Shown one piece after another: positions 1 through 47,973 of a stretch of 47,973 nucleotides of DNA (its first letter is position 1; the number at the start of each line of letters is the position of its first letter). A program made the translations under genes and the position numbers. Where the stretch lies: contig CANQBP010000015.1 in the NCBI GenBank assembly GCA_947589415.1, positions 1-47,973 of the forward strand. Reading direction: 5' to 3'. The notes under the pieces were generated by a model. That model was not told the origin of the DNA. It saw only the letters and a program-made list of their open reading frames with translations, and ran no database searches. The stretch is from an uncultured Clostridia bacterium (GTDB lineage: Bacteria; Bacillota; Clostridia; Oscillospirales; Acutalibacteraceae).

Positions 1-2
1 CT

Positions 3-74
3 GCGGTGATTGAATTTATAACAGGCGGTATAATAATCGTCGAAAATACAAAAAATCGGGGCTGTCGCAAATGA
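3..74 (+). CDS. possible 3' end of a gene entering from the left
   Basis: An open frame of 23 codons runs in from the window edge and stops at TGA 72-74; it reads roughly AVIEFITGGIIIVENTKNRG followed by CRK. The composition is compatible with the tail of a membrane protein. Against it, the last codons run into the 5' arm of the terminator hairpin at 58-105, which is unusual for a real gene end. No family can be named from so little sequence. Confidence 0.2.
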   Translation, partial: AVIEFITGGIIIVENTKNRGCRK

Positions 75-105
75 GTAAAAAAGATTGCGACAGCCCCATT
101 TTTTT
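58..105. terminator. strong bidirectional rho-independent terminator
   Basis: A perfect 13-bp stem (GGGGCTGTCGCAA at 58-70, TTGCGACAGCCCC at 85-97) is followed by seven Ts on the plus strand and, read the other way, by six Ts on the minus strand. It can end thiC transcription from the right and any plus-strand transcript arriving from outside the window. Positions 106-235, between it and thiC, contain nothing else that I recognise. Confidence 0.88.
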
Positions 106-235
106 ATATGAGCGGGTGAGTTTTCGTCTGCGTACACAGCCTAAAGACTTTACCTTTAAAAACCGCAGGACTTTTGAAAAGTATTGACCTAAAACTTAGC
201 CCTTTAGTCCCATAAATTTCCTATTTAGGATTTAG

Positions 236-1549
236 TTATTTTTCGGTACAAAATTCAACTTTTTTGCCTTCAAGTATCATATTTGTTGTACGTACAGCAC
301 ACATTTTGCCGCACATCGAACAGGTATGACGGTCGGCAGGCGGCGTACTTTCAAAATATTCCCTTGCCTTATCCCCGTCTGCTGCTATTTCAAACATTTT
401 ATCCCAATCAACTTTATGACGTGCCTCCGCCATTTCATTATCCCTATCTCTCGCATGGGGTACACCTTTTGCGATATCCGCAGCGTGTGCGGCAATCTTA
501 CTTGCTATAATACCCTCTTTTACATCGTTTATATCAGGCAAACGCAAATGCTCGGCGGGAGTGACATAGCAAAGAAAATCCGCTCCGCTTGCCGCAGCAA
601 TAGCACCGCCGATTGCTGATGTTATGTGGTCATATCCGGGGAATATATCGGTAACAAGAGGGCCGAGTACATAAAATGGTGCGTTATGGCATATACGCTT
701 CTGGAGTTTCATATTAGCCGCAATTTCATTCATTGCCATATGTCCCGGCCCTTCTACCATGACCTGAACATTCTTTTCCCATGCACGTTCTGTAAGTGCG
801 CCAAGTTCTATAAGCTCCGCAATCTGACCGCCGTCCGTACTGTCGTCAATGCAGCCCGGACGCAAAGCATCGCCAAGACTTATTGTAACATCGTATTCTG
901 CGAGGATATCAAGAACCTCATCATAATGTTCATAGAAGGGATTTTCATTCCCTGTCATCATCATCCATGCAAAAAGAAGAGAACCGCCACGTGACACTAT
1001 ATTCATTTTTCGTTTGTCACGCATAAAGGATTCAACGGCACGTCGGTTAATTCCCGCATGGATAGTCATAAAATCAACGCCCTCCTCGGCATGGGCACGT
1101 ACTACTCTAAGAAAATCCTCCGCCGATATTTCAAGCAAATCTTTTTCAAGATATCCTATGGCATCATACATGGGGACAGTTCCTATCATGGCAGGAGATT
1201 TTTCGATAAGTTCACGGCGGAACGTATTGGTTTTTCCGTAATTACTGAGATCCATAATAGCCTCTGCACCAAATTTAAGAGCCATATCCACCTTTTGCAT
1301 TTCATTGTCATAGTTTTTGCAGTCGCCCGAAATACCGAGATTGACATTTATCTTGGTTTTCAGACCTGCACCTATACCTTCCGGCGAAATGGACTTATGG
1401 TTGATATTACATGGAATACATACCTCACCCTTTGCAACAGAGCAGCGTATTTCCTCCGGTGTTTTATACTCCTTTCCAGCAACAGTTTCCATTTCGGGGG
1501 TGATGATACCCGCTTTGGCGGCTTCCATTTGTGTTTTGTAATTTCTCAT
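236..1549 (-). CDS. thiC: phosphomethylpyrimidine synthase ThiC
   Basis: Radical SAM enzyme that converts aminoimidazole ribotide to HMP phosphate, the pyrimidine half of thiamine. About 437 residues, matching the shorter bacterial/archaeal form of the family. Family blocks such as [11 protein letters not shown] and [14 protein letters not shown] are intact. The C-terminal cluster motif reads CSMCGKMC, that is CX2CX3C, one residue tighter than the CX2CX4C of E. coli ThiC. An in-frame start 45 bases further upstream exists, but the ATG at 1549 is preceded by an AGAAAGGAA ribosome binding site and lies 28 bases after the thiD stop, so I use that. It forms a two-gene unit with thiD. The paralogous benzimidazole synthases (Bza family) are an alternative, but the thiD neighbour favours thiamine. 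Confidence 0.93.
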
Positions 1550-1577
1550 ATCTGTTTTTCCTTTCTTATTGATAATA

Positions 1578-2381
1578 TTAAGCCTTATCGGCAAAACGAC
1601 TGTTTAAATCAAAGGCATGATTCAGCGGCCCGGAACCGTTTCCCAAGTCAAGCATGGCACTTATTGCACCCGATATATACTCTTTTGCCAATTGTACGGC
1701 ACGGTCAAGCTCAAAGCCTTTGGCAAGATTTGCGGCTATTGCCGAGGACAGCGTACAGCCTGTACCGTGTGTATTTGTGTTGGCAATCCTATTCCCCTTA
1801 AAGAAATGACAGCATTTCCCGTTGTATAACAGATCATCAGCATTGTTTAGGCTATGTCCCCCCTTTATTAAAACCGGAGAGGAATATCTGTCATATATAA
1901 TTTTTGCGGCACACACCATGTCGTCCGATTTTTTAATTTCCATTTCCGCAAGTACTTCGGCTTCGGGAATATTTGGTGTTATAAGTGAGGCAAGCGGTAA
2001 CAACTTATCCTCAAGAACCGATATAGAATTATTATTTAAAAGTTTTGAACCGCTTGTGGAAACCATTACAGGGTCGATAACGATATTTTTAGCATTGCAG
2101 CGTGTAAGTCTGTCGGCAATAACGGAAATAAGCTCCGCTGAATATGTCATGCCGATTTTTACGGCATTCGGCCTTATATCTTCAAAAACCGCATCAATTT
2201 GTTGTCCTAAAAAATCGGGCGGAACGCTGTATATATTTTTGATGCCCAATGTATTTTGGGCGGTCAATGCGGTTACTGCACTCATTGCATACACGCCGTT
2301 CACGGTTATAGTTTTTATATCGGCTTGTATTCCTGCTCCTCCGCAGGAATCACTGCCGGCAATGGTTAATACTGTTTTCAT
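1578..2381 (-). CDS. thiD: hydroxymethylpyrimidine/phosphomethylpyrimidine kinase ThiD
   Basis: Phosphorylates HMP and HMP phosphate to the pyrophosphate used by thiamine phosphate synthase. 267 residues, the usual length. The ribokinase-fold signatures are present: N-terminal [16 protein letters not shown], the central [11 protein letters not shown], and the C-terminal anion-hole motif [18 protein letters not shown] start with AAGGAG upstream. It is the first gene of the thiD-thiC pair. No convincing promoter is visible in 2382-2515, so transcription may come from further upstream, possibly from the riboswitch promoter at 3711-3739 by reading through the opposite-strand gene. Confidence 0.95.
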
Positions 2382-2438
2382 AAAATTTTATCTCCTTAAA
2401 AATGACAAAACTTTTGTCCGATTTAAAACAATGTATAT

Positions 2439-2467
2439 TTGCTATTTTTTCCCTATAATGTTATAAT
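2439..2467 (+). promoter_or_regulatory. sigma-A type promoter for the DUF3737 gene
   Basis: TTGCTA at 2439-2444 and TATAAT at 2462-2467 are separated by 17 bp and lie 49 bp upstream of the ATG at 2516. A second TATAAT at 2454-2459 is also present but has no matching -35. Confidence 0.6.
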
Positions 2468-2515
2468 GGAAAGAGTAAAAATTCAGATTCTATAATGTGA
2501 CCGGAGGGATCATAT

Positions 2516-3361
2516 ATGAGAGAAGTTATAAGAAACAGACAGTATGATGAGGAACGTGCGCTTTATCATACACTACATACCGATATTGCGGATTGTATAT
2601 TTGCAGGCCCTGCCGACGGCGAGTCGGTTCTCAAGGAGTCAGCCGATATTCGGGTTATCAAATGCAGTTTTTCACTCAGATATCCGTTATGGCATATAAA
2701 AAAATTCAGTGTGGAAGAATGTGTGATGGACGAAAAGACACGTGCGGCAATATGGTATTGTGAAAACGGAAGAATTACGGGCAGTGAACTGTCCGGCATA
2801 AAGGCAGTAAGAGAATGTCGGAATATTGACATTGCGGATTGTCACATCATATCACAGGAGCTTGGTTGGAAATCCGAAAATATAACTCTCACAAATACCG
2901 AAATCGTTTCGGAATATCTTTTTCTTGACAGTAACGGTGTCAAGCTGAAAAATGTGAAGATGAGCGGAAAATATTCATTTCAGTATATGGAAGATCTGCA
3001 AATAGAGTCTTCAGTACTTGATACAAAGGACGCTTTTTGGCATAGTAAAAATGTAATCGTAAGAAACAGTATTGTAAAAGGCGAATATCTCGGTTGGTTC
3101 TCGGAAAATCTTAAACTGATAGACTGCAAAATAATCGGAACACAACCGCTTTGTTACTGCAAGGGTCTTGAACTTATAAACTGCACAATGGAAGATACGG
3201 ATCTATCATTTGAATATTCGGAGGTTGAAGCTGAAATTTCCGGTCATGTAATATCGGTCAAAAACCCCAAATCGGGTAGGATAATTCTTGATAGTGTGGG
3301 GGAAATAATTCGTGATAATCCTGTTATGGAATGTACAGGCGAAGTTATTATCAGGAAGTAA
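2516..3361 (+). CDS. DUF3737 family protein (right-handed beta-helix)
   Basis: 281 residues. I recognise the DUF3737 family from the opening block (RQYDEERALY) and from the repeating pattern of short beta-strand rungs, for example SENITLTNTEIV, SKNVIVRNSIV and SENLKLIDCKII, which is typical of a right-handed parallel beta-helix. No signal peptide or membrane segment, so it is probably cytoplasmic. The molecular function of the family is unknown. ATG start with GGAGGG eight bases upstream, and its own promoter. It is the only plus-strand gene between thiD and the minus-strand TPP riboswitch, so it physically separates the riboswitch from the thiamine genes. Confidence 0.88.
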   Translation: MREVIRNRQYDEERALYHTLHTDIADCIFAGPADGESVLKESADIRVIKCSFSLRYPLWHIKKFSVEECVMDEKTRAAIWYCENGRITGSELSGIKAVRECRNIDIADCHIISQELGWKSENITLTNTEIVSEYLFLDSNGVKLKNVKMSGKYSFQYMEDLQIESSVLDTKDAFWHSKNVIVRNSIVKGEYLGWFSENLKLIDCKIIGTQPLCYCKGLELINCTMEDTDLSFEYSEVEAEISGHVISVKNPKSGRIILDSVGEIIRDNPVMECTGEVIIRK

Positions 3362-3397
3362 GCAATAAATTTTCGGATCTGCACGGTTCGTCTGTAT

Positions 3398-3430
3398 AAA
3401 AAAATGAGAACGTTAATAACAGCGTTCTCA
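3398..3430 (-). terminator. rho-independent terminator, minus strand
   Basis: The 8-bp stem TGAGAACG/CGTTCTCA (3405-3412 with 3423-3430) is followed on the minus strand by seven Ts. It is oriented to stop transcripts coming from the TPP riboswitch. On the plus strand it has no T tract, although it could still cap the 3' end of the DUF3737 mRNA. Confidence 0.8.
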
Positions 3431-3433
3431 TAA

Positions 3434-3560
3434 ATATACGGACATCCCGTACAAAAAATTTCGGTCGAAGCTAAAGGCTTCCTCTCACGCCGCAACACGG
3501 CTTCCCTCGCTGCTATTACATGACAAAAGGCGCTCCCCTCCTGTCCGCCCGTTAAAACGG
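3434..3560. repeat. structured non-coding segment, possible dispersed repeat
   Basis: This stretch between the two terminators is visibly more GC-rich than the neighbouring intergenic DNA and holds several short hairpins: GAAGC/GCTTC at 3467-3481, GCCG/CGGC at 3489-3501, and an imperfect one around 3439-3451. A GTG-initiated frame crosses it on the minus strand but runs through the terminator at 3398-3430 and deep into the DUF3737 gene, so I do not call a gene. It may be a dispersed intergenic repeat or part of a small RNA made from the riboswitch promoter. Confidence 0.35.
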
Positions 3561-3572
3561 AATATTTTACAT

Positions 3573-3608
3573 AAAAAACAGGGGGCGCAGATACAAACAG
3601 CGTCCCCG
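3573..3608 (-). terminator. terminator of the TPP riboswitch (expression platform)
   Basis: Read on the minus strand, a GGGG-A-CGC arm pairs with GCG-CCCC across an 11-base loop and is followed by CTG and six Ts. It begins 10-15 bases after the conserved 3' end of the aptamer, the usual place for a ligand-controlled intrinsic terminator. Confidence 0.82.
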
Positions 3609-3617
3609 AAAAAGCAT

Positions 3618-3705
3618 ACTAACTTCCTACGGCGGCATTATCCGCATCAGGTTTAGGGTCGGAATAATAATTCCCTCTCAGCCAGTTTACAAGCTCCCCT
3701 GTCAA
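3618..3705 (-). promoter_or_regulatory. TPP riboswitch (THI element) aptamer
   Basis: The minus strand carries the hallmark blocks of the thiamine pyrophosphate aptamer in order: ACAGGGGAGC, GCTGAGAGGG, the GACCCT arm, AACCTGATGCGGATAATGCC and the closing GTAGGAAGT. It is preceded by its own promoter and followed by a terminator. On its own strand no gene follows: the next one is thiD, more than 1.2 kb away beyond a second terminator and the opposite-strand DUF3737 gene. Confidence 0.93.
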
Positions 3706-3710
3706 GATAC

Positions 3711-3739
3711 ATTTTAACATATTATTTTTATATATTCAA
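3711..3739 (-). promoter_or_regulatory. promoter of the TPP riboswitch
   Basis: On the minus strand TTGAAT (3739-3734) and TAAAAT (3716-3711) are 17 bp apart. The predicted start near 3704 falls exactly at the 5' edge of the aptamer. Confidence 0.65.
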
Positions 3740-3791
3740 TAGTTACGGATAAAAAAGAATTGTAATTTGTGAATTTATAAGTATTCTTCTT

Positions 3792-4223
3792 TTATGCAGA
3801 AAGAAAATTTACAAGCATGACTGTTGCCGTTAAAAAGAGAAAAACTCCTACAACTGTAAGAAACTTACAAAATCCCGGTATTGAATCGGAAACCGAGGTC
3901 AACCGTTTGTCAAGTATAACTGCCATTGGACGACTACTTCCCTTGGTGAAAAAATACCCTATTTTAACTTTATCACCGCAATTGAAGTTCTTTGCTCCTG
4001 ATGAATAGTGTTCTGTTTGTGCGGTATAACTGTTCCCGTTTTCAGAAAAGGAAACATAAAACTTCGTATTCCCTCCTTTGGATTGTACGATCCTCTCAAT
4101 TATAGCGGATGTCTGCTTATATTCATTTCTTTCTTTAATTTCACGCTTGTGGGACAGCCACATTTTGAGGGAAATTGCAAGAAAAATCAATGATATTACA
4201 AAGACTTGAATGATTTTTACCAT
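3792..4223 (-). CDS. small membrane protein, DUF3592-like
   Basis: 143 residues from the ATG at 4223, which has AGAGAGGT upstream; a start 21 bases further out would place that ribosome binding site inside the gene. There is one hydrophobic helix at residues 5-20, a soluble middle part with the pattern FYVSFSENGNSYTAQTE and KVKIGYFFTKGSSRP, and a second hydrophobic helix near the C-terminus. Two helices around a small beta-rich domain resemble DUF3592 proteins. Function unknown. It follows the zinc-ribbon membrane protein gene by 56 bases, so the two may be co-transcribed. Confidence 0.72.
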   Translation of the reverse strand: MVKIIQVFVISLIFLAISLKMWLSHKREIKERNEYKQTSAIIERIVQSKGGNTKFYVSFSENGNSYTAQTEHYSSGAKNFNCGDKVKIGYFFTKGSSRPMAVILDKRLTSVSDSIPGFCKFLTVVGVFLFLTATVMLVNFLSA

Positions 4224-4279
4224 TCCGATTACCTCTCTACACATATATGACGTGACGTACTTATGAAAACATTACAGGA

Positions 4280-5467
4280 TTATTTTTGGGAGATAACCCC
4301 CATTATAATACGGTGACAGAAGTTGCATTTATAATGTTCATCTACTGCACCTACAATAGCACCGCCACAGTACGGGCATATATCCTTTACAATCTTTTTA
4401 GCAAGAGCTATTTTAAAAATGCCGCTATGCTTTTCAATGGAGCAATTTTTTAGATATCTGTAATTGATTGCCTTTAGTATTGATTTAAGACAATGCTTTG
4501 AGTTATTACTTCCTATTGATGTGCTTAATTTACCTATATTCAAAAAAGGTACGGTACATTGTGAAAATTGATATGAACACTTGTCGGCAGTGCGAATAGC
4601 AAGAAATCTTTTTATAAGGAAAAATAACACAATTATAAGAACAGGTGCAAATACAGCGGAAAGTAAAATATTATCCGTCAATTCTCCCCTTATAAGTTCA
4701 AAGGATGAGTAACTTTCGCCTGACAGCAATATGTTCGTCAAATATTCCTCATTGAAATAATTAGCAACAGAATCTAAACCAAACGCAAGAAATATAAATA
4801 AAAGGACAGATATAATACAGATATTTATTATACATAAGCTCTTTTTGGCGTTAAAAAACTTCGGGGTATAGTAGGACGGGTTATTTTTTTCGCATGATAT
4901 ATCGTTTGAAATGCTGTAAAATTTATTGTCTGTCAGTACTCGTGCAAAAAGGTCTGAACCCTTGCAATAGGGGCAAATCCCCGTAAAATATATGCGTTTT
5001 TCAATAGGAGCTCCGCAATTTTTACATTCACATAAAACCTTCTTGCTGAAAAGCGTGATTGTTTCGTTTCCGTCCTCTTTTGAAAAATCGAACTTTTTCA
5101 TATATAATATGCGAAACAATTTCAGCTCGAATTTTATGCGGCTTTTACTCTTTAGCATAACCTCGGATAATTCTTCATAGCTTATAACACCGTCAAGATC
5201 ACCCTCAAAATAGCTTGAATAAAAGCTTGCCTTGCCTGTAAGTATTCTTGATATTACAGAATCTGCTATAAAGATAATGCCTATTATAGAATATAAAATA
5301 CATTCGGGTGTGGCTTTCGCATTTATTACGGTTTCCCAATCCCCCCAATATGTTGACATCAATGATAACATAATCCATACGGAAGTAAAAAGCAAAAATA
5401 TTCCCGCAACAAGCAGTATGATGTTTTTAACTTTTAAAAATCGAATCAATTTTTCTTTTAGATACAA
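4280..5467 (-). CDS. uncharacterised membrane protein with two zinc ribbons
   Basis: 395 residues, not recognised as a named family. Four hydrophobic helices lie at about 15-37, 57-75, 211-231 and 267-287. Two cysteine knuckle pairs can be seen: C148/C151 with C165/C168 between helices 2 and 3, and C364/C367 with C381/C384 at the C-terminus; each looks like a rubredoxin-type zinc ribbon. Residues 88-105 (FEGDLDGVISYEELSE) look like a single EF-hand-like loop, though that may be chance. The start is TTG, supported by AAAGGAAG about 10 bases upstream; there is no nearby ATG. A promoter lies at 5512-5540. Function is open. Confidence 0.75.
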   Translation of the reverse strand: MYLKEKLIRFLKVKNIILLVAGIFLLFTSVWIMLSLMSTYWGDWETVINAKATPECILYSIIGIIFIADSVISRILTGKASFYSSYFEGDLDGVISYEELSEVMLKSKSRIKFELKLFRILYMKKFDFSKEDGNETITLFSKKVLCECKNCGAPIEKRIYFTGICPYCKGSDLFARVLTDNKFYSISNDISCEKNNPSYYTPKFFNAKKSLCIINICIISVLLFIFLAFGLDSVANYFNEEYLTNILLSGESYSSFELIRGELTDNILLSAVFAPVLIIVLFFLIKRFLAIRTADKCSYQFSQCTVPFLNIGKLSTSIGSNNSKHCLKSILKAINYRYLKNCSIEKHSGIFKIALAKKIVKDICPYCGGAIVGAVDEHYKCNFCHRIIMGVISQK

Positions 5468-5511
5468 TTTGAGTCAACTTCCTTTGATATTACCTAAAAT
5501 TATTTTATTAT

Positions 5512-5540
5512 ATTATATCTTAAAAAATCGTTTACTTCAA
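5512..5540 (-). promoter_or_regulatory. promoter of the zinc-ribbon membrane protein gene
   Basis: Minus strand TTGAAG (5540-5535), 17-bp spacer, TATAAT (5517-5512), 45 bp upstream of the TTG start at 5467. Confidence 0.6.
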
Positions 5541-5581
5541 CAAAATTATAGTTACTACTAAAAAACTTTATATCACCGTAA

Positions 5582-5611
5582 TAAAAAAAGTACCCGAATC
5601 GCTTCGGGTAC
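5582..5611 (-). terminator. terminator of tRNA-Gly
   Basis: A perfect stem GTACCCGAA/TTCGGGTAC (5590-5611) is followed on the minus strand by a run of seven Ts. It starts eight bases after the tRNA 3' end. Confidence 0.88.
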
Positions 5612-5619
5612 AAAACAAA

Positions 5620-5692
5620 AGCGGATGACGGGGCTCGAACCCGCTACCTCAACCTTGGCAAGGTTGCGCTCTACCAGATGAGCTACATCCGC
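5620..5692 (-). tRNA. tRNA-Gly (anticodon GCC)
   Basis: A 73-nt cloverleaf reads on the minus strand: acceptor GCGGATG/CATCCGC, D arm GCTC/GAGC, anticodon stem CAACC/GGTTG around the loop TTGCCAA (anticodon GCC), and T arm GCGGG/CCCGT with TTCGAGC. The 3' CCA is not encoded. It stands alone, with a consensus promoter upstream and a terminator downstream. Confidence 0.96.
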
Positions 5693-5744
5693 ATATTCGG
5701 TTACATCGCCACACTTTTCCGCAGCGACCTCAACAACGATTAGT

Positions 5745-5773
5745 ATTATACCGCATATATGACCTAATGTCAA
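5745..5773 (-). promoter_or_regulatory. consensus promoter of tRNA-Gly
   Basis: Minus strand TTGACA (5773-5768), exactly 17 bp, TATAAT (5750-5745). This is a perfect sigma-A consensus at both boxes, as expected for a stable RNA gene. It leaves a 5' leader of about 45 nt to be trimmed. Confidence 0.85.
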
Positions 5774-5849
5774 TACTTTTTAAAAAAATATCTAAAAAAA
5801 TTTATTTTTTCCCCTATTACGGCATATTATTGCTTTGGGGGTGGTTGAA

Positions 5850-6548
5850 ATGTTTGATTTACTGTCGGATATAATCAGCAAAATTTCTTTTTTATTTATT
5901 CTCCATGTAACGGGTGCGGGACAGTTTCCGAAGCCTCTGTCCGATGAAGAAGAAAAAATATGTCTTGAAAAATATGCGGCGGGAGATATGGAAGCGGGAG
6001 ATAAGCTGATAGAGCATAATCTAAGACTTGTCGCTCATATAGTAAAAAAATATTATGCTACCGGAGCCGATCCCGATGATCTGGTGTCCATAGGCACAAT
6101 AGGTCTTATAAAGGCTATAAGAACATTCAGACCGGACAAAAAAATCCGTTTGTCGAGCTATGCATCACGTTGTATTGATAATGAAATTCTTATGTATTTT
6201 CGCAGTATTAAGAAAAGCTCAAAGGATATATCAATAAATGAGGAAATAGATTCCGACAGTGACGGTAATGCACTTACGCTTATGGATATAATGTCGGTTG
6301 ACGACACTATCGTTGATGATCTTGATATCAAGCTGAAAACAGAAAATCTCGCAGGATATATAAAAAGTCTGCTGCCTCGTGAACAGCTTATTATACGGTT
6401 AAGATACGGTCTTGACGGCAGAGAACCTCTTACGCAGAGGGAGGTTGCGGCACTTCTTAAAATTTCACGTTCTTATGTATCAAGAATTGAAAAAAGGGCT
6501 TTGCTCTCTCTAAAAAAGAAGTATGAACAGGCTGACGACGATCAATAG
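5850..6548 (+). CDS. sigK: sporulation sigma factor SigK (pro-sigma-K)
   Basis: Late mother-cell sigma factor of endospore formation. About 232 residues. The N-terminus is a hydrophobic stretch (FDLLSDIISKISFLFILH) matching the inhibitory pro-sequence that is removed in B. subtilis by SpoIVFB. Region 2 follows (EHNLRLVAHIVKKYYATG, DDLVSIGTIGLIKAI) and region 4 ends in TQREVAALLKISRSYVSRIE with the helix-turn-helix. The ATG at 5850 has GGGGGTGG upstream, so I prefer it to the TTG at 5835. The gene is uninterrupted, with no skin-type element. CATATTAT at 5823-5830 could be the -10 of a sporulation promoter, but I see no matching -35. Confidence 0.92.
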   Translation: MFDLLSDIISKISFLFILHVTGAGQFPKPLSDEEEKICLEKYAAGDMEAGDKLIEHNLRLVAHIVKKYYATGADPDDLVSIGTIGLIKAIRTFRPDKKIRLSSYASRCIDNEILMYFRSIKKSSKDISINEEIDSDSDGNALTLMDIMSVDDTIVDDLDIKLKTENLAGYIKSLLPREQLIIRLRYGLDGREPLTQREVAALLKISRSYVSRIEKRALLSLKKKYEQADDDQ

Positions 6549-6562
6549 CGAAAAATTATATG

Positions 6563-6591
6563 TTGAAAAAAATGTCTGTATGTGATATATT
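6563..6591 (+). promoter_or_regulatory. promoter of recQ
   Basis: TTGAAA (6563-6568), 17 bp, TATATT (6586-6591). Transcription would start near 6598, which rules out the TTG codon at 6594 as the recQ start. Confidence 0.55.
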
Positions 6592-6623
6592 GATTGGGTA
6601 AAATAAGTATGGGTGGTATAATT

Positions 6624-8450
6624 TTGGATAAAAAGCATGAAATATTAAAAAAATATTTTGGACATTCCTCATTCAGAACAGGACAGGAATTGATTATTGA
6701 TAAACTTTTGTCCGGAAGTGATGCACTCGGCATAATGCCCACAGGGGCAGGAAAATCCGTATGTTATCAGATCCCGGCACTCATCTTTTCCGGTATAACA
6801 ATAGTAATTTCCCCGCTTATATCCCTTATGAACGATCAGGTATCTTCACTTGTGCAGGCGGGAATATCTGCGGCATATTTGAACAGCTCATTGACAGCAC
6901 AACAATACGGCAGGGTGCTTTATAATATTGAAGCGGGAAAATACAAAATAATTTATGTTGCTCCCGAAAGACTCCTCACAAATAATTTTATCAGCATATG
7001 TCAACGAATAAATATATCAATGGTTGCAGTAGATGAGGCACATTGTGTATCTCAATGGGGGCAGGATTTTAGACCGAGTTATCTTAAAATTGTTGAATTT
7101 ATAAATTCCCTCGTTAAACGTCCGATAGTGGGGGCATTTACGGCAACCGCAACACGATCGGTGCGTGATGATATACTTAAAATTCTAAGGCTTAACGACC
7201 CGTTTGTCATAACGTCGGGTTTTGACAGACCAAACCTGTATTTTTCTGTTATAAGGACAAAGAAAAAGAACGATAAGCTGCTTGAACTGCTTGAAGAACG
7301 CAGGGAAAGTGCAGGAATAGTATATTGCGCAACGAGGAAGTGCGTGGAAGAGGTTTGTGAATTATTGACAGTCAACGGATTTAAGGCAGCACGTTATCAT
7401 GCGGGCTTGACGGATAATGAAAGAAGATGCAGTCAGGAAGATTTTGTATATGACAGAAAAAGTGTAATGGTAGCGACAAATGCTTTCGGAATGGGTATAG
7501 ATAAGTCAAATGTATCTTTTGTTATTCATTACAATATGCCTAAAAATATTGAAAGCTATTATCAGGAGGCAGGCAGAGCAGGACGTGACGGAGAAGAAGC
7601 AGAATGTTTTCTTTTATACAGTCCTGCCGATGTCAGAACCAATCAATTTCTTATTGAAAATTCCGAGCCTAACCCCGAATTGAGCCGTGAGCAGCAGGAG
7701 AATATAAAAAATATCGAGTATGCAAGGCTCAAATACATGACGTATTATTGTACCACGAATGATTGTTTGAGAAATTTCATATTGAAATATTTCGGTGAAA
7801 AACAAAAGAGCTATTGCGGAAAGTGTTCTAATTGTCTGACGCAGTATGAAACCGTTGATGCAACGACAGATGCACAAAAGATACTTTCGTGTATCATAAG
7901 GACGGGTCAGAAATACGGAAAGAAAATGATATGCGATGTGCTGCGCGGCAGCAAAAACGAAAAAATAACACGGCTCGGTCTGGACAATCAGTCAACATAC
8001 GGAATTATGTCTGAAACCGGTGAAACTAACATACGCAATATCATTATGTGCCTTGAGGAACAGGGATATATCATAAGCACGGCGGGAGAATATCCCGTCT
8101 TAAAAGTTTCACCGAAATGTTCGGAAATATTGAAAGGAAATATAGAATTTCAGATAAAAACGGTAAAAGAAAGACGAAAACCCGATAAACAAAATATTGT
8201 TGCCGATACAACTGTTGATGACGGGCTGTTTAATAAACTGAAGCTGCTGCGCCGTGAGCTTGCGGAGGCTGCGAAAGTTCCGGCTTATATTATCTTTTCA
8301 AATTCGGCACTTACGGATATGTGTAAAAAGAAACCGCTGACAAAAGATGAATTTCTTAATGTATCCGGTGTCGGAAATAAAAAAGCTGAACTTTACGGTG
8401 ATAAATTTCTAAAATTGATAAGAGAGCATACGGAAAGTACAGGAGAGTAG
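6624..8450 (+). CDS. recQ: ATP-dependent DNA helicase RecQ
   Basis: 3'-5' DNA helicase of recombination and replication repair. About 608 residues in the full RecQ layout. The N-terminal block is ILKKYFGHSSFRTGQELII, followed by Walker A (MPTGAGKSVCYQIPAL), the DEAH box (VDEAHCVSQWGQDFRPSYL) and motif VI (QEAGRAGRDG). Then comes the RQC zinc site with four cysteines (YCTTNDC and YCGKCSNC) and winged helix, and a C-terminal HRDC domain (SGVGNKKAELYGDKFL). Start choice: TTG at 6624 has GGGTGG seven bases upstream and aligns with family N-termini; ATG at 6609 is the alternative but lacks a ribosome binding site and lies about 10 nt from the predicted transcript start. Confidence 0.95.
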   Translation: MDKKHEILKKYFGHSSFRTGQELIIDKLLSGSDALGIMPTGAGKSVCYQIPALIFSGITIVISPLISLMNDQVSSLVQAGISAAYLNSSLTAQQYGRVLYNIEAGKYKIIYVAPERLLTNNFISICQRINISMVAVDEAHCVSQWGQDFRPSYLKIVEFINSLVKRPIVGAFTATATRSVRDDILKILRLNDPFVITSGFDRPNLYFSVIRTKKKNDKLLELLEERRESAGIVYCATRKCVEEVCELLTVNGFKAARYHAGLTDNERRCSQEDFVYDRKSVMVATNAFGMGIDKSNVSFVIHYNMPKNIESYYQEAGRAGRDGEEAECFLLYSPADVRTNQFLIENSEPNPELSREQQENIKNIEYARLKYMTYYCTTNDCLRNFILKYFGEKQKSYCGKCSNCLTQYETVDATTDAQKILSCIIRTGQKYGKKMICDVLRGSKNEKITRLGLDNQSTYGIMSETGETNIRNIIMCLEEQGYIISTAGEYPVLKVSPKCSEILKGNIEFQIKTVKERRKPDKQNIVADTTVDDGLFNKLKLLRRELAEAAKVPAYIIFSNSALTDMCKKKPLTKDEFLNVSGVGNKKAELYGDKFLKLIREHTESTGE

Positions 8451-8532
8451 CATTACATATACAATTTTATTTTTCGTTTACGAATAGCAGAATGACATAA
8501 CCTCTTATTTGTGTGTCCTATTTTTGACATAA

Positions 8533-8597
8533 ATAATCCCCATAGCGTAGCCTTGAAAACTTCTTGTTTTTTCAAGTGTCTGCACTATGGGGATTAT
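8533..8597. repeat. compound palindrome between convergent genes
   Basis: A 13-bp perfect inverted repeat (ATAATCCCCATAG at 8533-8545, CTATGGGGATTAT at 8585-8597) encloses a second one, CTTGAAAA/TTTTCAAG. It lies between the converging recQ and rluB 3' ends, so it may serve as a terminator for both. Neither side has a good T tract, which is why I list it as a palindrome and not as a plain terminator. Confidence 0.6.
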
Positions 8598-8625
8598 ATC
8601 ACCGCACTTAATAAAACGGCATATT

Positions 8626-9414
8626 TTATTTTGTTTTTTTCTGTTTTTGTACGTTAGATCCATTCCTTGCTTTGAGCTTTTTTTGATATGCAGTTATGCT
8701 CCTCATTTCGTCAGGCTTGAGTTCCCTCCATTTTCCCGGTTGGAGCATACCGAGTTTTACCGGGCCTATTGCTGTACGCTTTAATCTTGCCACTTCAAGT
8801 CCGACAGCCTCACACATTTTCCTTATCTGACGGTTTCTCCCCTCTTCAAGAACAATTTCGAGAACCGTCCTTTCCTGCTCGCTTGATATTACCCTTATTG
8901 AAGCGGGCATTGATTTTCTACCCTCAATTACAACTCCTGTCGTGAGCTTTGTAAGCTGTTCGTCGGTTATCCTCGGGTGTACGGTAACACGGTATGTTTT
9001 GGCAAAATGCGTTGAGGGGTGACTTATCATATTCGCAAAATCACCATCATTAGTCATGAAAAGCATACCCTCCGATTCCCTGTCAAGTCTGCCAACGGGA
9101 AAAAGCCTTGCGGGTATTTCGTCAACTAACTCCGCAACACATTTTCTGCCGCCCTCATCACTCATCGTTGTTATAAATCCCCTCGGCTTATACAGGAGAA
9201 TATAATATTTTTTCGTATTCTTTCTGATAACAATATCCCTGCCGGCAACATTCAGCTTATCCTTATACGGATCAGCCTTATCTCCGAGTTTTACTTTTTT
9301 CCCGTTTACGGTAACTGCACCCGAAGAAATAAGTTCTTCCGCTTTTCTTCTTGATGCTATCCCCGCATCGGCTATGATTTTCTGTATCCTTACTTTATTT
9401 TCTCCGTTTTCCAT
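8626..9414 (-). CDS. rluB: 23S rRNA pseudouridine synthase, RluB/RsuA family
   Basis: Isomerises a uridine of ribosomal RNA to pseudouridine. 262 residues. An S4 RNA-binding domain occupies residues 8-55 (RIQKIIADAGIASRRKAEEL). The catalytic block PVGRLDRESEGMLF carries the nucleophile Asp111, and the C-terminal motif GRNRQIRKMCEAVG is typical of the RluB/RluE/RsuA group. B. subtilis RluB lies next to scpAB, as this gene does, which supports RluB over RsuA. ATG start with AGAAAGGG. It is the last gene of the block from the M50 protease to rluB. Confidence 0.9.
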   Translation of the reverse strand: MENGENKVRIQKIIADAGIASRRKAEELISSGAVTVNGKKVKLGDKADPYKDKLNVAGRDIVIRKNTKKYYILLYKPRGFITTMSDEGGRKCVAELVDEIPARLFPVGRLDRESEGMLFMTNDGDFANMISHPSTHFAKTYRVTVHPRITDEQLTKLTTGVVIEGRKSMPASIRVISSEQERTVLEIVLEEGRNRQIRKMCEAVGLEVARLKRTAIGPVKLGMLQPGKWRELKPDEMRSITAYQKKLKARNGSNVQKQKKTK

Positions 9415-9427
9415 ATTTAAACCCTTT

Positions 9428-10573
9428 CTATTTTACAACAAGCCTTGCTTTGGCTATTACCCTATCATTCAATTTATATTCAATCTCTCCGACAGCTTCA
9501 CCCGCCGTCAGAGGTGCGTAAACGAAATGCGGGGCATATATTTTCTCCTCAACCTTACCGACGTCTCCGTTTTTTAATGTAACCTCACATTTTTTATCGG
9601 GTACAAGGCATACCTCATCAGAATTATCCCCGTTTCCTACAAGCGGCAGCGTTATACTCTTGTTTCCGCCTGTAAGCTCTGCTCTTTGTACAAGACCGAA
9701 ACCGTAGTCGTATAAGGCACAATGATCGTTCCAGTCGTTTCCGTCACCCAATGTGACGACTATCAGCCTGACTCCGTCACGTTCTGCACATGATGTCAGT
9801 GTTCTTCCTGCTTTCATAGTATATCCTGTCTTTATCCCTATACACCCTTCACACATTGAAAGTAATCTGTTATGGTTTACAAGTGTCTGCTTTTTACTTT
9901 CAGGATACACATACTCCACATCAACAGTTTTCTGCGAAACAATCTCCCTAAAGACCTCGTTATCCATAGCGTATGAACAAAGTACAGCCATATCGTATGC
10001 GGTAGAATAGTGCTGTTCGCTGTCAAGTCCCGACGGTGTTACAAAATGCGTGTTTTTCATGCCGATCTGTTGTGCTTTCTCATTCATCATTTCGGCAAAC
10101 TTCTCACTATTCCCGCCCACCGTAACAGCAACTGCATTTGCTGCATCATTCCCCGATACAGCCATCATTCCCTTCACTATTTCGCTTAGCTTTATTATTT
10201 CTCCTGCTTTCAGATACATACTCGATCCCTCGGCATACATATCCGCAGTTATTTTCACATCTTTATCTTTTGATGCACAATATTCAAGTGCAATAACGGC
10301 AGTCATAATTTTGGTAATGCTTGCTATTGCTCTTTTATCGTTTATATTATGCCCGTACAGCACCTCTCCGTTATCTGCACAATATATTACAGCCGCGCAG
10401 GCACTGTCCGAAATACCCTCCCCCTTTACGTCAACTGCCGATCCCATCGGAACAGCGGAAACTATTCCGACAGTATTGTTATTGACATATTTTGAAGTCG
10501 TTTCTCCGCACCCGCATAATGAAAAAATAACTGCACATATTACAGCAGCGGAAATAATTTTTCTGATAAACAA
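9428..10573 (-). CDS. D-alanyl-D-alanine carboxypeptidase (S11), DacF/DacB-like lipoprotein
   Basis: Trims the terminal D-Ala of peptidoglycan stem peptides outside the membrane. 381 residues from the TTG at 10573, which has AAGGGGTG upstream; an ATG 21 bases earlier lacks a ribosome binding site. The signal peptide ends in the lipobox-like LCGC (Cys22). The penicillin-binding motifs are complete: S85-I-T-K88, S140-G-N142 and K248-T-G, followed by a C-terminal PBP5-like beta domain. The placement beside gerW and scpAB recalls the sporulation-associated DacF/DacB enzymes of other Firmicutes, but the exact paralogue cannot be assigned from sequence alone. Confidence 0.88.
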   Translation of the reverse strand: MFIRKIISAAVICAVIFSLCGCGETTSKYVNNNTVGIVSAVPMGSAVDVKGEGISDSACAAVIYCADNGEVLYGHNINDKRAIASITKIMTAVIALEYCASKDKDVKITADMYAEGSSMYLKAGEIIKLSEIVKGMMAVSGNDAANAVAVTVGGNSEKFAEMMNEKAQQIGMKNTHFVTPSGLDSEQHYSTAYDMAVLCSYAMDNEVFREIVSQKTVDVEYVYPESKKQTLVNHNRLLSMCEGCIGIKTGYTMKAGRTLTSCAERDGVRLIVVTLGDGNDWNDHCALYDYGFGLVQRAELTGGNKSITLPLVGNGDNSDEVCLVPDKKCEVTLKNGDVGKVEEKIYAPHFVYAPLTAGEAVGEIEYKLNDRVIAKARLVVK

Positions 10574-10638
10574 CTCCCCACCCCTTTTAAGCATTTTTAA
10601 ATTATATGCAGGGGCAGGGAGAAAATGAATATTCAAAA

Positions 10639-11061
10639 CTATATTTCGGGATCCTCAAGACCCTCTTCGGTTTTTTTCTGACTGTTTTCTTTTGATTTAT
10701 CCTTTTTTATAAGATTTACTATCTTGTCAAATAATTCGGGAACTAATGCGATAGCTTTTTCGTTAGTATCGGCAGCTATATTAAGCAGCTTTACATCACC
10801 GTGAGATATAGCTATAAAAGCTACGGGATTGATAGTTACACCGGCTCCGCCGCCTCCGCCGAACAGATTTGCATTTGCCTGATGTTTGCTGGCAAATTCC
10901 GAACCGCCGGAAGCAAAACCGTATATAATCTTAGAAACAGGTATAATAGTTGTACCGTCCGGTGTGACGATAGGGTCGCCTATAACCGTATTTACATCTA
11001 CCATACCTTTAATTTTTTCAAGAGTAGTATCCATAAGTCCGTTAATCGGATGATCACTCAT
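10639..11061 (-). CDS. gerW: GerW family sporulation protein (YtfJ)
   Basis: About 140 residues. It has the typical YtfJ blocks: PINGLMDTTLEKIKGMVDVN, the VIGDPIVTPDGTTIIPVSKI core, and a glycine-rich loop (NLFGGGGGAG). The family is required for normal spore germination in Bacillus; biochemistry unknown. The ATG at 11061 has AAGGCGGTG upstream and is preferred over the in-frame GTG at 11070. It sits directly after a DUF2953 gene, a pairing that is widespread in spore formers, and suggests the two act together. Confidence 0.93.
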   Translation of the reverse strand: MSDHPINGLMDTTLEKIKGMVDVNTVIGDPIVTPDGTTIIPVSKIIYGFASGGSEFASKHQANANLFGGGGGAGVTINPVAFIAISHGDVKLLNIAADTNEKAIALVPELFDKIVNLIKKDKSKENSQKKTEEGLEDPEI

Positions 11062-11097
11062 TTTTAACACCGCCTTTTATGTCTAATTATAAACCAA

Positions 11098-11787
11098 TTA
11101 CATCATTTTTGCAATAGCCGTTACAAATTTCACAAATGCAGAAATTCCCGTTGCTAAAATAAACCACGGTTTTATACAAGCGTAAAGCGTAAACTCGGCA
11201 GCGGTGCTTTCCGCAAGAAATCCTGCGACTATTTCCTCGTTATGTTTCTTTATTTTAAGATTATTTTCCAACAGCGATACCGCAGGGTATATTACCGAAC
11301 AGGCATAGCCGTATTTTATTGCCGTATCCGCACTATCCTCCCCGACAACAAGCAGTTTGACATCAAGCATTTTTATCACAAGATGTTTAGCAAGTTTTTT
11401 AGGTATATCCGTAAGAATGTCCAACAGCTTTTTGACTAAATCAAAAATTCCTCCGAAACCGTATTTGTCTTTAAATTCAAGTATAGGATTTTTTTTCTGC
11501 TTACTGTCATTCTTTTCGACTTTTCCGTTATCGTCACGGGATTTATTTTCGGAGCTGTCCGAAGATTTTTTTTCGTTTTCTTCGTGTTCGGGATTATTCT
11601 TTGATTTAACGCTTTCCGTATCATCAGACTTATTATCTTTGTTTTGCGGTAAAACATTGAAATTCAAAAAAAGATAACCGATCCGTAATTTCAATTTATC
11701 ATCATAAACAAGTTTTATTCTTATCGGACACATAAGCAATATTATTATAAATGCTATTATACCGAAAATTATGTATAAAGCTGTCAT
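11098..11787 (-). CDS. DUF2953 domain membrane-anchored protein
   Basis: 229 residues. One N-terminal membrane helix (residues 3-20) is followed by the short DUF2953 beta segment, then a strongly charged low-complexity linker of Lys/Asp/Glu/Ser/Asn at about residues 48-95. A conserved C-terminal part follows (TAIKYGYACSVIYPAVSLL) with a final amphipathic helix. Bacillus YtfI, the neighbour of YtfJ, is the matching protein. Its ATG overlaps the scpB stop by four bases (ATGA), showing translational coupling in the operon. Function unknown; co-occurrence with gerW suggests a sporulation role. Confidence 0.85.
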   Translation of the reverse strand: MTALYIIFGIIAFIIILLMCPIRIKLVYDDKLKLRIGYLFLNFNVLPQNKDNKSDDTESVKSKNNPEHEENEKKSSDSSENKSRDDNGKVEKNDSKQKKNPILEFKDKYGFGGIFDLVKKLLDILTDIPKKLAKHLVIKMLDVKLLVVGEDSADTAIKYGYACSVIYPAVSLLENNLKIKKHNEEIVAGFLAESTAAEFTLYACIKPWFILATGISAFVKFVTAIAKMM

Positions 11788-12329
11788 GCCTGCTCACCGT
11801 TACCGTCTTTATTTTCTTCATTATTAGGAATGGGAGGAAGTTCATCAAGAGATGATATATTAAAACACCTCAAAAAATGTTCTGTCGTGCCGTAAACAAG
11901 GGGTCTGCCGGGAAGCTCCAAGCGGCCTTTTTCTTCAATAAGCTCTCTTGATAAAAGATTAGCAACGACACCGGAGCAATCGACTCCCCTCACCTGTTCT
12001 ATGAACGCCTTTGTGACCGGCTGATTATAGGCAATAACAGCCAACACCTCCGAGGCTGCTTGTGAAAGCGGCGTGTTCCTGCGAAGATCCAATACAGAAC
12101 GTATCACATCGGCATATTCCTCAACGCTGCACATTTGAACCGATTTTCCAAGTCTTACGATTCTAATTCCGCTTTGTCTTTCAGCATATTCTTCGGAAAG
12201 CTCCCTGCAAATCTTTATTACAATATCTTGTGATATTTCAAGAGATTTTGCTATACTCTCAATCTCAACAGGTGTACCGCAGGCAAAAATAACAGCCTCT
12301 ACCGCACTTTTAAGTTTCTCCTCCTGCAT
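11784..12329 (-). CDS. scpB: segregation and condensation protein ScpB
   Basis: Winged-helix partner of ScpA and SMC in the bacterial condensin complex. About 181 residues with two winged-helix domains; family motifs LSQAASEVLAVIAYNQPVTK and the ending GRPLVYGTTEHFLRCFNIS are intact. The ATG at 12329 is used because AGAGGGTG lies six bases upstream; an in-frame GTG at 12338 would sit inside that site. It overlaps the 3' end of scpA by 20 bases, so the two are translationally coupled. Confidence 0.95.
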   Translation of the reverse strand: MQEEKLKSAVEAVIFACGTPVEIESIAKSLEISQDIVIKICRELSEEYAERQSGIRIVRLGKSVQMCSVEEYADVIRSVLDLRRNTPLSQAASEVLAVIAYNQPVTKAFIEQVRGVDCSGVVANLLSRELIEEKGRLELPGRPLVYGTTEHFLRCFNISSLDELPPIPNNEENKDGNGEQA

Positions 12330-13056
12330 TTTCTTCACCCTCTCTTCGTCTTTTCCCTCCGCTTATAAGCATAAGAGTCTGAGCATCGCCTTCGCCCTCC
12401 ACCCTTACTCTTTTTCCTTTGATAAGCTCCAGCACGGCAAGAAATGTTGCAACAAGCTCACTCCTGTCAGAAGCATCATCGAATATACTGCTGTATCCGA
12501 CTTTTTTTCCGTTCCACAACCTTTTCATAACACCTATTATCTTTGAGCTTACGGAAACTATTTTTCTTTTGACAATACCCGAAAACGCATCTTCGGGGGG
12601 CGGCAGTTTCGCCTTACCCCTGCCGACTGCCGCAAGATATGCCGCAACAAGATATGTCGGCTCATGGTTTCTTCTGTATTTCATATCTGCCTTAATTTTT
12701 TCCTGTTCACGGCAATAACTGTCAAAACTGATTTTTTCCGAAAGGATCTTAGCAACCTGCTTGCATTTCTTATATTCGATAAGCTGTCCCGAAAGTTCTT
12801 TTTTCATTTCCTCAGCTTCTTCATATTTCGGCAAAAGCATTGCTGATTTTATCTGCACGAGTCTTGACGCCATATCCAAAAATTCTCCGGCTATTTCAAG
12901 ATCCTGCTCCTGCATAAGCTGTATATGTTCCATATACTGATCCAGAAGTTCGGAAATCAAAATATCATATATATTCAGTTTATTTTTTTCTATAAGGTGC
13001 AGCAAGAGGTCGAGCGGGCCTTCAAACGTACTGACCTTGTATGATAACACTTCCAA
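12310..13056 (-). CDS. scpA: segregation and condensation protein ScpA
   Basis: Kleisin subunit that bridges SMC heads. About 248 residues. The N-terminal kleisin block is clear (YKVSTFEGPLDLLLHLIEKN, NIYDILISELLDQY), and the C-terminal SMC-cap winged helix begins at LVATFLAVLELIKGKRV. The start is TTG at 13056, with AGGAG eight bases upstream; the open frame extends further but without a ribosome binding site and would overlap the M50 gene. It lies 14 bases downstream of the M50 protease gene and overlaps scpB. Confidence 0.94.
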   Translation of the reverse strand: MEVLSYKVSTFEGPLDLLLHLIEKNKLNIYDILISELLDQYMEHIQLMQEQDLEIAGEFLDMASRLVQIKSAMLLPKYEEAEEMKKELSGQLIEYKKCKQVAKILSEKISFDSYCREQEKIKADMKYRRNHEPTYLVAAYLAAVGRGKAKLPPPEDAFSGIVKRKIVSVSSKIIGVMKRLWNGKKVGYSSIFDDASDRSELVATFLAVLELIKGKRVRVEGEGDAQTLMLISGGKRRREGEENAGGET

Positions 13057-13070
13057 AATTACAACTCCTG

Positions 13071-13760
13071 TCAACCGGCAAAGAATGAGAAAGGAAGAGA
13101 TGTCAGCCAAGAAATACAATTGTAGAAGAAATTGTTGGCTCTGCCGAGTATTCCGTCCAAACCGCCAAATATAATCACTACAAACAAAACCATAGAAATT
13201 ATACCCATTCTTTGCTCTATCCAGATTATTGCCTTATCGGGAAGGAATGCCATGAGAATTTTTGAACCGTCAAGCGGCGGAATAGGAATAAAATTGAATA
13301 CCGCAAGACCTATGTTTACAGTAATAAGAAATTCAAAAAACATAAGTACATAGCCAATAAAAGTACTGCCCGGTATTATACCTTTAAAGATCATAAACAA
13401 AATTCCGTTTTGAATAAGACCTGCAACTATTGCCGCAAGAAGATTGGATACCGGGCCTGCAAGTGCGGTAAGCGCCATTCCTGCTTTAGGATTTTTAAAT
13501 CTCCTCGGATTTATCGGCACGGGCTTTGCCCAACCGAAGCCGATAATAAGCATAAGACAAGCTCCGAGATAATCAATATGCTCAAGCGGATTAAGTGTGA
13601 GTCGGCGCTGTCTTTTCGCGGTATCGTCACCCAACTTGTACGCAACAAGACCGTGGGCACATTCATGAAGCGGAAGTACAAGAAATATTGTAAGCAAAAC
13701 CGACAAAATATACATTAAAACAGAAATAAGATTTCCCGATTTTAAAAGACTGAACAGCAT
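13071..13760 (-). CDS. site-2 protease family membrane metallopeptidase (M50, YwhC/YdhC type)
   Basis: 229 residues, with about five or six hydrophobic segments. The zinc-binding HECAH is at residues 33-37 in the first half (LVLPLHECAHGLVAYKLG) and the second metal motif NFIPIPPLDGSKI lies in the second half. There is no CBS or PDZ domain. The gene immediately precedes scpA, an arrangement common in Clostridia and bacilli. Although pro-sigma-K is encoded 7 kb away, this compact member of the family is not obviously SpoIVFB; the substrate is unknown. ATG start with GAAGGAGG. Confidence 0.9.
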   Translation of the reverse strand: MLFSLLKSGNLISVLMYILSVLLTIFLVLPLHECAHGLVAYKLGDDTAKRQRRLTLNPLEHIDYLGACLMLIIGFGWAKPVPINPRRFKNPKAGMALTALAGPVSNLLAAIVAGLIQNGILFMIFKGIIPGSTFIGYVLMFFEFLITVNIGLAVFNFIPIPPLDGSKILMAFLPDKAIIWIEQRMGIISMVLFVVIIFGGLDGILGRANNFFYNCISWLTSLPFSFFAG

Positions 13761-13784
13761 TTAGTTCTTCCTCCTTCGTCAACC

Positions 13785-13824
13785 AAAAAGCAGAACCCTG
13801 CTTTTATTTCAGGCAAGATTCTGC
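13785..13824 (-). terminator. terminator after the efp/zinc-ribbon unit
   Basis: On the minus strand a GCAGAAT...GTTCTGC hairpin (13824 down to 13790) is followed by five Ts (13789-13785). It closes the efp transcript before the M50-scpAB block begins at 13760. Confidence 0.75.
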
Positions 13825-13841
13825 ATACTTGATAAAATTTA

Positions 13842-14255
13842 TTATTCCTTTTCGTCAAGCTCGTCCTCATTATAATCAAATTCAAGAGTTTCATTACAAT
13901 TAGGACAATCAATTACGCCCTCGTTAAGAGCATCTTCGCTTATATATGTCACACAGCCGCAGTTAGGACAAGTAACCTCATACGACATTTCATCACTGTC
14001 CGAGTCATCATATGTGATATCATCGGAAAAATCCTCATCACACAGTATATCCTCGACACCCGAAAGATCCTCACTTATTCCGTCGATCTGATCACAGACA
14101 TCGTCATAACACTGTTCCAATTCTTTTATTTCGTCTGCCATGTCCGCAAGAAGATCGGCAATGAGCTTAAAAATCTTTGTCTGCTTATCTGCGGGGTCAA
14201 GCTCAAGACCGTCTATAAGTCCTTTTACATAAGCTGCCTTTTCACTAAGCTGCAT
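13842..14255 (-). CDS. CD1247 N-terminal domain protein with zinc ribbon
   Basis: 137 residues. The N-terminal 60 residues form the helical CD1247-type domain (AAYVKGLIDGLELDPADKQT) followed by a predicted coiled segment. An acidic middle part rich in Asp/Ser follows, and then a zinc ribbon, CPNCGCV...CPNCNETLEF. The protein is highly acidic overall. The start is ATG 14255 with GGAGGT nine bases upstream; an in-frame start 21 bases further out would include that site. It follows efp by 26 bases and ends at a terminator, so it forms an operon with efp. Function unknown. Confidence 0.85.
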   Translation of the reverse strand: MQLSEKAAYVKGLIDGLELDPADKQTKIFKLIADLLADMADEIKELEQCYDDVCDQIDGISEDLSGVEDILCDEDFSDDITYDDSDSDEMSYEVTCPNCGCVTYISEDALNEGVIDCPNCNETLEFDYNEDELDEKE

Positions 14256-14281
14256 AATAATTACCTCCGATATCAACAGAC

Positions 14282-14842
14282 TTACTGCGCTCTTGACATA
14301 TATTCGCCTGTTCTTGTATCAATCTGAATTTTGTCACCCTCATTTATGAAAATCGGAACTTTTATCTCTGCTCCGGTTTCAAGTGTAGCGGGTTTTGTAA
14401 CGTTCGTTGCGGTATCTCCCTTAACACCCGGTTCTGTCTGCGTTACCTCAAGCACAACGAATGTCGGTGGTTCAACACCAAAGACGCTGCCCTTATATGA
14501 CATAATCTTACATACCATATTTTCCTTTACAAACTTGAAGTTATCCCCAAGAACGCTCGCATTGATAGGTGTCTGTTCGTAAGTTTCATTATCCATGAAA
14601 TAATACAGTTCACCGTCATTATAGATATATTCCATGTCTTTTCTCTCAATAAATGCGGTCGGGTATTTATCATTGGGGTTAAAGGTTTTTTCAACCACCG
14701 CACCTGTTATCACATTCTTAATCTTCGTGCGGACAAAAGCTGCGCCCTTTCCCGGTTTAACGTGTTGAAATTCCACGATAGTAACCACCTGTCCGTCCAT
14801 CTCAAATGTAACGCCGTTTCTGAAATCACCTGCTGTAATCAT
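14282..14842 (-). CDS. efp: translation elongation factor P
   Basis: Relieves ribosome stalling at polyproline stretches. 186 residues in three beta domains. The loop tip reads KPGKGAAF with Lys32 as the likely modified residue, matching the position modified in B. subtilis. The conserved C-terminus includes [19 protein letters not shown] start with TAGGAGGT. The promoter is at 14921-14949. In the leader, a 7-bp hairpin CCCGACA/TGTCGGG (14879-14894) may stabilise the 5' end. Confidence 0.97.
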
Positions 14843-14920
14843 TTAAAAACCTCCTAAATAATTTTACACAAAATACAACCCCGACAGATGTCGGGACAAA
14901 CAAGCAAATACGCTCGTTTA

Positions 14921-14949
14921 ATTATACTATACAAATTGATAAAATGCAA
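14921..14949 (-). promoter_or_regulatory. promoter of efp
   Basis: Minus strand TTGCAT (14949-14944), 17 bp, TATAAT (14926-14921), leaving a leader of about 75 nt with one small hairpin. Confidence 0.65.
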
Positions 14950-14996
14950 GTTTTTTAATTATTTTCTTTCGCATCTTCTTTCGCATCTAAACATTG

Positions 14997-16370
14997 TCAT
15001 TCAGTCTTTTTCTGTAAACTGTGGTTTTTAACTATAAGTACCTTTGATATTCTCCTGCTTTCGACCTCTTGAACGGTAAAACGTGTACCGTTTATAACAA
15101 CCGAAGGGTGTTCGCCGCTTTTAGGAATATGTCCCATTCTGTCAAGCATTATCCCCGCAAGCGTATCATTATTATCCCCCTCAAAGGATATTCCTGTAAG
15201 TTCGGTTATTTCATCGAGAGAGGTTGCTCCGTCAACGGTGAAACTGTATTCATTAAGCTGCTTTATCTCATCGTCCTCATTATCATATTCGTCCTGTATA
15301 TTTCCCACAATAGACTCTATAAGGTCTTCCATGGTTATAATACCGCTTGTTCCGCCAAATTCATCTACTACAATAGCTATCTGAATTTTATGTGACGTCA
15401 TATATTCAAACATTTCACTGCATCTTTTAGACTGCGGCACGAACACTGCCGGCTTTATGATATCCCGGCATATTTTTCCCTGCGGAGGGGCAGTATTTAT
15501 AAATTTAAGCAAATCTTTGACATATATTATACCTTCTATATCGTCTATGCCCTCATCATAAACAGGTATTCTTGAGCGTCCGCTTTTTATTGCGGTTTGC
15601 ACTATATCGTCAAGTTCAGTATCATTTTTGACTGCAACGACATCTTTCCTATGAGTCATTATCTCACTTACCGCTCTGTCGTCAAAATCAAAAACATTTT
15701 CGATCATATCCCTTGTATTTTCCTCGATAGACCCGTTTTCTTCGCCTTTATCGACCATAAGCAATATTTCTTCTTCCGTTTGACGATTAGATACTTTTTT
15801 TGTATTATATCCGAATAATTTGACAATAATATTTGAAAGGATACACGAAATTCCGACAACAGGCTGAAATACCGCAGAAACTATTCTGTACAGCCGTGCA
15901 AAGCGCAGCGCCGCCAAATCAGCTTTAGCCTCACCGAGCCTTTGCGGGAGCAGTATTCCGAAACACAAAAATACTATGCAGGGAATTAAAAAAAGTGCCA
16001 AAACCGCAGCATAAAAACCGACATAAGCGTTTGAAAACACTTCCGACAGCCACGCTCCCGACGGCGGCATAAACGAATATTCACAAATAAGCAGAACCGC
16101 CGCCAAACAAAGGCTGCTGCCCGCATTGGCAAAATCCCGATATTTTACTCTGTTATCGAGCATTTTTAAGACTCTTGCTGTTTTAGCGTCCCCCGATTTT
16201 TTTTTGATTGTACCGGCTGATGCTGCGGAGATTGCACCGCTAAAATATGACAGAAAAAAACTAAGTATAAAAAGAAAGAAAATAATAAAAACTGCTGCCG
16301 CAACATTTACCGAATTACGGTAAATCAGCATAAAAATATTAGAATAATTGCCGTCGGAGTCACCGGACAT
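14997..16370 (-). CDS. hemolysin C/CorC-type CNNM transmembrane protein with CBS domains
   Basis: About 457 residues. Three or four membrane helices of the CNNM (DUF21) domain fill the first 190 residues. Two CBS domains follow, starting at VSEIMTHRKDVVAV and ending with VVDEFGGTSGIITMEDLIESIVGNI, and then a C-terminal CorC_HlyC domain (FTVDGATSLDEI). The family is linked to magnesium and cobalt export; the name hemolysin is historical. The ATG at 16370 is preferred to a GTG 12 bases upstream, because AGAGGTG overlaps that GTG. It has its own consensus promoter. Confidence 0.9.
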   Translation of the reverse strand: MSGDSDGNYSNIFMLIYRNSVNVAAAVFIIFFLFILSFFLSYFSGAISAASAGTIKKKSGDAKTARVLKMLDNRVKYRDFANAGSSLCLAAVLLICEYSFMPPSGAWLSEVFSNAYVGFYAAVLALFLIPCIVFLCFGILLPQRLGEAKADLAALRFARLYRIVSAVFQPVVGISCILSNIIVKLFGYNTKKVSNRQTEEEILLMVDKGEENGSIEENTRDMIENVFDFDDRAVSEIMTHRKDVVAVKNDTELDDIVQTAIKSGRSRIPVYDEGIDDIEGIIYVKDLLKFINTAPPQGKICRDIIKPAVFVPQSKRCSEMFEYMTSHKIQIAIVVDEFGGTSGIITMEDLIESIVGNIQDEYDNEDDEIKQLNEYSFTVDGATSLDEITELTGISFEGDNNDTLAGIMLDRMGHIPKSGEHPSVVINGTRFTVQEVESRRISKVLIVKNHSLQKKTE

Positions 16371-16411
16371 AAAAACATACACCTCTAAAATCTAATCTGC
16401 ATATAAATAAT

Positions 16412-16440
16412 ATAATACGAAAAAAGCAATGTATTGTCAA
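16412..16440 (-). promoter_or_regulatory. promoter of the CNNM gene
   Basis: Minus strand TTGACA (16440-16435), 17 bp, TATTAT (16417-16412). Confidence 0.7.
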
Positions 16441-16572
16441 TCGGCAATATAACACATATTTCATTTTACAAAAAAAATATTGTAGGCATTTTATTATGAC
16501 ATATTTATCAGACGCAATAATTTATTATTACTTTAACCCGTAATATTTGTATTTTATGAAAGGAGAAAATTT

Positions 16573-17478
16573 ATGTTTGAAAAATCCTTGCTTAAACGGC
16601 CATGCGACAGAAAAACAAGAGAAGCCCTCATAGGCGGACTGCTCCTTGATTACGGCTTTATATCCCGTGATACCATTGGTGAAAGCCGATGTTCCAGACC
16701 TATTGATATGCTTTGCATAGGCAACAGAAACAAACAGGTACTTCTTGCGGGAGGGTTCCACGGTATGGAATGGCTGACATCAGCTCTGCTTATCCGTTTC
16801 TTTGACGACATATGCACAACGGTAAAAAACGGCGGTTCTATGTGCGGTATTCGTATCGGGACGTTTCTCAATATGAGGGGGCTTGCAATGGTGCCGTGTG
16901 TAAATCCGGACGGTGTAGAAATTCAGATAAACGGAGCAAAAGCAGCAGGAAATTATGAAAGCCTCGTTAATCTGGCAAGCGGAGGAAATACTTCCCGCTG
17001 GCAGTCAAATGCCGCCGGAGTAGATATCAACCATAATTTTTCGGCAAATTGGGACGTTCTTCATCAAATGGAAATAGACAACGGTATAAGTAACCCTGCG
17101 CCCACCCGATACGGCGGGGAATTTCCCGAAAGCGAACCCGAAAGCCGAACCATCGCATCATATTGCAGAGCCGGAAACATCAGTCATGCACTTGCATTTC
17201 ACAGTCAGGGCGAGGAAATATACTGGAGCTTTGGAGATTATCAAGATGACGAAGCACATAAAATGGCACAAGCACTTTCGGGAGCAAGCGGCTATCAGAT
17301 AAGTGAACCCGAAGGACTTGCGGTAGGCGGCGGTTTCAAGGACTGGTTCGTTGAAAAATTCCATAGACCCGCATTCACGGTAGAAGTCGGCAAAGGAAAA
17401 AATCCGCTTCCGATAGATGATATAGATGATATTTATGATAAAATAAAGGAAATGCTTGTTCTTTCTCTCGTTTTATAG
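16573..17478 (+). CDS. M14 family zinc carboxypeptidase
   Basis: 301 residues, without signal peptide. The M14 zinc ligands are visible: H63 and E66 in GGFHGMEW and H210 in ALAFHSQGEE. Substrate residues match the family: NPDGVE, SRW and DINHNF; the catalytic Glu is E271 in FTVEVGKG. Compact members of this type cleave gamma-D-glutamyl-diaminopimelate bonds of muropeptides; lack of an export signal would suit recycling inside the cell, but the substrate is inferred. ATG start with AAAGGAGA. Monocistronic between the divergent CNNM gene and the downstream lipoproteins. Confidence 0.88.
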   Translation: MFEKSLLKRPCDRKTREALIGGLLLDYGFISRDTIGESRCSRPIDMLCIGNRNKQVLLAGGFHGMEWLTSALLIRFFDDICTTVKNGGSMCGIRIGTFLNMRGLAMVPCVNPDGVEIQINGAKAAGNYESLVNLASGGNTSRWQSNAAGVDINHNFSANWDVLHQMEIDNGISNPAPTRYGGEFPESEPESRTIASYCRAGNISHALAFHSQGEEIYWSFGDYQDDEAHKMAQALSGASGYQISEPEGLAVGGGFKDWFVEKFHRPAFTVEVGKGKNPLPIDDIDDIYDKIKEMLVLSLVL

Positions 17479-17521
17479 CATACAATTTATTGTACGATAA
17501 TTTATTTTAATTAAATGATTA

Positions 17522-17550
17522 TTGAAAAAAAATATTTGATATGCTATTAT
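17522..17550 (+). promoter_or_regulatory. promoter of the lipoprotein pair
   Basis: TTGAAA (17522-17527), 17 bp, TATTAT (17545-17550), 31 bp before the ATG at 17581. Confidence 0.6.
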
Positions 17551-17580
17551 AAGAATACAAAATAAAGGAGGTCAAATATA

Positions 17581-18411
17581 ATGTCTAAGCATATAAGAAA
17601 AATTATGGCATCGGTACTCTTCTGTTCTCTTATTATTGCGGGCGGCTGTTCAACACATAGTGCCGATACCGAAAATTCTGCGGAAAGCTCTTCGGGTCAA
17701 CAGCAAAGTGAATACAGCGAGCCTGATGTAAACAGCGAGATAAGCAATACAAGTGATATTGTTGACACGAGCAGTGATATAACCGATACCGAACCCTCCG
17801 ATGACAGTTCCGAAAGCGATGATGTCGAGTCGGAAATTTCTACCGAACAAAGCATTGAGGAGAGTACGGAAGACAGCAGCGATACGGAAGACGAGTCGTC
17901 ATACGTGAATACACCTGACGAATCATCTGCTGCGGAAATAAGCATTGACGGCTATCAGTTTGACGACGAACAAATTGTAAGCGATTATCATACTGCGACC
18001 GTATTTACTTCCAACGATGAATTTAATGAGATATTTTCTCAAAATGCCCTTGATACCCAATATAATACCGAACAGCAGCTTGCGGGAACGAGTAATGAAA
18101 TGAGGCAATTGACCCTATCGTATTCGGGAAAGTGGAAAGCCAAAGCAACCGAAATATTTACGGAACTCGACAATCTGCTTGCAGACAACCCTGAAGAACA
18201 TGATAAGCTCATACAATCGCAGGACGAATGGACAGCGGGACTCGGAGAAGCCGAAAGCAGCTTCTATTCCGAGGCAAGCGGTACAGGAACGGAGGGGCTT
18301 ATTGCAGCAGAGGCCGCAGTTATGAACTACTATAAGGGCAGAGCGGCAATACTGCTCGAACAGATATATGAGTTAAACGGGGAGATTGATCTCAGCCGAT
18401 ACGGTCTGTAA
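17581..18411 (+). CDS. secreted lipoprotein with Ser/Asp/Glu-rich linker
   Basis: 276 residues. A lipoprotein signal peptide ends in IAGGC (Cys23). A long acidic, serine-rich linker runs over residues 27-125. The C-terminal 140 residues form a helical domain (YNTEQQLAGTSNEMRQLTLSY, SQDEWTAGLGEAESSFY) whose pattern resembles DUF1311/LprI, though the cysteines usual there are absent. It is probably anchored on the outer face of the membrane. Function unknown. ATG with AAAGGAGG. The next gene, also a lipoprotein, begins 16 bases later, so the two form an operon. Confidence 0.78.
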   Translation: MSKHIRKIMASVLFCSLIIAGGCSTHSADTENSAESSSGQQQSEYSEPDVNSEISNTSDIVDTSSDITDTEPSDDSSESDDVESEISTEQSIEESTEDSSDTEDESSYVNTPDESSAAEISIDGYQFDDEQIVSDYHTATVFTSNDEFNEIFSQNALDTQYNTEQQLAGTSNEMRQLTLSYSGKWKAKATEIFTELDNLLADNPEEHDKLIQSQDEWTAGLGEAESSFYSEASGTGTEGLIAAEAAVMNYYKGRAAILLEQIYELNGEIDLSRYGL

Positions 18412-18426
18412 TTGCAGGAGATATAT

Positions 18427-18924
18427 ATGAAAACTAATAAGAATATAAGGTTGATATCCGCAGTACTTTTGCTGCTCGTTATTGTTGCCGCCATGTCCGG
18501 CTGTTCGTTTAACAGCAGTATAAGTATAGGGAACTATGTTTCGGATATTGACAGCGATGTCCAGCAGATTGTCATTCTTACAAGAGATTTTAAGGAGATA
18601 AGAGAGGATATTGACACGAGAAGTCCCGATGATGCAAAGGCGTATGTTGAGATCCTTGACAAACTTGCCGATTTATACACTGAAATATTGAAAACCGAAG
18701 CCCCCGACAGATATGACGATATTGATAAGGAGCTTAAAGACAATTCTTCTGAAGCACTGTCGATAATATCCGAGTTAAAGAGTCTGATAACCGCTTCCCA
18801 GAATACGGGTGATGACACTTTATATAAACGTGAAAGCCAATCTGCCATTGAGAAATATGATGAAATCTATACCGATATAGTTGATTTGTGCGCACAAGCT
18901 CGGACACGTTTCAGAAATGACTGA
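18427..18924 (+). CDS. small lipoprotein, helical
   Basis: 165 residues from ATG 18427, which has CAGGAG upstream. The signal peptide ends in AMSGC (Cys26). The mature part is almost entirely predicted helix, with charged heptad-like stretches such as DLYTEILKTEAPDRYDDIDK, and could form a helical bundle. I do not recognise a named family with confidence. It shares an operon with the preceding lipoprotein and ends at the strong terminator at 18971-19023. Confidence 0.75.
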   Translation: MKTNKNIRLISAVLLLLVIVAAMSGCSFNSSISIGNYVSDIDSDVQQIVILTRDFKEIREDIDTRSPDDAKAYVEILDKLADLYTEILKTEAPDRYDDIDKELKDNSSEALSIISELKSLITASQNTGDDTLYKRESQSAIEKYDEIYTDIVDLCAQARTRFRND

Positions 18925-18970
18925 ATTTTGTTTTGCACTATGACTTTAAACAAAGCAACAATTAAAAAAT

Positions 18971-19023
18971 AAAAAAAGGTTGTCACGCAGACTTACAAAA
19001 GTCATTTCGTGACAACCTTTTTT
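18971..19023. terminator. bidirectional terminator between convergent genes
   Basis: The stem GGTTGTCACG/CGTGACAACC (18978-18987 with 19008-19017) encloses a second small stem GACT/AGTC, with seven As before and six Ts after. It serves both the lipoprotein operon and yebC, whose 3' ends face each other. Confidence 0.92.
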
Positions 19024-19043
19024 ATGCATATGTCAGCTTAACA

Positions 19044-19787
19044 TCAATCGTCCATATCGGGCATATCCCAGTTATGATATACATTCTGCACATCATCATT
19101 ATCTTCAAGCATATCAAGCAATTTCTGCATTTTTACGGCAGCCTCTTCGTCATCTATCTTTGTATAGGTAGAGGGTATCATAGACACATCAGCCGAAACA
19201 AACTCATATCCTTTTCCGCCGAGCGACTCCATAACCGTACCGAAATCTTCAGGTTCGGTGTATATTTCAAATACATCGTCACTTTCGGAGTTGAAATCGG
19301 AAGCTCCCGCTTCAAGCGCATCTTCCATTACCTTTTCTTCATCGTTATCCTCTTTTTCTATCAGCAAAAGTCCCTTTTTACTGAACATAAAGGAAACGCA
19401 GCCTTGAGTTCCCAGATTACCTCCGAATTTATCAAAATAATGACGAATATCCCCGGCAGTACGGTTACGGTTATCCGTAAGCGTTTCAACTATGACCGCA
19501 ATACCGCAAGGCCCGTAACCTTCATATGTGATATTTTCATAATTGTCCCCGTCGGCACTTCCGGCAGCTTTTTTTATAATACGCTCAATATTATCATTCG
19601 GAACATTGTTTGCCTTTGCTTTTGCTATACATTCACGCAGTTTTGAATTTGATGCGGGATCTGCCCCGCCGCCCTCACGCACGGCAACGGCAAGTTCTCT
19701 TCCTATTTTCGTAAAGACCTTTGCTCTTGCGCCGTCTGTTTTTTCTTTTTTTCTCTTTATTGTACTCCATTTTGAATGTCCTGACAT
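19044..19787 (-). CDS. yebC: YebC/PmpR family protein
   Basis: 247 residues, typical length. The family N-terminus [20 protein letters not shown] and the block [20 protein letters not shown] are intact. Members are described both as DNA-binding regulators and, more recently, as ribosome-associated factors helping translation of proline stretches; sequence alone cannot choose. ATG with CAGGAGG. Own promoter at 19823-19851; it converges on a shared terminator. Confidence 0.94.
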
Positions 19788-19822
19788 ATAAAGAATTCCT
19801 CCTGTATATAATTTCGGTTTCT

Positions 19823-19851
19823 ATTCTAACACAAAAAACAGCTTTTATCAA
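19823..19851 (-). promoter_or_regulatory. promoter of yebC
   Basis: Minus strand TTGATA (19851-19846), 17 bp, TAGAAT (19828-19823). Confidence 0.6.
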
Positions 19852-19980
19852 GCATTTTATCTCAAGTATCCGTCAACAGATCGTTCCCGCCGAGGTTTTA
19901 AGTTCCCTTTGACCCCGAACAGCCGTTTTTTATTCGGTCGGCAATTTTATGACGTTTATCCGACCTGATTTCTGCGGTTT

Positions 19981-21054
19981 TCAGATAAGAGTTCTTCCCT
20001 CGCAATATTTACAAAGAAGCATATCCCCGCCTGCCTCCGTGAATACAGCAGGCAAATATTTTTCGCTTTTTGTAATACAATCCGGATTTGAACATTTAAA
20101 AGGGTGTGTCGGCATTACCCTCGGAGCAGATATTTTTTCTTCATTTTCCAGCATTGTAAGAATAAGTGCCATTCTTCCGTACATTCCGTAAACCGTCTGT
20201 ATATAATACTTTGCCCTTTCGTCATAATCCACCTCTACATCTATTTCATCAACTCTCGGAAGCGGGTGGAGTATCTTCATTGTTTTCTTGGCATATTTCA
20301 GTTTTTCCTTATCCAAAACAAACACACCGTTCTGTTTTTTATACTCTTCTTCACTTGAAAAACGTTCCCTCTGTATCCTTGTCATATATAGAACGTCAAG
20401 TTCGGGCATAGCCTCAACAAGGCTTGTAACCTCGCAGTAATCGCACTCGGAGGCGTTTATTACATCTTTTATATACTGCGGAACAGAAAGCTCCGGAGTG
20501 GATATCAGCACGAACCTGTTTCCCTTAAAAGTTGACATAGTTTTTATAAGAGAATGTACAGTTCTTCCGTTTTTCAGATCCCCGCAAAGTCCTATGCAAA
20601 GATTATCAAGTCTGCCCATTTCATTATAAAGGGTTATAACATCAGTCAATGTCTGCGTGGGGTGAAGATGTCCTCCGTCACCCGCATTTATTATCGGTAC
20701 GGGAGAATACATTGCCGCCGCCGAAGCAGTCCCCTCACTGGGGTGTCGTATGGCAATAATATCCGAATATCCGCCTATAACGCTTATTGTATCCTTTAGA
20801 TTTTCACCCTTTGCAACAGACGAATTTTGAGGATTGTCAAAACCTATAATTCTGCCGCCCAAACGCAGCATTGCTGTTTGAAAAGACATTTGTGTCCTCG
20901 TTGACGGCTCGTAAAATAAAGTTGCAAGTATCTTTCCCCTGCACGCATCAAGATAATCCTTCGGATTATCCTTTATTTGATTTGCCAGCATGATAATATC
21001 CGTAAGTTCCTTATGTGAGAGGTCGGTAAGATCAACAACGTGTCTGCTTTTCAT
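19981..21054 (-). CDS. pyrB: aspartate carbamoyltransferase with C-terminal PyrI-like zinc domain
   Basis: Catalyses carbamoyl phosphate plus aspartate to carbamoyl aspartate in pyrimidine synthesis. 357 residues against about 300-310 for a usual PyrB. The carbamoyl phosphate site FYEPSTRTQMSFQTAMLRLG and HPLPRVDEI are present. The extra C-terminal 45 or so residues contain CSNPDC and CKYCE, that is CX4C...CX2C, the same ligand spacing and flanking residues as the zinc domain of the regulatory chain PyrI, without its allosteric nucleotide-binding domain. Start ATG 21054 with AAAGGGAGA; a start 30 bases upstream would contain that site. A strong promoter and a palindrome lie upstream. Confidence 0.92.
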   Translation of the reverse strand: MKSRHVVDLTDLSHKELTDIIMLANQIKDNPKDYLDACRGKILATLFYEPSTRTQMSFQTAMLRLGGRIIGFDNPQNSSVAKGENLKDTISVIGGYSDIIAIRHPSEGTASAAAMYSPVPIINAGDGGHLHPTQTLTDVITLYNEMGRLDNLCIGLCGDLKNGRTVHSLIKTMSTFKGNRFVLISTPELSVPQYIKDVINASECDYCEVTSLVEAMPELDVLYMTRIQRERFSSEEEYKKQNGVFVLDKEKLKYAKKTMKILHPLPRVDEIDVEVDYDERAKYYIQTVYGMYGRMALILTMLENEEKISAPRVMPTHPFKCSNPDCITKSEKYLPAVFTEAGGDMLLCKYCEGRTLI

Positions 21055-21160
21055 ATAATTATCTCCCTTTCGTTTTCCTTTCATTCGTATTATCCGATTT
21101 GTTTTTTGAAATTTCTCAAATTCAAATCACAAATTCATTCCGAGCAACATTCATACGGTT

Positions 21161-21189
21161 ATTTTACTAAATATTTACCTCTTTGTCAA
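21161..21189 (-). promoter_or_regulatory. promoter of pyrB
   Basis: Minus strand TTGACA (21189-21184), 17 bp, TAAAAT (21166-21161). The leader to the ATG at 21054 is about 100 nt; I see no PyrR-type attenuator hairpin in it. Confidence 0.72.
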
Positions 21190-21190
21190 C

Positions 21191-21206
21191 CATACCGATC
21201 GGTATG
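21191..21206. promoter_or_regulatory. 16-bp perfect palindrome next to the pyrB -35 box
   Basis: CATACCGATCGGTATG is fully self-complementary and lies one base outside the -35 hexamer of the pyrB promoter. Size and symmetry fit an operator for a dimeric regulator such as a TetR-family protein; no such regulator is encoded in the window. Confidence 0.5.
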
Positions 21207-21238
21207 TATGCGTTGCGCTTATTTATCAGTATATCCGA

Positions 21239-21265
21239 AAACAGAGCCTGCCGAAAACGGCAGGC
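21239..21265 (-). terminator. hairpin terminator after ftsZ
   Basis: Perfect 8-bp stem GCCTGCCG/CGGCAGGC (21246-21265) with a TTTT loop, eight bases after the ftsZ stop; the minus-strand T tract (TCTGTTTT) is short. It separates the dcw cluster from pyrB. Confidence 0.75.
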
Positions 21266-21273
21266 CCTAATAA

Positions 21274-22599
21274 TCATTTGTTATTGAAAAGAGAAATTAT
21301 ATCCATATAGGAATCATCGGAATCACCGTTTGTTTCAGGCTTGGACTGTTGTGTGGTGCGTGGTGTCTGCTGTGACGATGTATTCGCATTAGGATATGAA
21401 GTATTTGCGTTAGGATATGTAACACCGGCAGACGGATATGTCTGGCTCGGCTGTGCTGTCGGCTGCGGAGCAAAGGGATTATAACTCGGCTGCGGCCTGG
21501 GCTGTTGGGTCGTTTTCTCCTGCGGTCTTGTTACTGCACCGAAACGTGACGGTTCTGTCCTTACAGCGGCAGGATTGCTGCCGTACTGGAATTGTGAAAC
21601 AGGCTTTTTATCGTCCTTTTTGCTTATCGGCGCATAACTGTCGGCAGTAGGGAAACCCGTTGCTATAACAATAACGCTGATTGCATCTTCCATTTCCTCA
21701 TCAAGAGCAGCACCCCAAATGATAATAGCATTCTCGTCTGCCTGTTCGGAAATCATGGTCGATGCTTCCTGTATCTCATCAAGTCCTATATCGGGTGATG
21801 CTTTAATATTAACGATAAGACCCTTTGCACCCTGTATAGATGTTCCCAAAAGCGGACTCGATATAGCATTTTGTGCTGCAATCTTAGCCTTATCCTTACC
21901 GGAGGCAACTCCCACACCCATAAGTGCATAGCCGGCATCTTTCATAACGGAAGTAACATCTGCAAAGTCAAGATTAACAAGACCGGGAATTACTATAAGG
22001 TCTGTTATACTCTGAACGCCCTGACGGAGTACATCGTCTGCTGCAAAAAAGGCATTTTGCAGTGTTATCTTTTCCTCACTTATATGTTTAAGTCTTTCAT
22101 TAGGAATAACAATAAGAGAGTCTACGTGCTGTTTCAGCTTAGATATACCTCCCTCAGCCTGTTCCATTCTGCGCTTGCCTTCAAACAGGAACGGTGTTGT
22201 GACTATTCCTACCGTGAGTATTCCCATTTCCTTTGCAACCTCAGCAACTACCGGAGCAGCTCCCGTTCCGGTACCGCCTCCCATGCCTGCTGTTATAAAC
22301 ACCATATCTGTACCCTTAAGAACTTCGGCGATCTGTTCCTTACTTTCTTCGGCAGCTTTTTCGCCAACCTCCGGCTTTGAACCTGCGCCCTTTCCGTGGG
22401 TAATCTTTTCGCCTATCTGCATTTTTTGTGTTGCTTTGGAACGATTAAGCGCCTGACGGTCTGTGTTTATGGAAATAAACTCAACTCCGGTAACATAATC
22501 CACCATTCGGTCGATAGCATTACCTCCGCCTCCGCCTACACCGACAACTTTTATGTTGACAATATTATCGATCTCATTATTTTCGAATTCGTAAGGCAT
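21274..22599 (-). CDS. ftsZ: cell division protein FtsZ
   Basis: Tubulin-like GTPase that forms the division ring. 441 residues. The GTP-binding signature GMGGGTGTG is at 105-113 and the T7 loop ([14 protein letters not shown]) is intact. A Pro/Gln/Thr-rich linker of about 100 residues follows the core; it contains a small internal repeat, YPNANTS written twice and a related TYPSAGV. The C-terminal peptide reads [14 protein letters not shown], the clostridial form of the FtsA/SepF/ZipA-binding tail. ATG with GAAGGGAG. It is the last gene of the dcw cluster; ftsA is not next to it. Confidence 0.98.
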
Positions 22600-22690
22600 T
22601 TATTGTGCTCCCTTCAAGTTAATATCCGTATATAATTGCAAAAAGCAAAGCCGGGCATGATTACCCTTATAATTTTTACAACTACATACT

Positions 22691-22719
22691 AATTTACCAC
22701 TTTTCCGTTTCAATTTCAA
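22691..22719 (-). promoter_or_regulatory. possible ftsZ promoter
   Basis: Minus strand TTGAAA (22719-22714), 17 bp, TAAATT (22696-22691), in the 205-bp ftsQ-ftsZ gap. No terminator follows ftsQ, so ftsZ may also be read from upstream. Confidence 0.45.
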
Positions 22720-22804
22720 TATCTAAACGATAATTTTCGTCATATTTATCATTCTTAATTTATATTGTACAAATGAATTGAATAATTTTTGTGCAATCAT
22801 ACAA

Positions 22805-24481
22805 TCAATAGTAACCGTCATCAGTATAACCGTCGTCTGTATAGCCGTCGTCGGTATAGCCGTCATCGGTGTAACCGTCATCGGTATAACCGTCATCGGT
22901 GTAACCGTCGTCGGTATAGCCGTCATCGGTATAGCCGTCATCGGTGTAACCGTCGTCTGTATAGCCGTCGTCGGTGTAACCGTCATCGGTGTAATCGTCG
23001 TCTGTATAGCCGTCGTCGGTATAACCATCGTCTGTATAGCCGTCGTCGGTGTAACCGTCGTCAGTATAGCCGTCATCGGTATAGCCGTCATCGGTATAAC
23101 CGTCGTCTGTATAGCCGTCATCGGTATAACCGTCGTCTGTATAGCCGTCGTCTGTATAGCCGTCGTCAGTGTAGCCGTCATCGGTATAGCTGTTATCCGA
23201 ATAACTGTCCTCCTCACTCGTCGAAGTTTCTTCCGCAACCGACTCTTCAGAACTCTCCTCCGGTTTATCGGATTTTTCCTTATCTTTACTTACCTCGGAA
23301 GTCTTACTGCTTTCTTGTAACGGACTTGAGGACGTTTTGCTGACATCTGCCGAGCCGATTTTGAGATACGATTTTCCGCTGTCGGACGAAGCAAGTGATA
23401 CGTCAAGCGTTCCCGTAACATTCTCCCTAACGTTGTCCGAAATAATACGTGCGGCTGTTTCGAGCTTATACTCAATATTCTCAAAATTTCCGATAATTAT
23501 TGTAAAACCGCTGTTTTTAATCAGTTTTACCGCATACATATCCGAAATATCTATCGTTTTAACCCCGGTTATCTTATACTTACCTATATTATCAACCAAC
23601 TTATCAAGATATTTGGGAAGATTTTTATCATTGTATTGTATTTTAGACGAGAGCTTAACATTTTTAAGTTTAGCCCCTAATATTTCGGGAATATCCTTGT
23701 AAGCGTTTTTGCTGTTGATTTCAATAATTTTACCGCTCTTGCCGAGAACAAGATACTTGCCATTATTCTCAACAACATATGTCGGCTTGGCTTCCGTTAC
23801 TTTTATATTGATTTTGTTGAACGGTTTCTTTTCAATATCCACCTCCTCAATGTACGAAAACTTTTTCTGTATTTTATCCTCTCCTAAAGAGGTATCGCAC
23901 ATAATAAGATTGTCACCCTTTTTTATCATAGAAGCGGCAATTATATCATCATTATTATATCTGGTCTTTCCTTCTACCGTTATTTCGTCAATTTTGAAAA
24001 AATATTTGAGCGACACACCTACACATATAACAATTAAAATTGCTATCGTTGCCGTTGCCAACAAAAATCTGCGAATTTTCTTTATGTACGGATTGACAGG
24101 CTCCTTTGGGGGAGTTACTATCCTTGGAGCAGGTACTTCATTTTTTTGGGGCGGCAAACCCTTTTTGGCAGCGGGCTTTTTATCGGCTGTCGGTCGTGCT
24201 TTTTTCGGCAGATCCGAAACCGCTTCCGACTTAGTCGGTCTATTGTTCGGGACACGCTTTTTTTGCTTACCACCCGTAACATTAACGCTGCCCTTCGGGA
24301 TATCCCTTGACCTTTTGTCCGTATCCGATTTTGAATTAACCTTTTTTTGTCCGTCACTTTTAGACGGAGTCGGTCTTTGTACCTGTTTGCCCTTTGATGC
24401 TGTTGTACGTTTTGTCGTATCGGGGGCACTCCTGCCCCCCGGCGGTCTTTTTCCGTTTCCGCCTTTTAAATTATCATTCAT
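22805..24481 (-). CDS. ftsQ: cell division protein FtsQ/DivIB with 25-copy C-terminal pentapeptide repeat
   Basis: 558 residues, roughly twice the usual DivIB length. Cytoplasmic N-terminus (1-138) is rich in Lys, Pro, Arg and Thr; one membrane helix at 139-160; a POTRA domain begins at FFKIDEITVEGKTRYNN and the FtsQ beta domain runs to about residue 365. Then comes an acidic Ser/Glu linker (EESSEESVAEETSTSEEDS). Residues 432-556 are 25 tandem copies of YTDDG, one of which is YTDDD, and the protein ends in YY. The tail lies outside the membrane and is extremely acidic. FtsQ bridges early and late division proteins with FtsL and FtsB/DivIC. ATG start; the gene order murG-ftsQ-ftsZ confirms identity. 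Confidence 0.92.
   Translation of the reverse strand: MNDNLKGGNGKRPPGGRSAPDTTKRTTASKGKQVQRPTPSKSDGQKKVNSKSDTDKRSRDIPKGSVNVTGGKQKKRVPNNRPTKSEAVSDLPKKARPTADKKPAAKKGLPPQKNEVPAPRIVTPPKEPVNPYIKKIRRFLLATATIAILIVICVGVSLKYFFKIDEITVEGKTRYNNDDIIAASMIKKGDNLIMCDTSLGEDKIQKKFSYIEEVDIEKKPFNKINIKVTEAKPTYVVENNGKYLVLGKSGKIIEINSKNAYKDIPEILGAKLKNVKLSSKIQYNDKNLPKYLDKLVDNIGKYKITGVKTIDISDMYAVKLIKNSGFTIIIGNFENIEYKLETAARIISDNVRENVTGTLDVSLASSDSGKSYLKIGSADVSKTSSSPLQESSKTSEVSKDKEKSDKPEESSEESVAEETSTSEEDSYSDNSYTDDGYTDDGYTDDGYTDDGYTDDGYTDDGYTDDGYTDDGYTDDGYTDDGYTDDGYTDDGYTDDDYTDDGYTDDGYTDDGYTDDGYTDDGYTDDGYTDDGYTDDGYTDDGYTDDGYTDDGYTDDGYY
22814..23188 (-). repeat. 15-bp coding minisatellite, 25 units, in ftsQ
   Basis: Exactly 375 bp made of 25 units of 15 bp with no indels. 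In the coding direction each unit is Tyr-Thr-Asp-Asp-Gly. All five codon positions vary in the third base between units; the only amino acid change is Gly to Asp in the middle (13th) unit. Units using ACA for Thr are always next to a unit using GGC for Gly, so some larger blocks were duplicated together. Confidence 0.95.
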
Positions 24482-24526
24482 TTTAATTCCTCCGTTGAGG
24501 GATTTTGTCTGTTAAGTTTTAAGATA

Positions 24527-25657
24527 CTACTTTCGGCTCTTTGATGCAATAACTTCAATTATTACCGAATAAATTCTTTTTACTGCATCACGAACCGCCA
24601 TTTTTGCGGCGTTTTCGGAATATTCTTTCAGCCGCTGCGGGTTAGAAGCAAGGCGGTCAATTTCTTCCGTAAGCCTTTCGGGTGTGAGATCCTTTTCCTC
24701 GATCATTACTGCCGCATTTTTCTCAACAAGTGCCATTGCATTATGGAACTGATGATTTTCGGCCACATTAGGTGAAGGTATCAATACCGACGGTTTTCCC
24801 TTAACCTGAATTTCGCTCAGCGTTATTGCCCCTGCTCTTGCAACGACAACATCGGCTGCCGCAAGACATACGGGCATATTATTTATATATTCCCTTATAT
24901 CAAGATTTTTCGCCTTTTCAAGATCAGCACCTTTTTCTCTTAACAGATCGGGAAACCATTTCCCGTATTGACCATATGCATGGATATGCTGATATCTTCC
25001 GTCATTTGCACTCCTTACAATTATATCCGCAAGAGATTCATTTACTATTCTTGCTCCAAGACTGCCGCCAAATGAAAGTATAACCGGTCTTTCATCAAGT
25101 CCGAGTTCTTTCCTGCTTGCTTCTTTGTCAGCAGTAAGTATTTCTCCCCTCACGGGATTTCCCGTTATAACAAATTGAGGTTTTCCCTTAAAATGTTTTT
25201 CTGCCGCGGGCATCGCAAGCATAACTCTGTCAGCGTGTTTGGAAAGCATTTTATTGGTAACGCCCGGAAAAGCATTTTGTTCGTGTATGACCGTAGGGAC
25301 ATCCAACTTAGCAGCAGCCCTCAAAACCGGACCGCTCACATATCCACCCGTACCGACACAAATATCAGGCTGAAATTCCTGTATTATTTTTTTTGCAGCC
25401 CTGCCTCCCGCAACAGCTTTTTTTACGGTAATAATATTATCCTTAATTCCCTTCGGCGTGAGCTTACGGCTGAAGCCCTGAACGGATATTCCCCTAAATT
25501 CAAACCCTGCTTGGGGCACGAGTCTTTCCTCCATTCCGCCTGTCTTTCCGACATACAGTATTTCAGCGTCCGGCTGCCGTTCTCTTACATAACCGGCTAT
25601 TGCAAGTGCGGGATTTATATGACCCGCTGTTCCGCCGCCCGCAAAAAGTATCCTCAT
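24527..25657 (-). CDS. murG: UDP-GlcNAc:undecaprenyl-PP-MurNAc-pentapeptide GlcNAc transferase MurG
   Basis: Converts lipid I to lipid II on the inner face of the membrane. 376 residues, normal length. The N-terminal GGGTAGHINPALAIA loop, the central TGNPVRGEI and FGGSLGARIVNESL, and the donor site VVARAGAITLSEI are intact. ATG start with AGGAGTGAG. It lies 13 bases downstream of the ftsW/spoVE stop, directly coupled in the dcw operon. Confidence 0.97.
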   Translation of the reverse strand: MRILFAGGGTAGHINPALAIAGYVRERQPDAEILYVGKTGGMEERLVPQAGFEFRGISVQGFSRKLTPKGIKDNIITVKKAVAGGRAAKKIIQEFQPDICVGTGGYVSGPVLRAAAKLDVPTVIHEQNAFPGVTNKMLSKHADRVMLAMPAAEKHFKGKPQFVITGNPVRGEILTADKEASRKELGLDERPVILSFGGSLGARIVNESLADIIVRSANDGRYQHIHAYGQYGKWFPDLLREKGADLEKAKNLDIREYINNMPVCLAAADVVVARAGAITLSEIQVKGKPSVLIPSPNVAENHQFHNAMALVEKNAAVMIEEKDLTPERLTEEIDRLASNPQRLKEYSENAAKMAVRDAVKRIYSVIIEVIASKSRK

Positions 25658-25670
25658 AAAAAACTCACTC

Positions 25671-26915
25671 CTAAATTTTTTCCAAATTAGAGGTTCTGGA
25701 AATCGAAAGTATTATTCCCATTTGTGCCATCAACATCAGAAGCGATGTTCCGCCGTAGCTGAAAAACGGAAGTCCTATTCCCGTATTCGGCAGCCAGTCC
25801 GTTATAACCAATATATTAAGTATGACCTGCACTCCGATCTGTACAGCAAGACCCGTTCCAAGCATAGATCCGAACGGATCTTTTGCCCTCATTGATATGG
25901 TTATACCCCTCCATACGAGAAGAACAAATACAAGAAGTATAAGAACAGCCCCGATAAATCCGAGTTCCTCACAAACTACCGCAAAAACAAAGTCATTCTG
26001 CGCTTCGGGAATATACATGAATTTTTGTCTTGACTGTCCGAGACCTAAACCCCATATACCGCCGGAACCTATTGCATAAAGAGAATTTCTTGTCTGATAA
26101 GTAGTCTGCCACATATCCTCTGTTGTATATGTCAGGGCTTGTCCCCAGCCGTCAAGCCTTTCCATGGCATATCCTAATTTGTCCGTTAATACGAGATATG
26201 CGACGGCAGCGCCAACCATAAGACCGGCAATCACGAAATACCTCAGTTTTACTCCTCCGAGATACATCATTACTGCTCCGAGGATAACCATTATAACAAT
26301 TCCGGAATAATGCGGTTCTTTAAGCAAAAGCACCACATACAATCCTAACATAATCACAGGCGGCAACACTCCGTAACGAAATGTATGCATATCCCTGAAA
26401 TGCTTTGATGACCAATCGGCAATAGCAAGAATAAGTGCAAATTTTGCAACCTCAGATGCCTGAAACGAAAAAGCGTCCCCCAAATTTATCCATCTCTTGG
26501 GGTCTCCCGGCATAAACAGCACAACTACAAGGAGCAGCAGACCAAAAATATATATAAACGGTGCAAAAAAATGAAAATGGTGATAATCAAAATACGACAG
26601 CAAAAGCATCAGCACCAAGCCGATACCTGCAAAAGCAGCCTGTCTAAACAAATAATACTGACTGGTCATGCCGCTTGACAATGCATAAGGATAACTCGCG
26701 GAATACATCATTATCAACCCGATTATTATCAGCACAATCACAAGAAACAGAAATGTCATATCCATTCCCAAACGCACCGAAAAAACCTGCAATCTGTTCT
26801 TTACCTTTTTTAATCCTTTTTTATCGGTTACTTCCTTTAGTTTAGGAGACTTATTTTCGACGGGCTGCGGTTTGTTTGCCGGCAGCTTTCGTGCCGGGGC
26901 TGAATTTTTAGGCAT
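25671..26915 (-). CDS. FtsW/SpoVE family peptidoglycan polymerase
   Basis: SEDS-family glycosyltransferase that polymerises lipid II together with a class B PBP. 414 residues with about ten membrane helices. The cytoplasmic N-terminal 45 residues are rich in Lys and Pro. SEDS signatures are visible: FQASEVAKFALILAIADW, QNDFVFAVVCEELG, and PNTGIGLPFFSYGGTSL. In clostridial clusters this position holds either FtsW or the sporulation paralogue SpoVE; the partner PBP here is of SpoVD type, so SpoVE is possible. ATG with GGAAGG. Confidence 0.93.
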   Translation of the reverse strand: MPKNSAPARKLPANKPQPVENKSPKLKEVTDKKGLKKVKNRLQVFSVRLGMDMTFLFLVIVLIIIGLIMMYSASYPYALSSGMTSQYYLFRQAAFAGIGLVLMLLLSYFDYHHFHFFAPFIYIFGLLLLVVVLFMPGDPKRWINLGDAFSFQASEVAKFALILAIADWSSKHFRDMHTFRYGVLPPVIMLGLYVVLLLKEPHYSGIVIMVILGAVMMYLGGVKLRYFVIAGLMVGAAVAYLVLTDKLGYAMERLDGWGQALTYTTEDMWQTTYQTRNSLYAIGSGGIWGLGLGQSRQKFMYIPEAQNDFVFAVVCEELGFIGAVLILLVFVLLVWRGITISMRAKDPFGSMLGTGLAVQIGVQVILNILVITDWLPNTGIGLPFFSYGGTSLLMLMAQMGIILSISRTSNLEKI

Positions 26916-26951
26916 TTATAACACTTCCTTCCAAAAAATTATTTATTACGT

Positions 26952-27992
26952 TCAAAAAGCCGCTCCGCCGTCAAACATTACTACTGCAAGAGCCAACACA
27001 CCGCACAAAGCCTCTACCAAACTGAATACGGCAACGATTTTAACCTCGGACCAGCCGCACATCTCAAAATGATGATGTACGGGACTCATCTTAAAAAGCC
27101 GTTTTCCGTTCGTCAGCTTAAAATACAAAACCTGCAATATAACGGAAAACATCTCCGCTATATATACAAATCCTATAAGCACCAACAATATTTCTCTGTC
27201 AAGACCGAAAAGAACCGCACATACATAACCTCCGAGGAACAGCGAACCCGTATCCCCCATAAAAACCTTTGCGGGATGAAAATTCCACAATAAAAAGCCA
27301 AGGCAGCCTCCGGCAAGTGATGCGGACATAATCGAAAGTCCTATTCTTGACGTAAGACTCGAAATAAGCATCATAAAGATAGCCGCAAACATAGTCACCG
27401 AACCATCAAGTCCGTCTATACCGTCCGTAAGATTTACGGCATTAACTATGCCCACTATCAAAACGGCAGCAATCGGATAATACATAATTCCTATATCTAC
27501 CGACCCCACAAAAGGTATATACGTATCCGTGCCCTCTCCAAAAAGGTACATGGTTACAAGATATGTTATCGCAACAATAAACTGAAGTGTCAATTTTTGT
27601 ATAGGCGTCAGACCGAGATTTCTTTTTTTTGCGACCTTTACATAGTCATCAAGAAAGCCTATCGCACCGAAAGCCGCCGCCATAAATAACCCGCCGAATA
27701 TTTTTGCGCTCTGCAATGATGTTTCAGCCGGTATTCCGGAATTTTCCCCAATGTTATGGTACAGAAGAACACATATCACGGTTGCCGCAATACTTGCCGT
27801 TATAAACATGAAACCGCCCATTGTCGGTGTTCCCTGTTTTCCCTTATGCCATTTAGGGCCCTCTTCACGTATCGTCTGTCCGAAATGAATTTTTTTCAAG
27901 AAAGGAACAAGCCATATTCCGAGCAAACCTGCCGCTGCAAAGGAAAGCACCGCTGCAATTACCGTCCAAGCTCCAGACATTACATTATCCAC
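26952..27992 (-). CDS. mraY: phospho-N-acetylmuramoyl-pentapeptide transferase MraY
   Basis: Transfers phospho-MurNAc-pentapeptide to undecaprenyl phosphate, making lipid I. 346 residues, ten membrane helices. The catalytic aspartate motifs FLDDYVKVAKKRN and NLTDGIDGLDG and the histidine motif PVHHHFEMCGW are complete. The gene sits between a Mur-ligase-like gene and ftsW/spoVE; murD, which usually follows mraY, is absent. ATG with GAAAGGTGG. Confidence 0.97.
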   Translation of the reverse strand: MDNVMSGAWTVIAAVLSFAAAGLLGIWLVPFLKKIHFGQTIREEGPKWHKGKQGTPTMGGFMFITASIAATVICVLLYHNIGENSGIPAETSLQSAKIFGGLFMAAAFGAIGFLDDYVKVAKKRNLGLTPIQKLTLQFIVAITYLVTMYLFGEGTDTYIPFVGSVDIGIMYYPIAAVLIVGIVNAVNLTDGIDGLDGSVTMFAAIFMMLISSLTSRIGLSIMSASLAGGCLGFLLWNFHPAKVFMGDTGSLFLGGYVCAVLFGLDREILLVLIGFVYIAEMFSVILQVLYFKLTNGKRLFKMSPVHHHFEMCGWSEVKIVAVFSLVEALCGVLALAVVMFDGGAAF

Positions 27993-28023
27993 CTTTCATA
28001 AACCTTCGTTTTGTACAATTATA

Positions 28024-28557
28024 CTACTGTTTGATGTCACTTGTAAAATACCCGGATATCGCCGCCAACGGAAGTCCGGCAGCAGTGAGGACACCTATAC
28101 AGGCAAGCACCTCCGCAACAGTACATTTATTCTTATCAAGACTTATTCTGCTAAGTATTCCGCCCCCGACAATATTAAGGCAAATCTCATTCCCGCACTC
28201 GGATATATTTCGGCAGGCAAGATCAGCTCCGTAGTTATCGGTCGAATACGTAAGCGCTTTTTCATCGTCCGTTTTTATATTTTCGTATGATGTTACTTTC
28301 CGTCTGAACTTATTGATACAGTCGGAATTATTTTTTTCATCATACAGAACCGTATCCGCTATCATATTTTCGGGGCATTTTCCCCTATATTCGGAGGTCA
28401 CTATAACAAAATCCGTATTTTCGGAAAAATCGTCTATGCAATTATTATAGGAGCAAAAGTCCAGAATATCGGATATGATATTTGCGAGCTTTTCGGAGTT
28501 TTCGCAGGCAAGAAAAAGCACTCTTGCCTTCTGTACCGTTTTCATTTTATTTGTCAT
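28024..28557 (-). CDS. Mur-ligase-like protein lacking the ATP-binding loop, in the murE/murF slot
   Basis: 177 residues from ATG 28557, which has AGGAGGG upstream. No family can be named outright. The C-terminal 75 residues follow the pattern of the end of a Mur ligase central domain: ALTYSTDNYGADLACRNI, a strand, then TVAEVLACIGVLTAAGLPLAAI, equivalent to the NxxNALAAIAAA-GIP segment of MurE/MurF. The P-loop GTNGKT and the lysine and metal-binding motifs are missing, and the N-terminal part (VLFLACENSEKLANIISD) is not ligase-like. It lies between the PBP and mraY genes, where murE and murF normally sit. A relic or a repurposed regulatory fragment are both possible. Confidence 0.7.
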   Translation of the reverse strand: MTNKMKTVQKARVLFLACENSEKLANIISDILDFCSYNNCIDDFSENTDFVIVTSEYRGKCPENMIADTVLYDEKNNSDCINKFRRKVTSYENIKTDDEKALTYSTDNYGADLACRNISECGNEICLNIVGGGILSRISLDKNKCTVAEVLACIGVLTAAGLPLAAISGYFTSDIKQ

Positions 28558-28594
28558 TCCGGATCCCTCCTGTTTACTTCCGTCAATGTAAATA

Positions 28595-30856
28595 TTACTC
28601 AATACCGTTATCCTCATTGAACTCAACGGTTATAACCGTATAAGGTTCGACCTCTGTTCCGGGTTCTATGTCTTGAGATTTAGCATACGCCTGGCTGTTA
28701 TTTATTGCAGACCCCGACAGACATACGTTAAGATCGTTTGTTGCCGCAAGGTAGTTTACATCACTAAGACTGCAATTTCTGAAATCAGGCACTTTAACTT
28801 TTTTCTTTTGACTCTGTTCATCGGTATAAAGAACAACCGTACCTTCTTTCGGGATACTTGAATAAGCCGAAGGATTTTGTGCGATAACGGTATTTCCGTT
28901 TCCAACAACCTCTGCTCTCAAGCCATCATTTTCAACCTTATTTTTTGCCTCATCAAGACTCATATCGTCATATACCCCTACCGTTGTATCAAGCTGTTCA
29001 GCCTCTTCATCTGTATATACTCTTTCCACTCCGAGATACGGCAAAACTTCTCTCATAATATTTCTGAAACACGGGCCGGCTACGGCAGAACCGTAATAAT
29101 TTATTTCCGGATCCGGTGTATCAAAATAGCAAAGCAGCGCTATTTCGGGATCGTCACACGGTGCAATTCCGCAGAAGGAAGCTATATAATCATTTGTCGG
29201 ATTACCGTCCTCATCAACTATTTTTTGTGATGTACCTGTTTTTCCGCCTATGCGATAACCTGCAACATATCCGTTGGCAGCACCGCCTCCGGGCTTTGCA
29301 TTTCTTTCAAGCATCGAAACAACCTTATCCGCAACCTCTTCACTTATAGCTTGTCTTTTTACGGTAGGCTCGGCAGACCTGACAACATTTCCGTCGCTGT
29401 CAACGATTTGCGAAACAACATACGGCTGCATTAGCTTGCCTCCGTTAGCAATAGCAGAACAAGCCGTTATCATTTGAATAGGGGTGATCTTAAAGTTTTG
29501 ACCGAAAGACGATACCGCAAGATCCATAAGGCTCATTCCTGCCGGCTCGCCTTCCTTATTGTAAAATATGCTTTCGCTTTCTCCCGGAAGATCTATTCCG
29601 GTTCTCTCGGAAAATCCGAGAGCTACATAATACTCATAAAATTTTTCTCTTCCCAGCATAAAACCCATTTGCATAAATGCAGGGTTGCACGAATTACACA
29701 ATGCGTCCTCTATATGCTGTGTACCGTGACCGGAAGTTGTCCAACAGTCTATCGACTCCGCCCCCTCATACGGCACATACGAACCTGTACAGGTAAAAGT
29801 TGTATCCTCCTTTATAAGTCCTTCGGACAAAACAGCGGAAGCCGTAACCATTTTAAACACGGAACCGGGGACATAGGTATCGCTGACTCCCTTGTTTCTC
29901 CATTGAGCGTGCTGAGCCTTAGCTATTGCCGCGTCCTGCTCGGACTCCGGCAGCTTTTCGATTTCTTTTTGCTTATTTTTATCGGTAATTTCAAAAGGAT
30001 TATTCGGGTCAAACGATCCCTCACAAGCAAAACCGAGGATCGCACCTGTTTTCACATTCATCATAATGGCGCAGCCTCTGTTTGCGACATTATATTCCTT
30101 TATGGTCTGACGGACATATTTTTCCATTATACTTTGGATATTTTCATCGATCGTAAGAACAAGGTCATTTCCGTCCGAAGCCTCTACCTTTTGTTCATAC
30201 TGATACGGAAGCGGATTATTCTGCGCATCTTGTGCTATTACTATACGTCCGGAATTTCCGTTAAGCTCTTCGTCATATTCATATTCCAACCCCGACAGTC
30301 CCTGACTGTCACTTCCAACAAATCCGAGAATTGAACCTGCAAAGTTGTCATTCGTATAATATCTCTTATAATTTTCGATAAAGTTTATTACCCCGCTGAT
30401 TTCATGCTCTTCATACATTTTGTCGCAAAACTCAAGCACCTTATCCCTGAGTTCGGCATCTGCGCCGCGCTCCAGCATAACATAATAAGAATTTTCTTTT
30501 GTTTTCTTAATTATATCATCTTTATCAAGGTCAATTATTTTTGAAAGTCCCTGCGCAAACGATTCTCTTTTTTCATCGTCCCAGTTCTTAAAATTTGCGG
30601 GAGCTAAAACTATATCCCATACTGTTATGCTTTGTGCAAGTATATTCCCGTTGCTGTCGTATATACTTCCTCGTTTTCCCGAAACCGTCGTGTCATGGAG
30701 CTGCTGTTCAACGGCTCTTTTTTGCAGTTCCTCCGACTGATATACCTGAAGATAAAATAATCTTGCTATAATCGTTCCGAAACCGAGAAGGATTATTATC
30801 AGCATCGTTATGGTTGATCTGCGCCACAATGTAGCGGCAGCACCTTTTTTAGCCAT
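28595..30856 (-). CDS. SpoVD/PbpB-type class B penicillin-binding protein with PASTA domains
   Basis: Peptidoglycan transpeptidase, 753 residues. A membrane anchor lies at 16-37, followed by the PBP dimerisation domain (KRGSIYDSNGNILAQS). The transpeptidase motifs are S332-V-F-K335, S389-C-N391 and K539-T-G. Two PASTA domains follow at about 617-680 and 690-750. Domain order and position in the dcw cluster fit either the division PBP2 or sporulation SpoVD; this is the only class B PBP in the window. ATG with GGGGAGG. A hairpin region at 30891-30935 sits in its leader. Confidence 0.92.
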   Translation of the reverse strand: MAKKGAAATLWRRSTITMLIIILLGFGTIIARLFYLQVYQSEELQKRAVEQQLHDTTVSGKRGSIYDSNGNILAQSITVWDIVLAPANFKNWDDEKRESFAQGLSKIIDLDKDDIIKKTKENSYYVMLERGADAELRDKVLEFCDKMYEEHEISGVINFIENYKRYYTNDNFAGSILGFVGSDSQGLSGLEYEYDEELNGNSGRIVIAQDAQNNPLPYQYEQKVEASDGNDLVLTIDENIQSIMEKYVRQTIKEYNVANRGCAIMMNVKTGAILGFACEGSFDPNNPFEITDKNKQKEIEKLPESEQDAAIAKAQHAQWRNKGVSDTYVPGSVFKMVTASAVLSEGLIKEDTTFTCTGSYVPYEGAESIDCWTTSGHGTQHIEDALCNSCNPAFMQMGFMLGREKFYEYYVALGFSERTGIDLPGESESIFYNKEGEPAGMSLMDLAVSSFGQNFKITPIQMITACSAIANGGKLMQPYVVSQIVDSDGNVVRSAEPTVKRQAISEEVADKVVSMLERNAKPGGGAANGYVAGYRIGGKTGTSQKIVDEDGNPTNDYIASFCGIAPCDDPEIALLCYFDTPDPEINYYGSAVAGPCFRNIMREVLPYLGVERVYTDEEAEQLDTTVGVYDDMSLDEAKNKVENDGLRAEVVGNGNTVIAQNPSAYSSIPKEGTVVLYTDEQSQKKKVKVPDFRNCSLSDVNYLAATNDLNVCLSGSAINNSQAYAKSQDIEPGTEVEPYTVITVEFNEDNGIE

Positions 30857-30890
30857 TTTCTTTTTCCTCCCCTTAATTCATGCAAGAAAA

Positions 30891-30935
30891 CCGCATCAAA
30901 AAAGCAGAAATATCTGCCTCACTCTTTTTCTGCGG
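30891..30935 (-). terminator. nested hairpin in the ftsL-PBP gap, possible terminator or attenuator
   Basis: On the minus strand GCAGA-TATT-TCTGC (30917-30904) is followed by six Ts, the form of a small intrinsic terminator. The same region can instead pair CCGCA with TGCGG (30891-30895 with 30931-30935) through the Lys-like A/T arms, giving a larger exclusive hairpin. It lies 35 bases before the PBP start codon. Confidence 0.5.
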
Positions 30936-31016
30936 CTTACTTTACTATACTATACATATACATACTATTGAAAATTTTTTATTTTTATGAACCTGTAACA
31001 TAAAACAATTCATTGT

Positions 31017-31541
31017 CTACATAAACGCACTACTGAATGCGTCCAAAACAACGGTAAAAATATTTCCTGACGAATCTTCCTCAACAACCTCTCCCTTATC
31101 GCCGTTTGACAAAGAAAAGAATTTTTTCTGTACATTTTTCGCCGGTGTCATATTCAGTTTTGTTTCAGCATAGTTTCTCACATACGAATCCGTAAGTTTA
31201 CTGTCTATTTCCAACTGATACTTTGCCTGCAAATTCTGAAGTTCCGTCAGCTTTTTATTTTTTTCGACTATATCTTCATTGATTTCATTCAGCTCCGCAT
31301 TGAAATGTACAAACAGAATTGCAACCGAAGCAAGCACCACCGTAAGCAGGCTTACAAAAAATATAACAACCGGATTTCTCTTTCTTTTATGCGCCTTCGA
31401 GGAGGAACCTTGGCTTATACTTATAATCTTACCGCTTTTTTTCTTCTTTCTTAATTTTTTTTCTGCACTTGACATTTGCATATCGTTGTTTTCTTCAAAC
31501 AGCGAAAGATCGTATGCCTGATTTTGCTTTTTCTGATCCAT
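31017..31541 (-). CDS. FtsL-like septum formation protein
   Basis: 174 residues. The layout is that of FtsL: a basic cytoplasmic N-terminus (1-56), one membrane helix at 57-79, then a coiled coil with heptads at about 82-118 (NEINEDIVEKNKKLTELQNL). Sequence is poorly conserved in this family, so the call rests on topology and on its place between rsmH and the PBP gene. It would bridge FtsQ and the FtsW/PBP synthase. ATG with GGGAGGGAAAGG. Confidence 0.78.
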   Translation of the reverse strand: MDQKKQNQAYDLSLFEENNDMQMSSAEKKLRKKKKSGKIISISQGSSSKAHKRKRNPVVIFFVSLLTVVLASVAILFVHFNAELNEINEDIVEKNKKLTELQNLQAKYQLEIDSKLTDSYVRNYAETKLNMTPAKNVQKKFFSLSNGDKGEVVEEDSSGNIFTVVLDAFSSAFM

Positions 31542-31574
31542 ACCTTTCCCTCCCTATCTATATTAAAAGAAAAT

Positions 31575-32510
31575 CTATATTATTCTTATCCTTTCGCAGC
31601 ATCTCAGCTTTGCACTTCTGCTGCGGGGATTTTCCGCAGTTTCATCGGGTTCTGCTTCCACAGGCTTTTTATTTACAAGCTTTGCACTCGGTTTTCGTCC
31701 GCAGACGCAAACCGGAAAATCTTTCGGACACACACACCCCTCGCACCACTTTGCCATTCTCTGTTTTACCATTCTGTCCTCAAGCGAATGGAAGGTTATA
31801 ACCGCAAGCCTGCCTCCGATTTTAAGAGAAGAGAATGCATTGTCAAGCCCATCGGAAAGTCTGTCAAGCTCACCATTAACAAATATTCGGAGTGCCTGAA
31901 ATGTCTTGCGGGCAGGGTGTTTATCGTGGCGTTTAGACGGCGGGTAAGCAGCCTTAACTATTTCAGCAAGTTGTGTAGTTGTATTTATCGGTGTCTTTGC
32001 CCGTTCTCTTTCTATGGCACGGGCTATATTTTTAGCAAACTTTTCCTCGCCGTACATTGTGAGTATATGTACAAGCTCCGAAAAACTCAAAGAATTGACA
32101 TAATCCGCAGCGGTAGGCCCGGTTTTGCTCATTCTCATATCAAGCGGCGCTTCGTTGTGGTAGGAAAAACCCCGTTCCGCACAATCAAGCTGATACGAAG
32201 ATACCCCTATGTCCAGCAGAACACCGTCAAGACACTCTATTCCGAGAAATTTTATTACGGACGGTATTTCCGAAAAATTCGACTTAACCACGGTCACTCT
32301 TTCGTCATTTTCAAAACGTTCATTCAAAACCCTGATTGCATCGGGATCCTGATCCGTACAAATCAGCCTCCCGCTTTCTCCGAGTTTTTTAAGAATACCG
32401 GCAGAATGTCCGCCTCCGCCCGCCGTACCGTCGAGATACACACCGTCTTGTTTCACATTAAGAAACTCAATGGTCTTATCGAACAATACGGGCTTATGAG
32501 AAAATTCCAT
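31575..32510 (-). CDS. rsmH: 16S rRNA (cytosine(1402)-N(4))-methyltransferase RsmH (MraW)
   Basis: Methylates N4 of C1402 in the ribosomal P site using SAM. 311 residues. SAM site DGTAGGGGHSAGIL and the family blocks GVSSYQLDCAERGFSY and AVITFHSLEDRMVKQRM are intact. ATG with TGAGGTGAAG. It lies 12 bases downstream of mraZ, the standard second gene of dcw clusters. Confidence 0.97.
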   Translation of the reverse strand: MEFSHKPVLFDKTIEFLNVKQDGVYLDGTAGGGGHSAGILKKLGESGRLICTDQDPDAIRVLNERFENDERVTVVKSNFSEIPSVIKFLGIECLDGVLLDIGVSSYQLDCAERGFSYHNEAPLDMRMSKTGPTAADYVNSLSFSELVHILTMYGEEKFAKNIARAIERERAKTPINTTTQLAEIVKAAYPPSKRHDKHPARKTFQALRIFVNGELDRLSDGLDNAFSSLKIGGRLAVITFHSLEDRMVKQRMAKWCEGCVCPKDFPVCVCGRKPSAKLVNKKPVEAEPDETAENPRSRSAKLRCCERIRII

Positions 32511-32522
32511 TACTTCACCTCA

Positions 32523-32942
32523 TCATAGCTGCAAATCGCCCATGATAGCGTAAACCTCGCTGTCGGTCAGAGAAGCATTATAATCGATCCACCGCTGCAA
32601 ATCCCAAATTTCCGCGTGTTCGCCGGAACCGGTTATCACAACGTCCTTTTCTATTTTTGCATGATCCCTTAATATTTGAGGAATAAGCACTCTTCCCTGC
32701 TTATCCGGAACAAGCTCGGCAGCTCCCGCAAAGAAGAACCGTTTAAGTGCAACCGTATCCGCAGACGGCTTTGAAGCAATCTTTTCACCAAGTTTATTCC
32801 ACTGTTCCTTTGACATAACCATGATAGTATCATCTTTTCCTTTGGTGGCATAGAAGACCTCGCCGAGTTCTTCCCGAAATTTAGAAGGAATTATAATCCT
32901 GCCCTTAGAATCTATATTATGCTGATATGTACCGATTAACAT
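32523..32942 (-). CDS. mraZ: transcriptional regulator MraZ
   Basis: First gene of the dcw cluster and, in other bacteria, its regulator; a ring-shaped AbrB-fold DNA-binding protein. About 139 residues with the two family repeats GTYQHNIDSKGRIIIPSKFR and PDKQGRVLIPQILRDHA. I take ATG 32942, after GTGGTGG; an in-frame GTG 18 bases upstream lies in that site. The long leader (32943-33020) holds GGTGG-type words but not the regular repeats described for MraZ operators, so I do not call them. Confidence 0.95.
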   Translation of the reverse strand: MLIGTYQHNIDSKGRIIIPSKFREELGEVFYATKGKDDTIMVMSKEQWNKLGEKIASKPSADTVALKRFFFAGAAELVPDKQGRVLIPQILRDHAKIEKDVVITGSGEHAEIWDLQRWIDYNASLTDSEVYAIMGDLQL

Positions 32943-33026
32943 AATATAACCACCACTCAATGTAATACATCGTTATACCCGTGGGATTTCATGGCACAAT
33001 GTTGCACAAAAAACCACCATGTTTTT

Positions 33027-33055
33027 ATTATAGCGTAATATACATAAAAAAGCAA
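33027..33055 (-). promoter_or_regulatory. promoter of the dcw cluster (mraZ)
   Basis: Minus strand TTGCTT (33055-33050), 17 bp, TATAAT (33032-33027). Confidence 0.7.
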
Positions 33056-33246
33056 GACATTGAAGGTATTTTTTTGGTATTTAATTTTTCACAAAAATGC
33101 CCGTTAAATTTCTAATTCATATATAATAGTGACTAAACACAGCTTTTTGCCTAATTATAATTCCATAATAAAATATAATTTTTAAATTATTTTGAGTATT
33201 GCATAAAATCACATTTATAACAAAAAATATATCCGAGGTGATTAAA

Positions 33247-33600
33247 ATGCAGTATTTATATGCTTTTATTGTCGGAGGGATACTTTGTGTAATTGCTCAA
33301 ATACTTATTGACAAGACACAACTCACTCCTGCACGAATACTTGTAATCTATGTAGTAGGCGGAGTTATTCTGACGGCAATAGGACTTTATGAACCGATAG
33401 TCAATTTTGCGGGTGCGGGTGCAACCGTTCCCCTTACGGGTTTCGGATATTCTCTTGCCAAAGGAATTGAGGAGGAGGTCAATGCCAACGGACTTATCGG
33501 AATACTCACGGGAGGACTTACCGCTTGTTCCGCAGGTATTGCGGCGGCTGTCTTTTTCGGGTATATAATGGCAATATTCAAAAAACCGAGTACAAAATAA
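33247..33600 (+). CDS. spoVAE: stage V sporulation protein AE (SpoVAE)
   Basis: 117 residues, four hydrophobic segments, no signal peptide. The family pattern is clear: FIVGGILCVIAQILIDKTQL, ARILVIYVVGG and FGYSLAKGIEEEVNANG. SpoVA proteins move dipicolinic acid into the forespore and release it at germination. ATG 33247 with GAGGTGAT upstream; the frame extends further but without a ribosome binding site. It stands alone: spoVAC and spoVAD, its usual partners, are not adjacent. Confidence 0.92.
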   Translation: MQYLYAFIVGGILCVIAQILIDKTQLTPARILVIYVVGGVILTAIGLYEPIVNFAGAGATVPLTGFGYSLAKGIEEEVNANGLIGILTGGLTACSAGIAAAVFFGYIMAIFKKPSTK

Positions 33601-33682
33601 ACGGAAATGTATCACATTTCCCGATGTTTAGAGTAAGCGGTCAGCCCATGTAAAATAACTTTCTATAACAAATAAGAAATAC

Positions 33683-33717
33683 GACCACCGAACACATTAT
33701 AATTGTCATCGGTGGTC
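33683..33717. terminator. hairpin between converging genes
   Basis: A 9-bp perfect stem GACCACCGA/TCGGTGGTC (33683-33691 with 33709-33717) lies between spoVAE and the ABC permease gene, whose 3' ends face each other. T tracts on either side are short and interrupted, so efficiency is uncertain. The rest of 33601-33848 shows only a small GGAAATG/CATTTCC hairpin at 33603-33621. Confidence 0.5.
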
Positions 33718-33848
33718 ATTTCTAACAGCTTAGCTCATGCAATTACTTTTCTCATACCTTTCGGATAACCGTATTTTCGTATTATCAACGAAAAATCAGT
33801 TCAAATTTTTTCTGCCCGCTCTTTTGTTCGGGTATTTTAAATTTACCA

Positions 33849-34640
33849 TTATGAACCCGCACTTTCATATGCACTTATGCCTTTGTGCCATACCGCAAGG
33901 GATATTCCAAAAAATATAACCGATATAAGTACGGTACACCCTATGTTAAACAACGGATTTTCCCCTGTCAGAAAATATACACACGGATAATAACCGGTAA
34001 AAGCAAACGGTATTATGAATGTCACTATCAGCCGCACAAAATTACTGTATATTGTAGTCGGATACTTTGCAAATTCATTCATACCGTAAACCATCTGAAT
34101 TATAAATCCGCTGCTTTTTATCCAGAACGCTACCGCCGCGGTAGTAATTTTTATTGCTGTATAAATTAGCGCAGAAAACGGTATTACAAGAATAAACAAT
34201 ATGACGCTAAGCGGCGTTATGTACAATCCTGCACTCGGAGCAGCGTAAATCATCAGGCATATCCCCACAACAAGCTCACCGACCGCATCTATCTGAAAGG
34301 TTTCGGCAATTACATGAAAAAGAGGATTTACGGGTCTTGTCAGATATTTATCAAAATCACCCTTGCGCACTATAAAATATCCGACACACCACAAATTATC
34401 CGTTAAGAGGTGATCCAATCCTTTCGGTATCTGCGAAAAACCGTATATAAACACTATCTGTTCAAATGTAAAGCCGGCAAGCTGCGGTATCTGCGAAAAA
34501 ATTATGAATATAAACGCTATCCCTATTGCCTGGTCTATAAGAAAACTCACGGCTCCGGTAAGAAAATCCGCTTTATATTCCATAAGCCTTTTTAGGTTTT
34601 GTGCAACAAGTATTCTGTAAATTTTCAAAGCTCTTCGCAT
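33849..34640 (-). CDS. ABC-2 family transporter permease (DUF990 type), second
   Basis: 263 residues, six membrane helices. The block VRKGDFDKYLTRPVNPLFHVIAE is typical of the DUF990 branch of ABC-2 permeases. It follows the first permease by three bases and shares its fold but little sequence, so the two probably form a heterodimeric membrane part with the ATPase encoded upstream. Substrate unknown; the family covers drug and peptide exporters. ATG with GGGAGG inside the preceding stop region. Confidence 0.9.
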   Translation of the reverse strand: MRRALKIYRILVAQNLKRLMEYKADFLTGAVSFLIDQAIGIAFIFIIFSQIPQLAGFTFEQIVFIYGFSQIPKGLDHLLTDNLWCVGYFIVRKGDFDKYLTRPVNPLFHVIAETFQIDAVGELVVGICLMIYAAPSAGLYITPLSVILFILVIPFSALIYTAIKITTAAVAFWIKSSGFIIQMVYGMNEFAKYPTTIYSNFVRLIVTFIIPFAFTGYYPCVYFLTGENPLFNIGCTVLISVIFFGISLAVWHKGISAYESAGS

Positions 34641-34643
34641 AGC

Positions 34644-35462
34644 CTAACCTCCCTGCACACTTAGTTTCTTTATGGCTCCGAGCCATATTATTTTTGAAAT
34701 ACCGTATATTATAACTGCCCATACGGCTTGTATTCCAAGCCTGAATAATATTTCGTTTGTATCATATTTCCCCATATAGATCATTACGGGAGTATAGCTC
34801 ATCGAGGCAAACGGCATATATTCAAGCGCAGTTCTCAGCCAATCAGGCATAAACGCAAGCGGAATAAGAGAACCCGATAAAAAGTTTACTATACTGTTTT
34901 TGAGTATGCCCATACCCCATAAATTTTTTACATAAAATGCCATAAATCCGAAACAAAGGTTTACACGAAAAGCAACGAGATATGCAAGAACTATACTTAA
35001 AAGGAACAGCAGCAAATTTACGGGATTAAACATTACCCTCCCAAGTGTCACATATCTGTATATTTCAAGCGCAATTATTACCGGAAATGCAAATGTAACA
35101 GTCCTCATAGCCGTTCCGCCGAGTTCTGTCGCAAGATAGCTCAAGTCGGTATTAACGGGCTTGATAAGACGCATTGCAATACTGCCGTCCTTTATCTCCT
35201 CTGCTATATCATTGCTTACGGAGCTGAAAGTAACCTCCCCGGCAACATTCGACAGAAAAAGATACAAGACCATATCCGTCATTGTAAAGTTCATAAATGT
35301 ATCGCCGCCCGAAGCCATAAATACAGACTTCCACAAATAATACATTACAAAACAGTATATAAGTCCTCCGATAATAAAACCGAGAAAATTCATTCTGTAT
35401 GCAATAAGATTTTGTACTCCTGCCCGTACAAAGGGCAAATACTGTTTTCGCAGCTTATTCAC
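34644..35462 (-). CDS. ABC-2 family transporter permease (DUF990 type), first
   Basis: About 272 residues, six membrane helices, with the motif DGSIAMRLIKPVNTDLSYLA, equivalent to the RPVNP block of its partner. The start is GTG 35462, preceded by AGAGGGGG, and overlaps the stop of the ATPase gene by eight bases; an ATG 54 bases upstream would be deep inside that gene. Tight overlap shows translational coupling in the ATPase-permease-permease operon. Confidence 0.88.
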   Translation of the reverse strand: MNKLRKQYLPFVRAGVQNLIAYRMNFLGFIIGGLIYCFVMYYLWKSVFMASGGDTFMNFTMTDMVLYLFLSNVAGEVTFSSVSNDIAEEIKDGSIAMRLIKPVNTDLSYLATELGGTAMRTVTFAFPVIIALEIYRYVTLGRVMFNPVNLLLFLLSIVLAYLVAFRVNLCFGFMAFYVKNLWGMGILKNSIVNFLSGSLIPLAFMPDWLRTALEYMPFASMSYTPVMIYMGKYDTNEILFRLGIQAVWAVIIYGISKIIWLGAIKKLSVQGG

Positions 35463-36468
35463 TTTTATCTGCCCCCTCTTTATAAAGGCGGCGGATAATC
35501 TCCTCGATATCCGCATCTTTTACGGCTATATCCTTTACTTTGGTACAGGATAAAGTATAGTTGAGCATATCGCCGACAGGCATGGAATCACTGTTAAAAC
35601 GTATGCTGAATACATTCTTGTCATTTTTAATGATTAAATCATCATCGTTTAATTTCAGATTTTTGCGAAAATCCTTAACCGTCAGATTTGACGCAGGGTC
35701 AGCTTCAAAAGTTAATTCACGCATTTGTCCGTAATTTTTTTTAAGTTCCCTTAAAGAACCGTCATAAACATTTTTTCCGTGATCTATCATGACTATACGA
35801 TCGCACAAAAGCTCTATGTCGCTTATGTCATGTGTTGTGAGTACAACGGTAGTCTGCTCTTCCTTATTGATTTTCATTATCGCACGACGTATGTTATCCT
35901 TAACAACAACATCAAGACCGATTGTAGGTTCGTCAAGAAAAAGGACTTTAGGACTATGAAGCATTGATGCCGCTATATCCGCCCGCATACGCTGACCGAG
36001 AGAAAGTGTCCGCACGGGAGATTTTATAAAATCCTCAAGCTCAAGCACCTCATTCAAAAATTCCATTCTTTTTCTGAATTTGTCCTCACCTATCTCATAA
36101 ATCTCTTTCAGAACCGTATAGGTTTCCACAAGCGGCAAATCCCACCATAACTGCGTTCGCTGTCCGAAAACCACTCCTATTTCCTTAACGTACTTTTTTC
36201 TGTCAACAGTAGGATTTTTACCGTTTATCGTGCAGCTGCCCGAAGTTGGTGTGAGTATTCCCGTAAGCATTTTTATAACCGTGGATTTGCCTGCCCCGTT
36301 CGGCCCGATAAATCCGAGTACCTCACCCTTTTCCACTTCAAAACTTATATTGTCAACAGCCGCAATGATTTCATGCTTGGGACGAAAAAGAGCCTTTATT
36401 GCCCCCTTCAGCCCCGGATCTTTTATCACTTTTTTAAATTCTTTTCTTAAATTATTTACACTAATCAT
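35455..36468 (-). CDS. ABC transporter ATP-binding protein
   Basis: About 337 residues. Walker A GPNGAGKST, signature LSLGQRMRADIA, Walker B KVLFLDEPTIGLD and the switch histidine in LTTHD are complete. The C-terminal 80 residues (after VMIDHGKNVYDG) form the accessory domain seen in exporters paired with DUF990 permeases. It has the long insertion DPGLKGAIKALFRPK before the first strand typical of this subgroup. ATG 36468, with TGGAG six bases upstream, is preferred to one 12 bases earlier. Confidence 0.94.
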   Translation of the reverse strand: MISVNNLRKEFKKVIKDPGLKGAIKALFRPKHEIIAAVDNISFEVEKGEVLGFIGPNGAGKSTVIKMLTGILTPTSGSCTINGKNPTVDRKKYVKEIGVVFGQRTQLWWDLPLVETYTVLKEIYEIGEDKFRKRMEFLNEVLELEDFIKSPVRTLSLGQRMRADIAASMLHSPKVLFLDEPTIGLDVVVKDNIRRAIMKINKEEQTTVVLTTHDISDIELLCDRIVMIDHGKNVYDGSLRELKKNYGQMRELTFEADPASNLTVKDFRKNLKLNDDDLIIKNDKNVFSIRFNSDSMPVGDMLNYTLSCTKVKDIAVKDADIEEIIRRLYKEGADKSE

Positions 36469-36538
36469 ATTATTCTCCATTTATTATTTGAACCGATTTT
36501 TGTCTAAACCGATAAACTCCGTATTTTTGCGTATTTGA

Positions 36539-37399
36539 TCATGAATTTGGTCTTCTGTAAAAATTTCCCATTACCTCTTCCGATTTCATTACGTTTATGA
36601 AACAATTCGGGTCACATTCCTTAATTTTTGAAATTACCCTGCGTATTTCATCAGACGAAACAACTGAATAAATCATATTTCTCTCCTTTCCTTTGTAAAG
36701 ACCTACACCCTTAAAAAGCGTTCCGTCATGATTTGTACATTCCTTTATAACAGAATATACCTCTTCAGGCTTTTTCGTTATAATAAACAGGGTCTGTTTC
36801 TGGTAACGTCTGTACAACAGTTGTATGACCGTAGTCGAGGCAAACTGTAATATAATCGAATACATAGCTCCCGTCCAATCAAACAAAAGTCCGGAAAACA
36901 GAAGTACCACAATATTTCCTGCTAAAATATAATCCCATGCGTCCTTGCCGTAATGCTCTGATATAAATATCGAAATAAAATCCGTACCGCCGCTTGTTGC
37001 GTTGTTGAGCAGACATATCGCTATGGCAACGCCGTTTATAATTCCTCCGAAAACGGCGCAAAGCAGCATATCATTTGTGAGATGTAAATTCGGAATGATA
37101 TCCGCAAAGGTTGAGGAAAGAACGATCATTATAAGCGAATAAATCGTGAACCTCTTACCTATAAACTTAAAGCTAATCAGCGCAGGCACGGCATTGAGGG
37201 GAATATAAATGACACTAAGCGGAATTGATATATCAGCAAATTTCAGCAACACCTGCTGACCGAGAAGTGATACCCCGGTAAAACCTCCTGCAAGAAGTCC
37301 CGCCCCGTGAAGGAAATTACTAATCGAAAAACCGTAAAGCACTGAAGCTATAACAACACATATTATCTTTCTCATTTCTCTAAGTATTACTTTTGCCAT
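36539..37399 (-). CDS. YitT family membrane protein
   Basis: 286 residues. Five to six membrane helices (DUF161) occupy the first 200 residues with GLLAGGFTGVSLL and NNATSGGTDFISIFIS. A cytoplasmic DUF2179 domain follows (VYSVIKECTNHDGTLFKGVG). Function of the family is not settled. ATG with GGGGGAAAC. It lies between the PH-domain gene and the ABC operon; spacing allows co-transcription. Confidence 0.92.
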   Translation of the reverse strand: MAKVILREMRKIICVVIASVLYGFSISNFLHGAGLLAGGFTGVSLLGQQVLLKFADISIPLSVIYIPLNAVPALISFKFIGKRFTIYSLIMIVLSSTFADIIPNLHLTNDMLLCAVFGGIINGVAIAICLLNNATSGGTDFISIFISEHYGKDAWDYILAGNIVVLLFSGLLFDWTGAMYSIILQFASTTVIQLLYRRYQKQTLFIITKKPEEVYSVIKECTNHDGTLFKGVGLYKGKERNMIYSVVSSDEIRRVISKIKECDPNCFINVMKSEEVMGNFYRRPNS

Positions 37400-37454
37400 G
37401 CCGTTTCCCCCTTTATTTGAATATCCGATGTATTATCGATCGTAAAAACGGGAT

Positions 37455-37868
37455 TTAATAATCACCGTCATCGTCTTCCCCGACACCGTCAAAATCTTCC
37501 ATTACCTCCCTCTGTCTGAGCCGCATTCTTATTTTATCCTTTTCAACAGCTTCAGAAAGAGTGTCTTTAAATAAACGGATATTTTTGATATTTTTTATCA
37601 CAAGTGTAGGATTGGTTTTATCATGCGCATAAACTGTAAGCGTACCGAGTCCGAACATTTTTTGAAAAAGCGTTCTTGTCATGCTCATATCCGAAACACG
37701 GTATAACAGTATTTCATTTTCTGTACTTCTTATCAAACCTGTTTGTATCACGATCTTTTTCTCTGTAAGTATATATTTTGTGAAAGTCCACGGTATTCCG
37801 AAAAACCCCCACCTTTTTCTTTCACGCATAATCTCATTATTCTCTCCGATTTTTGCAAAATCAGCCAT
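37455..37868 (-). CDS. bacterial PH-domain protein (YdbS/YdbT-like bPH2)
   Basis: 137 residues from ATG 37868, which has AAAGGAGG upstream. The bPH2 core is recognisable: WTFTKYILTEKKIVIQTGLI, EILLYRVSDMSMTRTLFQKM and GTLTVYAHDK. No membrane helix, unlike most longer relatives. The C-terminus is basic and then very acidic (FDGVGEDDDGDY). Function unknown. Its leader contains an 11-bp perfect hairpin. Confidence 0.85.
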   Translation of the reverse strand: MADFAKIGENNEIMRERKRWGFFGIPWTFTKYILTEKKIVIQTGLIRSTENEILLYRVSDMSMTRTLFQKMFGLGTLTVYAHDKTNPTLVIKNIKNIRLFKDTLSEAVEKDKIRMRLRQREVMEDFDGVGEDDDGDY

Positions 37869-37901
37869 CGTATTTCCTCCTTTTGATTTACTCATATATG
37901 T

Positions 37902-37941
37902 AAAATTCAGTTATGACAAGACACTCCTGCCATAACTGAAT
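37902..37941 (-). terminator. hairpin: pfkA terminator or leader attenuator
   Basis: The perfect 11-bp stem ATTCAGTTATG/CATAACTGAAT (37905-37915 with 37931-37941) is followed on the minus strand by TTTT. It would end the pfkA mRNA. Because a promoter lies at 37960-37988, the same hairpin is also within the first 50 nt of the PH-gene leader. Confidence 0.6.
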
Positions 37942-37959
37942 CCAATTGTTTGTGTCACT

Positions 37960-37988
37960 ATTATACAATTATATAACCCGAAAGTCAA
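37960..37988 (-). promoter_or_regulatory. promoter of the PH-domain gene
   Basis: Minus strand TTGACT (37988-37983), 17 bp, TATAAT (37965-37960). Confidence 0.7.
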
Positions 37989-38077
37989 TACATTTTTTAG
38001 GTGCGGGGGCACTATTCTTCAAAAGAACAATAATCCGCAATAATCCCCTCCCGGTCATATCTCTGTAATTTGCGAAA

Positions 38078-39157
38078 TCAATCCCCAAAACTGATGCCTA
38101 TACTCTTAGCATCTCTTATGATAGGACTGTCCGCAGGTACACATTTTAACTTTCCGGCAACCTCACTTAGCGGAACGGGTACAACCTCTCCGTTTATCAT
38201 AGCTGTCATAAAGCCGTATTTTTCATCAATAATAAGCTGAGCGCAGGCTGCGCCGAAGCGTGTTGTTATAAATCTGTCATAAGCATCGGGACTGCCGCCT
38301 CTCTGAAAATGTCCCGGAACGGTCACTCTTGTTTCCTGACCGGTAGCCTCCTCTATTTCGTGTGCGATCTTATAGGAAATTGAAGGGTACATCATATTAG
38401 CGATAGCCTCCTTTTTCTTTTTCTTTGGAAGCTCTGCTATATCCTTTGAGATAGCACCCTCTGCAACGGCAAGGATAGAAAAGGTCTTGCCGCTCTTTGT
38501 TCTTGCTTTTACTGTTTCAATTACCTTTTTAATATCATAGGGAATTTCGGGAATAAGTATAACATCGGCACCTCCTGCTATACCCGCATGAAGTGTGAGC
38601 CAACCTGCCTTATGACCCATACATTCAATTATGAATACTCTGCCGTGTGAGGTGGCGGTCGTATGTATGCAGTCAATAACATGGGTAGCTATATCGACCG
38701 CACTCTGAAAACCGAATGTTATATCCGTTCCCCATATATCATTATCAATAGTTTTAGGCATGGAAACAACGTGAAGTCCCTCCTCTGCGAGCATATTGGC
38801 ACTCTTATGCGTACCGTTTCCTCCGAGGACAACAAGACAATCAAGTTTGAGATCCTTATAAGTTTTCTTCATTGCCGCAACCTTATCCACATTTGTTTCA
38901 TCATCTATTACTCTCATCTGTTTAAACGGCTGCCGTGAAGTACCGAGTATAGTACCTCCTCTTGTCAGTATTCCCGAAAAATCCTCCGGTTTCATCAGAC
39001 GGTATTCCCCGTTTATAAGACCCCTGTATCCGTCTATTATACCGTAAATCTCAACTTTTTTGCCGTAGTACTCATACAGCCCCTTTGCAAGACCTCTTAT
39101 TGCCGAGTTAAGACCCTGACAATCTCCGCCGCTGGTAAGCACACCCACTCTTTTCAT
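38078..39157 (-). CDS. pfkA: 6-phosphofructokinase
   Basis: Phosphorylates fructose 6-phosphate to the 1,6-bisphosphate. 359 residues. Nucleotide loop TSGGDCQGLN and catalytic PKTIDND are intact, as is the substrate block HFQRGGSPDAYDR. The two positions that separate phosphoryl donors give a mixed answer: the GGNG segment keeps the Gly of ATP-type enzymes, while PKTIDND carries the Lys seen in pyrophosphate-type enzymes. ATG 39157 with AAGGATGTG upstream is preferred over the GTG at 39166. Monocistronic, with a good promoter. Confidence 0.93.
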   Translation of the reverse strand: MKRVGVLTSGGDCQGLNSAIRGLAKGLYEYYGKKVEIYGIIDGYRGLINGEYRLMKPEDFSGILTRGGTILGTSRQPFKQMRVIDDETNVDKVAAMKKTYKDLKLDCLVVLGGNGTHKSANMLAEEGLHVVSMPKTIDNDIWGTDITFGFQSAVDIATHVIDCIHTTATSHGRVFIIECMGHKAGWLTLHAGIAGGADVILIPEIPYDIKKVIETVKARTKSGKTFSILAVAEGAISKDIAELPKKKKKEAIANMMYPSISYKIAHEIEEATGQETRVTVPGHFQRGGSPDAYDRFITTRFGAACAQLIIDEKYGFMTAMINGEVVPVPLSEVAGKLKCVPADSPIIRDAKSIGISFGD

Positions 39158-39191
39158 ATCGGACACATCCTTTTCAGTGAAATATATTATT

Positions 39192-39220
39192 ATTTTACAC
39201 TAATTTTTCCTCTATTTCAA
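39192..39220 (-). promoter_or_regulatory. promoter of pfkA
   Basis: Minus strand TTGAAA (39220-39215), 17 bp, TAAAAT (39197-39192). Confidence 0.65.
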
Positions 39221-39255
39221 GTAAAATTTATTGATTTTATCAAAATTTTCTTCCT

Positions 39256-41457
39256 TTATTTGAGAGAACCGCCGCCCGTAAGGGGTTTAAATCTATTTTC
39301 CTCTTTTTCTACCGTCTTTTTAGATGCAAGAGCCTTTTTTGCCATATCAGAAAATTCCCTTTGACAGTTACGCGGCTTTTTTCCTCGTCTGTCGAGAAGC
39401 TCATACGTTGTATCGGGATTTTGTATTCTCGTATTGAGAACATCTTTTAGCATTGTTTCAATAATTTCCATAGATCTTTCAACCAGCTCCGGATCTTCTA
39501 TCGGAAACACAAGCTCTACCCTTTTATCGAGGTTTCTCTGCATCCAGTCCGCAGACCCCATATATATCTTTCGCTCACCGCCGTTTTCAAATACAAAAAT
39601 CCTGCTATGTTCAAGAAGCTGACCAACAACGCTGCGAACGGTTATATTTTCGCTTATACCCTTAATTCCGGGAACAAGGCAACAAATTCCACGTACTATA
39701 AGTGTTATTTTGACCCCTGCCCTTGACGCATCGTACAAAAGTCTGATTATTGCAGGATCGACAAGAGAATTTACCTTTGCCACAATTCCTGACGGCAGAC
39801 CCGCAAGAGCGTTTTCGGTTTCCTTTCGTATCATTTCTTCAAAGAAGTCACGCAGCCCCGTAGGAGCAACCTTCATTTTATTATAAACGGGCGGTGTGCT
39901 GTATCCTGTTATGACATTAAACAGGGACGATGCATCTTCACCGAATGATTCATCGCAGGTGAACACACCGATATCCGTATAGAAACGTGCCGTGCTGTCG
40001 TTATAATTGCCCGTGCCCATATGAAGATACCTGCGCAGTCCGTCCTCTTCTCTGCGAACAACAAGCACTATTTTACAGTGCGTTTTAAGCCCCTGCAAAC
40101 CGTATATTACATGGCAGCCCGCTTTTTCGAGCTTTTTTGCCCAACCGATATTGTTTTCCTCATCAAATCTCGCTTTAAGCTCAACAAGTACCGTGACCTG
40201 CTTACCGTTCTCGGCAGCTTTTATCAAAGCTGCTATAATAGGTGAATGTCCGCTTACTCTGTAAAGAGTTTGTTTTATGGCAAGCACATCGGGATCGGCT
40301 GCCGCTTGATTTATGAATTTTATAACCGAATCAAAGCTCTCATACGGGTGATGCACCATTCTGTCCTTTTCCCTTATTGCCTCAAACATATCATCATAGC
40401 TGAAGAAATCAGCCGGAGGATTTACCGGAATTATAGGCTTAAATCGGAGTGAGTCAAGTCCGTCAATATGACAGAATTTAGACAGGAACGTAAGATCGAG
40501 AGGCCCGCTTACCTCATATATTTCCTTACTGCTTACACCAAGCATATCAACGAGAAAATTTTTCAGTTCCCCGTCGCACTTTGAAATTATTTCAAGGCGT
40601 ACCGGATCACCTCTCTGACGCTTCTTCAATGAATGTTTAATTTCCACCAGAAGATCATCGGCTTCCTCATCAATATCAAGGTCGCTGTCCCTTGTTATCC
40701 TGAAAGGACAGCAGGCTTTGATTTTATACAGTTCAAACAAATCCGAAAGCCTGTTGATTATTATATCCTCAAGCATAACAAATGCTCTTCCGTTATCCGT
40801 CTGTACCTCAAAATATCTCGGCAGTATTGACGGGACTTGAACCACGGCAAAAATATCCTCGCCCTCCTTTGAAAGGCGGACGGCTATATTCAGACTTTTA
40901 TTGGCAAGCAGCGGAAACGGTCTGGACTTATCAACGGCAAGCGGCGTGAGAACGGGAAAAATAAATTTATCAAAATATTTATCCACCTGCTGACGCTGAG
41001 CCTTTGAAAGTTCCTCCGTTTTCAAAAAATACAGCTTACATTTTCTAAGTGCAGGCATCAGTGAACGGTTCAGACATGAGTATTGCTTTTTTGCAAATTC
41101 ATGGATTTTTAATGTAAGGCTTTCAAACTGCTGAATTGAGTTCATTCCCGACTCGTCAGCCTGGTGTGATTTGGAAGAATGCAGCTTATCCATAACTCCC
41201 GCAACACGCACCATAAAAAATTCATCAAGATTAGATGCCGTTATCGCAAGAAAATTCAATCTTTCCAAAATCGGATTTTCCTTTTCAAATGCCTCTTCAA
41301 GCACCCTGCTGTTAAAATCCATCCAACTGAGTTCTCTGTTATGATACGGGAAATCCGATTGCGAATATAACTTTGTCGGTTTTAGTTGTGCCTTTGATAA
41401 ATTTTTGGTCTTACCGTCTTTTTTTTCTTTTGTGTCTGTTTTTTTCTTATCGCTCAA
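39256..41457 (-). CDS. ppk1: polyphosphate kinase 1
   Basis: Reversibly polymerises the gamma phosphate of ATP into polyphosphate. About 733 residues. The N domain begins at NRELSWMDFNSRVLEEA; the phospholipase-D-like catalytic halves contain VLAIKQTLYRVSG and the block GLKTHCKIVLV, whose His is the phosphorylated residue, followed by YLHMGTGNYND. The N-terminal 30 residues are a Lys-rich extension. The start is TTG 41457 after AAAAGGTGG; the GTG at 41466 overlaps that site. Own promoter. Confidence 0.96.
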   Translation of the reverse strand: MSDKKKTDTKEKKDGKTKNLSKAQLKPTKLYSQSDFPYHNRELSWMDFNSRVLEEAFEKENPILERLNFLAITASNLDEFFMVRVAGVMDKLHSSKSHQADESGMNSIQQFESLTLKIHEFAKKQYSCLNRSLMPALRKCKLYFLKTEELSKAQRQQVDKYFDKFIFPVLTPLAVDKSRPFPLLANKSLNIAVRLSKEGEDIFAVVQVPSILPRYFEVQTDNGRAFVMLEDIIINRLSDLFELYKIKACCPFRITRDSDLDIDEEADDLLVEIKHSLKKRQRGDPVRLEIISKCDGELKNFLVDMLGVSSKEIYEVSGPLDLTFLSKFCHIDGLDSLRFKPIIPVNPPADFFSYDDMFEAIREKDRMVHHPYESFDSVIKFINQAAADPDVLAIKQTLYRVSGHSPIIAALIKAAENGKQVTVLVELKARFDEENNIGWAKKLEKAGCHVIYGLQGLKTHCKIVLVVRREEDGLRRYLHMGTGNYNDSTARFYTDIGVFTCDESFGEDASSLFNVITGYSTPPVYNKMKVAPTGLRDFFEEMIRKETENALAGLPSGIVAKVNSLVDPAIIRLLYDASRAGVKITLIVRGICCLVPGIKGISENITVRSVVGQLLEHSRIFVFENGGERKIYMGSADWMQRNLDKRVELVFPIEDPELVERSMEIIETMLKDVLNTRIQNPDTTYELLDRRGKKPRNCQREFSDMAKKALASKKTVEKEENRFKPLTGGGSLK

Positions 41458-41499
41458 TGTTACCACCTTTTCAGAACAAGTTTCCTCATAATTTATTTC

Positions 41500-41528
41500 A
41501 TTATAACAAAGAAAAGTAAATTTAGCAA
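41500..41528 (-). promoter_or_regulatory. promoter of ppk1
   Basis: Minus strand TTGCTA (41528-41523), 17 bp, TATAAT (41505-41500). Confidence 0.7.
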
Positions 41529-41560
41529 TATATTTTATATAAAATGTTAAAAAGAAAAAT

Positions 41561-41592
41561 TAAGAAACGGACTCCGCCAAAGCAAAGTCCGT
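41561..41592 (-). terminator. terminator after the ireB pair
   Basis: Minus strand hairpin ACGGACT/AGTCCGT (41592-41567) followed by a T-rich tract (TTCTTAATTTTT), 22 bases after the stop of the small gene at 41615. Confidence 0.75.
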
Positions 41593-41614
41593 CTTTCGGT
41601 TGCAAACGCAATAT

Positions 41615-41932
41615 TCAGTTTTCTTTCAAAGCCTTTTGAAGCCATACATAGCCGGTATCCAAAGCCGCAAACAGATTAGGCTGCTCTTCCGTTTTTTCAA
41701 CTGCCTTTTGGGGGCTGACATTTATATCCGTATTGAGAAGCTGCACAAAAACCTTATCAGCGATTTTCATACTCTGCATGGAACTGTTTCCATCGGGCTG
41801 TATCTCCTTTTTGGACTTTATCTGCATTCTCACCACATAACTATCCCTCATATCCCCGTAATACAAAAGATCTCCGTTTCTAACGAGAGGTTTTCCCTTA
41901 TACATGGGAAAACGTGTCTTAGTTTCCGACAT
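41615..41932 (-). CDS. conserved small protein downstream of ireB
   Basis: 105 residues from ATG 41932, which has GGAGGTC upstream. The N-terminal half has a clear short-domain look: MYKGKPLVRNGDLLYYGDMR then a strand VVRMQI. The C-terminal half is a charged linker ending in LFAALDTGYVWLQKALKEN. No membrane segment. I do not recognise a named family. It follows ireB by 51 bases with a terminator behind it, so the two form one transcript; in many Firmicutes ruvX occupies this place. Confidence 0.75.
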   Translation of the reverse strand: MSETKTRFPMYKGKPLVRNGDLLYYGDMRDSYVVRMQIKSKKEIQPDGNSSMQSMKIADKVFVQLLNTDINVSPQKAVEKTEEQPNLFAALDTGYVWLQKALKEN

Positions 41933-41983
41933 CACAAGACCTCCATTCTTTAATTCTGATATCATCATCAATACACGCACATA

Positions 41984-42241
41984 TCACACGCCAAGATAAT
42001 TCCTCAACAGAATTTCCAAGAGGTCATCTCTGTCGATCTTTCTGATAAGATTACGTGCATTATTATGGGTGGTGATATAGGTCGGATCCTCCGAAAGAAT
42101 ATAGCCGACCATCTGATTTATTGGATTATACCCTTTCTCTTTAAGGGAATTATAAACCGTTGTAAGGATAGTCTTAACAGATTCATCACGATTATCAGGA
42201 ATAGAAAATACTATTGTCTTGTCAGTTGCGTCATTACGCAT
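41984..42241 (-). CDS. ireB: IreB family regulatory phosphoprotein (UPF0297)
   Basis: 85 residues, usual length. The family pattern is complete: [42 protein letters not shown]-type core and the C-terminal [17 protein letters not shown]. In Enterococcus the homologue is phosphorylated by the Ser/Thr kinase IreK and affects cephalosporin tolerance. Thr residues near the N-terminus (Thr6, Thr8) are candidate sites. ATG with GCGGAGGTGG. Confidence 0.95.
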
Positions 42242-42265
42242 TCATACCACCTCCGCATACTCTAT

Positions 42266-42294
42266 ATTCTAACACATATCAAAGCGAAATACAA
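42266..42294 (-). promoter_or_regulatory. promoter of ireB
   Basis: Minus strand TTGTAT (42294-42289), 17 bp, TAGAAT (42271-42266). Confidence 0.5.
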
Positions 42295-42338
42295 TAACAA
42301 ACCGCTTATTTTTTCGTTTGCCCGCCGATACACAAATA

Positions 42339-44711
42339 TCATGCGGTCTTTATCACAACATTCATTTCCGCCAACTTGTCGGTAATTCTGTCTATAACTT
42401 CCTGTACTTCGGCAGCCGAAAGTGTTCTTTCGTTTGAAGAAAATTCAAAACGTACGGTAATTCTATGAATTTCATCTGTATCATAAGTATCTGCAATACT
42501 TACATTTTTTATAAGTCCGCTTTCGTCCGATTTCCAACAATGTGTAAGCTCCGCAAAAACCGTTCCCTTCGGTATATCAAGGCTGAGGTCATATTCCATG
42601 GTCGGATATTTCGACGGTTCATTATATTCAATAGGTCTTGTTGTAACAGCGGCAAATTTGCTTACGTTGATTTCGGCAAATACTATATTTCCCTTTTTGT
42701 CTATATTTTTTCTGACAGTCGGGTGTACCGTTCCTATAACGCCTATATCAGTACCGCCGAGTATCACCCTGTTTAAATTTACGGGGTGTTCATAGGAATG
42801 TGCGGGTTCTGTCTTAACAAATTCGATCTCGGAATGTTTTATATCCCTTGCAAGCTCGGTAAGAATATCACGAAGTCTGAAATAAAGGTCTTTGAGTTCC
42901 GCTGACCTGCTGTATAGTGTTATGCCGAGATTTTTATTTTCTATACACATATTATTCTCATCAAGTCCGTTTACAACTCTTCCTATTTCAAATATACCAA
43001 ACTCCGGCATATATGATATATTTGATTTTACCTGACAAAGTTGTGTAGGCACCATAGAATTTCTAAGCGTTTCGATATTCGGGTTTGTCGCATTCGCCAG
43101 CCTTACATTTTTCTCTACCGGAATACCTATTGCTTTCTGCTCGTCATTATATGCCCATACGTATGAATGTACCTCGTGCAGACTGAAACGTTTAACAAGT
43201 ATATCCTTCATTTTTTCCTCGTCCGTCTTTACCTCATCAGTCCTTATAGGATAGAGCGGTGAAAGCGCAGTATTTACCTCAAAGTTATCATAGCCGTAAA
43301 TTCTTGTTATTTCCTCTATGATATCCGCATTCATCGTTACGTCCTTTGTTACTCTCCATGATGGTACATCAACGGTATAATTGCCGTCCTTATGACTTAC
43401 GCCGAATCCGAGATCCGTAAGGGTTTTTACAATCGTATCTCCGTCAATTTTGATACCCGTGTATCTGTCAACAAATGCCTGATCAAAATTAAGGGTAACG
43501 GGCGGGAATTTTTCCGTGTATTCATCTGTCAGCGATGATACTACCCTGACCCCGCCGTCATATTTTTTCAAAAGATACAAAAAACGTCCTATTGCCGGTA
43601 CTGTCATTTCGGGGTCAAGACTTTTTTCGTAACGCATTGATGCATCTGTTCTATGTGAAAGCCTTACAGTTGATTTTCTTATGCTTGCCGCATCAAAATT
43701 CGCAGACTCAAGAGCAAGAGTTGTCGTATCTTCTACTATCTCACTGTCAAGACCGCCCATAATACCTGCTATTGCAACGGGTGTATCACCGTTACATATC
43801 ATAAGCGTATTCTCGTCAATATTTCTTTCAACACCGTCAAGCGTTTTGAAAGTAAATTTCTTATCAAAGCGTTTTACCCTTATCTTTTCTACCCTGCGCG
43901 CATCAAAGGCGTGCATCGGCTGACCCGTTTCAAGCATGATATAGTTCGTCAGATCGGTAAGGAAATTTATCGCTCTCATACCGCAGTAATACAATCTTAT
44001 TCTTATGTTTACCGGACTTATGTTTCTTTTGATATTTTCCACCTTTATGCTGCTGTATCTCTTGCAAATCTTGTCCTCAACTTTAAGATCTACACACGGT
44101 AAATCCGAATAAACAGTAAGGTCATCTGTTTCCGGCACTCTCAGCGGTCTGCCCGCAAGTGCGGCAAACTCTCTTGCTATTCCGTAATGTCCCCATAGGT
44201 CGGGACGGTTTGTGAGGGATTTATTATCTACCTCAAAAATTATATCATCAACATCATAAATCGTCTTAATGTCCGTACCGTTGGGAACATCGTCCGTTAT
44301 TTCCATTATGCCCGAATTATCGTCGGATAAACCTATTTCGGATTCACCGCAGCACATACCGTTTGACACATATCCTGCGAGCTTTCTCGGTGCTATGGTA
44401 ATATCGCCTATTTTTGCACCGAGTTTTGCAAATGCCGTTTTCATTCCCACACGTACATTTTTAGCTCCGCATACAACATCTGTAAGTTCCCCGCCGCCCG
44501 CATCAACTTTTAAAAGATGCAGTTTTTTTGACTGCGGGTGTTCTTCCACGGACTTTATCTCCGCAACCACTATTCCGCTTATATCCGAACCCTTATAAAA
44601 TATTTCATTCTCCACCTCGGCGGTAGAAAGTGAAAACCTTCGGATAAGCTCAACCTTATCCAATCCGTCAAGATCCACGAAGTCGCAGATCCAATTCATT
44701 GATAAAAACAT
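42339..44711 (-). CDS. pheT: phenylalanyl-tRNA synthetase beta subunit
   Basis: 790 residues, normal for the bacterial beta chain. N-terminal helical start MNWICDFVD, tRNA-binding domain (EEHPQSKKLHLLKVDAG), B3/B4 editing domain, B5 domain (EITRIYGYDNFE) and a C-terminal ferredoxin-like anticodon-binding domain (LSAAEVQEVIDRIT) are in order. ATG with AGGGAG. It follows pheS by 29 bases, under the same T-box. Confidence 0.97.
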   Translation of the reverse strand: MFLSMNWICDFVDLDGLDKVELIRRFSLSTAEVENEIFYKGSDISGIVVAEIKSVEEHPQSKKLHLLKVDAGGGELTDVVCGAKNVRVGMKTAFAKLGAKIGDITIAPRKLAGYVSNGMCCGESEIGLSDDNSGIMEITDDVPNGTDIKTIYDVDDIIFEVDNKSLTNRPDLWGHYGIAREFAALAGRPLRVPETDDLTVYSDLPCVDLKVEDKICKRYSSIKVENIKRNISPVNIRIRLYYCGMRAINFLTDLTNYIMLETGQPMHAFDARRVEKIRVKRFDKKFTFKTLDGVERNIDENTLMICNGDTPVAIAGIMGGLDSEIVEDTTTLALESANFDAASIRKSTVRLSHRTDASMRYEKSLDPEMTVPAIGRFLYLLKKYDGGVRVVSSLTDEYTEKFPPVTLNFDQAFVDRYTGIKIDGDTIVKTLTDLGFGVSHKDGNYTVDVPSWRVTKDVTMNADIIEEITRIYGYDNFEVNTALSPLYPIRTDEVKTDEEKMKDILVKRFSLHEVHSYVWAYNDEQKAIGIPVEKNVRLANATNPNIETLRNSMVPTQLCQVKSNISYMPEFGIFEIGRVVNGLDENNMCIENKNLGITLYSRSAELKDLYFRLRDILTELARDIKHSEIEFVKTEPAHSYEHPVNLNRVILGGTDIGVIGTVHPTVRKNIDKKGNIVFAEINVSKFAAVTTRPIEYNEPSKYPTMEYDLSLDIPKGTVFAELTHCWKSDESGLIKNVSIADTYDTDEIHRITVRFEFSSNERTLSAAEVQEVIDRITDKLAEMNVVIKTA

Positions 44712-44740
44712 ATTATACTCCCTGTCTTATTTTATTATTT

Positions 44741-45793
44741 TTAATTATCATCTCTGAACTGCGAAAGCACTTTAAGACTTCCGCTGTTGAGATCACGTAT
44801 ATCCTTTATACCGTATTTCATCATTGCGAGCCTTGTAAGACCTAATCCGAATGCAAAACCCGTATATTTATCGGGATCAATTCCTCCCTCTCTCAAAACA
44901 TTCGGGTGTATCATTCCGCACGGGCAAAGCTCAAGCCAACCGCTGTGCTTACATGACGGGCAGCCGTCCCCGCCGCATATAAGACAGCTTATATCAAGCT
45001 CAAAGCCCGGCTCCACAAACGGGAAAAATCCCGGACGAAGGCGTACTCTGATATCCTTTCTGAATACTTCCGAAAGCATTGTTTTCATGAAATAAATCAA
45101 ATTGGAAATTGATATATTTTTATCTACCATCATACCCTCCATTTGGAAAAAGGTATTTTCATGGCAGGCATCGGTAGCTTCATTTCTGAAACAGCGTCCC
45201 GGAAATATTGCCTTTATCGGCACTCCGTCATTTATCAGGGCAGGACCGTATTTTTTAAGTATTGCATTCTGTGCTGCCGAGGTCTGGGATTTAAGAAGCT
45301 GACCGTTTTCAAGATAATAGGTATCCTGCATATCTCTTGCGGGGTGATCCTTTGGAATATTCACCGCCTCGAAACATTCATAATCCGTAACTACCTCGGA
45401 ATAATCCTCAACCGTAAAGCCCATTGACCTAAACACGGCTTCACACTGTCTTTGCACAAGCGTTATCGGGTGATATGACCCCGAATTATCAGGGGACGGA
45501 GCCGTTATATCAAAAACGGGCATAGATGCTATTTCCCCCTCAATTTCTTTTTTTCGCAGCACCTCTGTTTTTTCTTCGATTTGACTTGCCGCAAATTCCT
45601 TAAGTTTGTTGACATCGGCACCGAACATTCTTTTTTCTTCGGGCGTCAGCTCTTTCATACCCTTAAGCAGTGCCGTAATGCTTCCCTTTTTTCCGAGATA
45701 TGCTACTCTCAGCTTATCAATTTCGGGAAGCTCCGAAATGACGGAAAGTTCATTTTCAAATTTTTCTTTCAATTGTAAAATTCTTTCGTCCAC
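44741..45793 (-). CDS. pheS: phenylalanyl-tRNA synthetase alpha subunit
   Basis: Catalytic chain that charges tRNA-Phe. 350 residues. Class II motifs are present: motif 2 GRCFRNEATDACHENTFFQM and motif 3 FAFGLGLTRLAMMKYGI. The zinc-like cluster CLICGGDGCPSCKHSGW is retained. GTG start with GGAGGTATAATA upstream. First gene behind the T-box leader, co-transcribed with pheT. Confidence 0.97.
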   Translation of the reverse strand: MDERILQLKEKFENELSVISELPEIDKLRVAYLGKKGSITALLKGMKELTPEEKRMFGADVNKLKEFAASQIEEKTEVLRKKEIEGEIASMPVFDITAPSPDNSGSYHPITLVQRQCEAVFRSMGFTVEDYSEVVTDYECFEAVNIPKDHPARDMQDTYYLENGQLLKSQTSAAQNAILKKYGPALINDGVPIKAIFPGRCFRNEATDACHENTFFQMEGMMVDKNISISNLIYFMKTMLSEVFRKDIRVRLRPGFFPFVEPGFELDISCLICGGDGCPSCKHSGWLELCPCGMIHPNVLREGGIDPDKYTGFAFGLGLTRLAMMKYGIKDIRDLNSGSLKVLSQFRDDN

Positions 45794-45819
45794 TATTATA
45801 CCTCCGTTTTATAATGCAT

Positions 45820-46072
45820 AAAAAATCCCCGTACAGACAATTTCCGTACAGGGACGAAATAACAAATATTCCGCGGTACCACCCGTATTTTTGCATAAAT
45901 GCAAACACTCTTTCGGCATATAACGGTACCGACCCGTTGCGGCTTACTGATATCCGTTCGGCCGCACCGCTCCAAAGCGAACTTCACACGTCTGTCCGTA
46001 TGCCGTTTCCAGCCAAGACGGCACTCTCTTTGAGCGGACACTGCGTGTTACTTTTCTTTATCAATGCGTTAT
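45820..46072 (-). promoter_or_regulatory. T-box leader of pheST (specificity Phe)
   Basis: On the minus strand the T-box sequence GGGTGGTACCGCGG (45884-45871) is followed by a terminator whose arms CCCTGTACGG and CTGTACGGGG end in six Ts (45825-45820). Stem I lies upstream; its specifier region reads GTGTGAAGTTCGC, giving TTC as the likely Phe specifier codon. Uncharged tRNA-Phe would stabilise the antiterminator and switch pheST on. Confidence 0.93.
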
Positions 46073-46078
46073 AAGGTA

Positions 46079-46106
46079 ATTATAACATATATTTGGAAAA
46101 ATTCAA
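46079..46106 (-). promoter_or_regulatory. promoter of the pheST leader
   Basis: Minus strand TTGAAT (46106-46101), 16 bp, TATAAT (46084-46079). Confidence 0.65.
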
Positions 46107-46129
46107 GACAAAATTTAAAATTACCGCCT

Positions 46130-46324
46130 TTATTCAACTTCTACATTATCCAGACCGTATTCAAGTATAATTCCTATAATTTCATTTCTTGATCTGTTTG
46201 TTTCGTTTACAAGCCGATCCAAGCGTTCAATAGTTTCATCTTTAAGCCGAACCGAGATCACCTTGCTTCCGTCCTCTCCCTTGAGAGGGTTCTTTTTCTT
46301 AATTGTCAGTTTATTTTCTTTCAT
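46130..46324 (-). CDS. ribbon-helix-helix DNA-binding protein
   Basis: 64 residues. The RHH fold is visible: a strand KVISVRL, helix 1 KDETIERLDRLVNETN and helix 2 SRNEIIGIILEYGLDNV. Proteins of this size are usually dimeric repressors, often controlling themselves or a neighbour. The basic N-terminus (KENKLTIKKKNPLKG) could add DNA contacts. ATG with AGGGGGCGG. It is divergent from the DUF4190 gene, and the AT-rich space between them carries operator-like palindromes. There is no toxin gene beside it, so an antitoxin role is unlikely. Confidence 0.85.
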   Translation of the reverse strand: MKENKLTIKKKNPLKGEDGSKVISVRLKDETIERLDRLVNETNRSRNEIIGIILEYGLDNVEVE

Positions 46325-46438
46325 TGATACCGCCCCCTATTACAAATTGTATAATTAAATATTCGATAAGTATATACTACAAAATATATTATCAATATTA
46401 TAATTGTAGTTAAATATTTTTTATTTTTATAATAATTA

Positions 46439-46467
46439 TTGACAAATTTCGATTTATGTATTACAAT
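46439..46467 (+). promoter_or_regulatory. promoter of the DUF4190 gene
   Basis: TTGACA (46439-46444), 17 bp, TACAAT (46462-46467). The -10 box lies inside the inverted repeat at 46457-46482. Confidence 0.72.
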
Positions 46468-46482
46468 TTGTAGTGTAATACA
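46457..46482. promoter_or_regulatory. operator-like inverted repeat over the DUF4190 promoter
   Basis: TGTATTACA (46457-46465) and TGTAATACA (46474-46482) are perfect inverted 9-mers with an 8-base centre and cover the -10 box. A related near-palindrome TACAAATTGTA lies just upstream of the RHH start codon (46340-46350), and the word TTACAAT recurs at 46484-46491. A site of this kind suits binding by the divergently encoded RHH protein. Confidence 0.5.
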
Positions 46483-46521
46483 TATTACAATTTTCTTATT
46501 TATTTAACAGGAGGGCTGTTT

Positions 46522-46848
46522 ATGAATCAACAACCAAACAATTTCCAAAGACCAAATGACCCCGGCAAAGGAACAGGTGCTGCATCGCTCGTATTAGGCA
46601 TTATCGGATTATGCACGGGTTGGCTGTACGGTGTCGGGTGTGTGCTGGGTATAATCGGCGTAGTTCTTGCTGTTGTTTCCGGCAACAAAAGCTCGGCAGT
46701 CGGACTTAACCGCAACGGTATTGCCATAGGTGGTCTGGTCTGCTCAATTATTGCAATCGTATCGGGTGCAGGCTGCCTGATATGTACGATTTGTACGGGA
46801 GCTGCCGCCTCCGGTGCAGCATCGAGTCTTTATACCTACAACTTTTAA
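46522..46848 (+). CDS. DUF4190 domain membrane protein
   Basis: 108 residues with two long glycine-rich hydrophobic hairpins (SLVLGIIGLCTGWLYGVGCV and GIAIGGLVCSIIAIVSGAGC), the DUF4190 pattern of two to four helices. Short hydrophilic N-terminus rich in Asn, Gln and Pro. Function unknown. ATG with CAGGAGGG. Own promoter overlapped by an inverted repeat, so probably regulated; own terminator. Confidence 0.88.
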   Translation: MNQQPNNFQRPNDPGKGTGAASLVLGIIGLCTGWLYGVGCVLGIIGVVLAVVSGNKSSAVGLNRNGIAIGGLVCSIIAIVSGAGCLICTICTGAAASGAASSLYTYNF

Positions 46849-46866
46849 ACATATCTGTTACCTTGC

Positions 46867-46896
46867 ACTATGGGGCGGCATATACCGCCTCATAGT
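46867..46896 (+). terminator. hairpin after the DUF4190 gene
   Basis: ACTATGGGGCGG pairs with CCGCCTCATAGT around CATATA with one mismatch/bulge, followed by TTATATTT. Plausible terminator with a modest T tract. Confidence 0.6.
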
Positions 46897-46962
46897 TTAT
46901 ATTTAACATAATAATGCACAGTAATACTTCTTATATTATATTTTTGTCTGAAAGGAAACATT

Positions 46963-47763
46963 ATGTTGCCGACAATATCTGTTCTTGGATTTAATATTCC
47001 CGCATATACCGTAATGGCTTTGCTCGGACTTGCCGCAGCTGCTCTCTTAATCTTTTTTCGATGCAGGGAAAACAGTCAAATCAACCGTGTGCAGATAGTA
47101 AATATACCTGCGGTTTCTGCCATAGGCGTTTTCTTTTGCGCCCATATTCTATATGGAATTACACATTTTGACAAAATTCTTTTATGTCTGAATAACTTAC
47201 CGTCGGTTTTTTCATCTTGGAGCAGTTTTCTGTATTATTTTACCGATATCTTTGGGGGAATGGTTTTTTACGGAGGACTCATAGGAGGAATAATAACAGC
47301 ATATATTTATTGCAGATGTCTGAAACTCGATATACCTACCTATTTTGACGTACTTACGCCGTCAATACCGTTATTCCATGCTTTCGGCAGAATCGGCTGT
47401 TTTCTCGGCGGCTGCTGCTACGGGATAAAAAGTTCATGGGGATTTCAATACGAACACTCACTCGTCCCCGAAGCAGACGGTGTCACAAGACTCCCTATAC
47501 AACTGTTTGAGAGTGCGGGTAATTTAATTATAGCTGCAGTACTTATTTTTCTATCCAAGAAAATACATAAAAAAGGACTTCTCCTTCCCATGTACTTACT
47601 TATGTACGGTATTTTAAGGTTTACGACGGAATTTTTCCGCGGCGACGAAATCCGTGGTTTCCTCTTCGGAATATCAACATCGCAATGGGTAAGTATCTTT
47701 ACTACGCTTGCCGCCGTTACTATTATGTCAAAAAACTTATTGTGGAAAAAGAAAAATGATTAA
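46963..47763 (+). CDS. lgt: prolipoprotein diacylglyceryl transferase
   Basis: Attaches diacylglycerol to the lipobox cysteine of prelipoproteins. 266 residues, seven membrane helices. The signature HAFGRIGCFLGGCCYG with the essential His and Arg, the block GGMVFYGGLIGGI and the C-terminal RFTTEFFRGDE are present. The lipoproteins encoded at 17.6-18.9 kb and the S11 enzyme would be its substrates. ATG with GAAAGGAA; terminator behind. Confidence 0.96.
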   Translation: MLPTISVLGFNIPAYTVMALLGLAAAALLIFFRCRENSQINRVQIVNIPAVSAIGVFFCAHILYGITHFDKILLCLNNLPSVFSSWSSFLYYFTDIFGGMVFYGGLIGGIITAYIYCRCLKLDIPTYFDVLTPSIPLFHAFGRIGCFLGGCCYGIKSSWGFQYEHSLVPEADGVTRLPIQLFESAGNLIIAAVLIFLSKKIHKKGLLLPMYLLMYGILRFTTEFFRGDEIRGFLFGISTSQWVSIFTTLAAVTIMSKNLLWKKKND

Positions 47764-47773
47764 ATAAAAATCT

Positions 47774-47817
47774 TCCCTGCTTATCTGACAATAAAAATGA
47801 ATAAGCAGGGATTTTTT
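47774..47817 (+). terminator. terminator after lgt
   Basis: An 11-bp stem TCCCTGCTTAT/ATAAGCAGGGA (47774-47784 with 47801-47811) is followed by six Ts. Confidence 0.92.
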
Positions 47818-47940
47818 ATATTTCATTTGAAATTCTTCATTGATTTCCATGCAAAATGGCAGGGTTTTTGAATGAGTAAACAAATTGTTAATGAATAAAA
47901 GGGATAGATATGATATACTTGTATAGAGGTGGTCATATCA

Positions 47941-47973
47941 TGAAAAAATTAAGTTTAATGGAAGTGTTGGAAG
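47941..47973 (+). CDS. start of a further gene, truncated by the window edge
   Basis: ATG at 47941 with AGAGGTGG nine bases upstream opens a frame MKKLSLMEVLE that runs off the end. An extended -10 box TGATATACT lies at 47910-47918. Too short for any family call. Confidence 0.6.

Follow-up and report, generated by a model that had tools for sequence, protein, structure and literature searches.

The FtsQ/DivIB protein encoded in the window, i.e., the whole stretch of 47,973 nucleotides of Clostridia DNA analysed here, ends in 25 tandem copies of the pentapeptide YTDDG. This repeat may be the form taken in one species by a long, disordered FtsQ arm that is acidic, usually also aromatic, and multivalent at the septum, a reading given a probability of roughly one half. 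Within the divisome FtsQ/DivIB acts as a hub, and the role of its disordered tail is known only in part. The genus offers a natural experiment in which the tail appears to be rebuilt from different repeats in each species with charge and composition held, and which lets one ask what property of the tail matters: length, charge, or aromatic stickers. The finding is more general than first noted, concerning a composition-conserved arm in one uncultured gut genus and a weaker form of it in relatives.

FtsQ/DivIB and its YTDDG array

The tail-bearing ORF (22805-24481, minus strand; 558 aa) is assigned to ftsQ/divIB by its POTRA_1 domain, its Foldseek fold match and its position between murG and ftsZ. 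The FtsQ-type POTRA domain was detected by Pfam (PF08478, 4.9e-12, 46.4 bits against a cut-off of 23), and the scan of the whole protein at E-values up to 0.1 returned POTRA_1, FtsQ_DivIB_C and KH_2 only. FtsQ_DivIB_C (PF03799) reached 18.3 bits, the cut-off being 21, and the NCBIfam FtsQ model NF004039 39.5 bits (3.5e-10), far under its cut-off of 353. In a Foldseek search of the PDB with the AF2 model, ranks 1-9 were FtsQ or FtsQ-containing complexes, including the FtsQ-FtsB complex 6h9o_C (8.6e-10), and rank 10 was the DivIB NMR domain 1yr1 (4.2e-4). The POTRA match, the AF2 model and the fold search confirm the view of the preliminary description that the protein is a true FtsQ/DivIB and that the tail comes after its ectodomain.

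The AF2 model, based on a 69-row alignment, has a single N-terminal transmembrane helix and a large ectodomain (fold 162-376), with block pLDDT of 89-98 over residues 131-370 and of 38-63 over residues 1-120 and 381-558. The N-terminal region (residues 1-130; 24092-24481, minus strand, as are all parts of the gene) is basic, presumably cytoplasmic and mostly predicted to be disordered (block pLDDT 38-63 over residues 1-120 and 82 over residues 121-130); residues 1-133 carry a net charge of +22. It is followed by helix 131-161 (23999-24091), which holds the transmembrane segment in a hydrophobic stretch starting near residue 135, by the POTRA domain found by Pfam (residues 162-230; 23792-23998; AF2 block pLDDT 95-98), and by the beta domain of the AF2 model (residues 237-376; 23354-23773), whose last strand, residues 372-375, lies at 23357-23368. 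The tail begins right after this strand, and the residues beyond the beta domain are predicted to be disordered (block pLDDT 39-52 over residues 381-558). It consists of a Ser/Lys/Glu-rich linker (residues 377-431; 23189-23353; net charge -10), the YTDDG repeat (residues 432-556; 22814-23188) and a terminal Tyr-Tyr with the stop codon, read from the sequence (22805-22813). The net charge of the repeat, including the final YY, is -51.

The gene order murG-ftsQ-ftsZ is that of the dcw cluster. The gene directly upstream (24527-25657, minus strand) has the Pfam glycosyltransferase 28 domains and is named murG from its position and family, and ftsZ (21274-22599, minus strand; Pfam Tubulin/FtsZ_C) lies 205 bp downstream. 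A septal-type PBP with PASTA domains (28595-30856, minus strand; Pfam Transpeptidase, 3.5e-72; PASTA in two stretches, 2.8e-15) is a candidate functional partner. A bitopic protein encoded at 31017-31541 (minus strand) is probably FtsL/DivIC-like, judged by its size, topology and dcw position; its scores for PF04977 (21.1 bits) and PF04999 (15.6 bits) are both under the cut-off. A short tandem repeat was also seen in the C-terminal linker of FtsZ (21380-21419, minus strand).

The array is made of 25 units of 15 bp with no indel, at the C-terminal end of the ORF. Tandem Repeats Finder gave it a period of 15, 25.1 copies and a score of 465, the other five rows of the window scoring 50-66. There are 14 distinct unit sequences among the 25. 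Tyr is encoded by TAT in 18 units and TAC in seven, Thr by ACC in 15, ACA in seven and ACT in three, the first Asp by GAC in 14 and GAT in 11, the second Asp by GAC in 24 and GAT in one (unit 11), and Gly by GGC in 13 and GGT in 11, the remaining codon being GAT (Asp) in unit 13. The repeat thus comprises 51 D, 25 Y, 25 T, and 24 G. These counts agree with the preliminary description, which had reported the 25 indel-free units at 22814-23188, a single amino-acid change in 125 codons (Gly to Asp, unit 13), a tail with 51 Asp and 25 repeat Tyr, and third bases varying at all five codons; the last is true, but for the second Asp codon in one unit only.

All five third-position columns segregate, as against one of the ten first- and second-position columns (Fisher P = 0.002), each repeat column being entered once to limit the effect of variants spread by duplication; for the same reason the variant counts are not counts of independent mutations. 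A dN/dS-like comparison between units, proposed in the preliminary description, was made as an omega-like ratio (distinct variant codons divided by mutational opportunity, with transitions weighted four times), which is 0.061, silent changes dominating in the open ftsQ frame. In a six-frame control, only the ftsQ frame combined third-position variation with the absence of stops, and it gave two distinct peptide units. The other three stop-free frames gave 11-14 distinct peptide units, and the two frames with stops gave seven units with 14 stops and two units with 24 stops. Coding in another frame or strand across the array is ruled out by this control, and the variation fits protein-level selection in the ftsQ frame only.

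The figure of 25 copies is provisional, because the window's genome is a draft assembly in 95 contigs and another of its arrays sits at contig ends. The same observation, together with apparent tail frameshifts in two relatives and a run of N in a third, could point to a repeat made or altered by draft assembly. Such an artefact is highly improbable given 14 distinct units within one open frame and tails of like kind in 59 of 61 species genomes.

Tails in the genus and beyond

The genus was searched in 64 genomes, one per species. An FtsQ match was found in 62 of them (none in G077 and G032) and 61 ftsQ genes were recovered, eight of which run off their contig; the 62nd match (G014) covers 24 residues at a contig start. 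In 59 of the 61 the tail is at least 50 aa long, and every one of these 59 tails has a net charge of -10 or lower. The two exceptions are L015, which has an apparent frameshift with the acidic tail going on in other frames, and L087, the tail of which is cut by a contig end. L066 has an apparent frameshift late in the tail, and L078 contains a run of N. Since the acidic reading continues in other frames, the shifts of L015 and L066 are likely to be errors of assembly or sequencing. Relatives that are tailless or frame-broken, named in the preliminary description as evidence that would count against it, are therefore rare in the genus: the tail is kept in 59 of 61 FtsQ proteins, and frame-broken tails exist, but are few (L015, L066).

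The median tail of the genus is 132 aa long with 36% D/E and 4% K/R, and the N-terminal region is mostly basic, with a median net charge of +15. Eight proteins have Glu-rich tails and, as read from the first Met, a short or acidic N-terminus in place of the basic one (L026, L027, L029, L030, L033, L035, L081, L091). Repeat units differ among species and fall into Asp-rich, Glu-rich and Pro-Glu-rich types with periods of five to 20 codons; among the consensus units are GYTDD, NNWDDNTGD, YDDGTGGEET, TPDDN, EESSEDEEYSEDE and YTPDYDTGDDND. The Pro-Glu type is represented by L022, and some tails are Ser-Glu rich. YTDDG itself is present in 10 of 58 tails (the 61 minus L015, L077, and L087), the mean across 60 block shuffles being 0.7, and five of these ten tails (L006-L009, L063) form one clade in the FtsQ tree, which was midpoint-rooted for drawing only. 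The LPxTG sortase motif was found in none of the 58 tails. Selection on the exact YTDDG sequence is rejected, because the units differ across the genus. The claim of the preliminary description that selection keeps the YTDDG protein sequence therefore stands in part: silent changes do dominate, and in the ftsQ frame only, but what is kept among species is not this unit.

Arrays with at least four ungapped copies were obtained from 32 of the 61 genus genes examined. Codon positions 1, 2, and 3 segregate in 54, 38, and 174 of 331 columns each, and third positions are the most variable in 32 of 32 arrays. Seven further arrays outside the genus agree on the third-position excess, at most six of them being independent (L154 is the same gene as L031, and the tails of L159 and L163 are near-identical). 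Within the genus arrays 165 silent and 103 replacement variants were counted, corresponding to an omega-like ratio of 0.22, i.e., a weaker constraint than in the window's array. Replacements to basic residues are two of 103 (expected 15%), to aliphatic 13 (expected 24%), to polar 45 (expected 39%), to acidic 28 (expected 13%) and to aromatic 15 (expected 4%), with no stops among the 103 (expected 4%). As read from these variants, purifying selection is shown to hold the tail acidic and nearly without basic residues, and the species-specific units are shown to look as repeated tandem duplication would make them. Since replacements avoid basic residues and third positions vary most, the genus seems to keep the charge and composition of the tail, not its sequence. 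Aromatic residues are wholly absent from four of 58 tails, and 14 of the 59 long tails hold fewer than five. Judging by the occurrence of aromatic-free, Pro-Glu or Ser-Glu tails, Tyr cannot be indispensable.

Outside the genus the tail was compared in three sets of loci, all non-random: the named set comprises the best matches of a profile scan of named genomes, the family set 20 loci near the top of the ranking and 20 chosen from lower positions, and the order set the best-scoring loci, some of them from the same family. A single FtsQ core query of the named genomes had given no match, whereas the profile scan gave matches. In these sets, acidic tails of at least 50 aa were found in 28 of 31 named, 15 of 40 family and eight of 29 order-search loci, as compared to 59 of 61 in the genus; those having in addition at least five aromatics number 24, eight, zero and, in the genus, 45. 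Tails shorter than 20 aa occur in one genus, three named, 14 family and seven order-search loci. A net-positive tail of at least 20 aa was found in none of the 61 genus, 31 named, 40 family and 29 order-search loci, these sets overlapping. The neighbouring branch of Pseudoruminococcus massiliensis (L153, L150, L155) has only 8-11 residues past the FtsQ core. Because this branch is without a tail, the tail is not needed for FtsQ function in general.

The tailless branch, the high variability of tails in the family and order, and the wide variation of unit, length and copy number between species would also suit a permissive, near-neutral tail, in which slippage makes repeats at the free C-terminus of FtsQ and selection only purges stops and those basic or sticky hydrophobic residues that harm secretion or solubility, with no positive function. 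This explanation is rather unlikely. Long acidic tails are found in nearly all genus members (59/61), the shortest of 49 complete genus tails (12 of the 61 being dropped) still has 54 aa, and the replacements do more than avoid basic and aliphatic residues, acidic and aromatic ones being over-represented among them.

The DivIB gamma tail and a multivalent septal arm

DivIB is known to carry a disordered tail, termed gamma, at its C-terminus (PMC3152878, PMC10994846, PMC11988411). The preliminary description had stated that it knew of no such tail in characterised FtsQ/DivIB; as these reports describe it, the disordered gamma tail is a precedent, and the tail of the window is an extreme variant. 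In Gram-positive bacteria such as S. aureus, S. pneumoniae, and G. stearothermophilus the gamma tail is reported likewise to follow the beta domain, unstructured and extracytoplasmic. It is given there as 30-40 residues at the very C-terminus, with 35 in S. pneumoniae, and the truncation made in S. aureus takes away residues 373-439. In S. aureus it is credited with a part in localisation and in activation of the synthase. In contrast to these reported tails, the window tail has 182 residues after a complete beta domain, is tandemly repetitive, has a net charge of -61 and is rich in Tyr. Removal of residues 373-439 from S. aureus DivIB was reported to abolish directional movement and to mislocalise the protein (PMC10994846), and in the crystals of the E. 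coli and Yersinia proteins the gamma-tail residues are counted within the beta domain (PMC3152878). Among the open-access matches listed, an acidic or repeat tail on FtsQ/DivIB is named in no title or abstract start. The tail may be regarded as an enlarged, acidic-aromatic form of the known gamma tail.

The disordered linker of FtsZ is likewise a segment of a division protein in which composition may outweigh sequence. It is cytoplasmic and lies between domains, whereas the FtsQ tail is extracytoplasmic and forms a free end. The acidic C-terminal domain of Hfq is similarly described as a disordered acidic extension of a folded protein (PMC5606850). Hfq, however, is an RNA chaperone, and no sign of Hfq-like autoregulation was seen in the FtsQ tail.

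In E. coli the pairing partner of FtsB is the final beta-domain strand of FtsQ (PMC6134095), and the same type of pairing may take place at strand 372-375 here. At 0.36 nm per residue, the contour length of the 182-residue tail would be about 66 nm, reaching into the septal wall space. Because it is 182 residues long and leaves the protein next to the strand to which FtsB (DivIC) binds in the E. coli protein, it could act there as a polyanionic, Tyr-bearing, multivalent arm. Weak contacts might be made by acid clusters with Ca2+/Mg2+ or basic patches, and by Tyr with sugars or with other Tyr/Asp tails, e.g., those of the second genus-wide protein described below. Many such contacts together would keep the DivIB-DivIC-FtsL-PBP complex for longer at the growing septum. 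The function would then be set by length, charge and sticker density, so sequence could drift while composition does not. Of the functions considered, that of a multivalent septal arm is the best-supported guess. Speaking against it are the tailless branch, the tails poor in aromatics and, as set out below, the lack of covariation with the second protein in length, acid or aromatics within the genus.

A basic partner for the tail in the divisome was sought in net charges and found in none of FtsL (-5), DivIC (-3), the PBP ectodomain (-51), and the FtsQ core (+5). Electrostatic pairing of the tail with the FtsQ core was rejected, the charge of the tail showing no significant relation to that of the ectodomain (rho -0.23, P = 0.11; n = 49, with 12 of 61 dropped), and the charges of tail and N-terminus are not correlated either (rho 0.15, P = 0.35, n = 41). 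Binding to wall polymers, a role suggested in the preliminary description, is electrostatically unlikely for anionic polymers without bridging cations.

Another role would be that of a divalent-cation sponge, in which Ca2+ or Mg2+ at the septum is taken up by Asp/Glu clusters and Tyr, so that the wall is buffered locally or the tail condenses with calcium. The net charge of -51 over the repeat agrees with it, and anionic wall polymers are likely in this genome, which has four PF04464 matches over the cut-off, one with internal stop codons. DxDGDG strings were seen in the FtsQ tails of L169 and L170, which are of the Ruminococcus type outside the genus, and the wider motif DxD[GNA]DG is found in these two and in one genus member, L023; the strings presumably resemble calcium-binding loops and are in favour of the sponge. 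Asp/Gly-rich extracellular repeats that bind calcium, which the FtsQ tail resembles in that respect, include thrombospondin type 3, RTX and dockerin. To our knowledge, however, the YTDDG unit does not have the calcium-loop spacing of these repeats; none of the three families had a profile match in the window FtsQ (Pfam, E up to 0.1), and no calcium-binding domain was named by Pfam in FtsQ of the window, L169, or L170. A cation sponge is accordingly an unlikely account of the tail.

A second acidic, Tyr-rich protein and other acidic segments

The window's genome encodes a second membrane protein with a tail of this kind, a candidate partner of the FtsQ tail. It has a signal peptide and YEDPGYEDPN repeats, and its gene is split at the repeat between contigs C14 and C31 (halves at L196:1-287 and L202:15812-16594, both on the minus strand; relatives L323-L352). 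The general layout is a signal peptide, species-specific acidic/Tyr repeats, an LTSxDWExL motif and a transmembrane helix, making it a single-pass protein. A search with the conserved part (LTSxDWExL and transmembrane helix) found it in 57 of 64 genus genomes, and most of the 30 genus loci read have an acidic-Tyr ectodomain with units differing per species. The protein of G064 is short, its FtsQ tail being without aromatics, and G014 and G075 show fragments only. Of 200 family genomes, 37 have weaker matches, two of these genomes belonging to the genus; matches in the family with E-values around 1e-4 are not certain to be true orthologues. Genomes of the Pseudoruminococcus type have a short second protein together with a short FtsQ tail. 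By eye, the genes on one flank of it look like transketolase halves and those on the other flank like ribosomal protein genes, not like division genes.

Across 19 family genomes the second protein and the FtsQ tail are correlated in aromatic counts (rho 0.76, P = 1.5e-4) and acid counts (rho 0.55, P = 0.016); these and the following correlations ignore or only partly handle shared descent. Leaving out G192 and G280 (parsed length 0) and G196 (match score about 0) gave rho 0.78 and 0.75, respectively (n = 16), and removing the Pseudoruminococcus type as well 0.73 and 0.73 (n = 14). When each genus was represented by a single genome, a partial control for descent, rho was 0.74 for aromatics (P = 0.010) and 0.64 for acid (P = 0.034; n = 11). 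Within the genus no covariation was found in length (rho 0.18), acid (0.24), or aromatics (0.00) among 25 loci, i.e., the 30 minus G000, G014, and G075 (off the list) and G006 and G071 (FtsQ tail unusable); D/(D+E) of the two proteins covaries weakly (rho 0.42, P = 0.038, n = 25). It is conceivable, if distinctly improbable, that FtsQ and the second single-pass protein carry matched acidic-Tyr disordered arms which co-assemble, by Tyr/Asp and cation-bridged contacts, into a condensate- or brush-like septal layer, with a composition set by the lineage and units renewed by tandem duplication, as an extracytoplasmic 'IDR dialect.'

Acidic linkers are also found in other signal- or membrane-bearing ORFs of the genome, and a relative (G020) has a VanY-family carboxypeptidase (L041, on contig C100; PF02557, 8.8e-35) that ends in YSDEGYSGE repeats and in this closely resembles the FtsQ tails. 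The FtsQ tail might then merely follow a habit of the lineage, in which many extracytoplasmic disordered segments are acidic for the sake of secretion or as wall spacers. This, too, is rather unlikely. In a 444.6 kb sample of the window's genome, which included contig C31 because it carried the second protein, 11 acidic disordered segments were found in membrane or secreted ORFs, and seven of these have less than 4% aromatics. At least 15% aromatics are present in only four of the 11: the FtsQ tail, the two halves of the second protein, and one stretch read by eye as MORN-like. The FtsQ tail is moreover the longest acidic segment in the 412 sampled ORFs, though the repeat of the second protein, cut by contig ends, may be longer. 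An acidic segment of the aromatic-poor kind is seen in the window itself, where a lipoprotein-like ORF (17581-18411, plus strand) has, after its signal, a Ser/Asp/Glu linker that is nearly free of aromatics.
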